Positions 1 through 64,000 of a stretch of DNA of 64,000 nt are shown here, piece by piece (within the stretch, counting starts at the first letter, position 1; each line of letters begins with the position of its first letter). The notes under the pieces are model-generated. The model searched no databases. It was not told where the DNA came from and saw only the letters and a list, made by a program, of their open reading frames with translations. The stretch covers positions 248,001 through 312,000 of the forward strand of contig NZ_PNFD01000002.1 in assembly GCF_003254645.1 (NCBI RefSeq), given 5' to 3'. This stretch comes from Microbacterium suaedae (lineage in GTDB: Bacteria; Actinomycetota; Actinomycetes; Actinomycetales; Microbacteriaceae). The position numbers were made by a program, and so were the translations under genes.

Positions 1-1
1 G

Positions 2-1698
<1,697 letters not shown>

Positions 1699-1702
<4 letters not shown>

Positions 1703-2202
1703 CGGATCCGCAGGGCGGCGAGCGCCGCATCACGCAACGCGGGCTGTGGTTCGACGAGTTCGAGATCGGCGTCGTCTACGAGCATCGCCCGGGGCGCACC
1801 GTCACCGAGGCCGACGACGTGCTGTTCACAACCATGACGATGAACACGCAGGCGCTGCACCTCGATGCACACTGGGCGGCGCAGACCGAGTTCGGCGAGC
1901 GCCTCGTGAACTCGATGTTCACGCTCGCGACGATCGTCGGCATGTCGACGGGACAGCTCACGAATGGCACGATCGTTGCGAATCTGGGCTTCTCCGAGGT
2001 GGCCTTCCCGGCGCCGCTGCGGCACGGAGACACGCTCTACGGTGAGACGCGCGTGCGCGACACCCGGCCCTCGGCGTCGCGCCCCGGCCAGGGGATCGTC
2101 ACGCTCGAGCACACGGGCCGCGACCAGCGCGGCGAGGTCGTCGCGCGCGCCGTGCGCACCGTCCTCATGCAGGGGCGCCCGGACGGAACGAGCGCGCCGT
2201 GA
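1699..2202 (+). CDS. MaoC-family (hotdog) enoyl-CoA hydratase-like protein
   Basis: 167-residue single-hotdog protein of the MaoC dehydratase family. The start ATG overlaps the carboxylase stop, so translation is probably coupled. The hydratase-2 region is present as MNTQALHLDAHWA: the Asn and His of the usual D-x-N-P-x-H motif are visible, but the Asp position is not obvious, as is common in the branch that sits next to CitE-like lyases. By position it would hydrate 3-methylglutaconyl-CoA or itaconyl-CoA to the substrate of the neighbouring lyase; this is inferred from the homologous mycobacterial gene order. The stop overlaps the next GTG start by four bases. Confidence 0.85.
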
Positions 2203-3026
2203 GCTTCTCGATGGGCCCCGCGCTGCTGTTCTGCCCTGGCGATCGGCCGGATCGCTTCGCCAAGGCCGCCGAACGGGCTGATGCCGTCATCCTCGATCTC
2301 GAGGACGGCGTCGCGCCCGAGGACAAGGCCGCGGCGCGCGAGGCGGTCGCGGCATCGTCGCTGGATCCGAATCGCACGATCGTCCGCGTGAACGCCGCGG
2401 ACAGCGCGCACCTCGCCGACGACCTCGCGGTCCTCGCACGCACTGCCTACCGCACCGTCATGCTGCCCAAGGCCACATCGCCCGCCGATGTCGACGCGCT
2501 CGGCGCGCGCGACGTGATCGCGCTCTGCGAGACGGCGGCGGGCGTCGTCCGCGCCGCCGACATCGCCGCGCACCCGCGCGTCGTCGCGCTCATGTGGGGT
2601 GCGGAGGACCTCGTCGCGTCGATGGGCGGTACGTCCAGCCGCCACGCCTCGGGCGCCTATCGCGACATCGCGGCGCACGCGCGCTCGCAGGTGCTCCTCG
2701 CCGCGGGCGCCGCCGGTCGGGGCGCGATCGACGCGATCCGCACCGACATCGCCGATGTCGACGGCTGCCGGACAGAGGCCGATGACGCGGCCGCGAGCGG
2801 CTTCGCCGCGAAGGCCGCCATCCATCCCTCGCACGTCGCCCCGATCCGCGACGCCTTCGCCCCGAGCGCCGAGCGCGTCGCATGGGCGGAGCGGATCCTC
2901 GAAGAAGGGGAGCGCCGCCCGGGCGCCTTCCGTTTCGAGGGCCGCATGGTCGACGAACCCGTGCTCATGCACGCGCGCAGCATCCTTGCGCGCGCCCACC
3001 GCGGGGCCACGAGCCCCCGTCCGTGA
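2199..3026 (+). CDS. HpcH/HpaI aldolase, CitE-like beta-hydroxyacyl-CoA lyase
   Basis: 275-residue TIM-barrel lyase cleaving 3-hydroxyacyl-CoA thioesters with a divalent metal. Typical family features are the N-terminal ALLFCPGDRPDRF, DAVILDLEDGVAP with its acidic metal/substrate residues, and ALMWGAEDLVASMGG near residue 130. GTG start in a GTGA overlap with the MaoC gene. The mycobacterial homologue in the same cluster splits (R)-3-hydroxy-3-methylglutaryl-CoA and (S)-citramalyl-CoA, linking leucine and itaconate breakdown, so the same role is the leading guess here. It lacks the acyl-carrier partners of a true citrate lyase, so citE as a citrate lyase subunit would be misleading. Confidence 0.85.
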   Translation: MSFSMGPALLFCPGDRPDRFAKAAERADAVILDLEDGVAPEDKAAAREAVAASSLDPNRTIVRVNAADSAHLADDLAVLARTAYRTVMLPKATSPADVDALGARDVIALCETAAGVVRAADIAAHPRVVALMWGAEDLVASMGGTSSRHASGAYRDIAAHARSQVLLAAGAAGRGAIDAIRTDIADVDGCRTEADDAAASGFAAKAAIHPSHVAPIRDAFAPSAERVAWAERILEEGERRPGAFRFEGRMVDEPVLMHARSILARAHRGATSPRP

Positions 3027-3040
3027 AGGAGAAGACGACG

Positions 3041-4252
3041 ATGTCGCTCATCACCCCCGTCCAGACGCCCGTTCCCGGCACCGAGATGCTCGAGCCCGAA
3101 CTGCAGGACCTCGCCCGCCGCGTGCGCGAGTTCGCCGACGACGTCGTCGCGCCCGCCGCCTACGAGTACGACACCGAGCGGCGGCTGCCGATCGAGATCA
3201 TCCGGCAGATGGGGCGGATGGGTCTGTTCGGGCTGCCGCTGCCCGCCGAGTACGACGGCCAGGGCAAGAGCTACCTGCACCTCTGCGTCGCCGTCGAGCA
3301 GCTCGCGCGGGTCGACCAGTCGATCGCCGTCACACTCGAGGCGGGCCTCGGTCTCGGCGCCATGCCCATCTTCCGCTTCGGCACCCCCGAGCAGAAGGCC
3401 CGTTACTTGCCGTCGCTCGCGCGCGGCGAGGGGCTCGCGGCCTTTGGACTCACAGAAGCGGACGCCGGATCCGACGCCGGCGGCACGAAGACGACCGCTG
3501 TGCTCGAAGACGGCTCGTGGCTCATCGATGGCTCGAAGCAGTTCATCACCAACTCGGGCACGCCGATCACCGAGATCGTGACGGTCACCGCCGTCACGGG
3601 CACGAAGGCGGGCAGCGACGGGACGCGTCGTCCTGAGCTGTCGACGATCATCGTTCCCGTGCCGACCGAGGGCTTCACCGCGCTGCCCGCCTACGACAAG
3701 GTCGGATGGCACACCTCGGACACGCATCCGCTCGTGTTCGACGGCGTGCGCGTGCCCGAGGAGAATCTGCTGGGGGAGCGCGGGCGGGGCTTCGCGAACT
3801 TCCTCAGTGTCCTGGACGAGGGGCGTGTCGCCTTCGCCGCCCTCTGCGTCGGCGCCGCGCAGGGCTGCCTTGAGCAGACGGTCGCGCACGCGAAGCGCCG
3901 CGAGGTGTTCGGCAAGCCGATCGGCGACAACCAGCACATTGCGTTCACGATCGCGCGGATGCAGTCGCGCGTCGCCGCCGCGCGTGCCGTCATGCACGAC
4001 GCCGCGCACCGGATCGACAGGGGGATGCCGTTCACGACGCAGGCATCGCTCGCGAAGCTCGTCGCCTCGGAGGCGGCTGTCGCGAACGCCAACGACGCGA
4101 CGCAGATCTGGGGTGGATACGGATTCCTCAACGAGAACGCGGTTGCACGCCACTACCGCGACGCGCGCATCCTCACGCTCGGCGAGGGATCCACGGAGGT
4201 GCAGCTCGGCGTGATCGCCCGAAGCCTCGGCTTCGATAAGGCCTTCGGCTGA
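3041..4252 (+). CDS. Acyl-CoA dehydrogenase (isovaleryl-CoA dehydrogenase-like)
   Basis: 403-residue FAD enzyme making the alpha,beta double bond in a branched or short acyl-CoA. The start ATG is preceded by an AAGGAG-like site at 3026-3032; 14 bases separate it from the lyase gene. Visible are the N-terminal helical domain, the FAD/substrate segment (FGLTEADAGSDAGG), and the C-terminal IWGGYGFLNE and LGEGSTEVQ segment that holds the catalytic glutamate in most family members. As the last gene of the operon it probably performs the first step (isovaleryl-CoA to methylcrotonyl-CoA), whose product the carboxylase then uses. Exact acyl specificity cannot be read from sequence. Confidence 0.87.
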   Translation: MSLITPVQTPVPGTEMLEPELQDLARRVREFADDVVAPAAYEYDTERRLPIEIIRQMGRMGLFGLPLPAEYDGQGKSYLHLCVAVEQLARVDQSIAVTLEAGLGLGAMPIFRFGTPEQKARYLPSLARGEGLAAFGLTEADAGSDAGGTKTTAVLEDGSWLIDGSKQFITNSGTPITEIVTVTAVTGTKAGSDGTRRPELSTIIVPVPTEGFTALPAYDKVGWHTSDTHPLVFDGVRVPEENLLGERGRGFANFLSVLDEGRVAFAALCVGAAQGCLEQTVAHAKRREVFGKPIGDNQHIAFTIARMQSRVAAARAVMHDAAHRIDRGMPFTTQASLAKLVASEAAVANANDATQIWGGYGFLNENAVARHYRDARILTLGEGSTEVQLGVIARSLGFDKAFG

Positions 4253-4523
4253 GTCGGGGAGATGGCCTGTGTGATTCGGTGAGCAGCGTGCCAGCGCGGT
4301 CGACCTTGTCCTCGAGACGCGAACGTCCTGCGCTGGGGCCGCCTCAGGGGGTGTCGTGTGCGAAGATCGGCGATTGCTCGACAGCGGTGGCGTGGCGCGA
4401 ACCTGGTTGTCGGTGACAGCCGAGGTGCTCGGCGGTCGGCGGGGCCGTCAGAGATGACGCGTCGCCCGCTGGTACTGGGGCAGCTGCGGGTTCCTCAGCG
4501 CCAGCGCCGTCGACCGCCACGGC
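4253..4523. other. Intergenic region, no gene seen
   Basis: 271 bases between the convergent acyl-CoA dehydrogenase and regulator genes. A short open frame exists on the + strand, but its predicted product is Arg-rich with no recognisable family and no good ribosome site, so it is treated as non-coding. No strong terminator hairpin was found. Confidence 0.6.
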
Positions 4524-4817
4524 TCACCCCTCGGCGATGGCGCGGAGGGCCGTGAGGTGGCGGGCGTAGGCGGCGCGACCCATTGCCGTTGTCGCGATCC
4601 AGGTTCGGGGTCGAGCGGCGACGTAGCCCTTCGTCGTCGTCACATACCCCTCGCGCTCGAGATAGGCGATGCCTTTGCTGACGGCTGAGTCATCGGCTTC
4701 AATGAGGTCGCGCAGGGTGCCGAAGTCGATCTGCGAGGCGTCGAGCAGGGCCGCCATGAGCGAGAGGCGGATCGGGGTCTGGAACGCGGAGTCCAGGTCG
4801 TGGCGCGGGTGGCCCAT
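4524..4817 (-). CDS. Small winged-helix transcriptional regulator (PF13601-like)
   Basis: 97 residues, essentially one winged-helix domain: QTPIRLSLMAALL leads into the recognition helix region (LRDLIEADDSAVSKGI) and a wing (VTTTKGYVAARPRTW), then a C-terminal helix for dimerisation. This is the layout of the small ArsR/MarR-like regulators of PF13601. The ATG overlaps the stop of the upstream membrane-protein gene by one base (TGATG), so the two are made together, and regulators of this type usually repress their own operon. A perfect 16-bp palindrome at the operon start is the obvious candidate operator. Ligand unknown; no metal-binding cysteines are seen. Confidence 0.82.
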   Translation of the reverse strand: MGHPRHDLDSAFQTPIRLSLMAALLDASQIDFGTLRDLIEADDSAVSKGIAYLEREGYVTTTKGYVAARPRTWIATTAMGRAAYARHLTALRAIAEG

Positions 4818-5632
4818 CACCGCTCCCGCGTCGCGACGAATGCGGTCGCGATCATCGGCGCCGCGGCAAGGACGCCGAGGATGAGCGTCATGGGTGTCCG
4901 GAGGATCGTCGTCGATGCGCCGAGCACGGAGGTCGCCAGCGAGAGTGCGGTCGCGAAGCCGAACGCGATCCAGTGGATCCGTCCCCATTCGAATCCGACG
5001 CGATTGAGTCCGAACGGCGTCGTCCAGGCGAAGATCAGTGCAGCCAGCGTGACCATGGTGACGACGGCCGCGATCGCTGCGGCGAGTGAGAATGACTGCG
5101 TCGCGATGAGCACGCCCATCGCCGAGCCGACGAAGCACGTCGAGGCGCGCACCGGCATGCTGAGAGGGCCCGTGGACCAGGTGCTGTGCTCGTCGCGGCG
5201 CGACCGCATCAGGAGGCGCCGGCCGGACGGGACGAAACCGGCGAGACACACGATCGGCAGAGCGAGACCGACCCACCAGGGATACCCGGGTCCGAAGATC
5301 GCGAGCGCGAGGAGGACGAAGAAGGAGACCAGGAGCACCACGGAGATGATGACCGCCGCGCGGGGAAGGCGGGGCCTCACGCCGAAGCGCTCGTTCGTCC
5401 CCTGGATGAGGGAGCCGAACGCGACGATCGGCAACAGCAGTGTCATCGGAGACGTGGGCTCCTCCGTGCTGGCGGTGAGGAGGTGGGCCGCGATGAAGGC
5501 CGCCACGAACAGGGCCGACCAGATGAGCATCAGCACGTACTCGCGCGGAACGACTCGCGCCCGCTCGCTCACCCGACGATGGGCGGCGAGGAGCTCGGCA
5601 GCCGTTCCCGCGGGATCTGATTCGCTTTCCAT
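4817..5632 (-). CDS. Polytopic membrane protein co-transcribed with a winged-helix regulator
   Basis: 271 residues with about seven hydrophobic segments after a 35-residue charged N-terminus (for example LIWSALFVAAFIAAHLL, AAVIISVVLLVSFFVLL, AAAIAAVVTMVTLAALIF). No catalytic motif or transporter signature was recognised, so function is unknown. It is the first gene of a two-gene operon with the small regulator, an arrangement common in actinobacteria for membrane proteins that answer to envelope or solvent stress; that role is a guess. The ATG at 5630-5632 lies inside a 16-bp palindrome, which implies a very short or absent leader. Confidence 0.7.
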   Translation of the reverse strand: MESESDPAGTAAELLAAHRRVSERARVVPREYVLMLIWSALFVAAFIAAHLLTASTEEPTSPMTLLLPIVAFGSLIQGTNERFGVRPRLPRAAVIISVVLLVSFFVLLALAIFGPGYPWWVGLALPIVCLAGFVPSGRRLLMRSRRDEHSTWSTGPLSMPVRASTCFVGSAMGVLIATQSFSLAAAIAAVVTMVTLAALIFAWTTPFGLNRVGFEWGRIHWIAFGFATALSLATSVLGASTTILRTPMTLILGVLAAAPMIATAFVATRER

Positions 5633-5640
5633 ATGGAAAG
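5625..5640. promoter_or_regulatory. Perfect 16-bp palindrome CTTTCCATATGGAAAG (candidate operator)
   Basis: CTTTCCAT and ATGGAAAG are exact inverted repeats with no spacer. The start codon of the membrane-protein gene lies inside it on the - strand. Expected binding site of the PF13601-like regulator encoded second in the operon. A protein bound here would block transcription start. Confidence 0.6.
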
Positions 5641-5680
5641 TATGTTCCGTCGGGCAAGTTTACGCAATCCTCGGGTCGAC

Positions 5681-5699
5681 TTAGGTGAACCTCACTCGA
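5681..5699 (+). promoter_or_regulatory. Possible DtxR/IdeR-type iron box upstream of the siderophore-interacting protein
   Basis: TTAGGTGAACCTCACTCGA fits the left half of the DtxR/IdeR consensus (TTAGGT then A-C-CT) well and the right half poorly. It lies about 20 bases before the start of a siderophore-reductase gene, where iron-dependent repression would be expected. Moderate support only. Confidence 0.4.
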
Positions 5700-5719
5700 C
5701 CTGTGTGAGGATGGACGGG

Positions 5720-6574
5720 ATGAACGCCGCGAAGAAGCCCCGCCCGCAGTACGTGTTCGAGGTCGTCTCGACCGAGCGGGTGAGCCCGCACCTGATGCGT
5801 GTGCACCTCGCCGGATCGGGTTTCGATGCGTTCGCCGCGACCGCGGCCGAGCGCGGCAGCACCGACGCATACGTGAAGCTTCTCTTCGCCAAGCCCGAGC
5901 TGGACCTCGAGCCTCCCTACGACCTCGACGCGCTCCGCGAGCGTCTCTCGCCCGAGGACATGCCGTCGCGCCGCACGTACACGGTTCGCGCGATCGACCG
6001 CGAGTCACGCACGATCGCGATCGACTTCGTCGTGCACGGAGACGAAGGGATCGCGGGGCCGTGGGCCGCGAACGCCGCGCCCGGCGACCGGCTGTGCATG
6101 TCGGATCCGGCCGGCAAGTACGCGCCGGATCCCGCGGTGGACGAGCATCTTTTCCTCGGCGATGACGCCGCGATCCCCGCGATCGCCGCTGCAATCGAGA
6201 GCCTCCCGTCCGAGGCGGTCGGCCGGGCGCTCATCGAGGTCGGATCTCCGAGCGACGAGATTGCGATCTCCGCGCCCGCGGGCGTCGACATCCGCTGGCT
6301 CCATCGAGACGGCGCACCGTACGGATCCGCGCTCGTCGCCGCCGTCGAGGCGCTCGATCGGCCGACCGGGTCCGTCGACGTCTTCGCCCACGGTGAGCGC
6401 GAGGCGATGAAGCGACTGCGCCCCGTCCTCCACACGGAGTGGGGAATCGAGCGCGCGCGCCTGTCTCTGTCGGCCTATTGGGCCGCAGGGCGCGCGGAGG
6501 ATACGTTCCAGGCCGAGAAGAGACAGCCGGTCGGCCAGATCTTCGACGACGAGCAGACGGCCGCGCGCGCCTGA
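5720..6574 (+). CDS. Siderophore-interacting protein (FAD-dependent ferric-siderophore reductase)
   Basis: 284-residue SIP-family flavoprotein that reduces Fe(III)-siderophores in the cytoplasm with NAD(P)H. Visible: the FAD-binding segment RRTYTVRAID near residue 88, PWAANAAPGD, DPAGKYAPDP, and the C-terminal AYWAAGRAED and EKRQPVGQIF typical of the family. I chose the ATG at 5720 because GAGG at 5707-5710 lies at ribosome-site distance; the in-frame ATG at 5711 touches that site, and the frame extends to 5633 without support. A candidate iron box lies just upstream. No siderophore biosynthesis or uptake genes adjoin it, so it probably serves xenosiderophores or a system elsewhere. Confidence 0.86.
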   Translation: MNAAKKPRPQYVFEVVSTERVSPHLMRVHLAGSGFDAFAATAAERGSTDAYVKLLFAKPELDLEPPYDLDALRERLSPEDMPSRRTYTVRAIDRESRTIAIDFVVHGDEGIAGPWAANAAPGDRLCMSDPAGKYAPDPAVDEHLFLGDDAAIPAIAAAIESLPSEAVGRALIEVGSPSDEIAISAPAGVDIRWLHRDGAPYGSALVAAVEALDRPTGSVDVFAHGEREAMKRLRPVLHTEWGIERARLSLSAYWAAGRAEDTFQAEKRQPVGQIFDDEQTAARA

Positions 6575-6653
6575 GCCGCGGTCCGTTCCTGAGTCCCTTC
6601 GGGGAGACTCCCGAATCCGTGAGGCCTTTCACGGGGGCCGGGAGGCGTCCGGG

Positions 6654-6659
6654 TAGCGT
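6654..6659 (+). promoter_or_regulatory. -10 element TAGCGT, leaderless promoter of M20 peptidase
   Basis: TAGCGT ends seven bases before the ATG at 6667, so transcription should start at or next to the start codon. No ribosome site lies between. Confidence 0.55.
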
Positions 6660-6666
6660 TGGGCGT

Positions 6667-7962
6667 ATGCCCACTCACGAGCTTCCCGAGGTCGTGCGCG
6701 TCGCGCGCGACCTCATCCGCATCGATACCACCAACTACGGCGGCGGCAATGCGAAGGGCGAGCGCGAGGCCGCCGAGTACGTCGGCGCGTATCTTCGCGA
6801 ACTGGGCCTCGAGCCTGAGTTCTACGAGCCCATCGAGCGTCGCACGAACGTCATGGCGCGCGTCGAGGGGCGCAACCCGGACAAGCCCGCGCTCGTGCTG
6901 CACGGGCATCTCGACGTCGTTCCGGCCGTCGCCGCCGACTGGTCGGTGGATCCGTTCGCGGGCGAGATCCGCGACGGCCTGCTGTGGGGCCGCGGCGCCG
7001 TCGACATGAAGAACATGGACGCGATGATCCTCGCATCCGTCGCCGAACTGCTGCGAGCGGGAGAGAAGCCCGAGCGCGACCTCATCCTGGCGTTCTTCGC
7101 CGACGAGGAGAACGGTGGTGTGGAGGGATCCGCGCTCGTCGTGCGCGACCATCCCGAGTGGTTCGCGGGGGCGACCGAGGCGATCAGCGAAGTCGGCGGG
7201 TACTCGATCCCCGTCGGCGACGAGTCGGCCTACCTGCTGCAGGTGGGGGAGAAGGCACTCATGTGGCTCACGCTGCGGGCGCGCGGCCGCGCAGGCCACG
7301 GCAGTCGTGTCCACGCCGACAACGCCGTCACCCGTCTCGCTCGCGCGGTCGAAGCCCTCGGATCCACGAGGTGGCCCGTCGAGCTGACCGACACGACGCG
7401 CGCGCTCCTCGACGGTATGCGCACCATCTGCGGAGACGACAGCGAGGACCCGGACCAGATCGCGAGAGCTGCGGGCGCGGCCGAGGCGTTCCTCGCCTCG
7501 ACCTGGCGCACGACGACGAACCCGACCGGTCTCGAGGCCGGTTACAAGCACAACGTGATTCCTGACCAGGCGACCGCGACGGTCGACGTCCGAGTCCTGC
7601 CCGGCACGGAGGACCGCGTGCTCGCCGAGATCCGCGAGCTCGTCGGCGACGACGTGGAGGTCGAGATCTTCCACCGCGACATCGGGCTCGAGGTGCCGTT
7701 CTCGGGCGCGCTCGTCGAGGCCATGGTCGGTGCGCTCGGGCGCCACGATCCGGGCGTCCCCGTGCTGCCGTACCTGCTCGGCGCCGGTACCGACAATAAG
7801 TCGCTCGCGACGATCGGCATCACGGGATACGGCTTCGCGCCGCTCAAGCTCCCGCGCGAGCTCGACTTCACGGGTATGTTCCACGGCGTCGACGAGAGGG
7901 TCCCGGTCGACGCGCTCACCTTCGGGCAGGGCGTCCTCACGGACCTCATCCGCACCTACTGA
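6667..7962 (+). CDS. M20/M25/M40 family metallopeptidase (dipeptidase-like)
   Basis: 431-residue cytosolic zinc hydrolase releasing amino acids from dipeptides or N-acyl amino acids. The dinuclear-zinc pattern is visible: HGHLDVVPA near residue 79, RGAVDMKN (bridging Asp) near 113, DEENGGVEGS (catalytic Glu and metal Glu) near 145, and a lid domain with GRAGHGSR. The family length is about 430-450, so it looks complete. The ATG directly follows a TAGCGT -10 element, suggesting a leaderless message. It is monocistronic or leads into uppP 24 bases later. True substrate unknown. Confidence 0.85.
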   Translation: MPTHELPEVVRVARDLIRIDTTNYGGGNAKGEREAAEYVGAYLRELGLEPEFYEPIERRTNVMARVEGRNPDKPALVLHGHLDVVPAVAADWSVDPFAGEIRDGLLWGRGAVDMKNMDAMILASVAELLRAGEKPERDLILAFFADEENGGVEGSALVVRDHPEWFAGATEAISEVGGYSIPVGDESAYLLQVGEKALMWLTLRARGRAGHGSRVHADNAVTRLARAVEALGSTRWPVELTDTTRALLDGMRTICGDDSEDPDQIARAAGAAEAFLASTWRTTTNPTGLEAGYKHNVIPDQATATVDVRVLPGTEDRVLAEIRELVGDDVEVEIFHRDIGLEVPFSGALVEAMVGALGRHDPGVPVLPYLLGAGTDNKSLATIGITGYGFAPLKLPRELDFTGMFHGVDERVPVDALTFGQGVLTDLIRTY

Positions 7963-7986
7963 CCTGATCTTCCAGAAAGCACGCGA

Positions 7987-8829
7987 ATGCACATCATCGA
8001 GGCGATCGTCCTCGGCCTCGTCCAGGGGCTGACCGAGTTCCTCCCGATCTCGTCGAGCGCGCACATCCGCGTCGTCGGCGAGTTCCTTCCGTCCGCCGCC
8101 GACCCCGGGGCGACGTTCACGGCCATCACGCAGATCGGCACCGAGCTCGCGGTGCTGGTCTACTTCTGGACGAAGATCGTCACGATCATCAAGCGCTGGG
8201 CGCTCTCCCTCGTCGGCAGAGTGCCCCGGAACGATCCCGACGCGCGCATGGGGTGGCTCGTGATCGTCGCCTCGATCCCGATCGGCATCCTCGGATTCAC
8301 GCTGCAGGACTACATCCGCGACGTCTTCCGCAATCTGTGGCTCGTGGCGGCCGTGCTCATCGTCTTCGGCATCATCCTCGGCGTCGCCGACCGCTGGGGT
8401 GCTCGCCGGCGCGAGATGAGCGACGTGACCTACCCGCACGGCATCTCGATCGGCGTCGCCCAGGCGCTCGCGCTCGTGCCGGGCGTGTCGCGATCGGGAG
8501 CGACGACGACAGCGGCTCGGGCGCTCGGCTATCAGCGCACGACCGCGGCGGAGTTCTCGTTCCTCATGGCGATTCCCGCCGTGTTCGGATCCGGGCTCTA
8601 CGAGCTGAAGCACGGCCTGGAGGAGGGCGATGTCGGGCCCTACGGCTGGAGCGGCACAATCGTGGCGACCGTCGTCGCGTTCCTTGTCGGCTGGGTCGTC
8701 GTCGCGTACCTGATGCGATACCTGAAGACCGGCACGTTCATGCCGTTCGTGATCTACCGAGTCCTGCTCGGCGCGGCGATCATGATCCTGCTCGCGATGG
8801 GCGTGCTGACACCATTCGGCACCGCCTGA
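7987..8829 (+). CDS. uppP: Undecaprenyl-diphosphatase UppP/BacA
   Basis: 280-residue integral membrane phosphatase that recycles the cell-wall carrier undecaprenyl pyrophosphate to the monophosphate. Both signature regions are present: GLTEFLPISSSAHIRV near residue 20, with the catalytic Glu/His, and LVPGVSRSGATTTAARALGY near 165, the phosphate-binding P-x-SRSG loop. About eight membrane segments. It follows the peptidase gene by 24 bases with a weak purine-rich site and ends five bases from a convergent gene. Confers bacitracin tolerance when abundant (known for the family). Confidence 0.93.
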   Translation: MHIIEAIVLGLVQGLTEFLPISSSAHIRVVGEFLPSAADPGATFTAITQIGTELAVLVYFWTKIVTIIKRWALSLVGRVPRNDPDARMGWLVIVASIPIGILGFTLQDYIRDVFRNLWLVAAVLIVFGIILGVADRWGARRREMSDVTYPHGISIGVAQALALVPGVSRSGATTTAARALGYQRTTAAEFSFLMAIPAVFGSGLYELKHGLEEGDVGPYGWSGTIVATVVAFLVGWVVVAYLMRYLKTGTFMPFVIYRVLLGAAIMILLAMGVLTPFGTA

Positions 8830-8833
8830 CGGC

Positions 8834-9691
8834 TCATCCGCGTGGCGGACGGCCCTTCCCAGGGCCATCGCCGCGGAGGTACTTCTCGAAGGCCTGCGCG
8901 ATCGCGTCGCCCGACGCCTCGGGCGAGTCCCACGTGTCGCGCGCCTCTTCGAGCTGCCGGATGTAGTCGGACATCTCCTCGTCGTCGGCCGCGGCCGCGT
9001 CGACCGTCGCCTCCCATGTCGCCGCTTCGGTCGGCAGCGAGCCGAGATCGACCTCGCGGGAGGTCAGATCGCCGAGCCGCTCGAGCAGCGCGAGGGTCGC
9101 CTTCGGGGAGGGCGACGCGCCCGCGACATAGTGCGGCACGCTCGCCCACAGTGACACAGTGGGGATCCCTGCGCTCTCGGCCGCGTCCGTGAGGACGCCC
9201 AGGATTCCGGTGGGGCCCTCGTATCGGCTGCGATCGATCTCGAGCTGATCGCGCAGGAGCTCGTTCTCGCTCGTCGCGTGCACCGCGATGGGACGGGTGT
9301 GAGGGACGTCGCTCATCATCGCACCGGCGGTGACGAGACCCGTGATGTCCTCGGCGAGCATGGCATCGATGAACTCGGCGGTGAAGCTTCGCCACGCTCG
9401 CGCCGGCTCGACACCGCGCAGCGTCCAGTATCCGCGGGGATCCAGCGGTCGATGAAGGGTCGCTTCGGGCCAATCGAGGACGCGTCTGGCCTCCCCGTCG
9501 AGGCGGATGGACGGGCGTGTGTACTGATAGTCGAAGAACAGCTCGGGGTCCACCGAGGCGATCTCGATGCTCGGCTGCGCGTCGCGAAGCACGCCCGCGG
9601 CATGCGATGCGGCCTCGCCGGCGTCGTTCCAGCCGTCGAATGCGGCGACCGCGACACGCGGACCGAGTGCCTGCTGGGTGCTGTCGTCCAC
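8834..9691 (-). CDS. PAC2 (proteasome assembly chaperone-like) family protein
   Basis: 285 residues. The N-terminal AFDGWNDAGEAASHA, FFDYQYTRP and VTAGAMMSDVPHTRP segments are characteristic of the actinobacterial PAC2/DUF75 family. The family resembles archaeal and eukaryotic proteasome assembly chaperones, but its bacterial role is not established; members occur in genomes without a 20S proteasome. GTG start with AAGGGAG on the - strand 8-14 bases upstream. It is transcribed away from the HAD gene from a compact intergenic region. C-terminal 60 residues are charged and probably helical. Confidence 0.82.
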   Translation of the reverse strand: MDDSTQQALGPRVAVAAFDGWNDAGEAASHAAGVLRDAQPSIEIASVDPELFFDYQYTRPSIRLDGEARRVLDWPEATLHRPLDPRGYWTLRGVEPARAWRSFTAEFIDAMLAEDITGLVTAGAMMSDVPHTRPIAVHATSENELLRDQLEIDRSRYEGPTGILGVLTDAAESAGIPTVSLWASVPHYVAGASPSPKATLALLERLGDLTSREVDLGSLPTEAATWEATVDAAAADDEEMSDYIRQLEEARDTWDSPEASGDAIAQAFEKYLRGDGPGKGRPPRG

Positions 9692-9733
9692 CGGGCTCCC
9701 TTCTTATCGGGTGTCCCACCAGGCTAGACCTCA

Positions 9734-9739
9734 TAGGCT
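9734..9739 (+). promoter_or_regulatory. -10 element TAGGCT, leaderless promoter of HAD gene
   Basis: TAGGCT is followed after exactly six bases by the GTG at 9746, placing the predicted transcription start on the start codon. Confidence 0.55.
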
Positions 9740-9745
9740 GGTCCG

Positions 9746-10444
9746 GTGACTTTCAGCGACTCCGCGTGGCCTCGGGCCGTGCTCTGGGATATGGACGGCA
9801 CGCTCGTGGACACCGAGCCGTACTGGATCGCGGTCGAGGGGCCTCTCGTCGAGAGTTATGGCGGCACCTGGACCCATGAAGACGCGCTGCGGCTCGTGGG
9901 CAGCGATCTCGAGGGCTCGGCCCGCATCCTGCAGGCGGCCGGTGTCGAGATGGGTGTGACCGAGCTCGTCGAGCACCTCACCGATCGTGTCCTGGAGCGC
10001 GTGAGCACTCACGGCGTCCCGTTCCGACCCGGTGCCCGAGAGCTTCTGCGCAGCCTGCGCGCGGCGGGTGTGAAGACAGCCATCGTGACGATGTCGCGGC
10101 GCCGTATGGCGGAGCAGATCGCGGAGCTCATCGGCTTCGACGCGTTCGACGCCATCCTCGGGGGCGACGATGTCGCGCGGCCTAAGCCGTACCCGGATCC
10201 CTATCTCGAAGGGGCTCGCGCGCTCGGCGTCGACATCCGTGACTGCGTCGCGATCGAGGACTCGCCGACGGGCCTCCGTGCCGCCGTCGCCTCGGGCGCC
10301 ACGGCACTGGGAGTGCCACACATGGTGGCGCTCGACGGGCTCGGGGCACGAGAGCTGTGGCCCACGCTTGACGGGCGCTCGGCGGTCGATCTCGCAGAGC
10401 TCTGGCGCGCACATCGCGCAGCGCCGGCGGAGGAGCGGGCGTGA
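9746..10444 (+). CDS. HAD-superfamily phosphatase (beta-phosphoglucomutase-like)
   Basis: 232 residues, cytosolic. All HAD motifs are seen: WDMDGTLVDTE near residue 13 (nucleophile Asp and acid Asp), TMSR (motif II), the Lys in VARPKPYPDPY, and AIEDSPTGLRAA (motif IV). The helical cap between residues 25 and 85 puts it in subfamily I with phosphoglucomutase/phosphatase enzymes. Substrate unknown. The stop overlaps the GTG of trmI, so the two genes are coupled; HAD next to trmI is a common actinobacterial order. Confidence 0.87.
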   Translation: MTFSDSAWPRAVLWDMDGTLVDTEPYWIAVEGPLVESYGGTWTHEDALRLVGSDLEGSARILQAAGVEMGVTELVEHLTDRVLERVSTHGVPFRPGARELLRSLRAAGVKTAIVTMSRRRMAEQIAELIGFDAFDAILGGDDVARPKPYPDPYLEGARALGVDIRDCVAIEDSPTGLRAAVASGATALGVPHMVALDGLGARELWPTLDGRSAVDLAELWRAHRAAPAEERA

Positions 10445-11463
10445 CGGCGCCGCGCGGGCCGTTCCGCTACGGCGATCGCGTCCAGCTGACGGGGCCGAAG
10501 GGAAAGCTCCACACGATCACGCTGCGCGAGGACGGCGAACTGCACACGCATCTCGGCGTGCTCGCCCACTCGGAGCTCGAGGGGCGGCCCGACGGATCCG
10601 TTGTCGTGAACACCGGCGGGCATGAGTATCTCGCCCTCCGCCCGCTGCTGCGCGACTTCGTCATGTCGATGCCGCGCGGCGCAGCGATCGTGTATCCGAA
10701 GGACGCGGCGCAGATCGTGACCCAGGCCGACATCTTCCCGGGGGCCGTCGTCGTCGAGGCGGGTGTCGGATCCGGCGCGCTGTCGATGTCTCTCCTGCGT
10801 GCGGTCGGCGACGAGGGGCGATTGCTGTCCTTCGAGCGGCGCGAGGAGTTCGCCGACGTCGCCCGCGCGAACGTCGAGACGTTCTTCGGCGAGATCCCCT
10901 CGCAGTGGGAGATCCACTTCGGCGACCTCGCCGAGGCACTCCCTCGGGACGTTCCGGACGGCACCGTCGACCGGGTCGTTCTCGACATGCTGGCCCCGTG
11001 GGAGGTGCTGCCGGCCGTCAGCGACGCGCTCGCGCCCGGCGGCGTCGTGCTCTGCTACGTGGCAACGGCGACCCAGCTCAGCCGCATTGCCGAGTTCGTC
11101 CGCGGAATGGGCGGATTCACGGAGCCCGAGGCGAGCGAGACGATGGTGCGCGGGTGGCACGTCGACGGCCTCGCCGTGCGCCCCGACCACCGCATGGTCG
11201 GGCACACGGGGTTCCTGCTCACGGCCCGAAAGCTCGCGCCGGGCTCCATCCCACCCGAGGTGAAGCGGCGCGCGTCGAAGCGCAGCTACGGGGACGAGGA
11301 CCAGGAGGTCTGGACGCCCGGAGCCGTCGGCGACCGCGAGATCACCGACAAGAATCTGCGCAAGCGGATCCGCGATGCTGAGAAGGCCGCGAGCGGTGCG
11401 CGACACGCCGCGAGCCTGCGCGCTGAAGACGACCCGGACGCGACCGCCCTCGACGATGAGTAG
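10441..11463 (+). CDS. trmI: tRNA (adenine-58-N1)-methyltransferase TrmI
   Basis: 340-residue SAM-dependent enzyme making m1A58 in tRNA T-loops, a tetramer in known cases. N-terminal beta-rich domain (TGPKGKLHTITL), then the Rossmann methyltransferase domain with VVEAGVGSGALSMSLLRAVG (SAM loop) near residue 105 and LDMLAPWEVLP, which carries the catalytic Asp. The C-terminal 60 residues are a charged tail. GTG start in a GTGA overlap with the HAD gene. In mycobacteria this gene lies beside the Pup-proteasome genes; here none follow. Confidence 0.92.
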   Translation: MTAPRGPFRYGDRVQLTGPKGKLHTITLREDGELHTHLGVLAHSELEGRPDGSVVVNTGGHEYLALRPLLRDFVMSMPRGAAIVYPKDAAQIVTQADIFPGAVVVEAGVGSGALSMSLLRAVGDEGRLLSFERREEFADVARANVETFFGEIPSQWEIHFGDLAEALPRDVPDGTVDRVVLDMLAPWEVLPAVSDALAPGGVVLCYVATATQLSRIAEFVRGMGGFTEPEASETMVRGWHVDGLAVRPDHRMVGHTGFLLTARKLAPGSIPPEVKRRASKRSYGDEDQEVWTPGAVGDREITDKNLRKRIRDAEKAASGARHAASLRAEDDPDATALDDE

Positions 11464-11466
11464 ACT
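11461..11466 (+). promoter_or_regulatory. -10 element TAGACT, leaderless promoter of FKBP-like lipoprotein
   Basis: The stop codon TAG of trmI is the first half of TAGACT; six bases separate the element from the GTG at 11473. Confidence 0.55.
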
Positions 11467-11472
11467 GACCCG

Positions 11473-12420
11473 GTGCGCAAGACGACAGCCGTAGCCAGTG
11501 TTCTGGGCCTGACCACTCTCGCCCTCGCGGGATGTTCGTCCGCTCCGCAGACCGCGGAACAGTGCGGGCGCGAGGCCGTCTCCGATCCCGTCATGAATGC
11601 CGTGGAGGTGTCGGGCGAGTTCGGAACCGAGCCGGTCGTCGAACTGCCCGCGTCGTTCGTGACCGACGACGCGGAGCACGCCGATGCGATCGTCGGCGAC
11701 GGGCCCGTCATCGATTCGGCGAGCCAGGGAGTCGTCTTTGACGCAACGCTGTTCGATGGCGGCAGCGGCACCGAGATCCCGATCACGGCGTATGCGGGCG
11801 ATCCGACGCAGGTCATCGGGCTGTCCAACATCTACGCGCAGATCCCGGGGCTCGAAGACGCGCTGCAGTGCGCGACGGAGGGATCCCGTGTCGTCGCCTC
11901 GCTGGGCGCCGACGGCATCGCGGAGACGTACGCGCAGCAGATCGTCCAGTTTGCCTCGCAGTATGGCCTCGACGTCGACCCGACGAACATGGTCGCGGTC
12001 GTCGATCTGCAGCGAGTGCTTCCGGCGGCCGCCGACGGGCAGCCCGTCTACAACGACGGATTCGGTCTGCCGAGCGTCGTGCGCGCGCCGGGCGGCGAGC
12101 CCGGCGTTATCGTCCCCGACGGCGCCGCCCCGGACGAACAGGTCACGCAGACGCTCCTGGCGGGCGACGGTGCCGAGCTCGCCGAGGGTGACACGGTGAC
12201 GGTGCAGTACACATCGGTGTCCTGGTCGGCGAAGGCGGTCTCGACGTCGACGTGGCAGACCGGTCAGCCCACGACCTCCACGGTGGACCAGCTGCCCGAG
12301 GGATTCGCGGATGCGCTCGAAGGCGCGACGATCGGATCCCAGGTGCTCACGGTCGTCCCGGGCGACGGCGACGCGACTGTTTCGGTCATCGACGTGCTGG
12401 GAGCCGTCCCGGCCGCGTGA
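11473..12420 (+). CDS. FKBP-like peptidyl-prolyl isomerase lipoprotein
   Basis: 315 residues. The N-terminus has a lipoprotein signal peptide (lipobox LALAGCSS, lipidated Cys near residue 17), so it is anchored outside the membrane. The last 90 residues fit an FKBP domain: VTQTLLAGDGAELAEGD, DTVTVQYTSVSW and PEGFADALEGATIGSQV with the usual GDTV-V-Y and G-L-G-x-G-x-x pattern. The middle of the protein resembles a second, divergent FKBP-like unit. Several active-site aromatic residues are not obvious, so isomerase activity is uncertain and a chaperone role is possible. The same kind of gene precedes pafB in other Microbacteriaceae as I remember them. Confidence 0.75.
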   Translation: MRKTTAVASVLGLTTLALAGCSSAPQTAEQCGREAVSDPVMNAVEVSGEFGTEPVVELPASFVTDDAEHADAIVGDGPVIDSASQGVVFDATLFDGGSGTEIPITAYAGDPTQVIGLSNIYAQIPGLEDALQCATEGSRVVASLGADGIAETYAQQIVQFASQYGLDVDPTNMVAVVDLQRVLPAAADGQPVYNDGFGLPSVVRAPGGEPGVIVPDGAAPDEQVTQTLLAGDGAELAEGDTVTVQYTSVSWSAKAVSTSTWQTGQPTTSTVDQLPEGFADALEGATIGSQVLTVVPGDGDATVSVIDVLGAVPAA

Positions 12421-12449
12421 CCCTCGCGACCATCCGGCTCCCATCGCCG

Positions 12450-12455
12450 TAGGAT
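12450..12455 (+). promoter_or_regulatory. -10 element TAGGAT, leaderless promoter of pafBC
   Basis: TAGGAT is followed after six bases by the GTG at 12462. No RecA-NDp-type element can be shown confidently upstream. Confidence 0.5.
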
Positions 12456-12461
12456 TGCGGC

Positions 12462-14450
12462 GTGGCACAGCGGATCCCCGCAGAAGAGCGGCTCATGAAC
12501 CTCACGGTCGCCCTCCTGGGCACCGAGGTGGGGCTCACGCGCGCGCAAATCTTCGATTCCGTCACGGGATACGTCGAACGTGTGCGGCAGGGGGCCGACG
12601 AGCAGGCGCTCGAGCGCATGTTCGAGCGTGACAAGGAGACGCTCGCCGGTCTCGGCACGCACGTCGAGGTCATCGGCGACAGCGAGAACCCGAGCAATAT
12701 GCGCGGCGCGCGCTATCGGATTCCCCGCGAGGACAACGTCCTCCCGGACGATCTGGAGTTCACGCCCGGCGAGCTCGCCATCCTGAGCCTCGCCGCCGAC
12801 GCGTGGAGCGAGGCCACGATGTCGCACGAGGCGCGTGCGGGCCTGCGCAAGATCCGGGCGCTCGGGATCGAGGTCGACGAGCCGATTCTCGGGTTCACTC
12901 CGCGCCTCAGCGCCCGCGACGCGGCGTTCACGCCGCTTCAGGCGGCGATCGATCGCGGCGCGGAGGTGCGCTTCGACTACCTGCGGCCCGGATCCCAGCG
13001 CGTCCGGAGCCGTCGGGTTCGTCCCCTGTCCCTCGTGCAGTTCGAGGGTCGTTGGCACCTGTACGGGCGCGACGAGGGTGTGGGGGAGCGGCGGACGTTT
13101 CTGCTGAGCCGTGTCGTCTCGGACGTGCGTCCGACGGGTGTGCGCTTCGACCCGTCGGAGGCGGCTGGGGCGGCGGCCGCAGCGCTCGCGGGCCTGCACG
13201 CCGTGGCCGAGACTCACCGCGCGCACATCGAGGTCACCCCGGGCTCCGAGGCGGCGCTGCGCCTCGGGCGGCGGGCGATCCCTGAGGCAGCCCCGCAGGG
13301 GCTCGTCGTGCCATACGTCGACGAGTACGTCCTCGCCGATGAGATCGCGTCCTACGGGCCCGACGCGCGTGTCGTCGAACCGCCGGAGCTGCGGGACGTG
13401 GTCATCGACCGTCTGCGCGCGGTGCGGCGACGGCACGAGCGCCCCGCCGACCTCGATGCCGCCGAGTCGTCCGCGCCAATGAAGCCACGCAGAAAGCAGC
13501 CGGTCGTCTCGTCCGAGCGGGTGCGCACGATCCTGACCCTCGTCCCGTGGCTTCTTGAGCGAGGAGATGTCTCCGTCGCCGATGCGGCACGCGCGTTCGA
13601 CGTCTCGCCCGACGAGATGCGCGGCATGCTCTCGACGCTGACGCTCGTGGGAGAACCGTCCGGCGGGTTCTATACGGGCGAGATGTTCGACCTCGACTGG
13701 GAGAGGCTCGAAGAAGACGACATCGTGCGCCTGACCCGCACCGTCGGCATCGAGCGTGTGCAGCGGTTCACAACGCGCGAGGCGGCCGCGCTCATCGCTG
13801 GCCTGCAGCTCGTGGCCGCGGCCCCGGGCGCCGCCGATGCCGAGACGCTCGACGCCCTGCGCAGCAAGCTTTCGCGCGGCGCAGGCGGGGGCGACCTCGG
13901 CGTTGTGACGGTCGATTCTCCGGTCGATGAGCTGCGCACGCTTCTGTCGCAGGCGGTGCGCGACCGGCGCGCCGTGCGCTTCACCTACACGCGTCCTGAC
14001 GGCGCACAGACGATCCGCACGGTCGATCCGTCCGATCTGCTGCTGACGAGCGGCGAGTGGTATCTGCGGGGATGGTGCCACCTGCGCGAGGCGACGCGGA
14101 CGTTCCATCTCGAGAGGATGAGTGACCTCGAGGTCACGGACGCGCCTGCCGATCACATGGGGGAGATGCGCTCCGAGCTGTTCGTGCCGGGCGAGGACGA
14201 CGTCGTCGCGACGTTGCGCTTCCCCGTGCGAATGCGGCCGCTTCTCGCCGAGTTCCTCGAACATGCCGAATTGCGCGAGGCGGGGAGCGAGATGTTCGCG
14301 CGGATCCCCGTCGGCGACGTCGGCACGCTTCGGCGCCTCGCCGCCCGTGGTGGAGGCGAGATCGAGGTCGTGGCACCGGCGACTGCCCGCGAGGCCGCAA
14401 GACAGTGGGCCGAGGCAGGCGAGAAACTGCACGGTTCGGCGTTACACTGA
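12462..14450 (+). CDS. pafBC: PafB-PafC fusion, WYL-domain DNA-damage transcriptional activator
   Basis: 662 residues, two tandem copies of winged-helix + WYL + WCX. First copy: MNLTVALLGTEVGLTRAQIF (HTH), then FDYLRPGSQ and RRVRPLSL in the WYL region. The second copy starts near Met340 (ATG at 13479, probably the old pafC start): RVRTILTLVPWLLERGD, FTYTRPDGAQTIRTVDPSDL and the C-terminal WCX domain. PafBC activates the LexA-independent mycobacterial DNA-damage response and is thought to be switched by a nucleic-acid ligand bound by WYL. Separate pafB and pafC are usual in mycobacteria; natural fusions are known, for example in Arthrobacter. pafA, pup and dop are not adjacent. Confidence 0.9.
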   Translation: MAQRIPAEERLMNLTVALLGTEVGLTRAQIFDSVTGYVERVRQGADEQALERMFERDKETLAGLGTHVEVIGDSENPSNMRGARYRIPREDNVLPDDLEFTPGELAILSLAADAWSEATMSHEARAGLRKIRALGIEVDEPILGFTPRLSARDAAFTPLQAAIDRGAEVRFDYLRPGSQRVRSRRVRPLSLVQFEGRWHLYGRDEGVGERRTFLLSRVVSDVRPTGVRFDPSEAAGAAAAALAGLHAVAETHRAHIEVTPGSEAALRLGRRAIPEAAPQGLVVPYVDEYVLADEIASYGPDARVVEPPELRDVVIDRLRAVRRRHERPADLDAAESSAPMKPRRKQPVVSSERVRTILTLVPWLLERGDVSVADAARAFDVSPDEMRGMLSTLTLVGEPSGGFYTGEMFDLDWERLEEDDIVRLTRTVGIERVQRFTTREAAALIAGLQLVAAAPGAADAETLDALRSKLSRGAGGGDLGVVTVDSPVDELRTLLSQAVRDRRAVRFTYTRPDGAQTIRTVDPSDLLLTSGEWYLRGWCHLREATRTFHLERMSDLEVTDAPADHMGEMRSELFVPGEDDVVATLRFPVRMRPLLAEFLEHAELREAGSEMFARIPVGDVGTLRRLAARGGGEIEVVAPATAREAARQWAEAGEKLHGSALH

Positions 14451-14482
14451 ACCGATAGCTCCCACCTCAGGATGGAGTCCGT

Positions 14483-14740
14483 ATGCCTTTCGGAAATGCC
14501 GGTGTCTGGCAGATCCTGCTGATCCTCGTGATCATCCTCCTCATCTTCGGTGCCTCGCGCCTTCCTGCGCTCGCCAAGAGCATGGGGCAGTCCGCCCGTG
14601 CGTTCAAGGGCGAGATGAAGCAGATGAAGGACGAAGGGAAGGCCGAAAGCGAGGCCGACTCGCCCGCTGAAGCAAAGGGCGAGGGATCGACGGCACCGCC
14701 GTCGACGGAGAGCCCGTCTTCCGACACCACCAAGCAGTAG
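14483..14740 (+). CDS. tatA: Sec-independent translocase subunit TatA
   Basis: 85 residues. One membrane helix (WQILLILVIILLIFGASRLP) is followed by the FG-x-x-x-LP hinge, an amphipathic helix with K-x-x-GQSARAFKGEM, and a charged acidic/Ser tail. It multimerises into the pore used for folded twin-arginine substrates. ATG with AGGATGGAG upstream. Six bases before tatC, as in nearly all actinobacteria. Confidence 0.93.
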   Translation: MPFGNAGVWQILLILVIILLIFGASRLPALAKSMGQSARAFKGEMKQMKDEGKAESEADSPAEAKGEGSTAPPSTESPSSDTTKQ

Positions 14741-14746
14741 CCCGCT

Positions 14747-15574
14747 GTGGCACGCCCCTCCGCAAACGGGGGCGCCTCCGGCGAGTCGAGCCTGCCGAAA
14801 GAGCGCAGGATGACGCTCGCGGGGCACCTCCGTGAGCTGCGTCGGCGCCTCGTGTATGCCGTCATCGGCCTGGCTGTCGGCATGATCGTTGCGGCCTTTC
14901 TGACCGATTGGATCATCCAGGCGCTCACGTCGCCGATCGTGCGAGTCGCTGAGAACCTCGACGACGAGTCCTTCACGAAGCTCACGTTCACGACGGTCAC
15001 GGGGCCGTTCGACATGCGCCTCCGCATCTCCTTTGTCGCGGGGCTGGTGCTGTCTGCTCCGGTCTGGCTCTGGCAGATCTGGCGCTTCGTCACGCCCGGT
15101 CTGACCCGCCGCGAGTTCTGGTATGCGTTCGGCTTCATGTGTGCGGCGATCCCGCTGTTCTTCGGCGGCGTCACGCTCGCGATCTTCCTGCTGCCGAACA
15201 TCATCACGATCATGGCGTCGTTCTTTCCCGACGACATCGAGCAGGTGGGACAGCTCTTCACGGCGACCGAGTACTACGCCTTCGTCTTCCGCACCCTGAC
15301 GATCGTGGGGATCGGCTTCGTCACCCCCGTGTTCGTCGTCGCGCTGAACCTGGCCGACGTCGTGCGCGGCAAGCAGGTGGTCCGGGCCTGGCGCTGGGTG
15401 GTGCTGCTCTGCCTCGTCTTCGGCATGTTCGCCTCACCTCCGGCCGACATGATCACGTTCCTGATCGTGTCGTCGATCATGTTCGCGCTGTACATGATCG
15501 CGGCAGGGGTGTGCCTCGTGTTCGACTGGCAAAAGAAGAAGCGCCACCCGGAGATGTTCGTCGAGTACAGCTGA
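14747..15574 (+). CDS. tatC: Sec-independent translocase subunit TatC
   Basis: 275-residue receptor for twin-arginine signal peptides. Six membrane segments are visible, with the cytoplasmic N-terminal motif LAGHLRELRRRL, the first periplasmic loop carrying LTFTTVTGPFDMRLRIS, and VTPVFVVALNLADVV near the C-terminus. GTG start; the ATG is absent in frame near the start. TatB-like function is supplied by TatA or by a tatB elsewhere, since none lies here. Confidence 0.93.
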   Translation: MARPSANGGASGESSLPKERRMTLAGHLRELRRRLVYAVIGLAVGMIVAAFLTDWIIQALTSPIVRVAENLDDESFTKLTFTTVTGPFDMRLRISFVAGLVLSAPVWLWQIWRFVTPGLTRREFWYAFGFMCAAIPLFFGGVTLAIFLLPNIITIMASFFPDDIEQVGQLFTATEYYAFVFRTLTIVGIGFVTPVFVVALNLADVVRGKQVVRAWRWVVLLCLVFGMFASPPADMITFLIVSSIMFALYMIAAGVCLVFDWQKKKRHPEMFVEYS

Positions 15575-15602
15575 TCGCTGCCCGACATGGTGGGATGGAC
15601 TC

Positions 15603-18011
15603 ATGACCTCCGCCACGCCCGCCGACCGGTACGCCGAGGCGCGAGAGAACCGCGAGCACCCCGTCACCGCCGAGTTCGCCGCAGCGCAGCGCTTTGAATT
15701 GGACCCCTTCCAGAACGCGGGGTGCCGTGCGCTCGAGGACGGATCGAGCGTGCTCGTCGCGGCGCCGACGGGCGCGGGAAAGACGATCGTCGGCGAGTTC
15801 GCGATCCATCTCGCGATGCGCTCGTCAGGCGACAAGGCCTTCTACACCACCCCCATGAAGGCGCTGTCGAATCAGAAGTTCCGTGAGCTGCAGGACGTCT
15901 ACGGCGCCGATGAGGTCGGTCTGCTCACGGGTGACACGAACATCAACTCGCATGCCCGCGTCGTCGTGATGACGACCGAGGTGCTGCGCAACATGATCTA
16001 CGCGGGATCGTCGGCGCTCGACAGCCTGCGCTACGTGATCATGGACGAGGTGCACTACCTCGCCGATCGTTTCCGCGGAGCCGTCTGGGAAGAGGTCATC
16101 ATCCACCTTCCGCCGTCGGTGCGGCTCGTGTCACTGTCGGCGACGGTGTCGAACGCCGAGGAGTTCGGTGACTGGCTCGGCACCGTGCGCGGTGACACAC
16201 AGGTCATCGTCTCCGAGACGCGCCCCGTGCCGCTCGAGCAGCACGTGCTCGCGCGCGGGGACCTGCTGCCCCTCTTCGACGAGCGCGCCGGCGAGGCCGC
16301 GGCCGAGGTGAATCGGGAGCTGCTGCGCCTCGGCCGGGGGCTCGCGACGGGCGGCGGATCGCGGCGCGGGCGCGGACGGCAGCAGCGGCCGCCGCGCGGC
16401 GGTGGACGCCTCGACCGGGCCCAGGCAATCGAGCTTCTCGAACGCCAGCACCTGCTTCCCGCGATCTTCTTCATCTTCAGCCGGGTGGGCTGCGATCAGG
16501 CCGTCGTGCAGGTCCGTCGCGCGGGGATCCGCCTGACGAACCGTGAGGAGCGCGAGCAGATCCGCGCGATCGTGCGGGAGCGCACAGCCGCCCTGCAGGA
16601 CGAGGATCTCGGAGTGCTCGGCTTCTACGAGTGGGCCGCCGATCTGGAGCGCGGCATCGCGGCGCACCACGCCGGCATGCTTCCGGCCTTCAAGGAAGTC
16701 GTCGAGGAGCTGTTCCAGCGCAAGCTCGTCAAGGTCGTCTTTGCGACCGAGACGCTCGCCCTCGGCATCAACATGCCGGCGCGCACGGTCGTGCTCGAGA
16801 AGCTCGAGAAGTTCAACGGCGAGGCGCGCGTGCCCATCACATCGGGGGAGTACACGCAGCTGACGGGCCGAGCGGGCCGCCGCGGCATCGACGTGGAGGG
16901 GCACGCGGTCGTGCACTGGACCGACGGCTTGGATCCGCACGCCGTCGCGTCGCTCGCGTCGCGCCGCACCTACCCGCTGAACTCGTCCTTCCGTCCGACA
17001 TACAACATGGCGGTCAACCTCATCGATCAGTTCGGTCGTCCGGCTGCGCGCGAGATCCTCGAGTCTTCGTTCGCGCAGTTCCAGGCCGACCGCGCAGTCG
17101 TCGGCGTCGCGCGGGAGGTCAAGCGCGCCGAGGAGTCGCTCGAGGGCTACCTCACCGCCATGCAGTGCCACCTCGGCGACTTCGCCGAATACGCCGGGAT
17201 CCGCCGCGAGCTCAGCGACCTCGAGAAGAAGGCCCGCAAGGACCACACGGCTTCCAAGGCTCGCCAGGAGCAGCGCCGCCAGAAGATGGCCGGCCTCAAG
17301 AAGCGCCTGCAGCGGCACGACTGCCACCGCTGCGGCGAACGCGAGCAGCACGCACGCTGGGGCGAGCGGTACTACAAGCTCAAGAAGCACACCGACAAGC
17401 AGCGGCGCGAGATCGCCTCGCGCACAGGCACGGTCGCGCGGCAGTTTGACCGCATCGTCGATGTGCTCGTGGAACTCGACTATGTGCGCGTCGACGGTGA
17501 GCAGGCCGCGCTCACCGACAGCGGGCGCACGATGAAGCGCATCTACGGAGACCGCGATCTGCTCGTCGCCGAGGCGTTGCGCCTGAAGCTGTGGGAGTCG
17601 CTCGACCCGGCCTCGCTCGCGGCGCTCGCGTGCACGCTCGTGTACGAGCCGCGGCGCGGCGAGCAGAACGGCGACTTCGCGCTGCCGCGCGGCAACTTCC
17701 GGGAGGCGCTGGACCGCTCCGAGCGGCTGTGGGCCGAGCTCGACGACCTCGAACAGGATCACCGCCTGCCGGGCACGGCGCCGCTCGCGCCGGGCCTCGC
17801 GCAGGCGATGCACATGTGGGCGCGCGGCCAGCTGCTCGACCGCGTTCTCGGCTCGGCCGAGATGGCGGCGGGCGATTTCGTGCGCTGGGCGAAGCAGACG
17901 ATCGACCTGCTCGACCAGATCTCGCTCACGGCCGACGGCGAGCTCGCCCGCACGTCCCGCCGCGCCCTCGACGCGGTCCGCCGCGGCATCGTCGCGTACT
18001 CGGGGGTGTGA
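15603..18011 (+). CDS. helY: DEAD/DEAH-box helicase HelY (Ski2/Mtr4-like)
   Basis: 802-residue superfamily 2 RNA helicase. Walker A VAAPTGAGKT near residue 57, TPMKALSNQKF (Ia), VIMDEVHYL (DEVH box), SLSATVSNAEEFGDW (III), FATETLALGINMPARTVV (V) and QLTGRAGRRGID (VI). A basic Gly/Arg-rich insert around residues 245-270 looks disordered. The C-terminal half has the DSHCT domain of Ski2-type helicases, plus a CHRCGEREQ cysteine pair near residue 580. Follows tatC by 28 bases; the tatA-tatC-helY order is conserved in actinobacteria. Probably acts in RNA turnover. Confidence 0.92.
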   Translation: MTSATPADRYAEARENREHPVTAEFAAAQRFELDPFQNAGCRALEDGSSVLVAAPTGAGKTIVGEFAIHLAMRSSGDKAFYTTPMKALSNQKFRELQDVYGADEVGLLTGDTNINSHARVVVMTTEVLRNMIYAGSSALDSLRYVIMDEVHYLADRFRGAVWEEVIIHLPPSVRLVSLSATVSNAEEFGDWLGTVRGDTQVIVSETRPVPLEQHVLARGDLLPLFDERAGEAAAEVNRELLRLGRGLATGGGSRRGRGRQQRPPRGGGRLDRAQAIELLERQHLLPAIFFIFSRVGCDQAVVQVRRAGIRLTNREEREQIRAIVRERTAALQDEDLGVLGFYEWAADLERGIAAHHAGMLPAFKEVVEELFQRKLVKVVFATETLALGINMPARTVVLEKLEKFNGEARVPITSGEYTQLTGRAGRRGIDVEGHAVVHWTDGLDPHAVASLASRRTYPLNSSFRPTYNMAVNLIDQFGRPAAREILESSFAQFQADRAVVGVAREVKRAEESLEGYLTAMQCHLGDFAEYAGIRRELSDLEKKARKDHTASKARQEQRRQKMAGLKKRLQRHDCHRCGEREQHARWGERYYKLKKHTDKQRREIASRTGTVARQFDRIVDVLVELDYVRVDGEQAALTDSGRTMKRIYGDRDLLVAEALRLKLWESLDPASLAALACTLVYEPRRGEQNGDFALPRGNFREALDRSERLWAELDDLEQDHRLPGTAPLAPGLAQAMHMWARGQLLDRVLGSAEMAAGDFVRWAKQTIDLLDQISLTADGELARTSRRALDAVRRGIVAYSGV

Positions 18012-18047
18012 GGGATATCGGGTCGACACCTCGACCTCGCGTAAGAA

Positions 18048-18062
18048 ATCAGATAATCTGAT
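18048..18062. promoter_or_regulatory. Inverted repeat ATCAGAT-A-ATCTGAT, toxin-antitoxin operator
   Basis: Perfect 7-1-7 inverted repeat ending three bases before the antitoxin ATG. Phd/YefM-type antitoxins bind such repeats to repress their own operon. The AT-rich stretch also offers a -10-like sequence. Confidence 0.65.
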
Positions 18063-18065
18063 CTC

Positions 18066-18323
18066 ATGAGATCGGTCACCGCCACATCCGCATCGAGGGG
18101 CTTCTCCGAGCTCCTCAGCGCGGTTGAGCATGGCGATGTGGTGACCATCATGCGTGGTGGCCGGGCCGTCGCCGAGTTGCGCCCGGTCGAGCGACACACA
18201 TTGGCCGCGTTGCGCTCTCGGCTACCCGGAGAGCCGGTCTTCGACGACGAGATGGCGACCAGCATCGCCGAGGCCACGAGCCTGCTGACGAACGAGTCGA
18301 CGGACCCGTGGGACGACGACTGA
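18066..18323 (+). CDS. vapB: Phd/YefM-family antitoxin
   Basis: 85 residues. The N-terminal 55 form the DNA-binding Phd fold (SASRGFSELLSAVEHGDVVTI then RGGRAVAELRP); the C-terminal 30 are acidic (TNESTDPWDDD) and are expected to wrap around the toxin. The 3' end overlaps the toxin GTG by 16 bases, so translation is coupled. A perfect inverted repeat sits just before the ATG. Confidence 0.88.
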   Translation: MRSVTATSASRGFSELLSAVEHGDVVTIMRGGRAVAELRPVERHTLAALRSRLPGEPVFDDEMATSIAEATSLLTNESTDPWDDD

Positions 18324-18709
18324 TCGTCGATACGAACGTCCTGATCGCGATCGAGCGGGGCGTTTCCGACGTGTACGAGCCGCTGCGCGATGACGACGAG
18401 ATCGCGATCGCGGCTGTCACGCGTGCCGAACTGATGCTCGGCGTCGAGCTCGCCCCTGATGAAGCGACCGCTCGCCGTCGAGAAAAGCGTGTGACGGCAA
18501 TCCTGGATGGCGTCGACGTCCTCGACTACACGGCGCGCACGTCCGACCATCACGCGATCCTGCTGGCGCACGTGCGCCAGTCGGGGCGGCCGCGCGGGGC
18601 TCACGATCTCGTGATCGCATCGCATGCGGTGGAGACGGGGCGTGCCCTGTTCAGCGCCGACGTGAAGGCTCGCTTCGGAGATCTTCCCGGTGTGCGCACG
18701 CTCGCCTGA
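18308..18709 (+). CDS. vapC: PIN-domain ribonuclease toxin VapC
   Basis: 133 residues, one PIN domain. The acidic Mg-binding quartet is intact: Asp8 (LIVDTN), Glu41 (RAELMLG), Asp100 (GAHDLVIA) and Asp118 (FSADVKARF). Known VapC toxins cut tRNA or rRNA and stop translation until the antitoxin is replaced. GTG start inside the antitoxin gene. No sign of truncation. Target RNA cannot be read. Confidence 0.9.
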   Translation: MGRRLIVDTNVLIAIERGVSDVYEPLRDDDEIAIAAVTRAELMLGVELAPDEATARRREKRVTAILDGVDVLDYTARTSDHHAILLAHVRQSGRPRGAHDLVIASHAVETGRALFSADVKARFGDLPGVRTLA

Positions 18710-18727
18710 TCGCGTGTGAGTGGCGAC

Positions 18728-18841
18728 TCACTCGTCCGACGCGTGGCGGATCGTGCGGCGCGTCGCAAGCTCTTTCGCGTCCGCCGACGCTCGGCGGCTC
18801 ACGTCTGGCAGGAGCCCGACGAGCCACGCGCTCGGATCCAT
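18728..18841 (-). CDS. Putative 37-residue protein downstream of the nitrate reductase gene
   Basis: ATG at 18841 begins 13 bases after the nitrate reductase stop and the frame runs to TGA at 18728. The product starts MDPSAWLVGLLPDV and continues with an Ala/Arg-rich helix. No clear ribosome site; it could be reached by re-initiation. Family not recognised, so existence is tentative. Confidence 0.3.
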   Translation of the reverse strand: MDPSAWLVGLLPDVSRRASADAKELATRRTIRHASDE

Positions 18842-18854
18842 GCGGCCAGCCTAC

Positions 18855-20942
18855 TCAGGCGACCGCCTCGACTGTCACGACGGCGTTCTTGAACTCGGGC
18901 ATGGCGCTGTGGGGATCGGTGGCCGCGCTCGTCAGCAGGTTCGCGCTCTCGGATCCGGCGTAGTGGAACGGCAGGAACACGGTGTCGGGCCGGATATCGG
19001 GGCTCAGTTGCACATCGGCCTCGACGGCGCCGCGATGATTCGTCAGGCGGATCCGCGACCCGTCGTCGATCGCGCGATCGCGCGCTGTGACGGGGTGCAT
19101 CTGCGCGACCAGGCGCGGGTTCGGCTCATTCAGCTCGGCGACGCGGCGCGTCTGCGTGCCCGACTGATAGTGCTCGAGAATTCGCCCCGTCACGAGGCTC
19201 AGTTCGGAACCGTGCGGCGTCTCGGGGCGGCGCGGGCGCACCGACACGAACCGCGCTCGCCCGTCGTCGTGCGCGAAGCGGTCGAGGAACACGCGTGGCG
19301 TACCGGAGGATCCCTGTGGGTACGGCCAGTGTGCCGCGAGGCCCGTGTCGAGCAGCTCGTGCGAGAGCCCGGAGTAATCGCTGAGCCCGCCCGCGCTCGC
19401 CCGGGCGAGCTCGTCGAAGACCTCGGCGGGATCGAGCGACCACGCGCCGGGCGCATCGAGGCGCGCGGCGAGCTCCCGCAGGATCCACAGCTCGCTGCGC
19501 GCGCCGGGAGGCGGATCGATGGCCTTGCGTCGGCGGATGACGCGGCCCTCGAGATTGGTCATCGTGCCCTCCTCCTCGGCCCACTGCAGCACCGGCAGCA
19601 CGATGTCGGCGAGCTGCGCGGTCTCGGAGAGGAAGAAGTCGCTCACGACGAGCAGATCGAGGCGGCCGAGCGCCGCGCGCACCTGCGAGACGTCGGGAGC
19701 CGAGACGACGACGTTCGAGCCGTGCACGAGCAGCGCCCGCACGCCGCCCTCGGCGCCGCAGGACGCGAGCAGCTGCACGGCGGGGATCCCCGGCCCCGGG
19801 ATCGACTCGGGATCCACACCCCAGACGCGCGCGACGTGTGCGCGGGCAGCGGGATCCGTGATCTTGCGGTAGCCCGGCAGTTGGTCGCTCTTCTGGCCGT
19901 GTTCGCGGCCGCCCTGGCCGTTGCCCTGGCCCGTGAGCGTGCCGTAGCCGGATCCCTCTCGGCCGACGAGGCCGAGGAGGAGGGCGAGGTTGATCGCCGC
20001 CGTCGCGGTGTCGGTGCCGTCTGAGTGCTGCTCCACGCCGCGCCCCGTGAGCACGTACGCCGAACGCGCCCCGGCGAGGCGGTGCGCGATGTCGCGGACG
20101 ATGCGCGCGGGCACGCCCGTCACCTGTTCGGTGCGCTCGGGCCACCACGGGGAGACCGAGCGGCGCACGGCGTCGAAGCCCGTCGTGCGCGCATCGACGT
20201 AGTCGCGGTCGTACAGCTCGTCGGCGATGACCACATGGCACACGCCGAGCAGCAGCGCCATATCGGTTCCCGGCGCGGGCTGCACGTGCGTTCCGGCGCC
20301 GTCGGCCGTGAGCCGCGCCGTCGTCGAGCGCCGAGGATCCACGACGATGAGTCCGCCGCGGGCGCGGGCACCCTGGAGGTGCTGCACGAACGGCGGCATC
20401 GTGTCGCCCATGTTCGAGCCCATGACGAGCACGGCATCGGCCGTGTCGAGGTCTGCGAGGGGGAACGGCAGTCCGCGGTCGAGACCGAAGGCGCGGTTCG
20501 CGGCGGCCGCGGCCGACGACATGCAGAACCGGCCGTTGTAGTCGATGCGGCTCGTCCCGAGCGCGATCCGGGCGAATTTGCCCAGCTGGTAGGCCTTCTC
20601 GTTCGTGAGGCCGCCGCCGCCGAAGACGCCGACTGCGTCGGCGCCGCTCTTGCGGCCGATGCGGGTGACCTCGCGGGCGATCCGGTCGAGCACCTCGCTC
20701 CACGCGGCCTCGGCGAAGGATCCGTCTGGCTGACGCACGAGCGGGGTCGTGATCCGGTCGCCGCGCGCGAGCAGATCGGCCGAGGTCCAGCCCTTCTTGC
20801 AGAGCCCGCCCCGGTTCGTCGGAAACTCGCGCCCCGACACGGACACGGGAGCATCGTCGCCCGGCGACGGCGTCAGGGTCATCGCACACTGCAGGGCGCA
20901 ATAGGGGCAGTGCGTATCGGCGGTCGCGGAGACGGGCATCAT
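18855..20942 (-). CDS. nasC: Assimilatory nitrate reductase catalytic subunit (Mo-bisMGD)
   Basis: 695-residue cytoplasmic DMSO-reductase family enzyme reducing nitrate to nitrite. N-terminal 4Fe-4S site: Cys12, Cys15, Cys19 and Cys48 (CPYCALQC ... GLCKKGW). Mo-cofactor domains follow: DYNGRFCMSSAAA, GSNMGDTMPP, GQGNGQGGREHGQKSDQLPG. The C-terminal domain carries TGRILEHYQSGTQTRR, the cofactor-binding segment of nitrate reductases. It has no C-terminal 2Fe-2S extension; that domain is on the flavoprotein gene before it. ATG at 20942 overlaps that gene's stop (ATGA). Needs the Mo genes at 24822-33435. Confidence 0.92.
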   Translation of the reverse strand: MMPVSATADTHCPYCALQCAMTLTPSPGDDAPVSVSGREFPTNRGGLCKKGWTSADLLARGDRITTPLVRQPDGSFAEAAWSEVLDRIAREVTRIGRKSGADAVGVFGGGGLTNEKAYQLGKFARIALGTSRIDYNGRFCMSSAAAAANRAFGLDRGLPFPLADLDTADAVLVMGSNMGDTMPPFVQHLQGARARGGLIVVDPRRSTTARLTADGAGTHVQPAPGTDMALLLGVCHVVIADELYDRDYVDARTTGFDAVRRSVSPWWPERTEQVTGVPARIVRDIAHRLAGARSAYVLTGRGVEQHSDGTDTATAAINLALLLGLVGREGSGYGTLTGQGNGQGGREHGQKSDQLPGYRKITDPAARAHVARVWGVDPESIPGPGIPAVQLLASCGAEGGVRALLVHGSNVVVSAPDVSQVRAALGRLDLLVVSDFFLSETAQLADIVLPVLQWAEEEGTMTNLEGRVIRRRKAIDPPPGARSELWILRELAARLDAPGAWSLDPAEVFDELARASAGGLSDYSGLSHELLDTGLAAHWPYPQGSSGTPRVFLDRFAHDDGRARFVSVRPRRPETPHGSELSLVTGRILEHYQSGTQTRRVAELNEPNPRLVAQMHPVTARDRAIDDGSRIRLTNHRGAVEADVQLSPDIRPDTVFLPFHYAGSESANLLTSAATDPHSAMPEFKNAVVTVEAVA

Positions 20943-22477
20943 GCCGGCTGCTCCGTCAGCTCGGTGAGCATCTCGGCGATGCGGGCTCGGCACCCGCCGC
21001 ATCCTGTGCCGGCCCGGGTGCAGCGGCCGACGTCCTCGACCGTTGTGCACTCGTGCTCCCGCGCCGCGTCCTCGATCGCGCCCGCCGTCACGGCGTTGCA
21101 CATGCACACCGTCTGATCGCGGCCGCCAGCCGGGAGAGCCTCTTCTCCGACAGCGTCGAGCCGCAGCAGCAGCGAACGGTCGCTCGGCAATTCGCCGCGC
21201 CGCTGGTAGAGCACGCTCAGCTCGGCAGCTGTGCGGGGCATGCCGACCGAGACGAAGCCGTCGAGCACGCCGTCGGTCGTCGCCATCGCGACGTAGGTGC
21301 CGTGCTGCGGATCCGCCCACATCGCAACCTCGGGCGCCCGTTCGCCGTGCGGGACGGGCGCGAAGGGATCCGCGGGGACGGCGCCAGCGGCGACGAGGTC
21401 GACATGCGACGCCTTCATGAGCACGACCCCGGGCACGTCTTCGACATAGTCGGGCTCGGCCCAGCCGTCGAGCTCTGCGAGCAGGGAACGGGCGAGCCAC
21501 TCGGCCTGGCGCCAGCCGGGCCCCACGAGACCGCTCGCGCCACCCGGAACCTCGCGGTCGTGGAGGTGAGTGGCGGGATCCGCCACGTGCGCGACGTCGC
21601 CAATCGCATGGATCCGCGGATCCGACCACGAACGCAGCCGGTTGTCGACGAGCACGCCGCGCGCCGTGCGCAGGCCCGCCTCGACCGCCAGCTCCGTTCG
21701 TGGGCGCACACCGCACGACAACACGAGCAGATCGGCCTCGATGCGCTTGCCGTCGCCCGAGACGAGCGCCCGGAAGGTGCGGCGCCCGGCGACCTCGTGC
21801 GTGACGATCGCCTCTGCGCGTGTGTGCGGTACGACCGTGACCCCCGCGCGGTCGAGCTGGTCGACGAGTACGCGCGCCGAGCCGCGATCGAGTTGCCGGG
21901 GCATCGGGATCGGACCGAAGTGCGCGAGCTGGGGGAGAGCGCCCGCCTCGGCGAGCAGCAACGCGAGTTCGAGCCCGAGAACGCCTGCGCCGAGCACGGC
22001 GACCCGCCCGCCTGCGTCGACGACGTGCTTGACCCGCTCGGCGTCCGCGAGCGAGCGGAGCGCGCACACGCCGTCGGTGAGACGGGGGTCGAGGCCCGGA
22101 GCCCCCGGATCCGCCTGCTCGAGGCCGTCGAGGGCCGGCACGTTCGCCTGGGCGCCCGTCGCGAGCACGAGACGGTCATAGGCGATCCGACCGCCGCCGT
22201 CGAGCTCCACCTCGCGGTCCTCCGCGAGGATCCCGGTCGCGCTACGGCCCGAGAGCACGCGCACGCCGCGAGAGGCGAGCTCGGACGGATCCGCAATCTG
22301 CAGATTCTCGTGCGCGATCTCGCCTGCCGCGTACTCGGCGATGAGGATCCGGTTGTACGGATCGTCGCTTTCGGCGCCGACGATCGTGAGGGCGATGCGC
22401 CCCTCCTCGACGGCCGGCAGAAGCTCCTCTGCGAAGCGCACACCGACCGGTCCGAAGCCGATGAGGACGACGTTCAT
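20939..22477 (-). CDS. nasB: FAD/NAD(P)H oxidoreductase with C-terminal BFD [2Fe-2S] domain, electron donor of nitrate reductase
   Basis: 512 residues, resembling the N-terminal half of NirB. FAD loop VVLIGFGPVGVRFAEEL at the N-terminus, NAD(P) loop VAVLGAGVLGLELALLL near residue 155, and AIGDVAHVADPATH for FAD ribityl binding. The last 70 residues are a BFD-like domain with CMCNAV and CTRAGTGCGGC, ligands for a [2Fe-2S] cluster. It should pass electrons from NAD(P)H to the adjacent nitrate reductase. ATG at 22477 begins right at the FAD loop; a longer upstream reading has no homology. Lies 34 bases after the transporter. Confidence 0.88.
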   Translation of the reverse strand: MNVVLIGFGPVGVRFAEELLPAVEEGRIALTIVGAESDDPYNRILIAEYAAGEIAHENLQIADPSELASRGVRVLSGRSATGILAEDREVELDGGGRIAYDRLVLATGAQANVPALDGLEQADPGAPGLDPRLTDGVCALRSLADAERVKHVVDAGGRVAVLGAGVLGLELALLLAEAGALPQLAHFGPIPMPRQLDRGSARVLVDQLDRAGVTVVPHTRAEAIVTHEVAGRRTFRALVSGDGKRIEADLLVLSCGVRPRTELAVEAGLRTARGVLVDNRLRSWSDPRIHAIGDVAHVADPATHLHDREVPGGASGLVGPGWRQAEWLARSLLAELDGWAEPDYVEDVPGVVLMKASHVDLVAAGAVPADPFAPVPHGERAPEVAMWADPQHGTYVAMATTDGVLDGFVSVGMPRTAAELSVLYQRRGELPSDRSLLLRLDAVGEEALPAGGRDQTVCMCNAVTAGAIEDAAREHECTTVEDVGRCTRAGTGCGGCRARIAEMLTELTEQPA

Positions 22478-22511
22478 CGGGGACGTGGATCCCTGCGTGC
22501 CCGCCACGACG

Positions 22512-23903
22512 TCAGACGATCCGTCCGGCGAGCGAGCGGCGCGGGACGAGGTAGACGACCGCCGTGAGGATGCCGAGCACCGCATAGGCGCCGATGAAAC
22601 CGTAGAACGCCGGCACGTACCCTCCCGTGGCCTGCTGCGAGAGGTTCAGCACCTGCGGGACGAAGAAGCCGCCGTACGCGCCGAGCGCCGAGATGATCCC
22701 GAGGGCGGCGGCGCCCTTGCGCTGCGCGCCGACCGCGTGTTCCTCACCCGCCGTCGCAGCACCGCGGGCGGCGAAGATCGACGGGATCATGCGATACGTC
22801 GCGCCGTTCGCGATGCCCGTCGCGCTGAACAGGACGAGGAAGCAGGCGAGGAAGACCCAGAAGCTCGCGAGAGGAAGGGTCAGCACGACCGCGAGCGTCG
22901 CTGCGATCATCCCGCCGAAGGAGACCACCGTCATGCGCGCGCCGCCGAAGCGGTCGGCGAGGCGCCCGCCGTAGGGGCGAGTGAGGGATCCGACGAGCGC
23001 GCCGAGGAACGCGAGCGACAGTCCCGCGCCGAAAACCTGGAAGGTCGAGAACTCGGGGAACTGGTCGGCGATGAGCTTCGGGAACACGCTCGCGAATCCG
23101 ATAAAGGATCCGAAGGTGCCGATGTAGAGGAGCGCCATGATCCAGAGGTGGGGCTCCTTCAGGGCGGCCGCCGCGCCGGCGAAGTCGCTCTTGGCGGTGG
23201 AGAGATTGTCCATGAACCGCCACGCGCCCCAGATGGCGACGAGGATGAACGGCACCCAGATGAAGCCGGCGAGCTGGATGTTGAGCGTGCCGACGGCGCC
23301 GAGGGTGACGGCGATCGGAACGATCAGCTGTGCGATCGCCGCGCCGATGTTGCCGCCGGCCGCGTTGAGCCCGAGCGCCCAGCCCTTCTCGCGCTGCGGG
23401 AAGAAGTAGGTGATGTTCGCCATCGAGCTGGCGAAGTTGCCGCCGCCGAGCCCGCCGAGGGCCGCGACGAGCAGCAGGACGGGGTAGGGAGTCTCGGGAT
23501 TCTGCACGACGACGCCGAGGAGGATCGCCGGGATCAGCAGAAGCGCCGCGGAGATGATCGTCCAGTTGCGCCCGCCGAATCGCGCCACCATGAACGTGTA
23601 GGGGAAGCGCAGCGTCGCACCGACGAGACTCGCGACCGAGATGAGCCAGAACTGCTGCGTCGACGTGAGCGCGAAGCCCGCGGCGGGGAGCATCACGACG
23701 ACGATGCTCCACAGCTGCCACACCACGAAGCCGAGGAACTCGGCGAACACCGACCAGCCGAGGTTCCGCTTGGCGATCGTGCGGCCCTCCGCCTCCCACT
23801 GGGCCGGATCCTCGGCGTTCCAGCCGTCGATCCAGCGTCCGGGACGGACCGCAAGACCGGAGGCCTCGAGCGGCGTGCGCGTCGTGCTCACGGACGATGC
23901 CAT
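22512..23903 (-). CDS. narK: Nitrate/nitrite transporter, MFS NarK/NasA family
   Basis: 463 residues with about 12 membrane segments and a 45-residue cytosolic N-terminus. Nitrate-porter hallmarks are present: the substrate-binding Arg in GATLRFPYTF and the Gly-rich signature segments GGLGGGNFASSMANITYFF and ALGLNAAGGNIGAAIAQ. First gene of the narK-nasB-nasC operon, so nitrate import and reduction are made together. GAGC/AAGGAGC-like ribosome site on the - strand before ATG 23903. Promoter elements at 23943-24008. Confidence 0.92.
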   Translation of the reverse strand: MASSVSTTRTPLEASGLAVRPGRWIDGWNAEDPAQWEAEGRTIAKRNLGWSVFAEFLGFVVWQLWSIVVVMLPAAGFALTSTQQFWLISVASLVGATLRFPYTFMVARFGGRNWTIISAALLLIPAILLGVVVQNPETPYPVLLLVAALGGLGGGNFASSMANITYFFPQREKGWALGLNAAGGNIGAAIAQLIVPIAVTLGAVGTLNIQLAGFIWVPFILVAIWGAWRFMDNLSTAKSDFAGAAAALKEPHLWIMALLYIGTFGSFIGFASVFPKLIADQFPEFSTFQVFGAGLSLAFLGALVGSLTRPYGGRLADRFGGARMTVVSFGGMIAATLAVVLTLPLASFWVFLACFLVLFSATGIANGATYRMIPSIFAARGAATAGEEHAVGAQRKGAAALGIISALGAYGGFFVPQVLNLSQQATGGYVPAFYGFIGAYAVLGILTAVVYLVPRRSLAGRIV

Positions 23904-23942
23904 GGCGAGCTCCTTCAGAAGAGAACGGAACGGATGCTCCCG

Positions 23943-23964
23943 ACGCTAGGGATCCGGTGTTTCG
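23943..23964 (-). promoter_or_regulatory. narK promoter: CGAAACACCG-N6-TAGCGT
   Basis: Read on the - strand: CGAAACACCG (23964-23955), six bases, then TAGCGT (23948-23943), a -10 element. The same two elements with the same spacing occur before nirB at 40459-40438, and nowhere else that I noticed. Confidence 0.65.
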
Positions 23965-23981
23965 CACGGCGCTCCCGTCTC

Positions 23982-24008
23982 GTGTCGCGCGCGTCACCTT
24001 TCGATCAC
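23982..24008 (-). promoter_or_regulatory. GlnR-like direct repeats upstream of narK
   Basis: On the - strand GTGAT-N6-GTGAC-N6-GACAC with 11-bp spacing, matching the GTnAC-N6-GAAAC pattern of actinobacterial GlnR boxes with one mismatch in the second unit. It is centred about 50-60 bases upstream of the predicted start, right for an activator. Confidence 0.45.
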
Positions 24009-24037
24009 GCGCCTCCGCCCCGGCCGGGGAAGGCCCC

Positions 24038-24053
24038 GAAACACCGAGGAAAC
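24038..24053 (+). promoter_or_regulatory. GAAAC-N6-GAAAC tandem between narK and trmD
   Basis: Two exact GAAAC units 11 bp apart on the + strand, in the spacer between divergent narK and trmD. Could be an extra GlnR-type half-site pair, facing trmD-mog. Confidence 0.35.
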
Positions 24054-24070
24054 ACGCCCATCCCGTCATT

Positions 24071-24114
24071 TCTGGCACATCCCGTAGCGGGAATCGGTGA
24101 AGGGAAGTGCCAGA
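24071..24114. promoter_or_regulatory. Inverted repeat TCTGGCAC ... GTGCCAGA before trmD
   Basis: Eight-base arms at 24071-24078 and 24107-24114, with a smaller CCCG-TAG-CGGG repeat (24081-24091) between them. The right arm lies where a -35 region for the TAGCAT -10 (24124-24129) is expected, so it may be an operator. Confidence 0.35.
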
Positions 24115-24123
24115 GATGAGGAA

Positions 24124-24129
24124 TAGCAT
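24124..24129 (+). promoter_or_regulatory. -10 element TAGCAT, leaderless promoter of trmD
   Basis: Six bases separate TAGCAT from the trmD ATG at 24136. Confidence 0.55.
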
Positions 24130-24135
24130 CGAGGA

Positions 24136-24825
24136 ATGCGCATCGACATCGTCACGATCTTCCCGACGTTCTTCGACGTGCTCGATGTGTCGCTCATCGG
24201 CCGGGCGCGCGAGACGGGAATCCTCGACGTGCGCGTGCACGATCTGCGCGACTGGACCCACGACCGCCATCGCACGGTCGACGACACCCCGTACGGCGGC
24301 GGCGCCGGCATGGTGATGAAGCCCGAGCCGTGGGGCGAGGCTCTCGACGAGATCCTCGACGAGGACGCCGTGCTCGTCGTCCCCACTCCGTCCGGAGAGG
24401 TGTTCACACAGGCGACCGCACGTGAGTTCGCCGACGAGGGCCAGCTCGTCTTCGCGTGCGGCCGCTACGAGGGAATCGATCAGCGCGTCCTCGACCACTA
24501 CGCCTCCCGCGGTCGGGTGCGGTTCGTCAGCATCGGCGACTACGTGCTCAACGGCGGTGAGGTCGCGGCGATGGCGATGATCGAGGCCGTCGGGCGCCTC
24601 GTGCCCGGCGTCGTCGGCAACCCCGAGAGCCTCGTCGAGGAATCCCACGAGCTCGGGATGCTCGAGTACCCGATCTACACGAAGCCCGCCGAATGGCGCG
24701 GGCTCGCGGTTCCCGATGTTCTGCTTAGCGGGCATCATGGGAAGGTCGCGGAATGGCGCCGGGAACAGGCGCTCGCCCGCACGCGCGAACGCCGCCCCGA
24801 GCTGCTGGAAGGATCCGCGGAATGA
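24136..24825 (+). CDS. trmD: tRNA (guanine-37-N1)-methyltransferase TrmD
   Basis: 229-residue SPOUT enzyme with the knotted SAM site; methylates G37 next to the anticodon and prevents +1 frameshifts. Signature segments: [42 protein letters not shown], and [15 protein letters not shown] with the knot. In most actinobacteria it sits between rimM and rplS; here it is alone among nitrate and Mo-cofactor genes, and rplS is about 17 kb away. The stop overlaps mog (ATGA), coupling a core translation gene to cofactor synthesis. Confidence 0.95.
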
Positions 24826-25316
24826 GCGAAGCAGGCGTCCCCCTGCGCGCCGCGGTCGTCACCGTGAGCGACCGATCGGCCGCGGGCGAGCGTGAGGACC
24901 GCGGGGGCCCGGTGGCCGTCGCCGCACTCCGCAAGGCCGGTTTCGAGACGGGCGACGCGACGATCGTCCCTGACGGAGCCGACAGTGTGGCCGAGGCGTT
25001 GACAGAGGCGCTCGCCGCGGGCGCGCGCCTCGTCGTCACAACGGGCGGAACCGGCATCTCACCGCGCGACCTCACACCCGAGGGTACGGCGCGCATCATC
25101 GACCGGCCTCTGCCGGGGATCGCCGAGGAGCTGCGACGGATCGGCGCCGCCGTGGCCCCGGGCGGCCTGCTCTCTCGCGGGATCGCGGGAACCGCGGGGA
25201 CGGCCCTCGTCGTCAACCTGCCCGGTTCGCCGGGAGGCGTGCGCGATGGCATGGAGATGATCCTCCGCGTCGCAGACCACGCGCTCGGCCAGCTCGAGGG
25301 GAGCGATCATGGGTGA
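24822..25316 (+). CDS. mog: Molybdopterin adenylyltransferase (Mog/MoaB family)
   Basis: 164 residues. Activates molybdopterin with AMP before metal insertion by MoeA. Family marks: [20 protein letters not shown], then [17 protein letters not shown], and [18 protein letters not shown] near the C-terminus. ATG in an ATGA overlap with trmD, and it overlaps moaE by eight bases, so trmD-mog-moaE form one coupled unit. Confidence 0.91.
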
Positions 25317-25737
25317 GGTCAGGCGCGCGGCGATCAGCGCGGATCCGATCCTGCTGGAGGCGCACCTCGCGGCCGTGGACGACCCGCGCATGGGCGCGGA
25401 GACGAGCTTCGTCGGTCGCGTGCGCGATCACGACCCCGACGCGACGGGCGCCGTTGCGGCGCTGGAGTACACGTCCCATCCCGACGCCGAGAGGATTCTC
25501 GGCGAGATCGCCGCGCGCGCGGCCGAGCGCACGGGATCCCTCGTGGCCGTGAGCCACCGGATCGGCCGACTCGAGGTCGGCGACGCCGCCGTGGTCATCG
25601 CCGTCGCGGCGCCGCATCGCGCCGAGGCCTTCGACGCCTGCCGCGCCGTCATCGAGGACATCAAGCGCGAGCTGCCCGTGTGGAAACGCCAGATCGAGAC
25701 CGACGGTCAGGCGAGCTGGAAGGGCATCGGGGGCTGA
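25309..25737 (+). CDS. moaE: Molybdopterin synthase catalytic subunit MoaE
   Basis: 142 residues. Converts cyclic pyranopterin to molybdopterin using sulfur carried by MoaD. ETSFVGRVRDHDP near residue 32, VAVSHRIGRLEVGD and PVWKRQIETDG with the active-site Lys near the C-terminus. Faces moaD convergently with 16 bases between stops, an unusual layout for subunits of one enzyme. Confidence 0.93.
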   Translation: MGEVRRAAISADPILLEAHLAAVDDPRMGAETSFVGRVRDHDPDATGAVAALEYTSHPDAERILGEIAARAAERTGSLVAVSHRIGRLEVGDAAVVIAVAAPHRAEAFDACRAVIEDIKRELPVWKRQIETDGQASWKGIGG

Positions 25738-25753
25738 CGCCGCCCGCGGGCCG

Positions 25754-25987
25754 TCACCCGCCCGCGAACGGCGGGAGGATGTCGACCGTGCGGGTATCCG
25801 TGAGAGTGGCGTCGCCGTCGCGTCGGGCGCCGTCGATGAGCACCGCGCACCGCGGGAGGATTCCGCCGAGGCCGGGGTGATCGGCGACGAGGGCGGCGCG
25901 CAACGCGTCGAGGGTGCTCTCGGAACGGGTCTCTTCCGCCGTGCCCGCGGCTTCCTCGGCCGCGGCGAAGAATCGCACGAGCGTCAC
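25754..25987 (-). CDS. moaD: Molybdopterin synthase sulfur carrier MoaD
   Basis: 77-residue ubiquitin-fold protein ending in LPPFAGG; the terminal Gly-Gly is adenylated by MoeB and thiocarboxylated. N-terminus MTLVRFFAAAEEAAG is typical. GTG start at 25987 overlaps the upstream stop (GTGA). Small, but the C-terminal Gly-Gly and setting make the call firm. Confidence 0.9.
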   Translation of the reverse strand: MTLVRFFAAAEEAAGTAEETRSESTLDALRAALVADHPGLGGILPRCAVLIDGARRDGDATLTDTRTVDILPPFAGG

Positions 25988-26247
25988 GATTCCCAGCCCG
26001 TCGAGAGCGCCGTCAGCTTCGCGACCGCGTCGCGTGCCGCCGCGGGATCCTCGGAACGGCCTGCGGCGAGGCCTGCGAGAAACGCCGCCAGCGGGGCGGC
26101 GGGGCGGGCGACGCCGTGGGCCACATCGCGCGCGAGGTCGAGTACGAGCGGGATGTCGATCTCGTCGGCGTCGAGGCCGATCTCGGCGCACGCGGCGCGC
26201 TTCCACTCGTCGAGCGCCTCGGGGGGCAGGTGCTTCTGCTCGCTCAT
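25984..26247 (-). CDS. DUF6457-like small protein of the molybdenum-cofactor locus
   Basis: 87 residues, helical: EALDEWKRAACAEIGLDADE, then LVLDLARDVAHGVARPAAPL and AFLAGLAAGRSEDP. In other actinobacteria this domain occurs alone beside moa genes or at the C-terminus of MobA-type nucleotidyltransferases, as I recall, which suggests a helper role in molybdopterin-guanine dinucleotide formation. No catalytic residues are recognised. Coupled to moaD by a GTGA overlap. ATG at 26247. Confidence 0.75.
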   Translation of the reverse strand: MSEQKHLPPEALDEWKRAACAEIGLDADEIDIPLVLDLARDVAHGVARPAAPLAAFLAGLAAGRSEDPAAARDAVAKLTALSTGWES

Positions 26248-26308
26248 CTCACGTCCTTCCGTCGCCTCGATCTTCCCACGGCGTGCGCCGGGGTGCTGGG
26301 TGCCGCCT

Positions 26309-26362
26309 CCCGAGTGCGGGCGCGCCCATTTTCGCGGTGGCGAGGGCGGAAGCGCACTCGGG
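26309..26362. repeat. Long inverted repeat CCCGAGTGCG ... CGCACTCGGG between moaC and the DUF6457 gene
   Basis: Ten-base perfect arms (26309-26318 and 26353-26362) with a GC-rich 34-base loop. On the - strand it follows the moaC stop and precedes the DUF6457 start, so it could end moaC transcription or shape the leader of the next pair. No T-run. Confidence 0.4.
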
Positions 26363-26391
26363 GCGCGGTGTGAGGCGGATGGCAGGGGACG

Positions 26392-26871
26392 TCACTCGCC
26401 CGGGCGCGTCCAGGATCCGCTGCGGCCACCCGACTTGGCGACGATGCGGGCGTTCTCGATGAGCGCCGAACGGTCGATGCCCTTGACCATGTCGAGCACG
26501 GTGAGGGCGGCGACCGTCACGGCCGTCACGGCCTCCATCTCGACGCCCGTGCGGTCTGCTGTGCGGCACGTCGCCTCGATCGCGACGCCCTCGTCCGTGA
26601 CGTCGAGGTCGACCGTCGCCCCGTGCACGCCGATGACGTGCGCGAGCGGCAGCAGATCGGGCGTCTTCTTCGCCGCCTGGATCCCCGCGATCCGCGCGAC
26701 GGCGAGCACATCGCCCTTCGGGACGGTCTGATCGCGCAGGGCTGCGACGGTCTCGGCGGCGACGCGCACGAAACCGCGTGCGGTCGCGGATCGGACGGTT
26801 GGCTGCTTCTCGGTGACGTCGACCATGCGTGCGTTGCCGGCGGCGTCGAGGTGAGTGAAGGAGGAGCTCAT
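26392..26871 (-). CDS. moaC: Cyclic pyranopterin monophosphate synthase MoaC
   Basis: 159 residues. Finishes cyclic pyranopterin monophosphate from the MoaA product. Family segments: NARMVDVTEKQPTVRSA, GDVLAVARIAGIQAAKKT, LPLAHVIGVHGATVDLDV and KGIDRSALIENARIVAKSGG with the catalytic Lys/Asp region. Separate from moaA by the moeA, moeB and mod genes. Confidence 0.94.
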   Translation of the reverse strand: MSSSFTHLDAAGNARMVDVTEKQPTVRSATARGFVRVAAETVAALRDQTVPKGDVLAVARIAGIQAAKKTPDLLPLAHVIGVHGATVDLDVTDEGVAIEATCRTADRTGVEMEAVTAVTVAALTVLDMVKGIDRSALIENARIVAKSGGRSGSWTRPGE

Positions 26872-26982
26872 GACACCAGGATGGCATCGACGCGGACTCC
26901 TCGACGGCGGGTCCGTGCTGCCTCAGGACGTCACGGCGCCGGACGTGAGCCCGGAGCGCGTCGGTGGCATCGGCGCGAAGGC

Positions 26983-28224
26983 TCAGAACGGAGGTGAGAG
27001 CAGCACGACGTCGACGAGGTCGCCCGCGGCGACCTCGTCGACCTCGGCGGGGACCACCGCGAAGCCTTCTGCGAGTCCGAGCCCGCCCACGAGATGCGAG
27101 CCGGATCCGCCGGTTGTCGCCGGGCGGACGCGCCACGTGGCGGGATCCGCGCGATCGACGACGATCGGGACGTATTGCCGACGTTCAGGGGGCGTGCGCC
27201 ACGCCGCCGCGCTCGGTAGCCGAAGCAGGGGGCGGTCGATGTGCACGCGGGCCTGCATCGCGAGCAGCGCGGGCCGCACGAAGGCCTCAAACGAGGCCGC
27301 GACGCTCACGGGATTGCCCGGCAGGCCGAAGAACAGGGCGCCGCCGTCGAGAACGCCGAATCCCTGGGGCTTGCCGGGCTGCATGGCGATCTTCGAGAAG
27401 CGGATCCGCCCCTCGAGCGCCTGCTTGACGGGCTCGTACGCGCCGGCGCTTACGCCGCCCGAGGTGATGATCGCGTCGGCGTCGTCGTATCGTTCGAGGA
27501 GGTGCACGAGCTCGGCCGGGTCGTCGCCGACGTTCGTGCGCAGGACGAGTTCGCCGCCCGCGCCGCGCACGAGCTCAGCGATCAGCGTCGAGTTCGAGTC
27601 GGGGATCTGCCCCGCGCCGGGGACCTCTCCCGGTGCGGACAGCTCGGCGCCCGTCGACACGACGACGACGCGGGGAGCGCGCGTGACGGAGACCTCGGTC
27701 ACCCCCGCGGCGAGAAGTGCGGAGATCTGCAGGGCCCCGAGTGGAGAGCCTGCGGGCAACACGGTGTCGCCGCGGGCGAGATCCTCGGCGCGGCGGCGGA
27801 TGTGTGCGCCGGCCGCCTTCGGTGTCTCGCGGACGATCGCCGTCGAGAGGGAATCCGCAAGGCCCCCGGAGGTGTGCTCGAAGGGAACGATCGTGTCGGC
27901 CCCGTGCGGGACGGGGGCGCCCGTCATGATCCGGTGCGTGGTCCCGGCGGTGACGTCGCCGAGCGCTGCCGATCCTGCGGCCACGTCGCCCGAGACGGCG
28001 AGCTCGACGGGGTCGGACGCCGAGGCGCCGGCCACGTCTGTGAAGCGCACCGCGAAGCCGTCCATCGCCGAGTTGTCGAAGGCGGGGATGTCGAGCGCGG
28101 CGATCGCGTCTCGGGCGAGCGTGCGCCCCGACGCACCGGTCACGCCGACCGTCTCGGCCGGAAGGGGGCGCACGACATCGAGGATCCGCGCGCGGTGCGC
28201 GTCGACGCTCACGAGCTCGGTCAT
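26983..28224 (-). CDS. moeA: Molybdopterin molybdenumtransferase MoeA
   Basis: 413 residues. Inserts molybdate into adenylated molybdopterin. IPAFDNSAMDGFAVRF near residue 55, IMTGAPVPHGADTIVPFE, then the MoCF-like domain with VVVVSTGAELSAPGE and ITSGGVSAGAYEPVK, and FFGLPGNPVSVAASFE. C-terminal beta-barrel complete. ATG 28224 begins MTELVSVDAHRA; a longer in-frame reading upstream has no homology. 111 bases before moaC. Same direction as moeB, 38 bases downstream of it. Confidence 0.93.
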   Translation of the reverse strand: MTELVSVDAHRARILDVVRPLPAETVGVTGASGRTLARDAIAALDIPAFDNSAMDGFAVRFTDVAGASASDPVELAVSGDVAAGSAALGDVTAGTTHRIMTGAPVPHGADTIVPFEHTSGGLADSLSTAIVRETPKAAGAHIRRRAEDLARGDTVLPAGSPLGALQISALLAAGVTEVSVTRAPRVVVVSTGAELSAPGEVPGAGQIPDSNSTLIAELVRGAGGELVLRTNVGDDPAELVHLLERYDDADAIITSGGVSAGAYEPVKQALEGRIRFSKIAMQPGKPQGFGVLDGGALFFGLPGNPVSVAASFEAFVRPALLAMQARVHIDRPLLRLPSAAAWRTPPERRQYVPIVVDRADPATWRVRPATTGGSGSHLVGGLGLAEGFAVVPAEVDEVAAGDLVDVVLLSPPF

Positions 28225-28262
28225 GGGGGTACGGTACCGCGGCGGCGCGACTCGGGTGGACG

Positions 28263-29378
28263 CTACTCGGCGAGTGAACTCCACGCACCCATCCCGCCCG
28301 CGAGCGAGCGAGTCGTCAGCCCGGCGCTCGCGAGCGCGGCGGTTGCTCGGGAAGATCGGACGCCGGCGGCGCAGACGGTGACCACCCCGCGGGATCCGGC
28401 CTCCGCGCGCAGGCGGGCGGCCGCGGCGGGGGGATCCGCGAGGACTTCGCCGAGCGGCACCGCGACGGATCCGGCGATCGCGCCGGTGACGCGCTCGGAC
28501 TCTTCGCGCACATCGACGACGAGCGGCGGGCGGTCGGCGGTGATCCAGGCGGCGAGTTCGCTGGCGGTGACTTCCGTCGATGGCGCCCCGGACCGGGGCG
28601 CCTCCTCTTCGGCGGTCGCGCGGAGCGGAACCTCGCGCGTCGTCGAACGAAGTCCGTCGACGAGCGCGACACGGCCGAGGAGGGGATCGCCGATGCCTGC
28701 GATGAGGAGGACGGCCTGCGTCGCCATGAGCGAGCCGACCTGCATGACGAGGGCGCCGAGCACGCCGACGTCGGCGCATGTCGGGACGTTTCCCGCGGAT
28801 CCTGGCGGATGCAGATCGGCGAGGCGCGTCGCGGGCGCGCCGGCGGGCGGGCGCGACCAGAACACGGTCAGCTGCGCGTGGAACTCCTGCACGACGCCCC
28901 ACACGAGCGGCACTCCGAGCGCATCGCACGCGTCGGCGACGGCCTCGCGCGTGGCGAAGGTGTCCGATCCGTCGAGGACGACATCGGCGCCTGCGAGCAG
29001 TTGCCGAGCGTTATCGGGATCCAGTCGCTTGCGGAGGGGGGTCACGACGCAGTCGGGCGCAAGGTCGGCGGCCGCGCGGACGGCGCTATCGACCTTGGGC
29101 GCCCCGACGTCGCTCACGCGATGCAGGACCTGCCGCTGCAGATTGGAGTGCTCGACGTCGTCGTCGTCGATGACGGTGAGGCGCCCCACGCCGGCCGCGG
29201 CGAGCGCGAGGACGGCCGGGGATCCCAGGCCTCCCGCGCCAACGATCGCGACGTGCGCGGCCGCGAGGCGGCGCTGACCGGTCTCGCCGAGCGGATAGAG
29301 CACCGCATGCCGGGCCGTGCGCGCGGCCTCGTCCGCGCTCAGGGCGGCGACCGGTTCGACGAGCGGGGGGAGGGTCAT
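28263..29378 (-). CDS. moeB: MoeB/ThiF-type adenylyltransferase fused to a rhodanese domain
   Basis: 371 residues. The E1-like domain (residues 15-255) adenylates the MoaD C-terminus: IVGAGGLGSPAVLALAAAG (ATP loop), DDDDVEHSNLQRQ, DGSDTFATR and CADVGVLG with a conserved Cys. The C-terminal rhodanese domain (about 280-370) has VVTVCAAGVRSSRA with the active Cys that carries persulfide sulfur. The paired zinc cysteines of E. coli MoeB (C-x-x-C twice) are not visible. The fusion lets one protein activate and sulfurate MoaD; it may also serve ThiS. Confidence 0.9.
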   Translation of the reverse strand: MTLPPLVEPVAALSADEAARTARHAVLYPLGETGQRRLAAAHVAIVGAGGLGSPAVLALAAAGVGRLTVIDDDDVEHSNLQRQVLHRVSDVGAPKVDSAVRAAADLAPDCVVTPLRKRLDPDNARQLLAGADVVLDGSDTFATREAVADACDALGVPLVWGVVQEFHAQLTVFWSRPPAGAPATRLADLHPPGSAGNVPTCADVGVLGALVMQVGSLMATQAVLLIAGIGDPLLGRVALVDGLRSTTREVPLRATAEEEAPRSGAPSTEVTASELAAWITADRPPLVVDVREESERVTGAIAGSVAVPLGEVLADPPAAAARLRAEAGSRGVVTVCAAGVRSSRATAALASAGLTTRSLAGGMGAWSSLAE

Positions 29379-29577
29379 CCTTCGAGAGTACCGACGCCTC
29401 GAGGCTCAGTCGCGAAAAGTCCAGCGCGTGACGCCTCGCCACGACACGCCGCTACGGCACGGCGCGTCGTGACCGCCCCGGACGGCGGCCGCACACGAGT
29501 GGTCGCGACACGTCTCCCTGCATCGGCGACGGAGGGCCTGTCGATTCGAGTGGCCGGCTCTGTGGTGGGATAGCAGG
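29379..29577. other. Spacer between divergent moeB and modA
   Basis: 199 bases holding both promoters. ACGACACGCCG and CGGCGCGTCGT make a loose inverted repeat near 29450-29475. GGGATAGC at 29567-29574 may be part of the modA promoter, with the ATG only a few bases later. No certain operator or Mo-cofactor riboswitch could be recognised. Confidence 0.4.
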
Positions 29578-30309
29578 ATGCGCCGTGCATCGATCGCCGT
29601 TCTCCTCCTCGCGGTCGCGTTCGCCGTCGCCGGGTGTGCACCGGCCGAGGACGAGCGGGAGATCCGCGTCGCTGCGGCCGCCTCGCTCCACGGCGCCTTC
29701 GAAGAGATCGTCTCCGCGTTCGAGGCCTCTCACCCGGATATTCGCGTCGCACCCGTCGTCTATGACGGATCCAGCACGCTTGCGACGCAGATCGCTGAGG
29801 GGGCGCCGATCGACGTCGCCGCGTTCGCCGATGAGCGCACGATGGAGCGCATCGCTGACGCAGTGGGTGAACCGCGGATCTTCGCCACGAACAGCCTGGT
29901 GATTGCCGTACCGGAGGGAACGGATCGCGTCGCCGCGCTCGATGACCTCGCGGACGACGCCCTCGACGTCGTCGTGTGCGCGCCCGAGGTGCCGTGCGGT
30001 GCTGCGACGCGGCAGGCGCTCGACGCGGCGGGAGTGGACATCGCCGCGGCGAGCCTCGAACAGAGCGTGACGGCGGTCGCCCGGAAGGTCGCGAGTGGCG
30101 TCGCCGACGCGGGCCTCGTCTACCGCACGGACGCATCCGCGACAGAGGGCGTGGCGGCCGTCGAGGATCCGCGACTCGACGGCGTCGTGAACCGATACCC
30201 GATCGCCGTCACCGAGGGCGCCGGTGACGACGCGCAGGCATTCGTCGACTACGTGTTCTCCGGCGACGCGCAGGAAGGGCTCGCGCGCTGGGGCTTCGGC
30301 GCGCCATGA
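29578..30309 (+). CDS. modA: Molybdate ABC transporter substrate-binding lipoprotein ModA
   Basis: 243 residues. Lipoprotein signal with lipobox VAGC (Cys near 20). Mature protein begins with IRVAAAASLHGAFEEI, the oxyanion-binding Ala-Ser of ModA; DGSSTLATQIAEGAPIDVAAFAD and DVVVCAPEVPCGAATRQA complete the two-lobe pattern. Binds molybdate outside the membrane and hands it to ModB. The stop overlaps the modB ATG. Confidence 0.92.
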   Translation: MRRASIAVLLLAVAFAVAGCAPAEDEREIRVAAAASLHGAFEEIVSAFEASHPDIRVAPVVYDGSSTLATQIAEGAPIDVAAFADERTMERIADAVGEPRIFATNSLVIAVPEGTDRVAALDDLADDALDVVVCAPEVPCGAATRQALDAAGVDIAAASLEQSVTAVARKVASGVADAGLVYRTDASATEGVAAVEDPRLDGVVNRYPIAVTEGAGDDAQAFVDYVFSGDAQEGLARWGFGAP

Positions 30310-31172
30310 TGAGAGAGGGGGAGAATCAGACGCCCCGTGAAACGGAGCCGACGACCACGATGATGCGCACTGCACCGCCCGCGCCATCCGGCGTGCCGCG
30401 TCTGCTCGCCGTCCCCGCGGCCATCGCCCTGCTCTTCCTGCTCTTGCCGCTGGCGGCCCTCGTCGCGCGCGTCGAGTGGCCGACGCTCTGGCAGGACATC
30501 ACGACGCCCGCGGCCGTCAGCGCCCTCACGCTCTCGCTCGTGACCGCGACGATTGCGACGGCCGTGAGCATTCTCATCGGGATCCCTCTCGCGATTCGGA
30601 TCGCGCGGGCGCGGCCCGCCGTCGCGGCCGTCCTCCGGGTGCTCGTGACGATCCCGCTCGTGCTGCCGCCGCTCGTCGGCGGCGTCGCGCTGCTGTTCCT
30701 CTACGGAGGTTCGAGCCCGCTCGGCACCTGGTTGGACGAGGCAGGCCTCGCGCTGCCGTTCACGACGGCCGCCGTGATCGTCGCGCAGGTGTTCGTCGCG
30801 CTGCCGTTCCTCGTGATCGCGGTCGAGGGATCCGTGCGCACGGCGGGAACAGACTACGAGCGCACGGCGGCCTCGCTGGGTGCCGGCCGCTGGACAACGC
30901 TGCGCCGCGTCACCCTGCCGCTCGCGGCCGACGGAATCGTCGCCGGCGTGATCCTCTGCTTCGCGCGCGCCGTCGGTGAGTTCGGGGCGACCGCACTGTT
31001 CGCCGGCAACGCACCCGGCGTGACGCAGACGATGCCGCTCGCGATCTACACGGCCTTCAACGGCTCGGGGATGGGGCAGGGGCCGGCGGTGGCCCTCGCG
31101 CTCCTGCTGCTCGCGACCGTGCTGGTCGTGCTTCTCGTCGTCCGCGCCTGGCGCCCGGGGGGTGCGCGATGA
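30306..31172 (+). CDS. modB: Molybdate ABC transporter permease ModB
   Basis: 288 residues with about six membrane segments. The EAA loop that contacts ModC is seen as YERTAASLGAGRWTTLRRVTLP near residue 180. Two adjacent ATGs (30306, 30309) and another at residues 19-20 make the exact start uncertain; the first overlaps the modA stop. The N-terminal 25 residues are hydrophilic. Confidence 0.91.
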   Translation: MMREGENQTPRETEPTTTMMRTAPPAPSGVPRLLAVPAAIALLFLLLPLAALVARVEWPTLWQDITTPAAVSALTLSLVTATIATAVSILIGIPLAIRIARARPAVAAVLRVLVTIPLVLPPLVGGVALLFLYGGSSPLGTWLDEAGLALPFTTAAVIVAQVFVALPFLVIAVEGSVRTAGTDYERTAASLGAGRWTTLRRVTLPLAADGIVAGVILCFARAVGEFGATALFAGNAPGVTQTMPLAIYTAFNGSGMGQGPAVALALLLLATVLVVLLVVRAWRPGGAR

Positions 31173-32305
31173 CGCCGCACGCAGGAGACGTCGTCGATGG
31201 CCACGTCGTGGTGCAGCGCTCCGGCGGCTTCCGTCTCGACGTGTCGCTCGACGTGGGATACGGCGAGGTCTTGGCGGTGATGGGGCCGTCGGGTGCCGGT
31301 AAGTCCACACTGCTGCAGGCACTCGCAGGCGAGGTGCGGCTGACCGACGGCGAGGTGACGATCGGCGACGAGGCCTATACGCGGCGGCATGGCGGGGATC
31401 CGCGGCGGCGCGGCGTCGTGCTGCTGCGCCAGAACCCGCTGCTCTTCCCACACCTCACTGTGCGCGACAACGTCGCGTTCGGACTCGAGGCGCGGCGCAC
31501 GCCTCGGACGCGCGCCCGCACGGAGGCCGACGAATGGCTGTGGCGCGTTGGACTGTCGGGCATGGGCGATCACCGGCCGCGCGAGCTTTCGGGCGGACAG
31601 CAGCAGCGCGTCGCGCTCGCCCGCGCCCTCGCGACCACGCCCCGACTGCTGCTGCTCGACGAGCCCCTCACCTCGCTCGATCCCGATACGGCGAGCGATA
31701 TTCGTGCCCTGCTGCGGGAGCAGCTCGCGTTCACCCTCACGACGACGCTGCTCGTCACGCACGATGCGTTCGACGCGGCGGCGCTCGCGCATCGTATGCT
31801 CGTCATCGAGGGCGGCGCCGTGACGCAGCGCGGCGACGTCCGCGAGGTCCTCGCGCGGCCCGCGACGCGGTTCGTCGCCTCGGCCGCGGGACTCAACCGG
31901 CTGCACGGCACCGCGCGCGGCGGTGATTGGACGGGATCGGCCTTCGGCACGCGCCTGCGCCTCACGTCTTCCGAAGGGGGACCGCGTCCCGCCGACGGCG
32001 ACGACGTCGTGGCCGTGTTCCGCCCGGCTGACGCGCGGATCGCCCGTGCGGAGGAACTCTCCTGGACGCGGGCGCTGCAGCGGGTGCGGCACGAGACGGC
32101 GGACGACGAGGCGGTCGGCGAGTGGCTCGCGAGGGTCGAGCGCCTCGAACCGGCTCCGGGCGGCGCCCGCGTGCACGTGACGCAGCCCGAGTTCGCGGTC
32201 GACATTCCGACTGCGCAGGTCGCCGCGCTCGACATCGGCCCCGGCGATCCCGTGCGGGTCTCGATCTCGCCGGATCACGTGCGGCTGATTCCGGGCGGGT
32301 CCTGA
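31169..32305 (+). CDS. modC: Molybdate ABC transporter ATP-binding protein ModC
   Basis: 378 residues. Walker A GPSGAGKST near residue 37, Q-loop LLRQNPLLFP, signature LSGGQQQRVALARAL, Walker B LLLLDEPLTSLD, His switch VTHDAFDAAA. The C-terminal 120 residues hold a TOBE-like domain that senses the oxyanion in related proteins. Overlaps modB (ATGA). Completes a modABC importer inside the cofactor locus. Confidence 0.91.
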   Translation: MTPHAGDVVDGHVVVQRSGGFRLDVSLDVGYGEVLAVMGPSGAGKSTLLQALAGEVRLTDGEVTIGDEAYTRRHGGDPRRRGVVLLRQNPLLFPHLTVRDNVAFGLEARRTPRTRARTEADEWLWRVGLSGMGDHRPRELSGGQQQRVALARALATTPRLLLLDEPLTSLDPDTASDIRALLREQLAFTLTTTLLVTHDAFDAAALAHRMLVIEGGAVTQRGDVREVLARPATRFVASAAGLNRLHGTARGGDWTGSAFGTRLRLTSSEGGPRPADGDDVVAVFRPADARIARAEELSWTRALQRVRHETADDEAVGEWLARVERLEPAPGGARVHVTQPEFAVDIPTAQVAALDIGPGDPVRVSISPDHVRLIPGGS

Positions 32306-32320
32306 GCCGTGGATCCCTCG

Positions 32321-32326
32321 TACCCT
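32321..32326 (+). promoter_or_regulatory. -10-like TACCCT before moaA
   Basis: TACCCT lies 38 bases before the preferred moaA GTG; an in-frame ATG occurs at 32329. It suggests moaA has its own start within the modC-moaA gap. Confidence 0.4.
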
Positions 32327-32364
32327 GGATGGATGGAGACACGTCGAGCAGCCGAGGTGCGCGC

Positions 32365-33435
32365 GTGAGCGCCGTGCCGATCCGCCTGGCCGAGCGTGCC
32401 CCGTCCGAGCCGCACACGACTCCGGCGGACATGCCGACGTCGGGCCCGCTCGTCGATCGCTTCGGACGGGTGCACCGCGATCTGCGCGTCTCGCTGACCG
32501 ATCGCTGCTCGCTGCGCTGCACCTATTGCATGCCGGAGCAGGGCAATGAGTGGCTCGCGAAGCAGAGCATCCTGACGCTCGATGAGATCGAGCGCGTCGC
32601 GCGCATCGCCGCCTCCCGCGGCATCTCGACCTTCCGCCTCACGGGTGGGGAGCCGCTGCTGCGCCGCGATATCGTCGCGGTCACCGAACGCCTCGCGCGG
32701 CTCGAGTCTCCGGACGGACCGGTCACGATCGCGATGACGACGAACGCGATCGGGCTCGACAAGGTGCTGCCGGCGCTCGTTGACGCGGGTCTCGGGCGCC
32801 TGAACATCTCGATCGACACGATCCAGCGCGAGCGGTTCCGCGAGCTGACGCGCCGGGACCGCCTGGACGACGTCTTCGCGGGGATCCGTGCGGCTGCGGC
32901 CTCTCCGCTGCGGCCTCTCAAGCTCAATGCCGTCGCGATGCGCGGCGTCAACGACGACGAGCTCGTCGATCTCGTGCAGTTCGCGATCGACAATGACGCC
33001 CAGATGCGCTTCATCGAGCAGATGCCGCTCGACGCGGGGCACACGTGGGATCGCTCGCAGATGGTCACGCGCGACGAGATCCTCGAGAAGCTGTCCGCGA
33101 GGTGGTCGCTCGAGCCGATCCCGGGCCGCGGGGGCGCGCCTGCGGAGACCTGGCGGCTCGACGGCACCGACCGCACCGTCGGGGTCATCGCGTCGGTGAC
33201 GGCGCCGTTCTGCGGCGCGTGCGACCGGCTGCGGCTGACGGCCGACGGGCAGCTGCGCAACTGCCTGTTCTCGAACCGAGAGTTCGACCTCGTGCCGCTG
33301 CTGCGCGGATCCGGATCCGATGACCACCTCGAGCAGCTGCTGCGCGGATGCATCTGGAAGAAGCTTCCGGGGCACGCGATCAACGACCCTGGCTTCTTGC
33401 AGCCCGACCGCGGGATGAACGCGATCGGCGGGTGA
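32365..33435 (+). CDS. moaA: GTP 3',8-cyclase MoaA (radical SAM)
   Basis: 356 residues. First step of molybdopterin synthesis, GTP to 3',8-cyclo-GTP. Radical-SAM cluster Cys48-x3-Cys52-x2-Cys55 (CSLRCTYC), FRLTGGEPLLRRD for SAM, and a second 4Fe-4S site CGACDRLRLTADGQLRNC near the C-terminus. Ends MNAIGG; the terminal Gly-Gly is needed for activity. GTG chosen because GAGGT precedes it by six bases; the alternative ATG at 32329 would add 12 residues. 60 bases after modC. Confidence 0.93.
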   Translation: MSAVPIRLAERAPSEPHTTPADMPTSGPLVDRFGRVHRDLRVSLTDRCSLRCTYCMPEQGNEWLAKQSILTLDEIERVARIAASRGISTFRLTGGEPLLRRDIVAVTERLARLESPDGPVTIAMTTNAIGLDKVLPALVDAGLGRLNISIDTIQRERFRELTRRDRLDDVFAGIRAAAASPLRPLKLNAVAMRGVNDDELVDLVQFAIDNDAQMRFIEQMPLDAGHTWDRSQMVTRDEILEKLSARWSLEPIPGRGGAPAETWRLDGTDRTVGVIASVTAPFCGACDRLRLTADGQLRNCLFSNREFDLVPLLRGSGSDDHLEQLLRGCIWKKLPGHAINDPGFLQPDRGMNAIGG

Positions 33436-33468
33436 GGATCCTCCCCTGCCTCATCGCTGAGGGGCGGC

Positions 33469-33474
33469 TAGCGT
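33469..33474 (+). promoter_or_regulatory. -10 element TAGCGT before the SDR gene
   Basis: TAGCGT 34 bases after moaA. The leader runs to AAGGGGG, the ribosome site of the ATG at 33524, so this gene is independently transcribed and not leaderless. Confidence 0.5.
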
Positions 33475-33523
33475 GGATATCGCGCCCGGCACCGGGCGCA
33501 CCACGACACAAAGGGGGCCGAAA

Positions 33524-34306
33524 ATGTCACGTTTCGACGGCAAGACGATTCTGATCACCGGGGGCGGTTCGGGGCTCGGACGGGCGACGGCAGTGCGCGT
33601 CGCACAGGAGGGCGCGAACGTCGTTCTCGTCGACGTTTCGGAGAAGGGGCTCGAAGAGGCACGCCAGGACGTCCTCTCGGAGGCGCCGAACGTCCAGATC
33701 CTCACCGTGACCGCCGACGTCTCGAAGGAAGACGACGTCGCAGGCTACGTGGGGGCGACGATGGAGAAGTTCGGTCGCATCGACGGCTTCTTCAACAACG
33801 CGGGCATCGAAGGCAAGCAGAACCTCACCGAGAACTTCACGAACGACGAGTTCCAGCGCGTGCTCGCGATCAACCTGTCGGGCGTGTTCCTCGGTCTCGA
33901 GAAGGTGCTCCCGATCATGCGGGAGCAGGGTTCCGGGGCAGTCGTGAACACCGCCAGCGTCGGTGGGATCCGCGGCGTGGGCAATCAATCGGGCTACGCC
34001 GCCGCGAAGCACGGTGTCGTCGGGCTCACCCGCAACTCGGGGATCGAGTACGGCGAGCATGGCGTGCGCGTGAACGCGATCGCTCCCGGGGCCATCTGGA
34101 CGCCGATGGTCGAGGGGTCGATGAAGCAGATCGACGCGGAGAATCCGCGCCGGGCCGCAGAGCAGTTCGTCCAGGCGAACCCGACGAAGCGCTACGGCGA
34201 GCCCCACGAGATCGCGTCGGTTGTCGCATTCCTCATGTCCGACGACTCGACCTACGTCAACGCGGCCGTGCTGCCGATCGACGGCGGCCAGTCGGCGAAG
34301 TACTGA
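33524..34306 (+). CDS. Short-chain dehydrogenase/reductase
   Basis: 260 residues. Cofactor loop TGGGSGLG at residues 10-17, NNAG near 90, catalytic Ser in NTASVGG, and YAAAKHG with the Tyr-Lys pair, followed by NAIAPGAIWTPM. C-terminal DGGQSAKY. A classical SDR of unknown substrate. ATG supported by the AAGGGGG site at 33510-33516. Its own promoter and terminator suggest it is a passenger in the Mo-cofactor region rather than part of the pathway. Confidence 0.87.
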   Translation: MSRFDGKTILITGGGSGLGRATAVRVAQEGANVVLVDVSEKGLEEARQDVLSEAPNVQILTVTADVSKEDDVAGYVGATMEKFGRIDGFFNNAGIEGKQNLTENFTNDEFQRVLAINLSGVFLGLEKVLPIMREQGSGAVVNTASVGGIRGVGNQSGYAAAKHGVVGLTRNSGIEYGEHGVRVNAIAPGAIWTPMVEGSMKQIDAENPRRAAEQFVQANPTKRYGEPHEIASVVAFLMSDDSTYVNAAVLPIDGGQSAKY

Positions 34307-34322
34307 CAGTCTGCTCAAGAAG

Positions 34323-34367
34323 CGGCAGAGGGTCGCGGCCTGGGAAGCAGACCGCGACCCTCTGCCG
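34323..34367. terminator. Bidirectional terminator, 16-bp perfect stem
   Basis: CGGCAGAGGGTCGCGG (34323-34338) pairs exactly with CCGCGACCCTCTGCCG (34352-34367) over a 13-base loop. Sits between the convergent SDR and sirB-like genes, so it can end both transcripts. Confidence 0.85.
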
Positions 34368-34374
34368 TCGAACG

Positions 34375-35058
34375 TCATTCCAACAGAGTGAGCCCCTCGC
34401 GGTAGCGCTCCGTGATGATCGCGGCGACGCGCGGATCCGTCCCGACGGGCTCGGTCGCGACGTCGGCGCCCGATGAGGCGATGAGATCCGCGAAGTGGCC
34501 GGGCGCGAGCACGTAGCTCGCCACGATGACCCGCTCGGCGCCCGCCTCGCGCGCCTCGGCGACGGCGCCCGCCACCTTCGGCGTCGCGCCATATGCGTAG
34601 CCGACCGTGACGGGCGCGGTCACACGCTCGGCGAGGGCGCCGCGCACCTCTCGGACGCGCTCGGCCGATTCAGGACGCGACGATCCCGCCGCCGCGAGGA
34701 CGACGTGATCGCCCGGGCGCACACCGATCTCGCGCACGCGGTCGCCGAGCACGTCGGCGAGCGCAGGATGCGGGCCGAGCGTGCCCGTCGCGACGACGTC
34801 GTCGCGCGATGCGGCGGCGCGACCGATGTCGACCTGCGTGTGGTAGCCAGGCGAGAGCAGCAGCGGCACGATGACGCCCGCTCCATCGAGCCCCGCCACT
34901 ACCTCGTCGACCTGTGGCTGTTGGACGTCGACGTAGGTCTCACGCAGGGGAGCATCGCCGAGAAGCTCGGCGGCGCGCCGGGCGAGGAGAGAGATGACGG
35001 CCCGCCCCTCGGGGGAGTCGGTGCCGTGTGAGCAGCAGACGAGAGCGGGTGTCGGCAT
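34375..35058 (-). CDS. sirB: Sirohydrochlorin chelatase-like protein (SirB/CbiX family)
   Basis: 227 residues. LVCCSHGTDSPEGR near the N-terminus and PLLLSPGYHTQVDI carry the His metal ligands of the CbiX/SirB fold; the second half, LAAAGSSRPESAERV and APGHFADLI, repeats the fold weakly. Beside the fused methyltransferase/dehydrogenase and nirBD, ferrochelation of sirohydrochlorin to siroheme is the natural role. One-base overlap with the HemD-like gene before it. Confidence 0.85.
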   Translation of the reverse strand: MPTPALVCCSHGTDSPEGRAVISLLARRAAELLGDAPLRETYVDVQQPQVDEVVAGLDGAGVIVPLLLSPGYHTQVDIGRAAASRDDVVATGTLGPHPALADVLGDRVREIGVRPGDHVVLAAAGSSRPESAERVREVRGALAERVTAPVTVGYAYGATPKVAGAVAEAREAGAERVIVASYVLAPGHFADLIASSGADVATEPVGTDPRVAAIITERYREGLTLLE

Positions 35059-36194
35059 CAGATGTCCTTCACCGTGAGGCGGTATCCCCGCTTGACGACG
35101 GTCGTGATGAGATCGGGGAAGCCGAGCGCCTCGCGCAGACGCGCGACGGCCATCTCGACGGCATGGGTGCTCTGGCTCGACCGCGGCAGCGAATCCTGCA
35201 GATCGCGCCGCGGGATCACGGCGCCGCCCGCATCGAACAGTGCGCCGAGGACGGCCGTGCCGGTGGGGGAGAGCGGGAGGAAGACGCCCTCCAGCACGGC
35301 GCCGGCGCTGCGCATCTCCAGCCGCCCGCGCGGGGTGTCGAGCCCGGGAGCCTCGCCGCCGCCGAAGTGCGCCACGACGCCGCGCACGAGCGATCCGAGT
35401 CGGCCGCGCTCGGCGACGAGGGCGGGGATGCCGACGTCGTGCAGCGGCTGAACTGTGATGGGGCCGACGGCGGCCATCAGCAGTCGGTCGCGATCCGCGC
35501 GCTCGCGGATCTCGTGGAGGACGCCTGCGCGCTGCGCCTCGGCGAGCCATTCGCTCGCGCCCGGCGCGGAGGTGAACAGGACGGCGTCCACCTCGCCCGC
35601 CGCCGTCGCGAGCACGGACTGCCGCACGACGAGCGGATCCGCGGGCGGGCCCCAGCGGTACACCGTGAGGCTCACGACGTCGGCGCCGCGCTCACGGAAG
35701 AGCTCGTCGAGCCCGTCGGAGCCGGAACCGTGATGCTGCACCGCGATCCGCTTGTCTGCCACGCCCTCCGCGAGCAGGTACTCGCCGAGCTCGCGGGCCG
35801 TCTCGGACTCGGCGACCCAGTCGACGTCGAAGCCCGCCTGCTGAACCGCGCCGCGGGCCTTGGGTCCGCGCGCCACGATCTGCGCCCCGGAGAACGCGTG
35901 ACCGAGCTCGTCGGCGAGGCCGGCCTCGTGGGCCGCCTCCATCCATCCGCGGAATCCGACGCCCGTCGTGGCGACGACGACGTCGGGCGGGGAGGCGATG
36001 AGTTCGCGCGTGGCGTGGAGGAGAGCCTCGTCGTCGATGTGGGGGATGATCGTCAGCGCGGGGGCCTGACGTACCGCGGCGCCGTGACGTTCGAGCGCGG
36101 CCGTCAGCTCGCCGGCGCGCCGATCGACGGCGATGACGACCGTGCACCCGTCGAGCGCCGAGGACAATCGGGGGCGGGGCGCGGCGTCGGTCAT
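35058..36194 (-). CDS. Uroporphyrinogen-III synthase-like protein with C-terminal winged-helix DNA-binding domain
   Basis: 378 residues. Residues about 15-265 match the HemD two-lobe fold (VVIAVDRRAGELTAALERHG, DVVVATTGVGFRGWMEAA, DAVLFTSAPGASEWL). Residues about 290-378 are an OmpR-type winged helix (LSPTGTAVLGALFDAGG, RRDLQDSLP, MAVARLREALG, VVKRGYRLTV). This fusion is known in actinobacteria (Rv0260c type) beside nitrite reductase and CbiX genes. It may be a tetrapyrrole-sensing regulator rather than an enzyme. The true hemD would be elsewhere with hemBCL. Overlaps the next gene by four bases. Confidence 0.85.
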   Translation of the reverse strand: MTDAAPRPRLSSALDGCTVVIAVDRRAGELTAALERHGAAVRQAPALTIIPHIDDEALLHATRELIASPPDVVVATTGVGFRGWMEAAHEAGLADELGHAFSGAQIVARGPKARGAVQQAGFDVDWVAESETARELGEYLLAEGVADKRIAVQHHGSGSDGLDELFRERGADVVSLTVYRWGPPADPLVVRQSVLATAAGEVDAVLFTSAPGASEWLAEAQRAGVLHEIRERADRDRLLMAAVGPITVQPLHDVGIPALVAERGRLGSLVRGVVAHFGGGEAPGLDTPRGRLEMRSAGAVLEGVFLPLSPTGTAVLGALFDAGGAVIPRRDLQDSLPRSSQSTHAVEMAVARLREALGFPDLITTVVKRGYRLTVKDI

Positions 36195-37432
36195 CCGGCG
36201 GCTCCCTCGTGCGCGGCAGTCGCCGTGTGCGCGGGGAGAAGCAGATCGGGTCGAGCGACCTCGCCGATGACGATGACGGCCGGGTTGCGCACGCCCGCGT
36301 GCCGGGCGTCGGCGACGGCGTGTGCGAGGGTCGTGCGGGTCGTGCGCTGGTGCTCGGTGTGCCCGCTCTCGACGAATGCCACGGGGCGATCGGCCGGGAC
36401 GCCCGCCGCGAGGGCCTCGTGCGCGATCGCGCCGAATGCCTTCACACCCATGAGCAGGACGGTCGTGACCGTCGGATCCTCGAGGGAAGCGAGCGTCGCG
36501 TCCGAGACGCCCGACTGGCCGTTGATGATGTGCACGCTCGAGGCGACTCCGCGGTGCGTGACGGGGATCCCCGCCGCCTGCGGAACCGAGACGGAGCTCG
36601 AGACGCCGGGGACGACCTCGACGGGGATGCCAGCGTCGAGACAGGCCGAGACCTCCTCGCCGCCGCGCCCGTAGACGAACGGATCCCCGCCCTTGAGGCG
36701 CACGACGCGCTTGCCGGCGCGCGCGTGGTCGACGAGCATCGCGTTGATCTCGTCCTGGGGAACCGGATGGTGACCGGGGGCCTTGCCGACGTGCACGACC
36801 TCGACATCGGGATCGAGCTCGTCGAGCACTCCGGTGGCGCCGAGGCGATCTGCGACGACGACGTCGGCCTCGGCGAGGAGGCGCCGAGAGCGCAGCGTCA
36901 GGAGGTCGACGGGTCCCGGACCGCCGCCGACGAGGGCGACGGATCCCGCTGCCGATTCACGCACGCGGCGCAGGGGCGCGCGCCCCGACTCGAGCATCTC
37001 GCGGACCGAGGAGTTCACGCGCGCGGTGCGGCGCGGATCCACCCCCGAGTCGCTCGTGACGCCGACGAGCACGTCACCGGCGCGGGTCTGCGACGTCATC
37101 CGGGCGGATCCGTGCGCGCCGTCGGACGAGTTCACGCAGAACGTGCGCCGCGCCTCGCACCAGGCGACGACCTGGGCATCGACCTCGGGGTCGCCCGTGG
37201 CCGTGTGGACGAGCCACGCGCCGTCCACGTCGCCCTCGGACACGGGGCGAGCGTCCCACGGGACATCGTGGTCGGCGACGAGCTGCGCCACTTCGGGCGA
37301 CAGCTCGGGGGCGACGAGACGCACATCGGCGCGTTCGTCGAGGAAGCGGCGCAGGCGGCGCGCGGTCACGCTGCCGCCGCCGACGAGCACGACGAGGCGG
37401 CCGTCGAGGGATACTCCGAGCATCGCCGTCAT
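36191..37432 (-). CDS. cysG: Fused precorrin-2 dehydrogenase / uroporphyrin-III C-methyltransferase (CysG-like without chelatase certainty)
   Basis: 413 residues. N-terminal NAD domain VVLVGGGSVTARRLRRFL with VNSSDGAHGSARM (precorrin-2 dehydrogenase/Met8 type), then from residue about 155 the SUMT domain: VALVGGGPGPVDLLTLRSRRLL, VVADRL, RLKGGDPFVYGRGGEE, GIPVTHRG. Makes precorrin-2 and oxidises it to sirohydrochlorin; the nearby SirB-like protein can add iron. Start ATG 37432 lies one base from the nirD stop; a second Met at residue 4 is possible. Same domain order as E. coli CysG. Confidence 0.9.
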   Translation of the reverse strand: MTAMLGVSLDGRLVVLVGGGSVTARRLRRFLDERADVRLVAPELSPEVAQLVADHDVPWDARPVSEGDVDGAWLVHTATGDPEVDAQVVAWCEARRTFCVNSSDGAHGSARMTSQTRAGDVLVGVTSDSGVDPRRTARVNSSVREMLESGRAPLRRVRESAAGSVALVGGGPGPVDLLTLRSRRLLAEADVVVADRLGATGVLDELDPDVEVVHVGKAPGHHPVPQDEINAMLVDHARAGKRVVRLKGGDPFVYGRGGEEVSACLDAGIPVEVVPGVSSSVSVPQAAGIPVTHRGVASSVHIINGQSGVSDATLASLEDPTVTTVLLMGVKAFGAIAHEALAAGVPADRPVAFVESGHTEHQRTTRTTLAHAVADARHAGVRNPAVIVIGEVARPDLLLPAHTATAAHEGAAG

Positions 37433-37433
37433 G

Positions 37434-37823
37434 TCACGCCGCCTTCCACTTGATGAGCACCTGTCCGTCGTCCACCGCAACGGGGTGAACCGCGATGTGG
37501 CGCTCGTCCTTGCCCTGCGTCTCGACGACGGCACCCGTGCGCAGATCCCATGCCTGCTTGTGCAGGGGCGATGCGATCGTGGGCACCTCGGAGCCGTCGG
37601 TGAACGCCTTGGAGCCGACGATACCCCTCGAGAGCACGTGTGCCAGGCCGTACGGGTCATAGTTCGACACAGCGCGCACCGTGCCGTCGACCAGCCGGAA
37701 CAGCGCGATCTGAGTGTCGCCGATGAGGGCGGCGCGCCCCCGTTCGACCGTCAGATCGTCGAGCGCGCACACGCGCACCCACGTGGTCTGCGCGGTCGCC
37801 GCCGCGTCGCCGATCGTCGTCAT
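37434..37823 (-). CDS. nirD: Nitrite reductase [NAD(P)H] small subunit NirD
   Basis: 129 residues, Rieske-like beta fold: WVRVCALDDLTVERGRAALI, IALFRLVDG, VSNYDPYG and PLHKQAWDL. The Cys-His pairs of a true Rieske cluster are absent, as in NirD proteins. Partner of NirB. ATG 37823 overlaps the nirB stop by four bases. Confidence 0.92.
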   Translation of the reverse strand: MTTIGDAAATAQTTWVRVCALDDLTVERGRAALIGDTQIALFRLVDGTVRAVSNYDPYGLAHVLSRGIVGSKAFTDGSEVPTIASPLHKQAWDLRTGAVVETQGKDERHIAVHPVAVDDGQVLIKWKAA

Positions 37824-40399
37824 CGCCGCACCTCCAGCGTCGTACCCGCGATCATCACGGATCCGGATTCCTTCTCCTCGTCTGAGGCGGGCCGCACCTG
37901 ACCGCGCTCGAGCACATACGCGAGCGACGGATCCGGAGTATCGGGTGCGTTCACGAAGGAGTGGAAGCGCGAGAGCTTATCGGGATCCTTCAGCGTCGCC
38001 GCCCATTCGTCCTCGTACGTGCCGACGTGCTTGTCCATTGAACGGTCGAGGTCGTCTGCGATGCCGAGCGAGTCGTCGAAGATGACCTCGCGCAGCCCGT
38101 CGAGGCCGCCCTCGAGCTCTTCGACCCACGGCGCCGTGCGCTGCAGGCGATCGGCCGTGCGGATGTAGTACATGAAGAAGCGGTCGATCGCGCGGATCAG
38201 CCCGTCGTCGTCGAGTCCCTCGGCGAGCAGCTGCGCGTGGCGCGGGGTGAATCCGCCGTTGCCGCCGACGTACATGTTCCAGCCGTTCTCGGTTGCGATG
38301 ACGCCGACGTCCTTGCCGCGCGCCTCGGCGCACTCGCGCGCGCAGCCCGAGACGCCGAGCTTGAGCTTGTGAGGCGAGCGCAGACCGCGGTAGCGCAGCT
38401 CGAGGCGCACCGCCATGCCGACGGAGTCGAGCACGCCGTAGCGACACCACGTCGAACCCACGCACGACTTCACGGTGCGCAGCGACTTGCCGTACGCCTG
38501 CCCCGACTCGAAGCCCGCGTCGACGAGGCGCTTCCAGACGAGGGGGAGCTGTTCGAGGCGCGCGCCGAACATGTCGATGCGCTGGCCGCCCGTCAGCTTC
38601 GTGTAGAGACCGAACTCCTTCGCGACCTCGCCGATGACGATGAGTCCCTCGGGCGTCACCTCGCCGCCGGGCATGCGCGGAACGACCGAGTACGAGCCAT
38701 CCTTCTGCATGTTCGCCATGACGTGGTCGTTCGTGTCCTGCAGCGTCGCCGTCTCGCCCTCGAGGACGTGCTCGCCGACGAGACCCGAGAGGATGCTCGC
38801 GATCGTCGGCTTGCAGACATCGCAGCCGCGACCGCGGCCGAAGCGGTCGATGATCGCGCTGAACGTCGTGAGCCCCGACACCGAGATCGCGTCGAAGAGC
38901 TGTCGGCGAGACATGTCGAAGTGCTCGCACAGCGCGTCGCTGACGGCCTTGCCGAGAGATGCGAGCTCCTTGCCGACGATCTTCTTGACGGTCACGAAGC
39001 AGGATCCGCACGTGGCGCCGGCCTTCGTGCACGCTTTGACCTCGCCCGCGTCAGCGCAGCCGTCTTCGTGCACGGCGCCGCGGATCCGCCCCGCCGTCAC
39101 CGACGAGCACGAGCACACGATCGCCTCGTCGGGAAGATCGCCCGTAGGGGCCTCGACGCCGCCTTCGGGCATGAGGTATGCCGCGGGATCGGCGCCGAGG
39201 GGGCTGCCGACGAGCGGGCGGAGGGATCCGTAGGCTGACGCGTCGCCGACGAGGATGCCGCCGAGGAGGGTCGAAGCGTCGTCGCTCATCACGAGCTTCT
39301 TGTACACGCCGCCCACGGGGTCGGTGTAGACGACGTCGAGCGCGCCCGGCGAAGTGGCCATCGCGTCACCGAAGCTCGCGACGTCGACACCCGACAGCTT
39401 CAGCTTCGTCGACTCGTCGTAGCCGGGGAACGTGGCCTCGCCGCCGAGGAGTCGGTCGGCCGCGACCTCGGCCATCGTGTAGCCCGGAGCGACGAGACCA
39501 ACGCAGCGGCCGTCGAAATTCGCGACCTCGCCGATCGCGAAGATCGCGTCGTCGGAGGTGCGGCAGGCGTCGTCGATGAGGACGCCGCCGCGCGGCTCGC
39601 ATTCGAGCATCGCCTCGCGCGCCAGGCGGTCGTTGGGGCGCACGCCGACGGTGAAGACGACGACGTCCGCTTCCTCCCACGATCCGTCGCGGAACTCGAG
39701 ACCCGCGACCTGGCCCGTGCGATCGGCGTCGAGTCGCGTCGTGCGCGATTCGGTGCGCACGTCGATGCCGCGCTGCGAGATGAGGCGGCCAAGCACCTCG
39801 CCGCCCGCGCGGTCGATCTGCGCCGACATGAGGTGCGTGCCCGAGTGCACGACCGTGCAGTCGACGTCGAGCCCCTGCAGGGCGCCCGCCGCCTCGAGAC
39901 CCAGCAGGCCGCCGCCGACGACCTTGCCGACGAGCGGCCGGCCGAGCTGCGCGCGACGTGCCTCGACGAAGTCCGTGAGCGAGACGAGATCGTCGATCGT
40001 GCGGTAGACGAAGCATCCGGGCAGATCGGCGCCGTCGACGGCGGGGCGCGCCGCGTAGGAGCCGGTCGCGAGCACGAGGGTGTCGTAGGCGAACTCGGAT
40101 CGCGCGGCCGTGTGAACGGTCTTCGCCTTCCGATCGACGCGCACGACAGGGTCGCCCGTCACGAGCGCGACCCGCGGATCCTCGAGGTGGTGCCGCTCGA
40201 GCGTCAGCTCATCGGCCGTCGTGCCCGAGAAGAACGATGTGAGGCCGACGCGGTCGTAGGGGAGACGGCTCTCCTCTCCGATCAGTGTGATCTGCCACGG
40301 AGCGTCGCTCCGGGTGAGGAGGCTCTCGATGAATCGGTGGGCGACCATACCGGCGCCGACGACGACGATATGACCGGCGGTCTTGTTCGATGTGCTCAT
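37820..40399 (-). CDS. nirB: Nitrite reductase [NAD(P)H] large subunit NirB
   Basis: 859 residues. Reduces nitrite to ammonium with six electrons in the cytoplasm. FAD loop IVVVGAGMVAHRFIESLL, NAD loop GKVVGGGLLGLEAAGALQ, BFD [2Fe-2S] CSCSSVTAGRIRGAV with CTKAGATCGSC, a second cysteine pair region (GRGCDVCKPT), then the siroheme/4Fe-4S domain with SCVGSTWC and GCARECAEA. ATG 40399 chosen: AGGAG lies seven bases before it; the in-frame GTG at 40414 would swallow that site. First gene of nirB-nirD-cysG-hemD/HTH-sirB, all with tiny overlaps or gaps, so nitrite reductase is made with its siroheme. Confidence 0.95.
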   Translation of the reverse strand: MSTSNKTAGHIVVVGAGMVAHRFIESLLTRSDAPWQITLIGEESRLPYDRVGLTSFFSGTTADELTLERHHLEDPRVALVTGDPVVRVDRKAKTVHTAARSEFAYDTLVLATGSYAARPAVDGADLPGCFVYRTIDDLVSLTDFVEARRAQLGRPLVGKVVGGGLLGLEAAGALQGLDVDCTVVHSGTHLMSAQIDRAGGEVLGRLISQRGIDVRTESRTTRLDADRTGQVAGLEFRDGSWEEADVVVFTVGVRPNDRLAREAMLECEPRGGVLIDDACRTSDDAIFAIGEVANFDGRCVGLVAPGYTMAEVAADRLLGGEATFPGYDESTKLKLSGVDVASFGDAMATSPGALDVVYTDPVGGVYKKLVMSDDASTLLGGILVGDASAYGSLRPLVGSPLGADPAAYLMPEGGVEAPTGDLPDEAIVCSCSSVTAGRIRGAVHEDGCADAGEVKACTKAGATCGSCFVTVKKIVGKELASLGKAVSDALCEHFDMSRRQLFDAISVSGLTTFSAIIDRFGRGRGCDVCKPTIASILSGLVGEHVLEGETATLQDTNDHVMANMQKDGSYSVVPRMPGGEVTPEGLIVIGEVAKEFGLYTKLTGGQRIDMFGARLEQLPLVWKRLVDAGFESGQAYGKSLRTVKSCVGSTWCRYGVLDSVGMAVRLELRYRGLRSPHKLKLGVSGCARECAEARGKDVGVIATENGWNMYVGGNGGFTPRHAQLLAEGLDDDGLIRAIDRFFMYYIRTADRLQRTAPWVEELEGGLDGLREVIFDDSLGIADDLDRSMDKHVGTYEDEWAATLKDPDKLSRFHSFVNAPDTPDPSLAYVLERGQVRPASDEEKESGSVMIAGTTLEVRR

Positions 40400-40437
40400 T
40401 CGCAGCTCCTGCACGGGGTGTCACGACAGTGATCCCC

Positions 40438-40459
40438 ACGCTAAGAACGCGGTGTTTCG
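40438..40459 (-). promoter_or_regulatory. nirB promoter: CGAAACACCG-N6-TAGCGT
   Basis: On the - strand CGAAACACCG (40459-40450), six bases, TAGCGT (40443-40438). Identical elements and spacing precede narK. Confidence 0.65.
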
Positions 40460-40465
40460 CGGCGC

Positions 40466-40492
40466 ATCGCGATCGGGTTTCCCGAGAGCGAC
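40466..40492 (-). promoter_or_regulatory. GlnR-like repeats upstream of nirB
   Basis: On the - strand GTCGC-N6-GAAAC-N6-GCGAT, with the next GAAAC seven bases on. The first two units sit at exactly the same distance from the promoter core as GTGAC-N6-GACAC does before narK. Confidence 0.45.
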
Positions 40493-40533
40493 GAAACCCT
40501 CACAAGGCGCTGAGGGCCTTGTGAGGGTTTCGT
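40491..40533. terminator. 18-bp perfect stem-loop between map and nirB
   Basis: ACGAAACCCTCACAAGGC (40491-40508) and its exact complement (40516-40533) with a 7-base loop GCTGAGG. Placed 25 bases after the map stop on the - strand, so it should end map transcription before the nirB promoter. No T-run follows, and its edge touches the GlnR-like repeats. Confidence 0.75.
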
Positions 40534-40557
40534 GACGTGCGGGAAGCCTCCGCTCCT

Positions 40558-41340
40558 CTACTGCGAGAGGAAGCTCCGATCGGTGAGGACGACGGGTCCG
40601 TCCGCCGTGATCGCGATGGTGTGCTCGCTGTGCGCCCCGCGCGATCCATCCGCGCTGCGGAGGGTCCAGCCGTCGCGATCGTCGGTGACGAGCTTGTCGG
40701 TCGTGTGCAGGAACCACGGCTCGATCGCGACGACGAGGCCCGGCTTCAGAGGGAAGCCGCGTCCCGCCCGCCCATTGTTCGGGATGTGCGGGTCGCCGTG
40801 CATCGTGCGGCCGACACCGTGGCCGCCGAAGTCGGTGTTGATCGACAGGCCCTCGCCGTGGGCCACCGCGGCGATCGCCGCGGAGATGTCGCCCACCTTG
40901 CCGCCCGGCTGCGCCGCGGCGATGCCGGCGTCGAGCGCTCGCTCGGTCGTCTCGATCAGCTTCAGATCCTCGTCGCGCGGCGTTCCGACGACGAAAGAGA
41001 CGGCCGAATCGGCGACCCAGCCGTCGATCGATACGGCGAAGTCGAGCGTGACGAGATCGCCGTCCTTCACGGCGTAGTCGTACGGGCGCCCGTGCAGGAC
41101 GGCGTCGTTGACCGACGTGCAGATCACGTAGCCGAAAGGCCCGGATCCGAACGACGGTGCGTAGTCGAGGTAGCAGCTCTCGGCGCCCGCGCGGCGGATC
41201 AGCTCATGAGCGCGGCGGTCGATCTGGAGGAGGTTGGTGCCGACGCGAGTCTCGTCGCGGAGGGTCGCGAGCGTCTCGGCGACGAACCGGCCCGCCGGTC
41301 GCATCTCGTCGATCTCGGCCGGTGTGCGCAGTTCGATCAT
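40558..41340 (-). CDS. map: Type I methionine aminopeptidase
   Basis: 260 residues. Removes N-terminal Met from new proteins. Metal ligands in VTLDFAVSIDGWVADSA (two Asp), HGVGRTMHGDPHIPN (His), VVAIEPWF (Glu) and SEHTIAI (Glu). ATG at 41340 begins IELRTPAEIDEM; a longer reading is Arg-rich with no homology. GAAAGGACTCCC ribosome region precedes it. Divergent from rplS. Confidence 0.94.
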   Translation of the reverse strand: MIELRTPAEIDEMRPAGRFVAETLATLRDETRVGTNLLQIDRRAHELIRRAGAESCYLDYAPSFGSGPFGYVICTSVNDAVLHGRPYDYAVKDGDLVTLDFAVSIDGWVADSAVSFVVGTPRDEDLKLIETTERALDAGIAAAQPGGKVGDISAAIAAVAHGEGLSINTDFGGHGVGRTMHGDPHIPNNGRAGRGFPLKPGLVVAIEPWFLHTTDKLVTDDRDGWTLRSADGSRGAHSEHTIAITADGPVVLTDRSFLSQ

Positions 41341-41592
41341 GGGAGTCCTTTCGCGTGTTCTGCCATTGTTCCGCATGGATCCGCGTAGCACCTGAAGGGG
41401 ATGTTCCCGCATGCGCAGTCGATGTGGCAGAATAGGCGTTTGTGCCGTGATCGGCGCGCCCGTTGGTGCGCCTGGTTTCGACTCTGCCACAGGGGAGTCG
41501 AGGATCCGCTTCTTCAGGGGGTCTCATGCGCACCGCTCTCTCAACACCCCTCATCGCGGGCGACCTGTGGCGGCCGCAGGAAGCGATTCATC
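41341..41592 (+). promoter_or_regulatory. map-rplS divergent spacer with structured rplS leader
   Basis: 252 bases. GGCAGAAT near 41426-41433 is a likely rplS -10 region. Downstream, TCGACTC (41478-41484) and GAGTCGA (41495-41501) form a hairpin around TGCCACAGGG. The rplS ribosome site AGGAAGCG lies at 41579-41586. The leader is long enough (about 150 bases) for autoregulation. Confidence 0.45.
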
Positions 41593-41943
41593 ATGAACAT
41601 CATCGATGCCGTCGACGCCGCGTCGCTGCGCAGCGACATCCCGAAGTTCGGCCCCGGCGACACCGTCAAGGTGCACGTCAACATCGTCGAGGGCAACCGC
41701 TCGCGCGTCCAGGTCTTCCAGGGCGTCGTGCTCGGCCGCCAGGGCGATGGCGTGCGCGAGACCTTCACGGTCCGCAAGGTCAGCTTCCAGGTCGGCGTCG
41801 AGCGCGTGTTCCCCGTGCACTCGCCGATCATCGACAAGATCGAGGTCGTCTCGCGCGGTGACGTGCGCCGCGCCAAGATCTACTACCTGCGCGGTCTGAC
41901 CGGCAAGAAGGCGAAGATCCGCGAGAAGCGCGAGAACGCCTGA
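41593..41943 (+). CDS. rplS: 50S ribosomal protein L19
   Basis: 116 residues, full family length. [59 protein letters not shown] and the C-terminal [22 protein letters not shown] at 41593 with AGGAAG upstream. Normally next to trmD, here without it. Followed by a strong terminator. Confidence 0.97.
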
Positions 41944-41963
41944 TCGTCGATTCGAATCGGCTG

Positions 41964-41995
41964 AACGCCCCGCGACGTCATCGTCGCGGGGCGTT
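41964..41995 (+). terminator. Intrinsic terminator after rplS
   Basis: AACGCCCCGCGACG and CGTCGCGGGGCGTT form a 14-bp perfect stem with loop TCAT, 20 bases after the stop codon. Confidence 0.85.
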
Positions 41996-42018
41996 TCGCA
42001 TATGGGATCCTGTGAGAG

Positions 42019-42753
42019 ATGACAACCGAATCTGAGCCTTCCGCGACGGGCGGCCCCTCGCGAGGGCGCGGCATCCTCGCCTTCCTGCGCGACATCGTCG
42101 TGATCGTCGTCGTCGCGGTCGTCGTGTCGGTGCTGATCAAGGCGTTCGTGGTGCGCTCCTTCTACATCCCGTCTGCCTCGATGGAGGACACGCTCATGAC
42201 GGGCGACCGGATTCTCGTCGACGAGCTGACCGTGAACTGGTCGGGATACTCGCGCGGCGATGTCGTCGTATTCGCCGACCCGGGCGGATGGCTGGACGGG
42301 GCGGATGTCGAGGGCCCTGGCGGCATCGCGGGCGCGATCGACTGGGTTCTGACGGGCGTCGGCATCTCGGCATCGGATTCGGAGGAGCACCTTGTCAAAA
42401 GGATCATCGGGCTGCCGGGCGATCACATCGAGTGCTGCAATGAGCTCGGTCAGATCCAGATCAACGGCGCCGGTGTCGACGAGCTCGACTACCTGAGACT
42501 TCCCGACGGATCGACGCTGGCGTCGACCGACGAATTCGACGTGACGGTTCCCGAAGGTTCCATCTGGGTCATGGGTGACAACCGCAATCGCTCGCAGGAC
42601 TCGCGATACCACGATCAGCAGCCGGGAGGCGGCTTCGTGCCGATGGAGAAGATCGTCGGGCGCGTGGTGCTGCGTACCTGGCCGCTGTCGCACTTCGGTG
42701 TGCTCGAGGGGCAGAACGACGCGTTCACGGGCGTACCGGACGCTGCAGGATGA
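42019..42753 (+). CDS. lepB: Signal peptidase I
   Basis: 244 residues, one N-terminal membrane helix (residues 24-46). Catalytic Ser54 in SASMEDTL and Lys127 in HLVKRIIGLPGD; box E VMGDNRNRSQDSRYH near 195. Cuts Sec and Tat signal peptides outside the membrane. The insertion between residues 90 and 120 is typical of actinobacterial enzymes. Overlaps rnhB by four bases. Confidence 0.94.
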   Translation: MTTESEPSATGGPSRGRGILAFLRDIVVIVVVAVVVSVLIKAFVVRSFYIPSASMEDTLMTGDRILVDELTVNWSGYSRGDVVVFADPGGWLDGADVEGPGGIAGAIDWVLTGVGISASDSEEHLVKRIIGLPGDHIECCNELGQIQINGAGVDELDYLRLPDGSTLASTDEFDVTVPEGSIWVMGDNRNRSQDSRYHDQQPGGGFVPMEKIVGRVVLRTWPLSHFGVLEGQNDAFTGVPDAAG

Positions 42754-43418
42754 GCCCCGTCGCTCCGACTCTCGACCTCGAGCGTGGCCTCCTCGAGACC
42801 GCACCGCTCGTCTTCGGGCTCGACGAGGTCGGCCGGGGTGCGCTCGCCGGGCCGGTCACGGTCGGCGCATCCGTCATCGACCGCGCGGTCGCAGACGAAC
42901 CGATCCCGGAGGGGCTGCGCGACTCGAAGCTCGTGAGTGAGAAGAGGCGTCCCGCCGTGGCGGAGCGGACCGCGGAATGGGTGCTGCGCACGACTCTTGG
43001 GTGGGCCACGCCGGGCGAGGTCGACGAAGTCGGGATCGTCGGGGCGCTCGGCCTTGCCGCGACACGCGCCCTCGCCGGGATGCGCGAGGCGGGCATCGAT
43101 CCCACCGACGGGATCGTGCTTCTCGACGGCAGCCATGACTATCTGTCGGCGACCGCGCGTCCGCGGCTCGGCCGCCTGGACGTGCGCACGGTCGTGAAAG
43201 GCGACCGCGATCGCGCGTCGATCTCGGCGGCGTCGATCGCGGCGAAGGTCGCGCGTGACGTCGTCATGGTCGACCTCCACGCGCAGCATGAGGAGTACGC
43301 GTGGGAGCGCAACAAGGGGTATGCGAGCGCCGCCCACCGCGCGGCGATCGACGCGCACGGCCTCACCGACCACCATCGCCGGTCGTGGGCGATCGGGCCG
43401 GGACCGGCGCTGTTCTGA
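42750..43418 (+). CDS. rnhB: Ribonuclease HII
   Basis: 222 residues. Removes ribonucleotides from DNA. Metal-binding motif GLDEVGRGALAGP with Asp-Glu near residue 28, DGSHDYL (Asp), and DVVMVDLHAQ near 170. C-terminal HRRSWAIGP is typical. ATG in an ATGA overlap with lepB. No truncation. Confidence 0.94.
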   Translation: MSPVAPTLDLERGLLETAPLVFGLDEVGRGALAGPVTVGASVIDRAVADEPIPEGLRDSKLVSEKRRPAVAERTAEWVLRTTLGWATPGEVDEVGIVGALGLAATRALAGMREAGIDPTDGIVLLDGSHDYLSATARPRLGRLDVRTVVKGDRDRASISAASIAAKVARDVVMVDLHAQHEEYAWERNKGYASAAHRAAIDAHGLTDHHRRSWAIGPGPALF

Positions 43419-43445
43419 CGTGGAGCCGCCGACTCGTAGGATGGG

Positions 43446-43778
43446 ATGACCATGGATGACGACGCCTTCGAAGAATTCGACCGCGAGCTCGAGCTGGCCC
43501 TGTACCGCGAGTACCGCGATGTCGTCGGACAGTTCCAGTACGTCATCGAGACCGAGCGGCGCTTCTACCTCGCGAACGATGTGAACATCGTCCGGCACGA
43601 CACCGAGCACGACTTCTACTTCGAGCTCACGATGCGCGATGTGTGGGTGTGGGACATCTACCGCGCGGATCGCTTCGTCACGAGTGTGCGCGTGCTCACC
43701 TTCAAGGACGTCAACATCGAGGAGCTTTCTCCGCGCGACTTCGAGTTGCCGGAAGACCTTTCCATCGGCAAGCCGTAG
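43446..43778 (+). CDS. DUF2469 family protein
   Basis: 110 residues (108 if the second ATG at 43452 is used). Actinobacterial family of unknown function, always near rnhB and yraN: EEFDRELELALYREYRDVV, QFQYVIETERRFYLAND, FYFELTMRDVWVWDIYR. TAGGAT at 43437-43442 is a -10 element; the predicted transcription start falls between the two ATGs, favouring 43452 as a near-leaderless start. Confidence 0.93.
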   Translation: MTMDDDAFEEFDRELELALYREYRDVVGQFQYVIETERRFYLANDVNIVRHDTEHDFYFELTMRDVWVWDIYRADRFVTSVRVLTFKDVNIEELSPRDFELPEDLSIGKP

Positions 43779-43889
43779 CGCCGGCGCAGCGTGCTCACAG
43801 CCGGCTGATTTCTCGCGCTGTCCACATCGCCCGCGAAATCACGCGGAGGCGCCGATCCGCCATCGGGGCGATCGCGGCACGGTGGGGGA

Positions 43890-44252
43890 ATGCCTCACAA
43901 TATGAGCCTCGGGCGCGCGGGGGAGCAGCGCGCCGCTCAGCACCTCGCAGATGCCGGCTACGACATCGTCGACCGCAATTGGCGGTGCTCTGACGGCGAG
44001 ATCGACATCGTGGCCGTGCGCCGAGACGTCGTCGCGATCGTCGAAGTGAAGACGCGTACGAGCAGAAGGTACGGCCACGCCCTGGAGGCGCTCGACGCGC
44101 GCAAGACCGATCGTCTCTGGCGCCTCGCGTTCATGTGGGCCCGCGCGCATCCCGACGTCGCGCGCGGGAGACGCGTGCGGGTCGACGCCGTCGCCGTCAC
44201 GGGCGCGGATCCGGCAGTGGGGGCGGTCGAACACCTGCAGGGTCTCCGATGA
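43890..44252 (+). CDS. yraN: UPF0102 (YraN) endonuclease-like protein
   Basis: 120 residues with a restriction-endonuclease-like fold: LGRAGEQRAAQHLADAGY, DRNWRCSDGEIDIVAV (acidic Glu-Asp) and VAIVEVKTRTS (Glu-x-Lys). Function unproven; genomic link to comM and dprA suggests DNA processing. Overlaps comM by four bases. 111 bases after the DUF2469 gene. Confidence 0.92.
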   Translation: MPHNMSLGRAGEQRAAQHLADAGYDIVDRNWRCSDGEIDIVAVRRDVVAIVEVKTRTSRRYGHALEALDARKTDRLWRLAFMWARAHPDVARGRRVRVDAVAVTGADPAVGAVEHLQGLR

Positions 44253-45793
44253 TCGTCGTACGCACGTGGGCGGTCGCGTTGACGGGGCTGCAGGGCGCGC
44301 TCATCGAGGTCGAGGCCGACATCACGCAGCACAAGCCCGACTTCCGCCTCATCGGGATGCCCGACAAGGCCCTCGGAGAAGCGGTGCGCCGCGTGACCAA
44401 CGCGTGCGAGAACAGCGGCCTCGCCTTGCCCGATCGGCGATTGACGGTCAATCTGTCGCCGGCGAGCCTGCCCAAGCAGGGATCGGGGTTCGACCTCGCG
44501 GTCGCGATGGCCGCTCTCTCGACCGACGGCCGGGTCGATCCCGACTCGCTCGCGCGCACCGTGCATATCGGTGAGCTCGGGCTCGACGGGCGGGTGCGCG
44601 CCATACCCGGGGTGCTCCCGTCGGTGCTCGCGGCTGTCGCAGCGGGGCGGCCGCGGGTGGTCGTGCCCGAGGAGAACCGCGCGGAGGCCGAGCTCGTGAC
44701 GGGGGCGGAGGTGACGGGAGTGCGGTCTCTCGCCGAGGCCGCGCGGTTGCACGGGGCCGACGTCGACGACGCTGTGCTCGTGGGGCCGGATCCCGTTCCC
44801 GCGGTGCTCCCGGCACCCGAATCGCGTGCGGTGAACCCGCCTGCCGACCTGGCCGACGTCGTCGGTCAGCCTGCGGCGGTCGACGCGCTGCTCGTCGCGG
44901 CGGCCGGCGGCCACCATCTGCTGATGTCGGGTCCGCCGGGTGCAGGCAAGACCATGCTCGCCCAGCGGCTTCCGGGAATCCTGCCGGCGCTTGACGACGC
45001 GGGGGCGCTCGAGGTCGCCTCCGTGCGCTCGCTGACGGGCGAAGCGATCACCTCCCTGTCGCGCACGCCTCCCTTCGAAGCGCCCCACCACTCCGCCACG
45101 CTCGCGGCGCTGGTCGGGGGCGGATCGCGGCGCGCGAGCCCGGGAGCGATCGCGCGGGCCTCGCGCGGCGTGCTCTTCATCGACGAGGTCGCCGAGGCGC
45201 CGCGATCCCTGCTCGATGCGCTTCGGCAGCCTCTGGAACACGGTGCGATCTCGATCCACCGTGCGGGGTTCACAGCAAGCTTTCCCGCGCGATTCCAGCT
45301 CGTGCTCGCAATGAACCCGTGCCCGTGCGGCGAGTTCGGGGTCGCGGGTGGCACGTGCACCTGCTCGCCGACGGACGTGCGGAGGTACGCGAGCAAGATC
45401 TCCGGTCCACTGCTCGACCGCGTCGACATCGATCTGCGGATGCAGCGCGTCTCTCGCCTCGACGGGAACGGATCCGGGGGCGCTGTCTCGAGTGCCGAAG
45501 CCCGCGAACGGGTGATCGCTGCTCGCCAGCGCGCCGCCGCACGCCTCTCGGAGACCCCGTGGAGCACGAATGCGGAGGTGACGGGATCCTGGCTTCGCGA
45601 GGGGCCGTGCGCCCTCGACGGCCTGGCCCGGAAGACGCTCGACGGGGCCCTGCAGCGGGGGCTCCTCACGCTTCGCGCCTACGACCGCGTGCTGCGCGTC
45701 GCCTGGACGATCGCCGACCTCGCCGATCATCCGGCTCCGGACGCCGCCGATATCGGACGCGCGCTGTTTCTCAAGAAGGGGGTGACGGCGTGA
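44249..45793 (+). CDS. comM: ComM / magnesium chelatase-like AAA+ ATPase
   Basis: 514 residues. The N-terminal Lon-protease-like domain (TGLQGALIEVEADIT), then the AAA+ core with GPPGAGKTMLAQRLPGILP near residue 230, LFIDEVAEAP (Walker B), the Cys-rich insert NPCPCGEFGV and CTCSPTDVRRY, and the C-terminal Mg-chelatase domain. A hexameric branch-migration helicase that aids integration of taken-up DNA in competent bacteria. ATGA/GTGA overlaps on both sides: yraN-comM-dprA. Confidence 0.93.
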   Translation: MIVVRTWAVALTGLQGALIEVEADITQHKPDFRLIGMPDKALGEAVRRVTNACENSGLALPDRRLTVNLSPASLPKQGSGFDLAVAMAALSTDGRVDPDSLARTVHIGELGLDGRVRAIPGVLPSVLAAVAAGRPRVVVPEENRAEAELVTGAEVTGVRSLAEAARLHGADVDDAVLVGPDPVPAVLPAPESRAVNPPADLADVVGQPAAVDALLVAAAGGHHLLMSGPPGAGKTMLAQRLPGILPALDDAGALEVASVRSLTGEAITSLSRTPPFEAPHHSATLAALVGGGSRRASPGAIARASRGVLFIDEVAEAPRSLLDALRQPLEHGAISIHRAGFTASFPARFQLVLAMNPCPCGEFGVAGGTCTCSPTDVRRYASKISGPLLDRVDIDLRMQRVSRLDGNGSGGAVSSAEARERVIAARQRAAARLSETPWSTNAEVTGSWLREGPCALDGLARKTLDGALQRGLLTLRAYDRVLRVAWTIADLADHPAPDAADIGRALFLKKGVTA

Positions 45794-46947
45794 GCAACGA
45801 CCTCGACGTGTCGCGCCTCATCCGTCCCGAGGACGTCGAGGTGGCGCGTGACTGGCTGGGTGAAGACCGGCTCGTCGAGCGCGTCTCGCGCATCGCCTGG
45901 TCGATTCTCATCGAGCCGGGCGACCGCGCCGCGGGTGAGCACATTGCTCGCTTCGGTGCGGCGGAGTCCCTCGCTCGCGTCGCCGCGGCGGCCGAGGAGG
46001 GCGGAAATGAGACTGCGCAGGCGAGTGATCGGTGGCGCTCGCGCTGGGACTCGGCCCTCGTTGCGGCAGCCGTAGCCGCGGGCTCCCGGCGCGGCCTTCA
46101 GATCGTGATCCCCGGGGACGAAGCGTGGCCCCGATCGCTCGACGATCTCGGACCTCACGCTCCCGTCGTGCTCTGGGTGCGCGGCGATCCGTCGACTCTC
46201 GTCGACCGTGCGTCGGTCGGCATCGTCGGCGCGCGCGCCGCGACGCCCTACGGAGAGCACGTCGCCGCGGACATCGCCGGAGAGCTCGCCGCGAGCGGGA
46301 CGACCATTGTGTCGGGCGCCGCGTACGGCATCGACGGTGCGGCGCACCGGGCGGCGCTCCGCGCCGGGGGACGCACGGTCGCCTTCGTCGCGGGCGGAGC
46401 AGACCGCGTCTACCCGGCGGGTCACGCCCATCTCCTCGCCCAGATCGCCGAGACGGGCGCAGTCGTCGCTGAATGCCCGCCCGGCACCACACCCACGAGG
46501 TGGCGTTTCCTCGCGCGAAATCGCCTCATCGCCGCGGTCTCGGACGGAACGGTGGTCGTCGAGGCGGGCGCCCGCAGCGGCAGCATCAACACCGCAGCCC
46601 ACGCCGCCTCGATCGGCAGACCGCTCGGGGCGGTGCCCGGCCCGATCACGAGTTCGACGTCGGCGGGTTGCCACCGCGTGCTGCGCGAGTACGACGCGGT
46701 ATGCGTGACGAGCGCCGACGACGTGCGCGAGCTCATCGGTGCCGCCAGCGCCCCGATTCCGCTCGCCTACGAGTCTCCCGACGCCGTGCGGGTGGCCGAC
46801 GCGCTGTCGCGTCGACGCCCGCGGGATGTGGAAGATCTCGCGCGTCGCAGCGGTCTCGCCCCGGCCGACGTCATCGCGACCCTCGGGCTGCTCAGCCTGC
46901 AAGGGGCGGCTGAGGCCCGTCCGGACGGGTGGGTGGCGACTGTGTGA
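45790..46947 (+). CDS. dprA: DNA-processing protein DprA
   Basis: 385 residues. Binds single-stranded DNA and loads RecA during transformation. Rossmann-like core: [17 protein letters not shown] near residue 140, [35 protein letters not shown]. The N-terminal helical part and the C-terminal winged helix ([20 protein letters not shown]) are both present. GTG start coupled to comM. Confidence 0.93.
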
Positions 46948-47057
46948 GGTTCCCACCGCCCCAAGGGCGTCTACGTCGGCGGGATGGCAGGGACGCAGTG
47001 CGGTTCGCCCGGCGCGCCGCGCGGAAGCGGCTCGCTCGGGCGCGGCATCCTGAAGTC

Positions 47058-47960
47058 ATGATCCTGTCCGAGGCAGCCGCCGCGTTCACGGAACACCTCA
47101 CCGTGGTGCGCCGACTGTCTCCGGCGACCGCGCGCGCATACGCGGCTGACCTCGCCGACCTCGCGCACGCGGCTGGCGACATCGAGCTGCGCGAGGTCGA
47201 TCTCGAGCACCTGCGCGATTGGCTGTGGCGAGCAGCGCAGCGCGGCGACGCGCGGTCGACGCTCGCGCGCCGCACATCGTCGGCGCGTGGTCTGTTCCGG
47301 TGGGCGCTCGACGCGGGGCATGTCGACGTCGATCCGAGCCTGCGCCTCGTCACACCGAAGCGCGGCCGGACTCTGCCGAAGGTCGCGAACGCCGGCGGGC
47401 TGGGAGAGATGCTGGCGCGGGCGGCTGATGCAGCCGCCGAAGGCGACCCGATCGCGTTGCGCGATCATGCAATCCTCGAACTGCTGTACGGATCCGGGAT
47501 CCGCGTCTCCGAGCTCTGCGGGCTCGATGTCGACGACCTGGATCTCGGACGCGCCACGGCCCGAGTTCTCGGCAAGGGGTCCAAGGAACGCGTCGTGCCC
47601 TTCGGCGCCCCCGCCCGCCGCGCGATCGAGGCCTTTCTCACCCGCGGGCGCGCCGCGCTCGCGGCGCGGACCGAGACGGCGACGCCCGCCACGTTCCTCG
47701 GCGCCCGCGGCGCCCGGATCGGCCCGCGCACCGTGTACGACCTCGTGGCCCGTACGGTGGGTCCGGTCGTCGGATCCGCGGCCGTCGGCCCGCACGCGCT
47801 GCGCCACTCGGCCGCGACGCATCTGCTCGACGGAGGGGCTGATCTGCGGGCGGTGCAGGAGCTCCTCGGGCACGCGAGCCTCGGCACGACGCAGGTGTAC
47901 ACGCACGTCTCGAGCGAGCGGCTCAGCGCCGCCTATCGCCTCGCGCATCCCCGCGCCTGA
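47058..47960 (+). CDS. xerC: Tyrosine recombinase XerC
   Basis: 300 residues. SAM-like N-terminal domain ([19 protein letters not shown]), then the catalytic domain with Arg149 (GSGIRVSEL), [12 protein letters not shown] (Lys), [12 protein letters not shown] (His and Arg), [14 protein letters not shown] with nucleophile Tyr281. Resolves chromosome dimers with XerD at dif. Usual place between dprA and rpsB. A dif site is not apparent here. Confidence 0.93.
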
Positions 47961-48115
47961 CGCCCCCTCTTCGCAAGCATCGAATACGACCTTCCCGCCA
48001 GCTCAGGCGTCCTGAGGCAACGCGAACGCACCGAGATTCCCGGGTGAGCGCGGACTCTGCCTCGTCTCGGAACGTCCACCGTCCTCGATCGAGAGCCCAG
48101 GATCGCGGCCGAGCC

Positions 48116-48775
48116 TCAGCAGCAGGGGAGGAGCACGGGGCGCTCGAGCGCTCCGAGCAGACCGCGCGGGTCGATGTACTCGCCGTCGAGACGCGCGCCG
48201 AGGTGCAGGCCCCCCGCCGGGGCGTTCCCGCCGGAGGCGAGCATTCCGACGACGTCCCCGCGCGCGACCGGATCCCCCGCGGACAGCTCGCTGGCGACGG
48301 GTTCGAGTGTGGAGACGAGTCCACCGCCGTGATCGATCGTTATGAGTGGCCGGTCGACCACGGTCCCGCGGAAGGCGATGACGCCGTCGTCGGGCGCGAC
48401 CAGGTACTCCCCGGAGACCGCGATGTCGATGCCGCGGTGGCCGGGACCGTACTCGTGCGATGGGCGCTCGAACGGCGTGATCACCTGGGCGACGCCGCCC
48501 GGCCAGACCCAGCGTGGCTCGACGTCCTCGGCCTCGGCGGTCGGCCCGGGAACGTGACCGAGCATTGCGCCGAGATCATCGTCGGCGACGGGCGCGGGAT
48601 CGGCCCCGCGCGGGCCGATCGCGGGTGCGGCGAGCAGAGGATCGCCCACCGAAGCACCGCTCCCGACCGCCTCATCGGGCAGCGCGAGTGCGAGCGCGGG
48701 TGCCGGAGCCGCACACATCGCGGCGAAGACGAGTGCGGCAAGGGCGGTGAGGATGCGGGAGAGTCGGCGCTGCAT
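48116..48775 (-). CDS. Secreted M23-like peptidase, probably inactive or non-canonical
   Basis: 219 residues with a signal peptide (RRLSRILTALAALVFAAMC, cut after APA region). LytM fold: PGHRGIDIAVSGEYLVAPDDG with the His-x3-Asp pair, ending GGLHLGARLDGEYIDPRG. The usual His-x-His is HLG here, so one zinc ligand is missing. Such variants are frequent in actinobacteria and may be regulators or bind peptidoglycan. On the opposite strand to its neighbours. Confidence 0.83.
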   Translation of the reverse strand: MQRRLSRILTALAALVFAAMCAAPAPALALALPDEAVGSGASVGDPLLAAPAIGPRGADPAPVADDDLGAMLGHVPGPTAEAEDVEPRWVWPGGVAQVITPFERPSHEYGPGHRGIDIAVSGEYLVAPDDGVIAFRGTVVDRPLITIDHGGGLVSTLEPVASELSAGDPVARGDVVGMLASGGNAPAGGLHLGARLDGEYIDPRGLLGALERPVLLPCC

Positions 48776-49097
48776 ACGGCTACCGTGTCCGATCCGTCGC
48801 CGCCGTGTGGGCGGGCGCGTACCTGATGTGGAGAGAATCTGGGGATCCGTCGGATGTGGACACGCTGAGTCCGCTGCCGCCGCGAGGATCACGGTCGTCC
48901 GTGCTGATACACTGGCATCCGCATCTCGGTCTCCGAGATGACTTCGCGTGCCTCAGCGACTTCGGTCGCGTCTGCACTTCCTCCGGTCCTCCCTCGTGGA
49001 GGTGGGAGTGCGTCGGGCACCAGGCTCGCCAGTGCATCGCTGGCAGATCAACCGCACACGGCGCGCTGAGCGCGCCCCGACACAAGGAGAACGGCAC
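48776..49097 (+). promoter_or_regulatory. rpsB promoter and long structured leader, no gene
   Basis: 322 bases. TGATACACT (-10 TACACT at 48908-48913) is followed at once by the hairpin CATCTCGG-TCT-CCGAGATG (48922-48940), then CCTCC-CTCGT-GGAGG near 48990. About 178 bases of untranslated RNA precede the rpsB ATG, with AAGGAGA as ribosome site. S2 represses its own operon in other bacteria through such a leader; here this is inference. Confidence 0.5.
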
Positions 49098-49979
49098 ATG
49101 GCCGTCGTCACCATCCGCCAGCTGCTCGACAGCGGCGTTCACTTCGGACACCAGACCCGTCGGTGGAACCCGAAGGTCAAGCGCTTCATTCTCACCGAGC
49201 GCAGCGGCATCCACATCATCGACCTCCAGCAGTCGCTGTCCTACATCGACAGCGCGTACGAGTTCGTCAAGGAGACGGTCGCCCACGGCGGCACGGTCCT
49301 CTTCGTCGGCACGAAGAAGCAGGCGCAGGAGGTGCTCGCCGAGCAGGCGACCCGCGTCGGCCAGCCGTACGTGAACGAGCGCTGGCTCGGCGGTCTGCTC
49401 ACGAACTTCCAGACGGTGTCGAAGCGCCTGGCGCGCATGAAGGAGCTCGAGGAGCTCGACTTCGACGACCCCGCCGGCACGGGCTTCACGAAGAAGGAGC
49501 TCCTGCTCAAGAAGCGTGAGCTCGACAAGCTGCACAAGTCGCTCGGCGGCATCCGCAACCTGACGAAGACGCCCTCCGCCCTCTGGGTGGTCGACGCCAA
49601 GCGCGAGCACCTCGCGATCGACGAGGCCCGCAAGCTGGGCATCCCGGTGATCGGCATCCTCGACACGAACGTCGACCCCGATGACCTCGCGTACCCGATC
49701 CCCGGCAACGACGACGCGATCCGCTCTGTCTCGCTGCTGACGCGCATCATCGCCGACGCGGCCGCCGAGGGGATGCAGCAGAAGCACAACCCCGAGAGCG
49801 GTGCCGACGCCGAGCCTCTGGCCGAGTGGGAGCGCGAGCTCCTCGAGCAGGGTGGCCAGACCGAGGCTCCGGCCGCCGACGAGACGCCGGCTGAGAAGGC
49901 CGAGGACGAGGCCCCGGCAGAGGCACCCGCTGAGGCGGCTGCCGACGAGAAGCCGGCCGAGGCTCCCGCAGCCGAGTGA
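49098..49979 (+). CDS. rpsB: 30S ribosomal protein S2
   Basis: 293 residues. [20 protein letters not shown] at the N-terminus, [16 protein letters not shown] near 205. The C-terminal 55 residues form an Ala/Glu/Pro extension (repeats of PAEAP) found in actinobacterial S2. AAGGAGA ribosome site. Followed by a hairpin, then tsf. Confidence 0.97.
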
Positions 49980-49985
49980 CCGTCG

Positions 49986-50018
49986 CGAGGGCGGGTGCCG
50001 ACCCGGCACCCGCCCTCG
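49986..50018 (+). terminator. Hairpin between rpsB and tsf
   Basis: CGAGGGCGGGTGCCG and CGGCACCCGCCCTCG form a 15-bp perfect stem over a 3-base loop ACC, seven bases after the rpsB stop. It can attenuate read-through so that S2 exceeds or differs from EF-Ts. Confidence 0.8.
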
Positions 50019-50096
50019 TTCTCGGCGCGACCCGCGCCGCACACTTGAATCACAGAACACCTCCGGTCCATCACCGACACCAAGGGGAAGCCACTC

Positions 50097-50924
50097 ATGG
50101 CAAACGTCAGCATCGCCGACATCAAGACGCTGCGTGAGCAGCTCGGCACGGGCATGGTCGACACGAAGAAGGCGCTCGAAGAGGCCGAGGGCAACCTCGA
50201 GAAGGCCATCGAGATCCTGCGCCTCAAGGGCGCGAAGGGCAACGCGAAGCGCGCCGACCGCGCCGCAACCGAGGGTCTCGTCGCCGGCGTCACGAGCGAA
50301 GGATCCGCGACGCTCATCGAGCTCGCCTGCGAGACCGACTTCGTCGCGAAGAACGACAAGTTCATCGCTCTGGCCGAGACCGTCCTTCAGGCCGTCGCGG
50401 CCGCGGGCGCCGATGGCGTCGAGGCGGCGCTCCAGGCCGACGCGAACGGCAAGAGCGTCGAGCAGGCGATCGCCGACGAGGCTGCCGTCCTCGGCGAGAA
50501 GGTCGAACTCCGCGGCGCGTCGACGCTCTCGGGCGATGCCTTCCAGATCTACCTCCACAAGACGAGCAAGGACCTGCCGCCGCAGGTCGGCGTCATCGTC
50601 GCCTACTCGGGTGACGACGCCGAGACGGCGCGTTCGATCGCGCAGCACATCTCGTTCGCTGCGCCGCAGTTCCTCACGCGCGACGAGGTCCCGGCCGACG
50701 TCGTCGAGAAGGAGCGTGACATCGTCACCGAGATCTCGCGCAACGAGGGCAAGCCCGACGCCGCGCTTCCGAAGATCGTCGAGGGCCGTGTGAACGCCTT
50801 CTTCAAGCAGGTCGTCCTGCTCGACCAGCCGTACGCGAAGGACAACAAGCTGTCGATCCAGAAGGTCGCCGACGACGCGGGGATCTCGATCTCCGGCTTC
50901 GCGCGCTTCAAGGTCGGCGCCTGA
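50097..50924 (+). CDS. tsf: Translation elongation factor Ts
   Basis: 275 residues. Nucleotide exchange factor of EF-Tu. SIADIKTLREQLGTGMVDTKKALEEA (UBA-like) then GLVAGVTSEG and ELACETDFVAKNDKF. The second half has the coiled region and C-terminal FARFKVGA. AAGGGGAAG ribosome site. Confidence 0.97.
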   Translation: MANVSIADIKTLREQLGTGMVDTKKALEEAEGNLEKAIEILRLKGAKGNAKRADRAATEGLVAGVTSEGSATLIELACETDFVAKNDKFIALAETVLQAVAAAGADGVEAALQADANGKSVEQAIADEAAVLGEKVELRGASTLSGDAFQIYLHKTSKDLPPQVGVIVAYSGDDAETARSIAQHISFAAPQFLTRDEVPADVVEKERDIVTEISRNEGKPDAALPKIVEGRVNAFFKQVVLLDQPYAKDNKLSIQKVADDAGISISGFARFKVGA

Positions 50925-50945
50925 CCGTAAGCTCGCTTCACGTCG

Positions 50946-50981
50946 AAGGGCCCGGGATCCGCGAGAGCGGCCCGGGCCCTT
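50946..50981 (+). terminator. Terminator after tsf
   Basis: AAGGGCCCGGG and CCCGGGCCCTT pair over a 14-base loop and are followed by TTGTCG. Lies 21 bases past the stop. Confidence 0.8.
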
Positions 50982-51007
50982 TGTCGTGCGCGGGGCGTCC
51001 GCTCAGC

Positions 51008-51034
51008 CAGGGCACGAGTGCCCTGCGCTAGCGT
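51008..51034 (+). promoter_or_regulatory. pyrH promoter: inverted repeat CAGGGCAC-GA-GTGCCCTG and -10 TAGCGT
   Basis: An 8-2-8 perfect inverted repeat (51008-51025) covers the -35 region; TAGCGT at 51029-51034 is the -10. The repeat could be an operator for a dimeric regulator. Confidence 0.45.
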
Positions 51035-51071
51035 GGGGGACGCTGCTGCCAGCCGAGAGAAGGAAGTCATC

Positions 51072-51794
51072 GTGACCAGCGACGCCCCAGCAACCAGCCG
51101 CCGTGTATTGCTCAAGCTCTCGGGAGAGGCGTTCGGCGGCGGCCAGATCGGCGTCGCCCCCGATGTCGTCGGCACGATCGCGCGCGAGATCGCTGAAGCG
51201 GCGCAGGAGGTCCAGGTCGCGGTCGTCGTCGGCGGGGGGAACTTCTTCCGCGGCGCGGAGCTGTCCAAGAGCGGCATGGAGCGGTCGCGTGCCGACTACA
51301 TGGGCATGCTCGGTACGGTGATGAATGCGCTCGCGCTGCAGGACTTCCTCGAGCAGGCCGGTACGGAGACGCGGGTGCAGTCGGCGATCGAGATGCGTCA
51401 GGTCGCCGAGCCCTACATTCCCCGTCGCGCCGAGCGTCACCTTGAGAAGGGGCGCGTCGTGATCTTCGGTGCGGGCGCCGGGCTGCCGTACTTCTCGACG
51501 GACACCGTGGCCGCCCAGCGGGCGCTGGAGATCCGCGCGGACGAGGTTCTCGTTGCGAAGAACGGCGTCGACGGCGTCTACACGGCGGATCCGCGCGTCG
51601 ACGAGACGGCAGAGAAGCTCGATCACGTCACGTACGGCGATGCGCTTGTTCGAGGTCTCAAGGTCGTCGACTCGACGGCGTTCAGCCTGTGCATGGACAA
51701 CGACATGAGCATGCGCGTCTTCGGAATGGAACCGGCGGGCAACGTCACGCGCGCGCTGCGCGGTGACCGGATCGGCACGAGCGTCACAAGCTGA
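51072..51794 (+). CDS. pyrH: UMP kinase
   Basis: 240 residues. Phosphorylates UMP, hexameric, regulated by GTP and [72 protein letters not shown] chosen because GAAGGAAG precedes it; reading from 51018 would cross the predicted transcription start. 83 bases before frr. Confidence 0.95.
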
Positions 51795-51842
51795 CGCGGC
51801 ACGCCGCATCCGCTGCGGACGGGCGCGGACGCCGCCCGTCGA

Positions 51843-51848
51843 TAGAAT
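51843..51848 (+). promoter_or_regulatory. -10 element TAGAAT before frr
   Basis: TAGAAT in the pyrH-frr gap; the GTG of frr follows 29 bases later with GGAG in between, so frr-cdsA has its own promoter. Confidence 0.5.
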
Positions 51849-51877
51849 CTCGTAAGTCCCCAACGAATGGAGTTCCC

Positions 51878-52432
51878 GTGATCGCCGACGTACTGGCTGA
51901 AGCCACGAGCCGCATGGACCGCGCCGTCGAGGCCGCGAAAGAAGACTTCGCGACGGTGCGCACGGGCCGCGCCAATCCGCAGATGTTCCAGAAGGTGCTC
52001 GTCGACTACTACGGCACTCCGACGCCGCTGCAGCAGCTCGCGTCGCTCGCGAATCCCGAAGCACGCACGCTCGTGGTGACGCCGTACGACAAGTCTGCGC
52101 TGGGTGCGATCGAAGAGGCGATCCGCAACATGCCGAACCTCGGAGCGAACCCGTCGAACGACGGCGTGGTCGTGCGCGTGTCGATGCCCGAGCTCACCGA
52201 AGAGCGTCGCAAGGAGTACGTGAAGATCGTTCGCGCGAAGGCTGAGGACGGCCGCGTGCGCGTGCGCGGCATCCGCCGCCAGGTGAAGGACGATCTCGGC
52301 GCGCTGAAGGACGAGATCGGCGAGGACGATGTTGTGCGCGGTGAGAAGGAGCTCGACGTTCTCACGAAGAAGCACGTGGATCAGATCGACGAGGCGCTCT
52401 CGCACAAGGAAGCCGAACTTCTCGAGGTCTGA
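51878..52432 (+). CDS. frr: Ribosome recycling factor
   Basis: 184 residues. [72 protein letters not shown] and the C-terminal helix. GTG start. The stop overlaps the cdsA ATG by one base. Confidence 0.97.
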
Positions 52433-53448
52433 TGGTGACCGGAACGCCCGAGGAGGAGGAACGGCAGGGTGACCCTGCCGCGGATCTGTCGCGGGATGAC
52501 ATCGCCTCGGGCTCGCTGCACGACCGTCTGAGCAGCGCACGCGATGACTTCGAACATCGCGTGGACCGCGCACGTGACCAGTTTGACGCGACGAACGAGA
52601 TGATCAAGAAGCGCACGGGTCGCGACCTTTTCGCCGCGATCGGCGTGGGGATCGTCGCTGCCGCGGCGGTGCTGGCCTCCCTTCTCTTCGTAAAGTGGGC
52701 CTTTGCGATCCTCGCGGTGGGGATTGCTGCCCTTGGCGTGTTCGAGCTGACCCGTGCCCTGCAGGCTCGCGGTCGACGGATCGACCTCGTCCCGCAGCTC
52801 GTCGGCGCAGTTGCCATCGTCGGCGCCGCGTTCTGGTTCTCGACCGCCGTTCACTGGACCTCGGTGTTCGTGTCGCTCGCGTTCATCGTCGTGTGGCGCG
52901 TGCTGGTGCAGATGTCCGCCCGTGATGGGCGGGTGTATGCGTCGATCTTCAGCGACATCATCGTCGGCTGCTTCATTCCGCTCTACGTGCCCTTCCTTGC
53001 GAGCTCCGCACTGGTGCTCGTGCGGCAGGATGACGGAGAGCTGTGGGTGATCGCGTTCCTCCTCGTGGTCGTCGTCGCCGACACGGCCGCCTATGCGACG
53101 GGCCTTGCGTTCGGCAAGAACAAGCTCGCACCGCGGATCAGCCCGGGCAAGACCTGGGAAGGGCTTGCGGGGGCGGTCGTCGTCTCCGTCGCGGCAGGCA
53201 TCGCCGCCGCCGTCCTGCTCCTGGACCTTCCCTGGTGGACGGGGATCATCATCGCGCTTGCGCTGGTCGGCTCGGCGACGATGGGTGATCTTGGAGAGTC
53301 GATGATCAAGCGCGACCTCGGCATCAAGGACATGAGCTCGTGGCTGCCGGGGCATGGCGGTGTGCTCGATCGGCTCGACAGCATCCTTCCGTCAGCGGTC
53401 GTCGCGTTGGCGCTCTTTCACTTTCTGTCTCCGCTGGGGGTTGCATGA
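52432..53448 (+). CDS. cdsA: Phosphatidate cytidylyltransferase CdsA
   Basis: 338 residues. Makes CDP-diacylglycerol, the parent of all phospholipids. An unusually long charged N-terminal stretch of 60 residues, then about eight membrane segments. The family signature is complete near the C-terminus: SMIKRDLGIKDMSSWLPGH followed by GGVLDRLDS. Couples to the next gene by an ATGA overlap. Confidence 0.93.
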   Translation: MVTGTPEEEERQGDPAADLSRDDIASGSLHDRLSSARDDFEHRVDRARDQFDATNEMIKKRTGRDLFAAIGVGIVAAAAVLASLLFVKWAFAILAVGIAALGVFELTRALQARGRRIDLVPQLVGAVAIVGAAFWFSTAVHWTSVFVSLAFIVVWRVLVQMSARDGRVYASIFSDIIVGCFIPLYVPFLASSALVLVRQDDGELWVIAFLLVVVVADTAAYATGLAFGKNKLAPRISPGKTWEGLAGAVVVSVAAGIAAAVLLLDLPWWTGIIIALALVGSATMGDLGESMIKRDLGIKDMSSWLPGHGGVLDRLDSILPSAVVALALFHFLSPLGVA

Positions 53449-54014
53449 GCGCCGGAACGTCGAGCGCCGTTGGTCGTACACCCGTCTCGCGGGTCTCTCG
53501 CCGTCGCCGTGGATACGATCCGGTCGCGGTCGACGATTTCCTGGCCGATGCCCGCGCGGCCTTCGAATCGGGAACTGAGGGATCGTTGAGCGAGGCTGTT
53601 CGCACTGCGGCCTTTCCTCTCGTGCGCGGCGGATACGACATCGCGGGTGTCGACGCGGTGCTGGCCCGCGTCGAGGATGCGTTCGCGATGCGTGAGCGCG
53701 ACGCCCGGATCCGCGAAGAGGGCGCCGATGCCTGGGTGGCCGAGGCCCGTGCGGAGGCCCAGGTGCTCCTCGCGCGGATGACTCGCCCGCGCAGAGAGCG
53801 GTTCGATCGCGTCAGCTGGTTTCGCTCGGGGTATTCGACCGCCGAGGTCGACGTCGTCACCTCTCGCGTTGCGCGCTATTTCTCGGACGGTGACCCCGTG
53901 ACGCCCGATCAGTTGCGCGCCGCTGCCTTCCACCCGCAGCGCGGTGGGTATCGCGAGGAGCAGGTCGATGCCGTGCTCGACGCGGCCGTGCGCGTGATTC
54001 TCGCAGTGCGCTGA
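53445..54014 (+). CDS. Protein with four DivIVA-like (DivI1A) repeats
   Basis: 189 residues. Four GY-x4-VD-type units: RRGYDPVAVDDFLADARAAF (Gly-Tyr at 23-24), RGGYDIAGVDAVL (63-64), RSGYSTAEVDVVT (129-130) and RGGYREEQVDAVLDAA (168-169). These resemble the DivI1A motif of Wag31/DivIVA, which binds membranes and polar growth factors. No long coiled coil follows, so it is not Wag31 itself. Coupled to cdsA, so a role linking lipid synthesis and cell growth is possible. Conserved at this place in Microbacterium, as I recall. Confidence 0.8.
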   Translation: MSAGTSSAVGRTPVSRVSRRRRGYDPVAVDDFLADARAAFESGTEGSLSEAVRTAAFPLVRGGYDIAGVDAVLARVEDAFAMRERDARIREEGADAWVAEARAEAQVLLARMTRPRRERFDRVSWFRSGYSTAEVDVVTSRVARYFSDGDPVTPDQLRAAAFHPQRGGYREEQVDAVLDAAVRVILAVR

Positions 54015-54065
54015 AGAATCTGCAGGGCCGCCGACTCGGGTTGTCTCATTCAGGTAACAATCGGG

Positions 54066-54071
54066 TAGACT
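54066..54071 (+). promoter_or_regulatory. -10 element TAGACT, near-leaderless start of the lysozyme-like gene
   Basis: TAGACT ends 10 bases before the GTG at 54082; TTGTCT at 54041-54046 may be its -35. Confidence 0.45.
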
Positions 54072-54081
54072 TCCGAGCACT

Positions 54082-54864
54082 GTGACTTCTGCGAACAACG
54101 ACAACCGGCCCATGACCCGCCGTCAGGCGCGCGCCATCGAACGCTCCGCCGTTGCGGACGCCCGGCGCTCTCGCCGTGCCGTCGCGGTTGCTGAGCGCCG
54201 CGACTCGCGAACGACGTCCGTCGGATGGAGCGCCAGGCGCGCGACGGCGGCCGTTTTCGGCAGCATCGCGGCGGTCGGCTTCCTTGCCGCATCGCTCGCG
54301 CCCGTCGTGGGCTCGCAGATCGCGCAGGCCAGCCAGGACTCGGCACAGTCCGCCTATGCGACGGCAGCCGACGAGGCGCAGCTGTTCGCGGCTTCGGCGA
54401 AGGGCGGCTCTCTCGCGGCGCTCTCCACGGTCTCGTACGAGGCCGAACTGCGCACGCCGACACCGACGCCCGAGCCGGAACCTGAACCGGAGCCTGCGGC
54501 GATTGCCGAGGCGCCCGCTGAGGAGACCAGCGCGGAAGAAGAGGCTCTGCCGGCCCCCTACCAGCCCCCGGCGCCCTACTCGGGGGGTGGTGCCCCCGCC
54601 GAGTGGATGGCGGCGGCAGGCATCGCCGAAGCCGACTGGGTCTACGTCGACTACATCGTCAGTCGCGAGAGTGGCTGGAACCCGAACGCGACGAACCCGT
54701 CGTCGGGCGCCTGCGGCCTCGTCCAGGCCCTGCCGTGCAGCAAGGTGCCGGGCAACGGCTACGACCCCGTCGACAATCTGCGCTGGGGATCGGGGTACGC
54801 GATCGGCCGCTACGGCAGCTGGGCGAACGCGTACGCCTTCTGGACCGCCAACCACTGGTGGTGA
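54082..54864 (+). CDS. Secreted lytic transglycosylase / Rpf-like protein
   Basis: 260 residues. A 50-residue basic N-terminus precedes a membrane/signal helix (TAAVFGSIAAVGFLAASLAPVV). A Pro-Glu/Thr-rich linker (residues 125-170) leads to an SLT-like lysozyme domain: YVDYIVSRESGWNPNATNP with Glu196 as catalytic acid, GACGLVQALPCSKVPG and WGSGYAIGRYGSW. Cuts peptidoglycan at the surface. The last residues form an aromatic end (FWTANHWW). Related to the aggregation-promoting/transglycosylase proteins of actinobacteria. Confidence 0.85.
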   Translation: MTSANNDNRPMTRRQARAIERSAVADARRSRRAVAVAERRDSRTTSVGWSARRATAAVFGSIAAVGFLAASLAPVVGSQIAQASQDSAQSAYATAADEAQLFAASAKGGSLAALSTVSYEAELRTPTPTPEPEPEPEPAAIAEAPAEETSAEEEALPAPYQPPAPYSGGGAPAEWMAAAGIAEADWVYVDYIVSRESGWNPNATNPSSGACGLVQALPCSKVPGNGYDPVDNLRWGSGYAIGRYGSWANAYAFWTANHWW

Positions 54865-54870
54865 CCACGG

Positions 54871-55164
54871 GTGGCGAAGAAGGGCCGGTCGCGCCGGCGC
54901 CCTGATCGCCGCGCCTCCGACGACTCGTTCGATCGTCTGCTCTCGGGCTGGCGCCGCACAGAGGTGCGCCGCGGCTCCGAGTGGTCGGTGCAGCCCGTCG
55001 GGCCCGGCAGGTCCGACAAGCCGTACACGTGCCCGGGGTGTGGACGCGCGATCGAGCCCGGCGTCGCGCACCTCGTGACATGGCGCGAAGACGGCGTTCT
55101 CGGCGCCCGCGCCGACCTCGAGGCCCGCCGACATTGGCATTCGCACTGCTGGAACATCTTCTGA
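54871..55164 (+). CDS. Conserved small actinobacterial zinc-ribbon-like protein
   Basis: 97 residues. The basic N-terminal third (RSRRRPDRRA) is followed by YTCPGCGRAIEPGVAHLVTW and RRHWHSHCWNIF, giving Cys-x2-Cys and His-x-His-x-Cys ligands for one metal. Similar small proteins, often annotated as ATP/GTP-binding, occur across actinobacteria; function unknown. GTG start six bases after the lysozyme gene. Confidence 0.8.
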   Translation: MAKKGRSRRRPDRRASDDSFDRLLSGWRRTEVRRGSEWSVQPVGPGRSDKPYTCPGCGRAIEPGVAHLVTWREDGVLGARADLEARRHWHSHCWNIF

Positions 55165-55244
55165 TCTCACGCAACGTCGTCGTGACGGGACAGTATTCAT
55201 TATCCGTTTGCCTGGAGGGCACTCTCGCCTGGGGGTCGCCGCGA

Positions 55245-55250
55245 TAACGT
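55245..55250 (+). promoter_or_regulatory. -10 element TAACGT before the secreted putative effector gene
   Basis: TAACGT in CGATAACGT; the first ATG of the frame lies 25 bases later. GGCAAGAGA serves as a weak ribosome site. Confidence 0.4.
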
Positions 55251-55275
55251 GTCTGGGCGAGGCGACGGCAAGAGA

Positions 55276-55902
55276 ATGCGAATGAAGCGTGTGTGGAACC
55301 GAATGGCCGCGAGCGTTGCAGCGCTGGGCGCGGTGGCGGTTGCGACTCCGATGTTCGTCGGTGCGGCAGGCGTGGAGGATCAGCCCAATACCGTCACCTA
55401 CGCCGTGGTCGGCGATCTGGGCATCGAGGGTACGCAGGTCTCCCTCAATGAGCTTGAAGCTGCGGCCGACGCGTCGGGGCAGCCTCTCGAAGCAGTCGAT
55501 GAGAGTGGTACCTCACCGAAGGATCAGCTCACGGCCATGGCGTCTGACCCGAAGTGGGGACTCGTCAATTCCTGGAATGATAAGAAGGGCAGGAACATAT
55601 ACCTGCGATACGGGAACGGCGTCGGCTGGGGCTGGAACAAGGTCAAGACCAAGCACGGCGAGACGCAGACGATGATCGTCTCGGCCACTCAGAACTACTT
55701 CGATCGTACGAGGACATCCTCTTCCACAACGTCGTATCTGTACAGGGCCACCGTGAGGTTGTGGGAGTGCGGCCTGTCGTGCACCTTGAAGGACGAGGAA
55801 ATCCTGAAGGTGATCCACGAATCGAAGAATCGTAAGGGCGTCATCACCTCCTATTGCGACGGGCGAATCGTCTGCCCGAAATGGACGTGGGATGCCGTCT
55901 GA
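55276..55902 (+). CDS. Secreted four-cysteine protein of unknown family, possible toxin
   Basis: 208 residues. Signal peptide with basic start and hydrophobic core (AASVAALGAVAVATPMF), cleavage after VGA near residue 30. Residues 33-90 are acidic and look like a linker or prosegment. The C-terminal part (about 93-208) is basic and aromatic, with GWGWNKVKTKH ending at His127 and four Cys (165, 169, 194, 200) that could pair outside the cell. The start could also be the ATG at 55282. Codon use is unlike the neighbours: ATA, AGG and AAT codons appear. No family recognised; the arrangement with an overlapping acidic gene suggests an effector. Enzyme activity is not shown. Confidence 0.7.
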   Translation: MRMKRVWNRMAASVAALGAVAVATPMFVGAAGVEDQPNTVTYAVVGDLGIEGTQVSLNELEAAADASGQPLEAVDESGTSPKDQLTAMASDPKWGLVNSWNDKKGRNIYLRYGNGVGWGWNKVKTKHGETQTMIVSATQNYFDRTRTSSSTTSYLYRATVRLWECGLSCTLKDEEILKVIHESKNRKGVITSYCDGRIVCPKWTWDAV

Positions 55903-56233
55903 CACAGATGTGGACTGGGCCGGCCTGATCAAGGCGGCCGTCGAGTCATGGCTCAGCGTTCCGAACGTCTCCGTCACCGAGCGCGACCATGAGGTGATCG
56001 TGGAGTTTGACGGACGCCCGTCGTTTCGGCCAGGGCGCTTCGGCACGTGCTTCTCGGTGCCGAGCGGACCCGACGACCCGCTCTGGGACCGATTCGACGA
56101 CGACGAGCACGACGTAGATTTGTGGGTGTCGCTTGCCGTCGTCGTCGACGTGATGGAGCGATACGAGGCCATCGAGAACGAGAAGATCCCCGGTCCGGAC
56201 GAGCGCGGCGTGCGCTGGCTGCCGGAACTCTGA
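55892..56233 (+). CDS. Small acidic protein, putative immunity partner
   Basis: 113 residues, no signal peptide, so cytosolic. I count 26 Asp/Glu against about 10 Lys/Arg; runs such as FDDDEHDVD are strongly acidic. DVDWAGLIKAAVESWL at the start and LWVSLAVVVDVMERYEAIE suggest two helices around a beta sheet. The ATG lies 11 bases before the end of the upstream gene, so synthesis is coupled. Charge complementarity and order match known toxin-immunity pairs; this is inference. Codons GTA and TTG are rare nearby. Confidence 0.7.
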   Translation: MPSDTDVDWAGLIKAAVESWLSVPNVSVTERDHEVIVEFDGRPSFRPGRFGTCFSVPSGPDDPLWDRFDDDEHDVDLWVSLAVVVDVMERYEAIENEKIPGPDERGVRWLPEL

Positions 56234-56259
56234 GCGTGCCGCGGACGCCGGTTGGTCGG

Positions 56260-56265
56260 TAGTGT
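56260..56265 (+). promoter_or_regulatory. -10 element TAGTGT before the alpha/beta hydrolase
   Basis: TAGTGT lies 65 bases before the GTG at 56331. It favours the downstream GTG over an in-frame GTG at 56262. Confidence 0.45.
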
Positions 56266-56330
56266 TCTCGAGTGCTCCGCGACCACGCGACGTTGCGGAG
56301 CGGGAACATCTACTGATCGAGGAGGCCCGT

Positions 56331-57044
56331 GTGGAGATCCGCGGAGCGACACAGCTGCCCGCCCGCCGCGAGGACATCGAACTGCGCACGTCCGACGGGC
56401 TCACGCTCGTCGGGGAGCTGGCTCTCCCGCTCGAGCGCGACCCCGTGGCGACCCTCGTCACCCTGCACCCGCTGCCGACGCACGGCGGGTTCATGGACTC
56501 GCACATCATCCGCAAGGCCGCGGCGCGGCTGCCGGCGCTCGCGGATCTCGCGGTGCTGCGCTTCAACACCCGAGGCACGGCATCGCCACGCGGGACGAGC
56601 GAGGGTGAGTTCGGCGACGGCGTCGCGGAACGCGCCGACGTCGAGGCTGCAATGCGCTTCGTCGCGGAGCGCGATCTCCCGAACCCCTGGCTCGTGGGCT
56701 GGTCGTTCGGCACCGAGCTGACGCTGAAGTACGGGCGGGATCACTCGATCGCGGGGGCGATCCTTCTGTCGCCGCCCCTGCACCGCACGACGCCCGAGGA
56801 ACTCGCGGCGTGGCAGGGGGAGGAACGCCCCCTCGTCGCCCTCATTCCGGAGCACGACGACTTCTTGCGCCCCCCGGAGGCGCGCGAGCGCTTCGCCTCC
56901 GTGCCGAACGCGCGCCTCATCGAGGTGGAGGACGGCAAGCACCTGTGGGTGGGGGAGAAGCAGACCACTCGCGTGCTGAATGAGATCGTCTCGCTTGTCC
57001 GCCCTGAGGCGGCCCCGTTGCCGACTGAGTGGCCCGACGCCTGA
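56331..57044 (+). CDS. Alpha/beta hydrolase
   Basis: 237 residues. IELRTSDGLTLVGELALP, then TLHPLPTHGGFMDSH, FNTRGTASPRGTSEG, and the nucleophile elbow VGWSFGTELTLKY (G-x-S-x-G with Ser). Acid Asp in IPEHDDFLRP and His in VEDGKHLWVGE complete the triad. Resembles YqhA/YfhR-type short serine hydrolases. GTG chosen for the GGAGG site at 56321-56325. Substrate unknown. Confidence 0.84.
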   Translation: MEIRGATQLPARREDIELRTSDGLTLVGELALPLERDPVATLVTLHPLPTHGGFMDSHIIRKAAARLPALADLAVLRFNTRGTASPRGTSEGEFGDGVAERADVEAAMRFVAERDLPNPWLVGWSFGTELTLKYGRDHSIAGAILLSPPLHRTTPEELAAWQGEERPLVALIPEHDDFLRPPEARERFASVPNARLIEVEDGKHLWVGEKQTTRVLNEIVSLVRPEAAPLPTEWPDA

Positions 57045-57054
57045 CGCGACGTCG

Positions 57055-57078
57055 GAACGAGCGGCTCAGCGCTCGTTC
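57055..57078. terminator. Hairpin between convergent hydrolase and AI-2E genes
   Basis: GAACGAGCG and CGCTCGTTC pair over the 6-base loop GCTCAG. The right arm is also the last codons of the AI-2E gene. May stop the hydrolase transcript. Confidence 0.5.
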
Positions 57079-58115
57079 ATCCGCGGGATCAGCACCTGCC
57101 GGTAGACGATCAGGATGCTCGCTGCGACGGGAATCGCGATGAGCGCACCCAGCAGGCCGAGCAGCGTGCCGCCCGCGAGTGCCGCCACGACCACGACTCC
57201 GCCGGGGACCGACACGGCGCGGCTCATGATGCGCGGCGACAGCACGTACGCCTCGATCTGCATGTACACGAGGTAGTAGATCGCGGCGATGAGAGCCGTG
57301 GTCGTGTCCCCGACGCTCGGCATCAGGCAGACGAGCACGATGATCGTCGATCCGGTCACGGTTCCCACGAGCGGGATCATCGAGCCGAGGAACGCGATCA
57401 CGGCGAGGACCATCGCGAACGGCGCGTCGATGATCGACAGAAAGATCGCGCTGAGGACGCCGTTGGTCGCTGCGAGCGTCACCTGCCCCATCACGTAGTA
57501 GCCGACCGAGTCGGTGATCTGCTCGGCGATGTGAATGAATCCCTCGCGGCGCGAGGCGGGCACGATCTGATAGATCGCGTTTTTCAGCGACGGCGTCGAT
57601 GCCGTGAGGTACAGCGTGAGAATCAGGATGATGAGGGCGCCGAAGAGCCCGTTCGCGACGCCGACCGTGACGTTCACGAGGCTCTCGCTGATCGAGAAGA
57701 TGTTGTTAGTGAGCCAGCCGTTGACCGCGTCCAGCAGGACGGGGACATCGAGATTGGGGAAGGTGCCGCTGATCCAGGCCTCGAGATCTGTGTTCCAGGC
57801 GGAGCGATTGAGCGTGAGAGTGATTCGTCGGACGAGCTGCGAGACCTGATCGATCAGGACGGGGATCACGATGAGGAGGATCCCCGCGAAGACCGCCAAC
57901 ACGCCGACGATCGCCACGAGCACCGCGGCCCAGCGGGGGAGACGCCGCCGTTCGAGCCATGAGACGACGGGGTCGAGACCGAGGGAGATGAACAGCGCCG
58001 TACCGACGTAGAGAAGCACGGTCGACATGCTCTCGATGCTCTGCAGCAGGATGATCGCGAGGCCGACCCCGAGGGTGGCGATGAAGCCCAGACGGAACGG
58101 GTTGTGGATCTTCAT
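57066..58115 (-). CDS. AI-2E family transporter (YdiK/PerM type)
   Basis: 349 residues with eight membrane segments in the family layout: two pairs at the N-terminus, a cytosolic/periplasmic middle helix region (residues 95-150), then VAALAGGTLLGLLGALIAIPVAA at the end. The family exports small molecules or Na+/H+; the autoinducer-2 name comes from one member. Function here unknown. ATG 58115 begins KIHNPFRLG. Confidence 0.86.
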   Translation of the reverse strand: MKIHNPFRLGFIATLGVGLAIILLQSIESMSTVLLYVGTALFISLGLDPVVSWLERRRLPRWAAVLVAIVGVLAVFAGILLIVIPVLIDQVSQLVRRITLTLNRSAWNTDLEAWISGTFPNLDVPVLLDAVNGWLTNNIFSISESLVNVTVGVANGLFGALIILILTLYLTASTPSLKNAIYQIVPASRREGFIHIAEQITDSVGYYVMGQVTLAATNGVLSAIFLSIIDAPFAMVLAVIAFLGSMIPLVGTVTGSTIIVLVCLMPSVGDTTTALIAAIYYLVYMQIEAYVLSPRIMSRAVSVPGGVVVVAALAGGTLLGLLGALIAIPVAASILIVYRQVLIPRMNER

Positions 58116-58241
58116 GGATCTCCTGCGGGGAAGACGGGCACGGTTGGCCGGACGGTCTCCGCTGAGGGTACCCGGCGCGCGGGGATGGGCGGGGTCAGCA
58201 CGCCCAGAAGCGAGGCGTCTCGGATTCTCAGGAGCCGTCGC

Positions 58242-58247
58242 TAGTCT
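58242..58247 (+). promoter_or_regulatory. -10 element TAGTCT
   Basis: TAGTCT lies 60 bases before the GTG at 58308; GAGGAG near 58292 is the ribosome site. Promoter of the long membrane protein gene. Confidence 0.45.
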
Positions 58248-58307
58248 GGGGAATCTGCGACGTCGGGGGCGAGGCGCACCCGACACCCGAACGAGGAGAG
58301 TTGATCC

Positions 58308-60251
58308 GTGCGATTTGTGTGGGCGGTCATCGCATTCTTGGCCGCCGTGGGCCTCATCGGCGCGGGAGTCGCGCAGCTGACGGTGTTGCGCGGTCCTGAC
58401 ACCGTCACGAGTCAGGTCGACGCGCCCGATCCCGATGCGCGCTACACCGTGATCGATGCCGCGGTGCTGAAGGCTCACCCCGGGCAGCAGGAGCTGAGGA
58501 TCGCAGGCGCGGAGCAGGAGATCTTCGCGGCGTTCGGACGAACCGCAGACATGCAGGCCTGGCTCTCGGACACGAGCTACAACCATGCGACGCTCCGCGA
58601 GGATGTCGAGGAAGACGCCTCGCCGGTGGCCGTCGAGGTCGTGGAGCCGACGAACGCCTACCAGGACACGGGCGAGCGGGTGCGATGGAATCCGCGGAAC
58701 GCCGATGTGTGGGTCGAACAGATGACGGCGGACGACGAGCTGGTGAGATCGTTCACACTGCCCGCCGGCATGAGCCTGCTCGTCGCGACCGATGGCACCG
58801 AGCCGGCGCCTTCGGACATCAGCGTCACCTGGCAGAGGTCGGTGACGACGCCGTGGGCGGGACCTCTCATCGCTCTGGGCTGCGTCGCCCTGCTGATCGG
58901 GCTGATCTTCTGGATCGCCGGCTTCGTGCACCTGCGTCGCCGCCGCGGGCCGCGACGCAAGGGACCGAAGAAGCCGCCGACGGGGCGTCCGTCGTCCGAG
59001 GCTTCGTCGTCCGAGCGCGCGGAGATCGCCGCGCCCGCAACGGGCGACGGCTCGGATGAGGCGACCACCGGCGCCGCCGCCGAGGAAGAGCCCGAGACGC
59101 GGACGCCGGACGGTGAGACGCCCGATGAGACGACGCGCAAGAGCGTCACAGCACGTCGGGGCGCTCGCCGAGCGATTCTCGTCATCCCGGCCATCGCCGT
59201 CGGCGGCGCGCTTCTCGCTGGATGCTCGCCCACGGCGTGGCCCGACTTCTCGACAACACCGACGCCCACCGTCGAACCGACGGAAGCCCCCGACACCGAG
59301 ACTCCGGCGCTCACCGACGCGCAGGCGCAGCGCATCGTCTCCAACATGGCGCAGACGATGGCCGAGGCCGACGAGGAGAACGACACCGAGAAGGCGGAGG
59401 GGCGACTCACCGGTGCCGCTCTGGAGATGCGCTCGACCGCGTATGGCATCCGCAAGGAGGTCGAGGGCTATGCCGTGCCGACGGCACTCCCCGATGGCGA
59501 CGTCAGCGTTCTCCTTCCGCAGGCGAACGACGGGTGGCCGCGGACAGCGCTCATCGTCGTCAGCCCGAAGGAGGAAGACGGTGAAGAGGAGACGAAGGCG
59601 ACTCCGACCGTCCTGATGGCGACGCAGTCGAGCCCGTGGGAGACCTACAAGGCGTCCTACATGGGGTCGATCGCAGCGAGCACCGAGCTCCCCGAGCTCG
59701 CGCCCGCCTGGCTGGGCGCCGCACTCGTCCCGCCGGATTCTTCCTTCCTGCAGATCGCTCCCGACGAACTCGCCACCGCGTACGCCGACATCGTCGGCAA
59801 GTCGGAGGACAGCGAGTACGCCGAGCTCTTTGACATCGAATCGGATCCTTTCCTCACCGCGCTCAGCGAGAAGCGCCGGACGACTCGGGATACGTTCAAC
59901 GAGACGGCCGAGGGGACCGCCGAGATCACCTTCGACGAGCGGGCAGGCGACACAGACGCTCTGGCCCTCGCGACGTTCAACAGCGGCGCGATCGTCGCGG
60001 TTTCGATGAACGACTCCGAGACGCTGAAGCCGACGGACGAGGACGGCGTCATCAAGATCCCCGAGGCGCCCGAGATCCAGCATTTCGTCGGTGAGGAGGA
60101 GACCACCACTGGGCTCACGACCAGCTACGCGAGCCAGCTGTTCTTCTACGTGCCGGCCAAGGCATCCGATGAGCCGATCCGCGTCCTGGGCTTCACGTAC
60201 GGGCTCGCAGACTCGGAGCTGCTCCCGGAGCCCGAAGACGAGGAAGAATAG
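58308..60251 (+). CDS. 647-residue membrane protein with internal lipobox-like segment
   Basis: Three hydrophobic segments: residues 4-20, 184-206 and 289-305. The first and second bracket an extracytoplasmic domain; a basic and then acidic Ser/Glu-rich cytosolic stretch (207-288) follows; the third, ending LLAGC at 302-306, looks like a lipoprotein signal, and a large external domain (310-647) begins with a Thr-Pro-Glu linker. It reads like a membrane protein fused to a former lipoprotein. Domain families not recognised. GTG start. 36 bases before the TPR gene. Confidence 0.7.
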   Translation: MRFVWAVIAFLAAVGLIGAGVAQLTVLRGPDTVTSQVDAPDPDARYTVIDAAVLKAHPGQQELRIAGAEQEIFAAFGRTADMQAWLSDTSYNHATLREDVEEDASPVAVEVVEPTNAYQDTGERVRWNPRNADVWVEQMTADDELVRSFTLPAGMSLLVATDGTEPAPSDISVTWQRSVTTPWAGPLIALGCVALLIGLIFWIAGFVHLRRRRGPRRKGPKKPPTGRPSSEASSSERAEIAAPATGDGSDEATTGAAAEEEPETRTPDGETPDETTRKSVTARRGARRAILVIPAIAVGGALLAGCSPTAWPDFSTTPTPTVEPTEAPDTETPALTDAQAQRIVSNMAQTMAEADEENDTEKAEGRLTGAALEMRSTAYGIRKEVEGYAVPTALPDGDVSVLLPQANDGWPRTALIVVSPKEEDGEEETKATPTVLMATQSSPWETYKASYMGSIAASTELPELAPAWLGAALVPPDSSFLQIAPDELATAYADIVGKSEDSEYAELFDIESDPFLTALSEKRRTTRDTFNETAEGTAEITFDERAGDTDALALATFNSGAIVAVSMNDSETLKPTDEDGVIKIPEAPEIQHFVGEEETTTGLTTSYASQLFFYVPAKASDEPIRVLGFTYGLADSELLPEPEDEEE

Positions 60252-60287
60252 TTCCTGAACATCCCTGACGAACACGAAAGGTGATCG

Positions 60288-61241
60288 ATGTCTGACGCCT
60301 CTCTCGGATCCGCTCTGCGCGGCGCCGTGGACCTGTCCTCTCTGCGCAACCAGCCCCCGGCCTCGCAGCCCGGTGCGCCGTCGGGCGGTGCGGGCGCGGC
60401 CGCTTCGTCGGGCGGTGAGCCCGAGGTGGTGATGCACGTCGACGACCAGAGCTTCGGTCGCGTGATGGAGCTGTCGGCGCAGTACCCGTTCGTTGTGCAG
60501 CTGTGGGCCGAGCAGGTTCCGCAGACGGTCACGCAGGGTGAGCTCTTCGAACGCGTGACGCGTTCGTACGGGGGCCGCATCGTCCTCGCGCGCGTCGACG
60601 CATCGCGCGCGCCGCAGGTCACTCAGATGTTCCAGCAGAACGGCTGGCCCATGACGATCGGCGTGATCGGTCAGCGGCCGGTCCCGGTCCCCGACCAGGA
60701 ATACGGCGAAGAGCAGGTGCGCGACCTCTTCGAGCAGATCCTCCAGCTCGCCGCGAACGCCGGTGTCACGGGCATCGTCGCGGCTTCGGGCGAGGACGAG
60801 ACGCCCGAAGAGCCTGCCGAGCCGACGCTGCCGCCCCTGCACCAGGAGGCCTTCGACGCGATCCAGCGCGGCGACTACGACTCGGCGGTCGCGGCGTACG
60901 AGAAAGCGCTCACGGAGAATCCGCGCGACGACGACGCGCAGGCCGGTCTCGCCCAGGTCAGCCTCCTGAAACGAGTCGAGGGTGCCGATCTGCAGGCGGC
61001 GCGTCAGGCTGCGGCCGACGCGCCCGGCGACGTCGACGCCCAGCTCGCCGTCGCAGATCTCGATATGGCCGGCGGTCACGTCGATGATGCCTTCGAAAGA
61101 CTGCTCGACGCCTTCGCCGCGCAGGCGGGGGACGAGCGTGTGCGGATCAAGGATCGCCTGCTGGAGCTCTTCGGGCTCGTCGGGCAGGCGGATCCGCGCG
61201 TCGTCGCGGCACGTACGCGGTTGACGAACCTGCTGTTCTGA
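60288..61241 (+). CDS. Thioredoxin-fold/TPR co-chaperone (CnoX/YbbN-like)
   Basis: 317 residues. Residues about 48-165 have a thioredoxin fold (VVMHVDDQSFGRVMELSA, FVVQLWAEQVPQT) lacking the CxxC redox pair. Residues 185-315 carry TPR-like helices (AFDAIQRGDYDSAVAAYEKAL). CnoX proteins hold unfolded, oxidised substrates and pass them to chaperonin. N-terminal 45 residues are low complexity. ATG with AAAGGTGA. Confidence 0.85.
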   Translation: MSDASLGSALRGAVDLSSLRNQPPASQPGAPSGGAGAAASSGGEPEVVMHVDDQSFGRVMELSAQYPFVVQLWAEQVPQTVTQGELFERVTRSYGGRIVLARVDASRAPQVTQMFQQNGWPMTIGVIGQRPVPVPDQEYGEEQVRDLFEQILQLAANAGVTGIVAASGEDETPEEPAEPTLPPLHQEAFDAIQRGDYDSAVAAYEKALTENPRDDDAQAGLAQVSLLKRVEGADLQAARQAAADAPGDVDAQLAVADLDMAGGHVDDAFERLLDAFAAQAGDERVRIKDRLLELFGLVGQADPRVVAARTRLTNLLF

Positions 61242-61246
61242 CCCGC

Positions 61247-62422
61247 GTGCCGTACCTCGACTACGCCGCGACGGCGCCTCTGCGCCCGGAAGTGCGTGAA
61301 GCGTGGAATGAGGCGCAGACGACGGGGAATGCGTCGTCGGTGCACGGCGATGGACAGCGCGCCCGGCGGATCCTGGAGGACGCGCGGGAGCGCCTCGCAG
61401 CAGTTCTGGACTGCGATCGTCTCGAGGTCGTCTTCACCTCGGGGGGCACCGAGGCGATCAACCTGGCCCTCAAAGGCCTGTGGTGGTCGCGACGCCCCGA
61501 GACGCGGGCAATCGTGCTTCCAGACGGCGAACACCACGCGACGATGGATGCGGCCGAGTGGCTGAGGACGGCGGAGGGCGCCGAGGTGCGCGACGTTCCG
61601 CTCGACGATCTCGGCCGGATCCGCGCCGATCGTTTCGCAGAGGTGGTCGAGAGCGGCGCGGCGTGGGCCACGGCCCTCGCAGCGAACAACGAGGTCGGCA
61701 CGATCAACGACGTCGAGGCGCTCACCGCGGCGTCCGCGGCGGCGGGCGTGCCGATGCATGTCGACGCGGTCGCGGCCCTCGGCCACCTGCCGATGTCATT
61801 CCGTCGATGGCGGGGCGATGCGGATCCGGCCGCGGGGCTCGTCGCGCTGAGCGTGAGCGGGCACAAGATCGGCGCGCCCGTCGGAACCGGGGCGCTCGTC
61901 GTCTCGAGGGCGGCGACGCCCGCGCCGCTGCTGCACGGTGGCGGACAGCAGCGGGGTCTCCGCGCCGGCACGCAGGACGTCGCGGGGGCGACCGCCCTTG
62001 CGGTCGCGGCCGAGCTCGCCGAGCGCGAGCGCGCCGACGAGGACATGCGCCTGGCCGGGCTGCGCGAGCGTCTTCTTGTCGCTCTCCGCGCGGACCCGCG
62101 GATTCGCCTGCTCGGCGATCCAGCCCGCCGCCTCGCCTCGAATGTGCATCTGCTGCTGCCGGGTGCGACCGGCGAATCGATGCTCTATCTGCTCGACATG
62201 TCGGGTGTGTCGGCGTCGACGGGCTCAGCGTGCCAGGCCGGCGTGACCGAGGCCTCGCACGTCGTCGAGGCGATGGGGATCCCGGGCGAGGCGCCGCGGC
62301 AGGTGCTGCGTCTCACGATGGGGCCCGCGACGACCGCTGCGGACGTCGACGCGGCCGCGCAGGCGATCCTCTCCTCGTACGCGCGCCTGGTTCCGCCCGA
62401 CGCGGATCCCGCGACCAGCTGA
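61247..62422 (+). CDS. iscS: Cysteine desulfurase (IscS/NifS family)
   Basis: 391 residues, PLP enzyme taking sulfur from cysteine. Begins PYLDYAATAPLRPEV; GGTEAINLALKGL; PLP Lys207 in SVSGHKIGAP; active Cys329 in TGSACQAG. GTG start five bases after the co-chaperone gene. Next to mnmA, so it likely supplies persulfide for tRNA 2-thiouridine; it could also supply MoeB-rhodanese. No Fe-S scaffold gene adjoins. Confidence 0.93.
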   Translation: MPYLDYAATAPLRPEVREAWNEAQTTGNASSVHGDGQRARRILEDARERLAAVLDCDRLEVVFTSGGTEAINLALKGLWWSRRPETRAIVLPDGEHHATMDAAEWLRTAEGAEVRDVPLDDLGRIRADRFAEVVESGAAWATALAANNEVGTINDVEALTAASAAAGVPMHVDAVAALGHLPMSFRRWRGDADPAAGLVALSVSGHKIGAPVGTGALVVSRAATPAPLLHGGGQQRGLRAGTQDVAGATALAVAAELAERERADEDMRLAGLRERLLVALRADPRIRLLGDPARRLASNVHLLLPGATGESMLYLLDMSGVSASTGSACQAGVTEASHVVEAMGIPGEAPRQVLRLTMGPATTAADVDAAAQAILSSYARLVPPDADPATS

Positions 62423-62428
62423 GCGATC

Positions 62429-62434
62429 TACACT
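62429..62434 (+). promoter_or_regulatory. -10 element TACACT, leaderless promoter of mnmA
   Basis: TACACT is followed after six bases by the mnmA ATG at 62441. Confidence 0.5.
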
Positions 62435-62440
62435 CGCACC

Positions 62441-63544
62441 ATGCGAGTTCTTGCAGCGATGTCAGGCGGCGTCGACTCGGCGGTGGCTGCCGCGCGCGCG
62501 GTTGATGCCGGTCACGATGTCGTCGGCGTGCACCTCGCGCTTTCGCGCGCCGGCGGAACGCTGCGCACGGGAAGCCGTGGCTGCTGCACCGTCGAAGACG
62601 CGATGGACGCCCGCCGCGTCGCGGACCGGCTCGGCATCCCGTTCTATGTCTGGGACTTCTCGGAGCGTTTCCGCGACGACGTCATCGATGACTTCGTCGA
62701 GGAGTACCGGGCGGGACGCACGCCGAACCCCTGCATGCGCTGCAACGAGCGGATCAAGTTCGCCGCGCTTCTCGAGCGCGCGCTCGAACTCGGTTTCGAT
62801 CGAGTCTGCACGGGCCACTACGCGACGCTGATCGATGGCGCGGAGGGTCTCGAGCTGCACCGTTCGAGCGAGCAGGCGAAGGATCAGTCGTACGTACTCG
62901 GCGTGCTCACCGCCGAGCAGCTGGCGCACACGCTGTTCCCTCTGGGGACGACTCCGTCGAAGGAGATCGTGCGCGCCGAGGCGGCGGAGCGCGGCTTCTC
63001 GGTCGCGAAGAAGCCGGACAGCTACGACATCTGTTTCATCCCTGACGGCGACACCCGCGGCTATCTCGCCGAGAAGGTGGGCGCCGAGCCGGGTGAGATC
63101 GTCGACCGCGCGGGGGAGGTCGTGGGTGCGCATGATGGCGCGCACGCCTTCACGGTCGGCCAGCGCAAGGGGCTGCGCCTGGGCACGCCGGCCTCCGACG
63201 GCAAGCCGCGTTTCGTGCTCGAGGTGCGGCCGGTCTCGAACACGGTCGTCGTCGGGCCGAAGGAGGCGCTCGCGGTCGCGGAGCTCTCGGGGAAGCGCTT
63301 CAGCTGGGCGGGCGCGGCGCCGCGCGACGTGGACGAGGAGTTCGCGTGCGATGTGCAGATCCGGGCACACGCGGATCCGGTTCCCGCCGTCGCCGTCGTA
63401 CGCGACGGTGCCCTGACGATCACGCCCCGCGAGCCGCTCACGGGTGTCGCGACGGGACAGACGGCCGTCATCTACGTCGGTACCCGGGTGCTTGGTCAGT
63501 GCACGATCGACCGCACAGTGAGCGCGGTGCCCGTTCCGGCGTGA
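62441..63544 (+). CDS. mnmA: tRNA-uridine 2-sulfurtransferase MnmA
   Basis: 367 residues. PP-loop AMSGGVDS at 6-13, catalytic Cys101 in RCNERIKF and Cys198 in [12 protein letters not shown]. The C-terminal beta-barrel is complete ([10 protein letters not shown]). Puts sulfur on U34 of Lys, Glu and Gln tRNAs. Order iscS-mnmA-ligA is usual in actinobacteria. Confidence 0.95.
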
Positions 63545-63570
63545 GCATTCGATTGTCAGAGGTGCGAATC

Positions 63571-63576
63571 TAGAAT
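63571..63576 (+). promoter_or_regulatory. -10 element TAGAAT, leaderless promoter of ligA
   Basis: TAGAAT then six bases then GTG at 63583; predicted first RNA base is the first base of the gene. Confidence 0.55.
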
Positions 63577-63582
63577 CGAGTC

Positions 63583-64000
63583 GTGACCGACGCCGATTCC
63601 GCTTCCGACATCTCACTCGACGACGCACGCGCCGAGGTGACCGATCTCATCGCGCGCATCGACGCGGCGCGCGATGCGTACTACGGCGCCGACGCCTCGA
63701 GGGTCGACGATGCGACGTACGACGCGTGGATGCATCGCCTCGAGCGGCTCGAGACGGCGCACCCGGTGCTGCGCGGGCAGGACTCGCCGACGCAGACGGT
63801 GGGCGCGGCGACGCAGACGGGGCTCGACACGATCGAGCATGCCGAGCGCATGCTCAGCCTCGACAACGTGTTCTCGCCCGACGAGCTGCGCGACTGGTGT
63901 GTGAAGACGGCTGAGGCGGCGGGGCGCGCCGTGCGATGGCTGACCGAGCTCAAGATCGACGGACTCGCCATCAGCCTCCGCTACGAGAACGGCGTGCTCA
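63583..64000 (+). CDS. ligA: NAD+-dependent DNA ligase LigA, 3' truncated by window edge
   Basis: The first 139 residues. Domain Ia ([20 protein letters not shown]) for NAD binding and the start of the adenylation domain with [13 protein letters not shown] and the AMP-binding Lys124 in [11 protein letters not shown]. Seals nicks in replication. GTG start set by the leaderless promoter. Confidence 0.95.

Follow-up and report, generated by a model that had tools for sequence, protein, structure and literature searches.

The promoters of narK and nirB in the analysed DNA are, with a probability that we put at about 0.88 on sequence grounds, composite promoters of the sigma70 type, addressed by both GlnR and NnaR: a predicted NnaR palindrome (full at nirB, a degenerate half at narK) is followed by the GlnR boxes a1 and b1, by an a2 box apparently lost at the -35 position, and by a b2 site 10 bp before the -10 element. 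We base this on the elements and on how they are spaced and conserved, on the fact that the genome encodes both regulators, and on the recurrence of the proximal element at other nitrogen genes. Both promoters lie in one window, the whole analysed stretch of 64,000 nucleotides, and their features are collected in Table 1.

Table 1. Coordinates of promoter elements and genes in the window
Feature	Position	Strand	Remark
narK -10 element TAGCGT	23943..23948	-	consensus TANCGT
narK proximal GlnR b2 site GAAAC (predicted)	23959..23963	-	about -27 to -23; 10 bp from -10
narK a2 slot GAGCG	23970..23974	-	degenerate; -35 position
narK GlnR b1 box GACAC (predicted)	23982..23986	-	
narK GlnR a1 box GTGAC (predicted)	23993..23997	-	
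narK degenerate NnaR half-site GTGAT (predicted)	24004..24008	-	N6 from a1; CTCAC partner absent
narK, nitrate/nitrite transporter	22512..23903	-	first gene of narK-FAD reductase-nitrate reductase operon
nirB -10 element TAGCGT	40438..40443	-	
nirB proximal GlnR b2 site GAAAC (predicted)	40454..40458	-	10 bp from -10
nirB a2 slot CGATG	40465..40469	-	degenerate; -35 position
nirB GlnR b1 box GAAAC (predicted)	40477..40481	-	
nirB GlnR a1 box GTCGC (predicted)	40488..40492	-	most relatives: GTTCG
nirB NnaR palindrome CTCACA-N15-TGTGAG (predicted)	40499..40525	-	N6 upstream of a1; motif from PMC6277429, PMC11162112
nirB, nitrite reductase large subunit	37820..40402	-	
nirD, nitrite reductase small subunit	37434..37823	-	
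uroporphyrinogen-III methyltransferase / siroheme synthase (cysG-like)	36191..37660	-	true start probably within frame
nnaR, HemD-like domain fused to OmpR-type DNA-binding domain	35058..36194	-	proposed co-activator, nirB operon

Read base by base, the minus strand has the layout GTGAT-N6-GTGAC-N6-GACAC-N18-GAAAC-N10-TAGCGT at narK and TGTGAG-N6-GTCGC-N6-GAAAC-N18-GAAAC-N10-TAGCGT at nirB (40504-40438); from a1 to the -10 element these are exactly the boxes and spacings that an earlier sequence-only reading had noted. The upstream half CTCAC (40525-40521), beyond the list of that reading, completes a palindrome CTCAC-N17-GTGAG at nirB, within the CTCAC-N16 to N18-GTGAG range of NnaR promoters; at narK, the full palindrome was not found, and the GTGAT half stands alone at its expected place. 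Both promoters place the NnaR element N6 from a1, and both carry an a-b box one mismatch away from the consensus GTnAC-N6-GAAAC (GTGAC-N6-GACAC at narK, GTCGC-N6-GAAAC at nirB). A canonical second box, a2-b2 in the 22-bp register, is present at neither promoter, the a2 slots reading CGATG (nirB) and GAGCG (narK). The composite reading has several points against it: a b1-b2 step of 23 bp and not 22, the missing a2, a weak upstream part at narK, and a nirB a1 box, GTCGC, that departs from GTnAC. The 22-bp register does not seem to be a strict requirement, since a2 is dispensable at the nas promoter of Amycolatopsis mediterranei (PMC10704036). Downstream of narK and on the same strand follow genes for an FAD/BFD reductase and a NasC-type nitrate reductase. 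Separately, a tandem GAAACACCGAGGAAAC lies at 24038-24053 on the plus strand, opposite to narK and directed toward trmD; it is absent from all 23 of the 23 other narK upstream regions checked.

The core CGAAACACCG-N6-TAGCGT, which the sequence-only reading had described as identical in the two promoters, is matched exactly at two places in the window, narK and nirB, and shuffled windows give a mean of 0.61 matches even with up to three mismatches allowed. The genome as a whole (3.35 Mb) contains no further exact copy, and the next best match there has two mismatches. This third match (L003/L247) reads GAAAC-N6-GAAAC-N10-TAGCGT and precedes an amidohydrolase related to cytosine deaminases, suggesting a GlnR-type promoter without NnaR. 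The genome-wide pattern search that had been proposed, run with a 66-bp pattern of 17 fixed bases including the upstream GTGA, returned narK and nirB as its two exact matches and, beyond these, only two matches with three mismatches (reversed control: 0); a larger regulon sharing the complete layout was not found in the genome. All genome-wide searches were pattern scans, and matrix scoring covered the window (about 128,000 positions).

Conservation of the spacing in relatives had been set as the test on which the claim could fail. We analysed 80 named nirB loci, nearly all from Microbacterium, and 58 of them retain the strict pattern upstream of nirB, with N18 in 49 loci, N17 in 9, and always N10 to the -10 element. 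The strict pattern was found in none of the 80 loci at any other spacer from 13 to 23 or any other -10 distance from 7 to 13, with other linkers or other a1-b1 gaps, or in shuffled sequences. It is also present in 11 of 27 narK regions, likewise with spacers of 17 or 18, and the a1-b1 gap of 6 and the NnaR-a1 linker of N6 are the sole values found in relatives. The genus alignment reads CTCACA-N15/16-TGTGAG-N6-GTTCG-N6-G(A/T)AAC-N17/18-GAAAC-N10-TANCGT for nirB and GTGA-N6-GTGAC-N6-GTAAC-N17/18-GAAAC-N10-TANCGT for narK, which is more variable, its 5' palindrome half being degenerate in many promoters of the genus. The layout noted from the window is therefore conserved, but its N18 is not universal: the spacer is 17 or 18 in the genus (narK and nirB of one genome sometimes differ) and 16 in other families. 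With the shared layout kept in relatives of both genes, the proposed co-regulation of narK and nirB is supported as far as sequence comparison reaches.

In 51 nirB promoters, conservation peaks at the boxes and at TANCGT and falls near background in the 18-base spacer; since the rows were picked by scoring part of the boxes, it is the columns outside this score that form the independent part of the result. The T, A and final T of TANCGT are invariant in these promoters, which is partly required by the selection. When a matrix trained on the 51 relatives' promoters, with the window genome left out, was run over the window, nirB ranked first (43.9 bits) and narK second (16.3 bits), more than 50 bits ahead of the third-ranked position (-38.4). 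Most of the narK signal comes from the proximal part; scored alone, its upstream part falls outside the top four window sites.

Two side observations concern the nirB loci of relatives. At the nirB start codon, 33 of 77 loci (L119, L124-L130, L133-L138 and others) carry a second conserved GlnR-type element, G(A/C)AAC-N17-G(C/A)AAC-N10-TANNGT, which in each of the 33 ends exactly 6 bp short of the ATG, as would suit a leaderless transcript, and is absent from nirB of the window. This element can also be read as an open frame, in which Ala is GCT in 26 of 26 cases and Lys is AAA in 28 of 28 (3-4% in nirB); this codon bias suggests that the DNA and not the peptide is constrained. Finally, a contig labelled Stenotrophomonas maltophilia (L162) carries a Microbacterium-type nirB with its promoter and is probably contamination.

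NnaR, an orphan regulator, controls the assimilation of nitrate and nitrite together with GlnR, and its published motif, CTCAC[A/C]-N16-[T/G]GTGAG, adjoins a GlnR box (PMC6277429, PMC11162112); nirB and narK need both proteins, and the palindrome adjoins the GlnR box at similar spacing (PMC6277429). Both regulators are encoded here. GlnR is assigned to an ORF (L087) with 8hih and 8hig as best PDB matches, and NnaR to the window gene at 35058-36194 (PRK07239, 398.6 bits). All 38 genomes of the genus that have NirB also have NnaR, versus 1 of the 21 that lack NirB (Fisher p 7.5e-15), this single exception being a fragmented draft. The resemblance to GlnR boxes seen by the sequence-only reading is supported, but that reading had missed NnaR, both as a palindrome upstream of nirB and as a gene in the window.

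GlnR might drive both promoters by itself, which we consider improbable; the CTCAC/GTGAG palindrome of nirB would then be part of a hairpin that terminates map, the gene upstream, and not an operator. The palindrome is indeed the centre of a perfect 18-bp stem (window 40491-40533, minus strand; -35.3 kcal/mol, z -7.3) about 25 bp past the map stop codon, and narK has no full palindrome. However, the hairpin lacks a T tract and no terminator was called after map; most relatives keep CTCACA/TGTGAG, at N6 from a1, but not the long stem; and the composite pattern also precedes narK, nirB and nasA across the class. Extended stems at the nirB palindrome were also seen in three relatives (L108, L113 and L176), and it is possible that a map terminator and an NnaR operator overlap at this hairpin.

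The sequence-only reading had considered a GAAAC in the spacer, so close to the -10 element, unusual for an activator site. This did not hold up: an exact genome scan for GNNAC-N6-GNAAC-N10-TANNNT gave four matches (reversed controls: none), one before an operon for OHCU decarboxylase, hydroxyisourate hydrolase and urate oxidase, the other three before two amidohydrolases related to cytosine/guanine-type deaminases and one cytidine-deaminase-fold protein. As a further observation, these four promoters, all of GlnR type and serving genes of purine and pyrimidine catabolism, lie at G000:C5:92500-109335 and G000:C6:267792, three of them 6-7 bp before the ATG, as for leaderless transcripts. Upstream of glnA we found a full a1-b1-a2-b2 set, GTAAC-N6-GAAAC-N6-GACAT-N6-GCAAT-N10-TAGTTT; the canonical four-box genome scan recovers glnA and is otherwise near control level. 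As b2 stands N10 from the -10 element at glnA, at the urate-oxidase operon and at the three deaminase-type genes as well, a GAAAC beside the -10 element appears to be a normal position for GlnR. With the -10 element at -12 to -7, b2 comes to lie at -27 to -23, and the a2 slot at -38 to -34. The same placement has parallels elsewhere: at amtB of Streptomyces coelicolor an a2 box is located at -35 (PMC5826061), which places b2 within the spacer, and the box bound by AfsR, an activator of the SARP family, has its centre at -29.5 (PMC10936776).

A different OmpR-type regulator with similar direct-repeat sites, MtrA or PhoP, might be the main binder, for example as a repressor. The genome encodes eight OmpR-type domains, MtrA- and PhoP-like proteins among them (names given by eye), and MtrA has almost the same motif as GlnR and is known to bind mycobacterial nirB (PMC6277429). 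Still, all four other exact matches to the proximal element precede nitrogen-scavenging genes, and NnaR tracks NirB, which together leave this alternative with a very small probability. The motifs overlap with that of GlnR (PMC6277429), too closely for sequence to separate the targets, and these proteins may compete for the same boxes.

Two further explanations were rejected. The elements of extracytoplasmic function (ECF) sigma factors can look alike, as in TGAAAC-N16-CGTC, and GAAAC ... CGT could accordingly be taken for an ECF-type -35/-10 pair. The spacing is wrong, however, GAAAC and CGTC being 13 apart in narK and not about 16; the conserved -10 element is TANCGT, and the upstream boxes are conserved as well, making this reading scarcely credible. 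Least probable of all is a recent duplication in place of shared control: despite the ten identical bases plus TAGCGT of the core, the likeness is limited to the boxes, with differing spacer bases, and these boxes are conserved in the orthologues that each promoter has in many species.

Returning to the GlnR-NnaR composite, we searched 395 genomes of the class for an NnaR palindrome next to a GlnR box, and 69 contained matches. Anchors before genes of the pathway (tblastn labels narK, nirB, nasA or nirD) have a linker of 6 to the GlnR box. Downstream of 45 of the 66 anchors, a G-box stands exactly 10 bp before TANNNT, with none at 6-9 or 11-14 bp; as the anchors were selected by the NnaR-GlnR pattern, this documents the fixed proximal distance and not the share of nitrate promoters without the upstream part. 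Between b1 and b2, 29 loci have a spacer of 16, 12 have 17 and 4 have 18; at spacer 16 the a2 slot is GNCAC or nearly so, and at 17-18 it is mostly lost. Tentatively, and with a good deal more doubt than belief, the promoter may consist of a rigid upstream block, NnaR-N6-a1-N6-b1, and a rigid downstream block, b2-N10-(-10), with a spacer between them whose length drifts from lineage to lineage (16, 17 or 18) and with a2 kept as GNCAC mainly at 16. If so, these promoters would work with three GlnR sites plus NnaR, where the GlnR-polymerase complex of known structure has four contiguous GlnR sites, and a rotation of two base pairs would be tolerated at the joint. Our search of mainly freely accessible literature found no description of this two-block layout with its 16-18 bp spacer and its link to a2 loss.

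Related patterns were seen at other genes. A transketolase-like gene (by eye) in two genus genomes (L185 and L188) has CTCAC-N18-GTGAG-N6-GTGAC-N6-GACAC upstream without a proximal GAAAC-N10-TANNNT; its regulator is perhaps MtrA. The composite NnaR-GlnR pattern also precedes a truncated-haemoglobin-like gene (by eye) in L193 and L197, matching the published mycobacterial trHbN target.

From the arrangement of narK and nirB we infer that GlnR and NnaR bind these boxes, in which direction they act and where transcription starts. Under nitrogen limitation, GlnR would occupy a1-b1 (about -61 to -46) and the proximal half-site b2, GAAAC (-27 to -23); on b2, with the a2 slot empty, it would replace the missing -35 element and hold RNA polymerase on TANCGT. 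NnaR, produced from the nirB operon, would bind the palindrome, the half nearest to a1 being one helical turn further upstream, assist GlnR and add a nitrate-related input. By assisting GlnR, it would switch on the nitrate importer/reductase and the nitrite reductase/siroheme operons together and, with nnaR located within the nirB operon, would provide positive feedback. Such a mechanism agrees with what is known of co-regulation by NnaR and GlnR, and with the a1-b1-b2 rule known from nas in Amycolatopsis.

The proposal amounts to a base-pair model for the joint switching of nitrate import, nitrate reduction and nitrite reduction in Microbacterium, and to an NnaR-GlnR plan common to the class, in which one contact point is fixed (GAAAC, 10 bp before the -10 element) and one joint slides; from this a simple prediction follows of which RNA polymerase contacts matter. 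For actinobacteria that have been little studied, it also offers a specific pattern with which to look for GlnR targets. A NirBD review naming NnaR and Microbacterium aside, we found no prior report of an NnaR-GlnR promoter in this genus in the mainly freely accessible literature.

OmpR-fold activators that bind 11-bp repeats in the -35/spacer region near the -10 element are known, PhoB at the pho box being an example. The afsS promoter, with its activator AfsR, resembles ours in the OmpR fold, the 11-bp repeats and their place within the promoter, but has another regulator and a 3' SARP repeat 8 bp from the -10 element, versus 10 bp for GAAAC here (PMC10936776). S. coelicolor amtB shares the a2 slot at -35 and the proximal b2 in the spacer, but comprises three full GlnR boxes, with no NnaR site described (PMC5826061). 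Also similar is the nas promoter of A. mediterranei, where a1-b1-b2 are essential and a2 is dispensable (Wang 2013, summarised in PMC10704036): according to that summary it has the same three GlnR sites, with b2 set apart from b1, but the b1-b2 spacer is 16 bp as compared to 18 here, and no NnaR palindrome is described there. Among the closest known systems are, further, the nirB and narK promoters that NnaR and GlnR control jointly in Mycobacterium smegmatis (Antczak 2018, PMC6277429) and M. abscessus (PMC11162112) and the co-regulation in S. coelicolor (Amin 2012, as cited in PMC6277429), with which ours share CTCAC-about N16-GTGAG beside a GlnR box at similar spacing, the pair narK and nirB, and nnaR linked to nirBD. 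Microbacterium differs in the degenerate half-palindrome at narK, in the b1-b2 spacer of 18 and in the N10 distance, here traced class-wide. The switch is old, widespread in actinobacteria and probably read by the known regulators GlnR and NnaR; in Microbacterium it has a lineage-specific spacer, and the type of system is not new.
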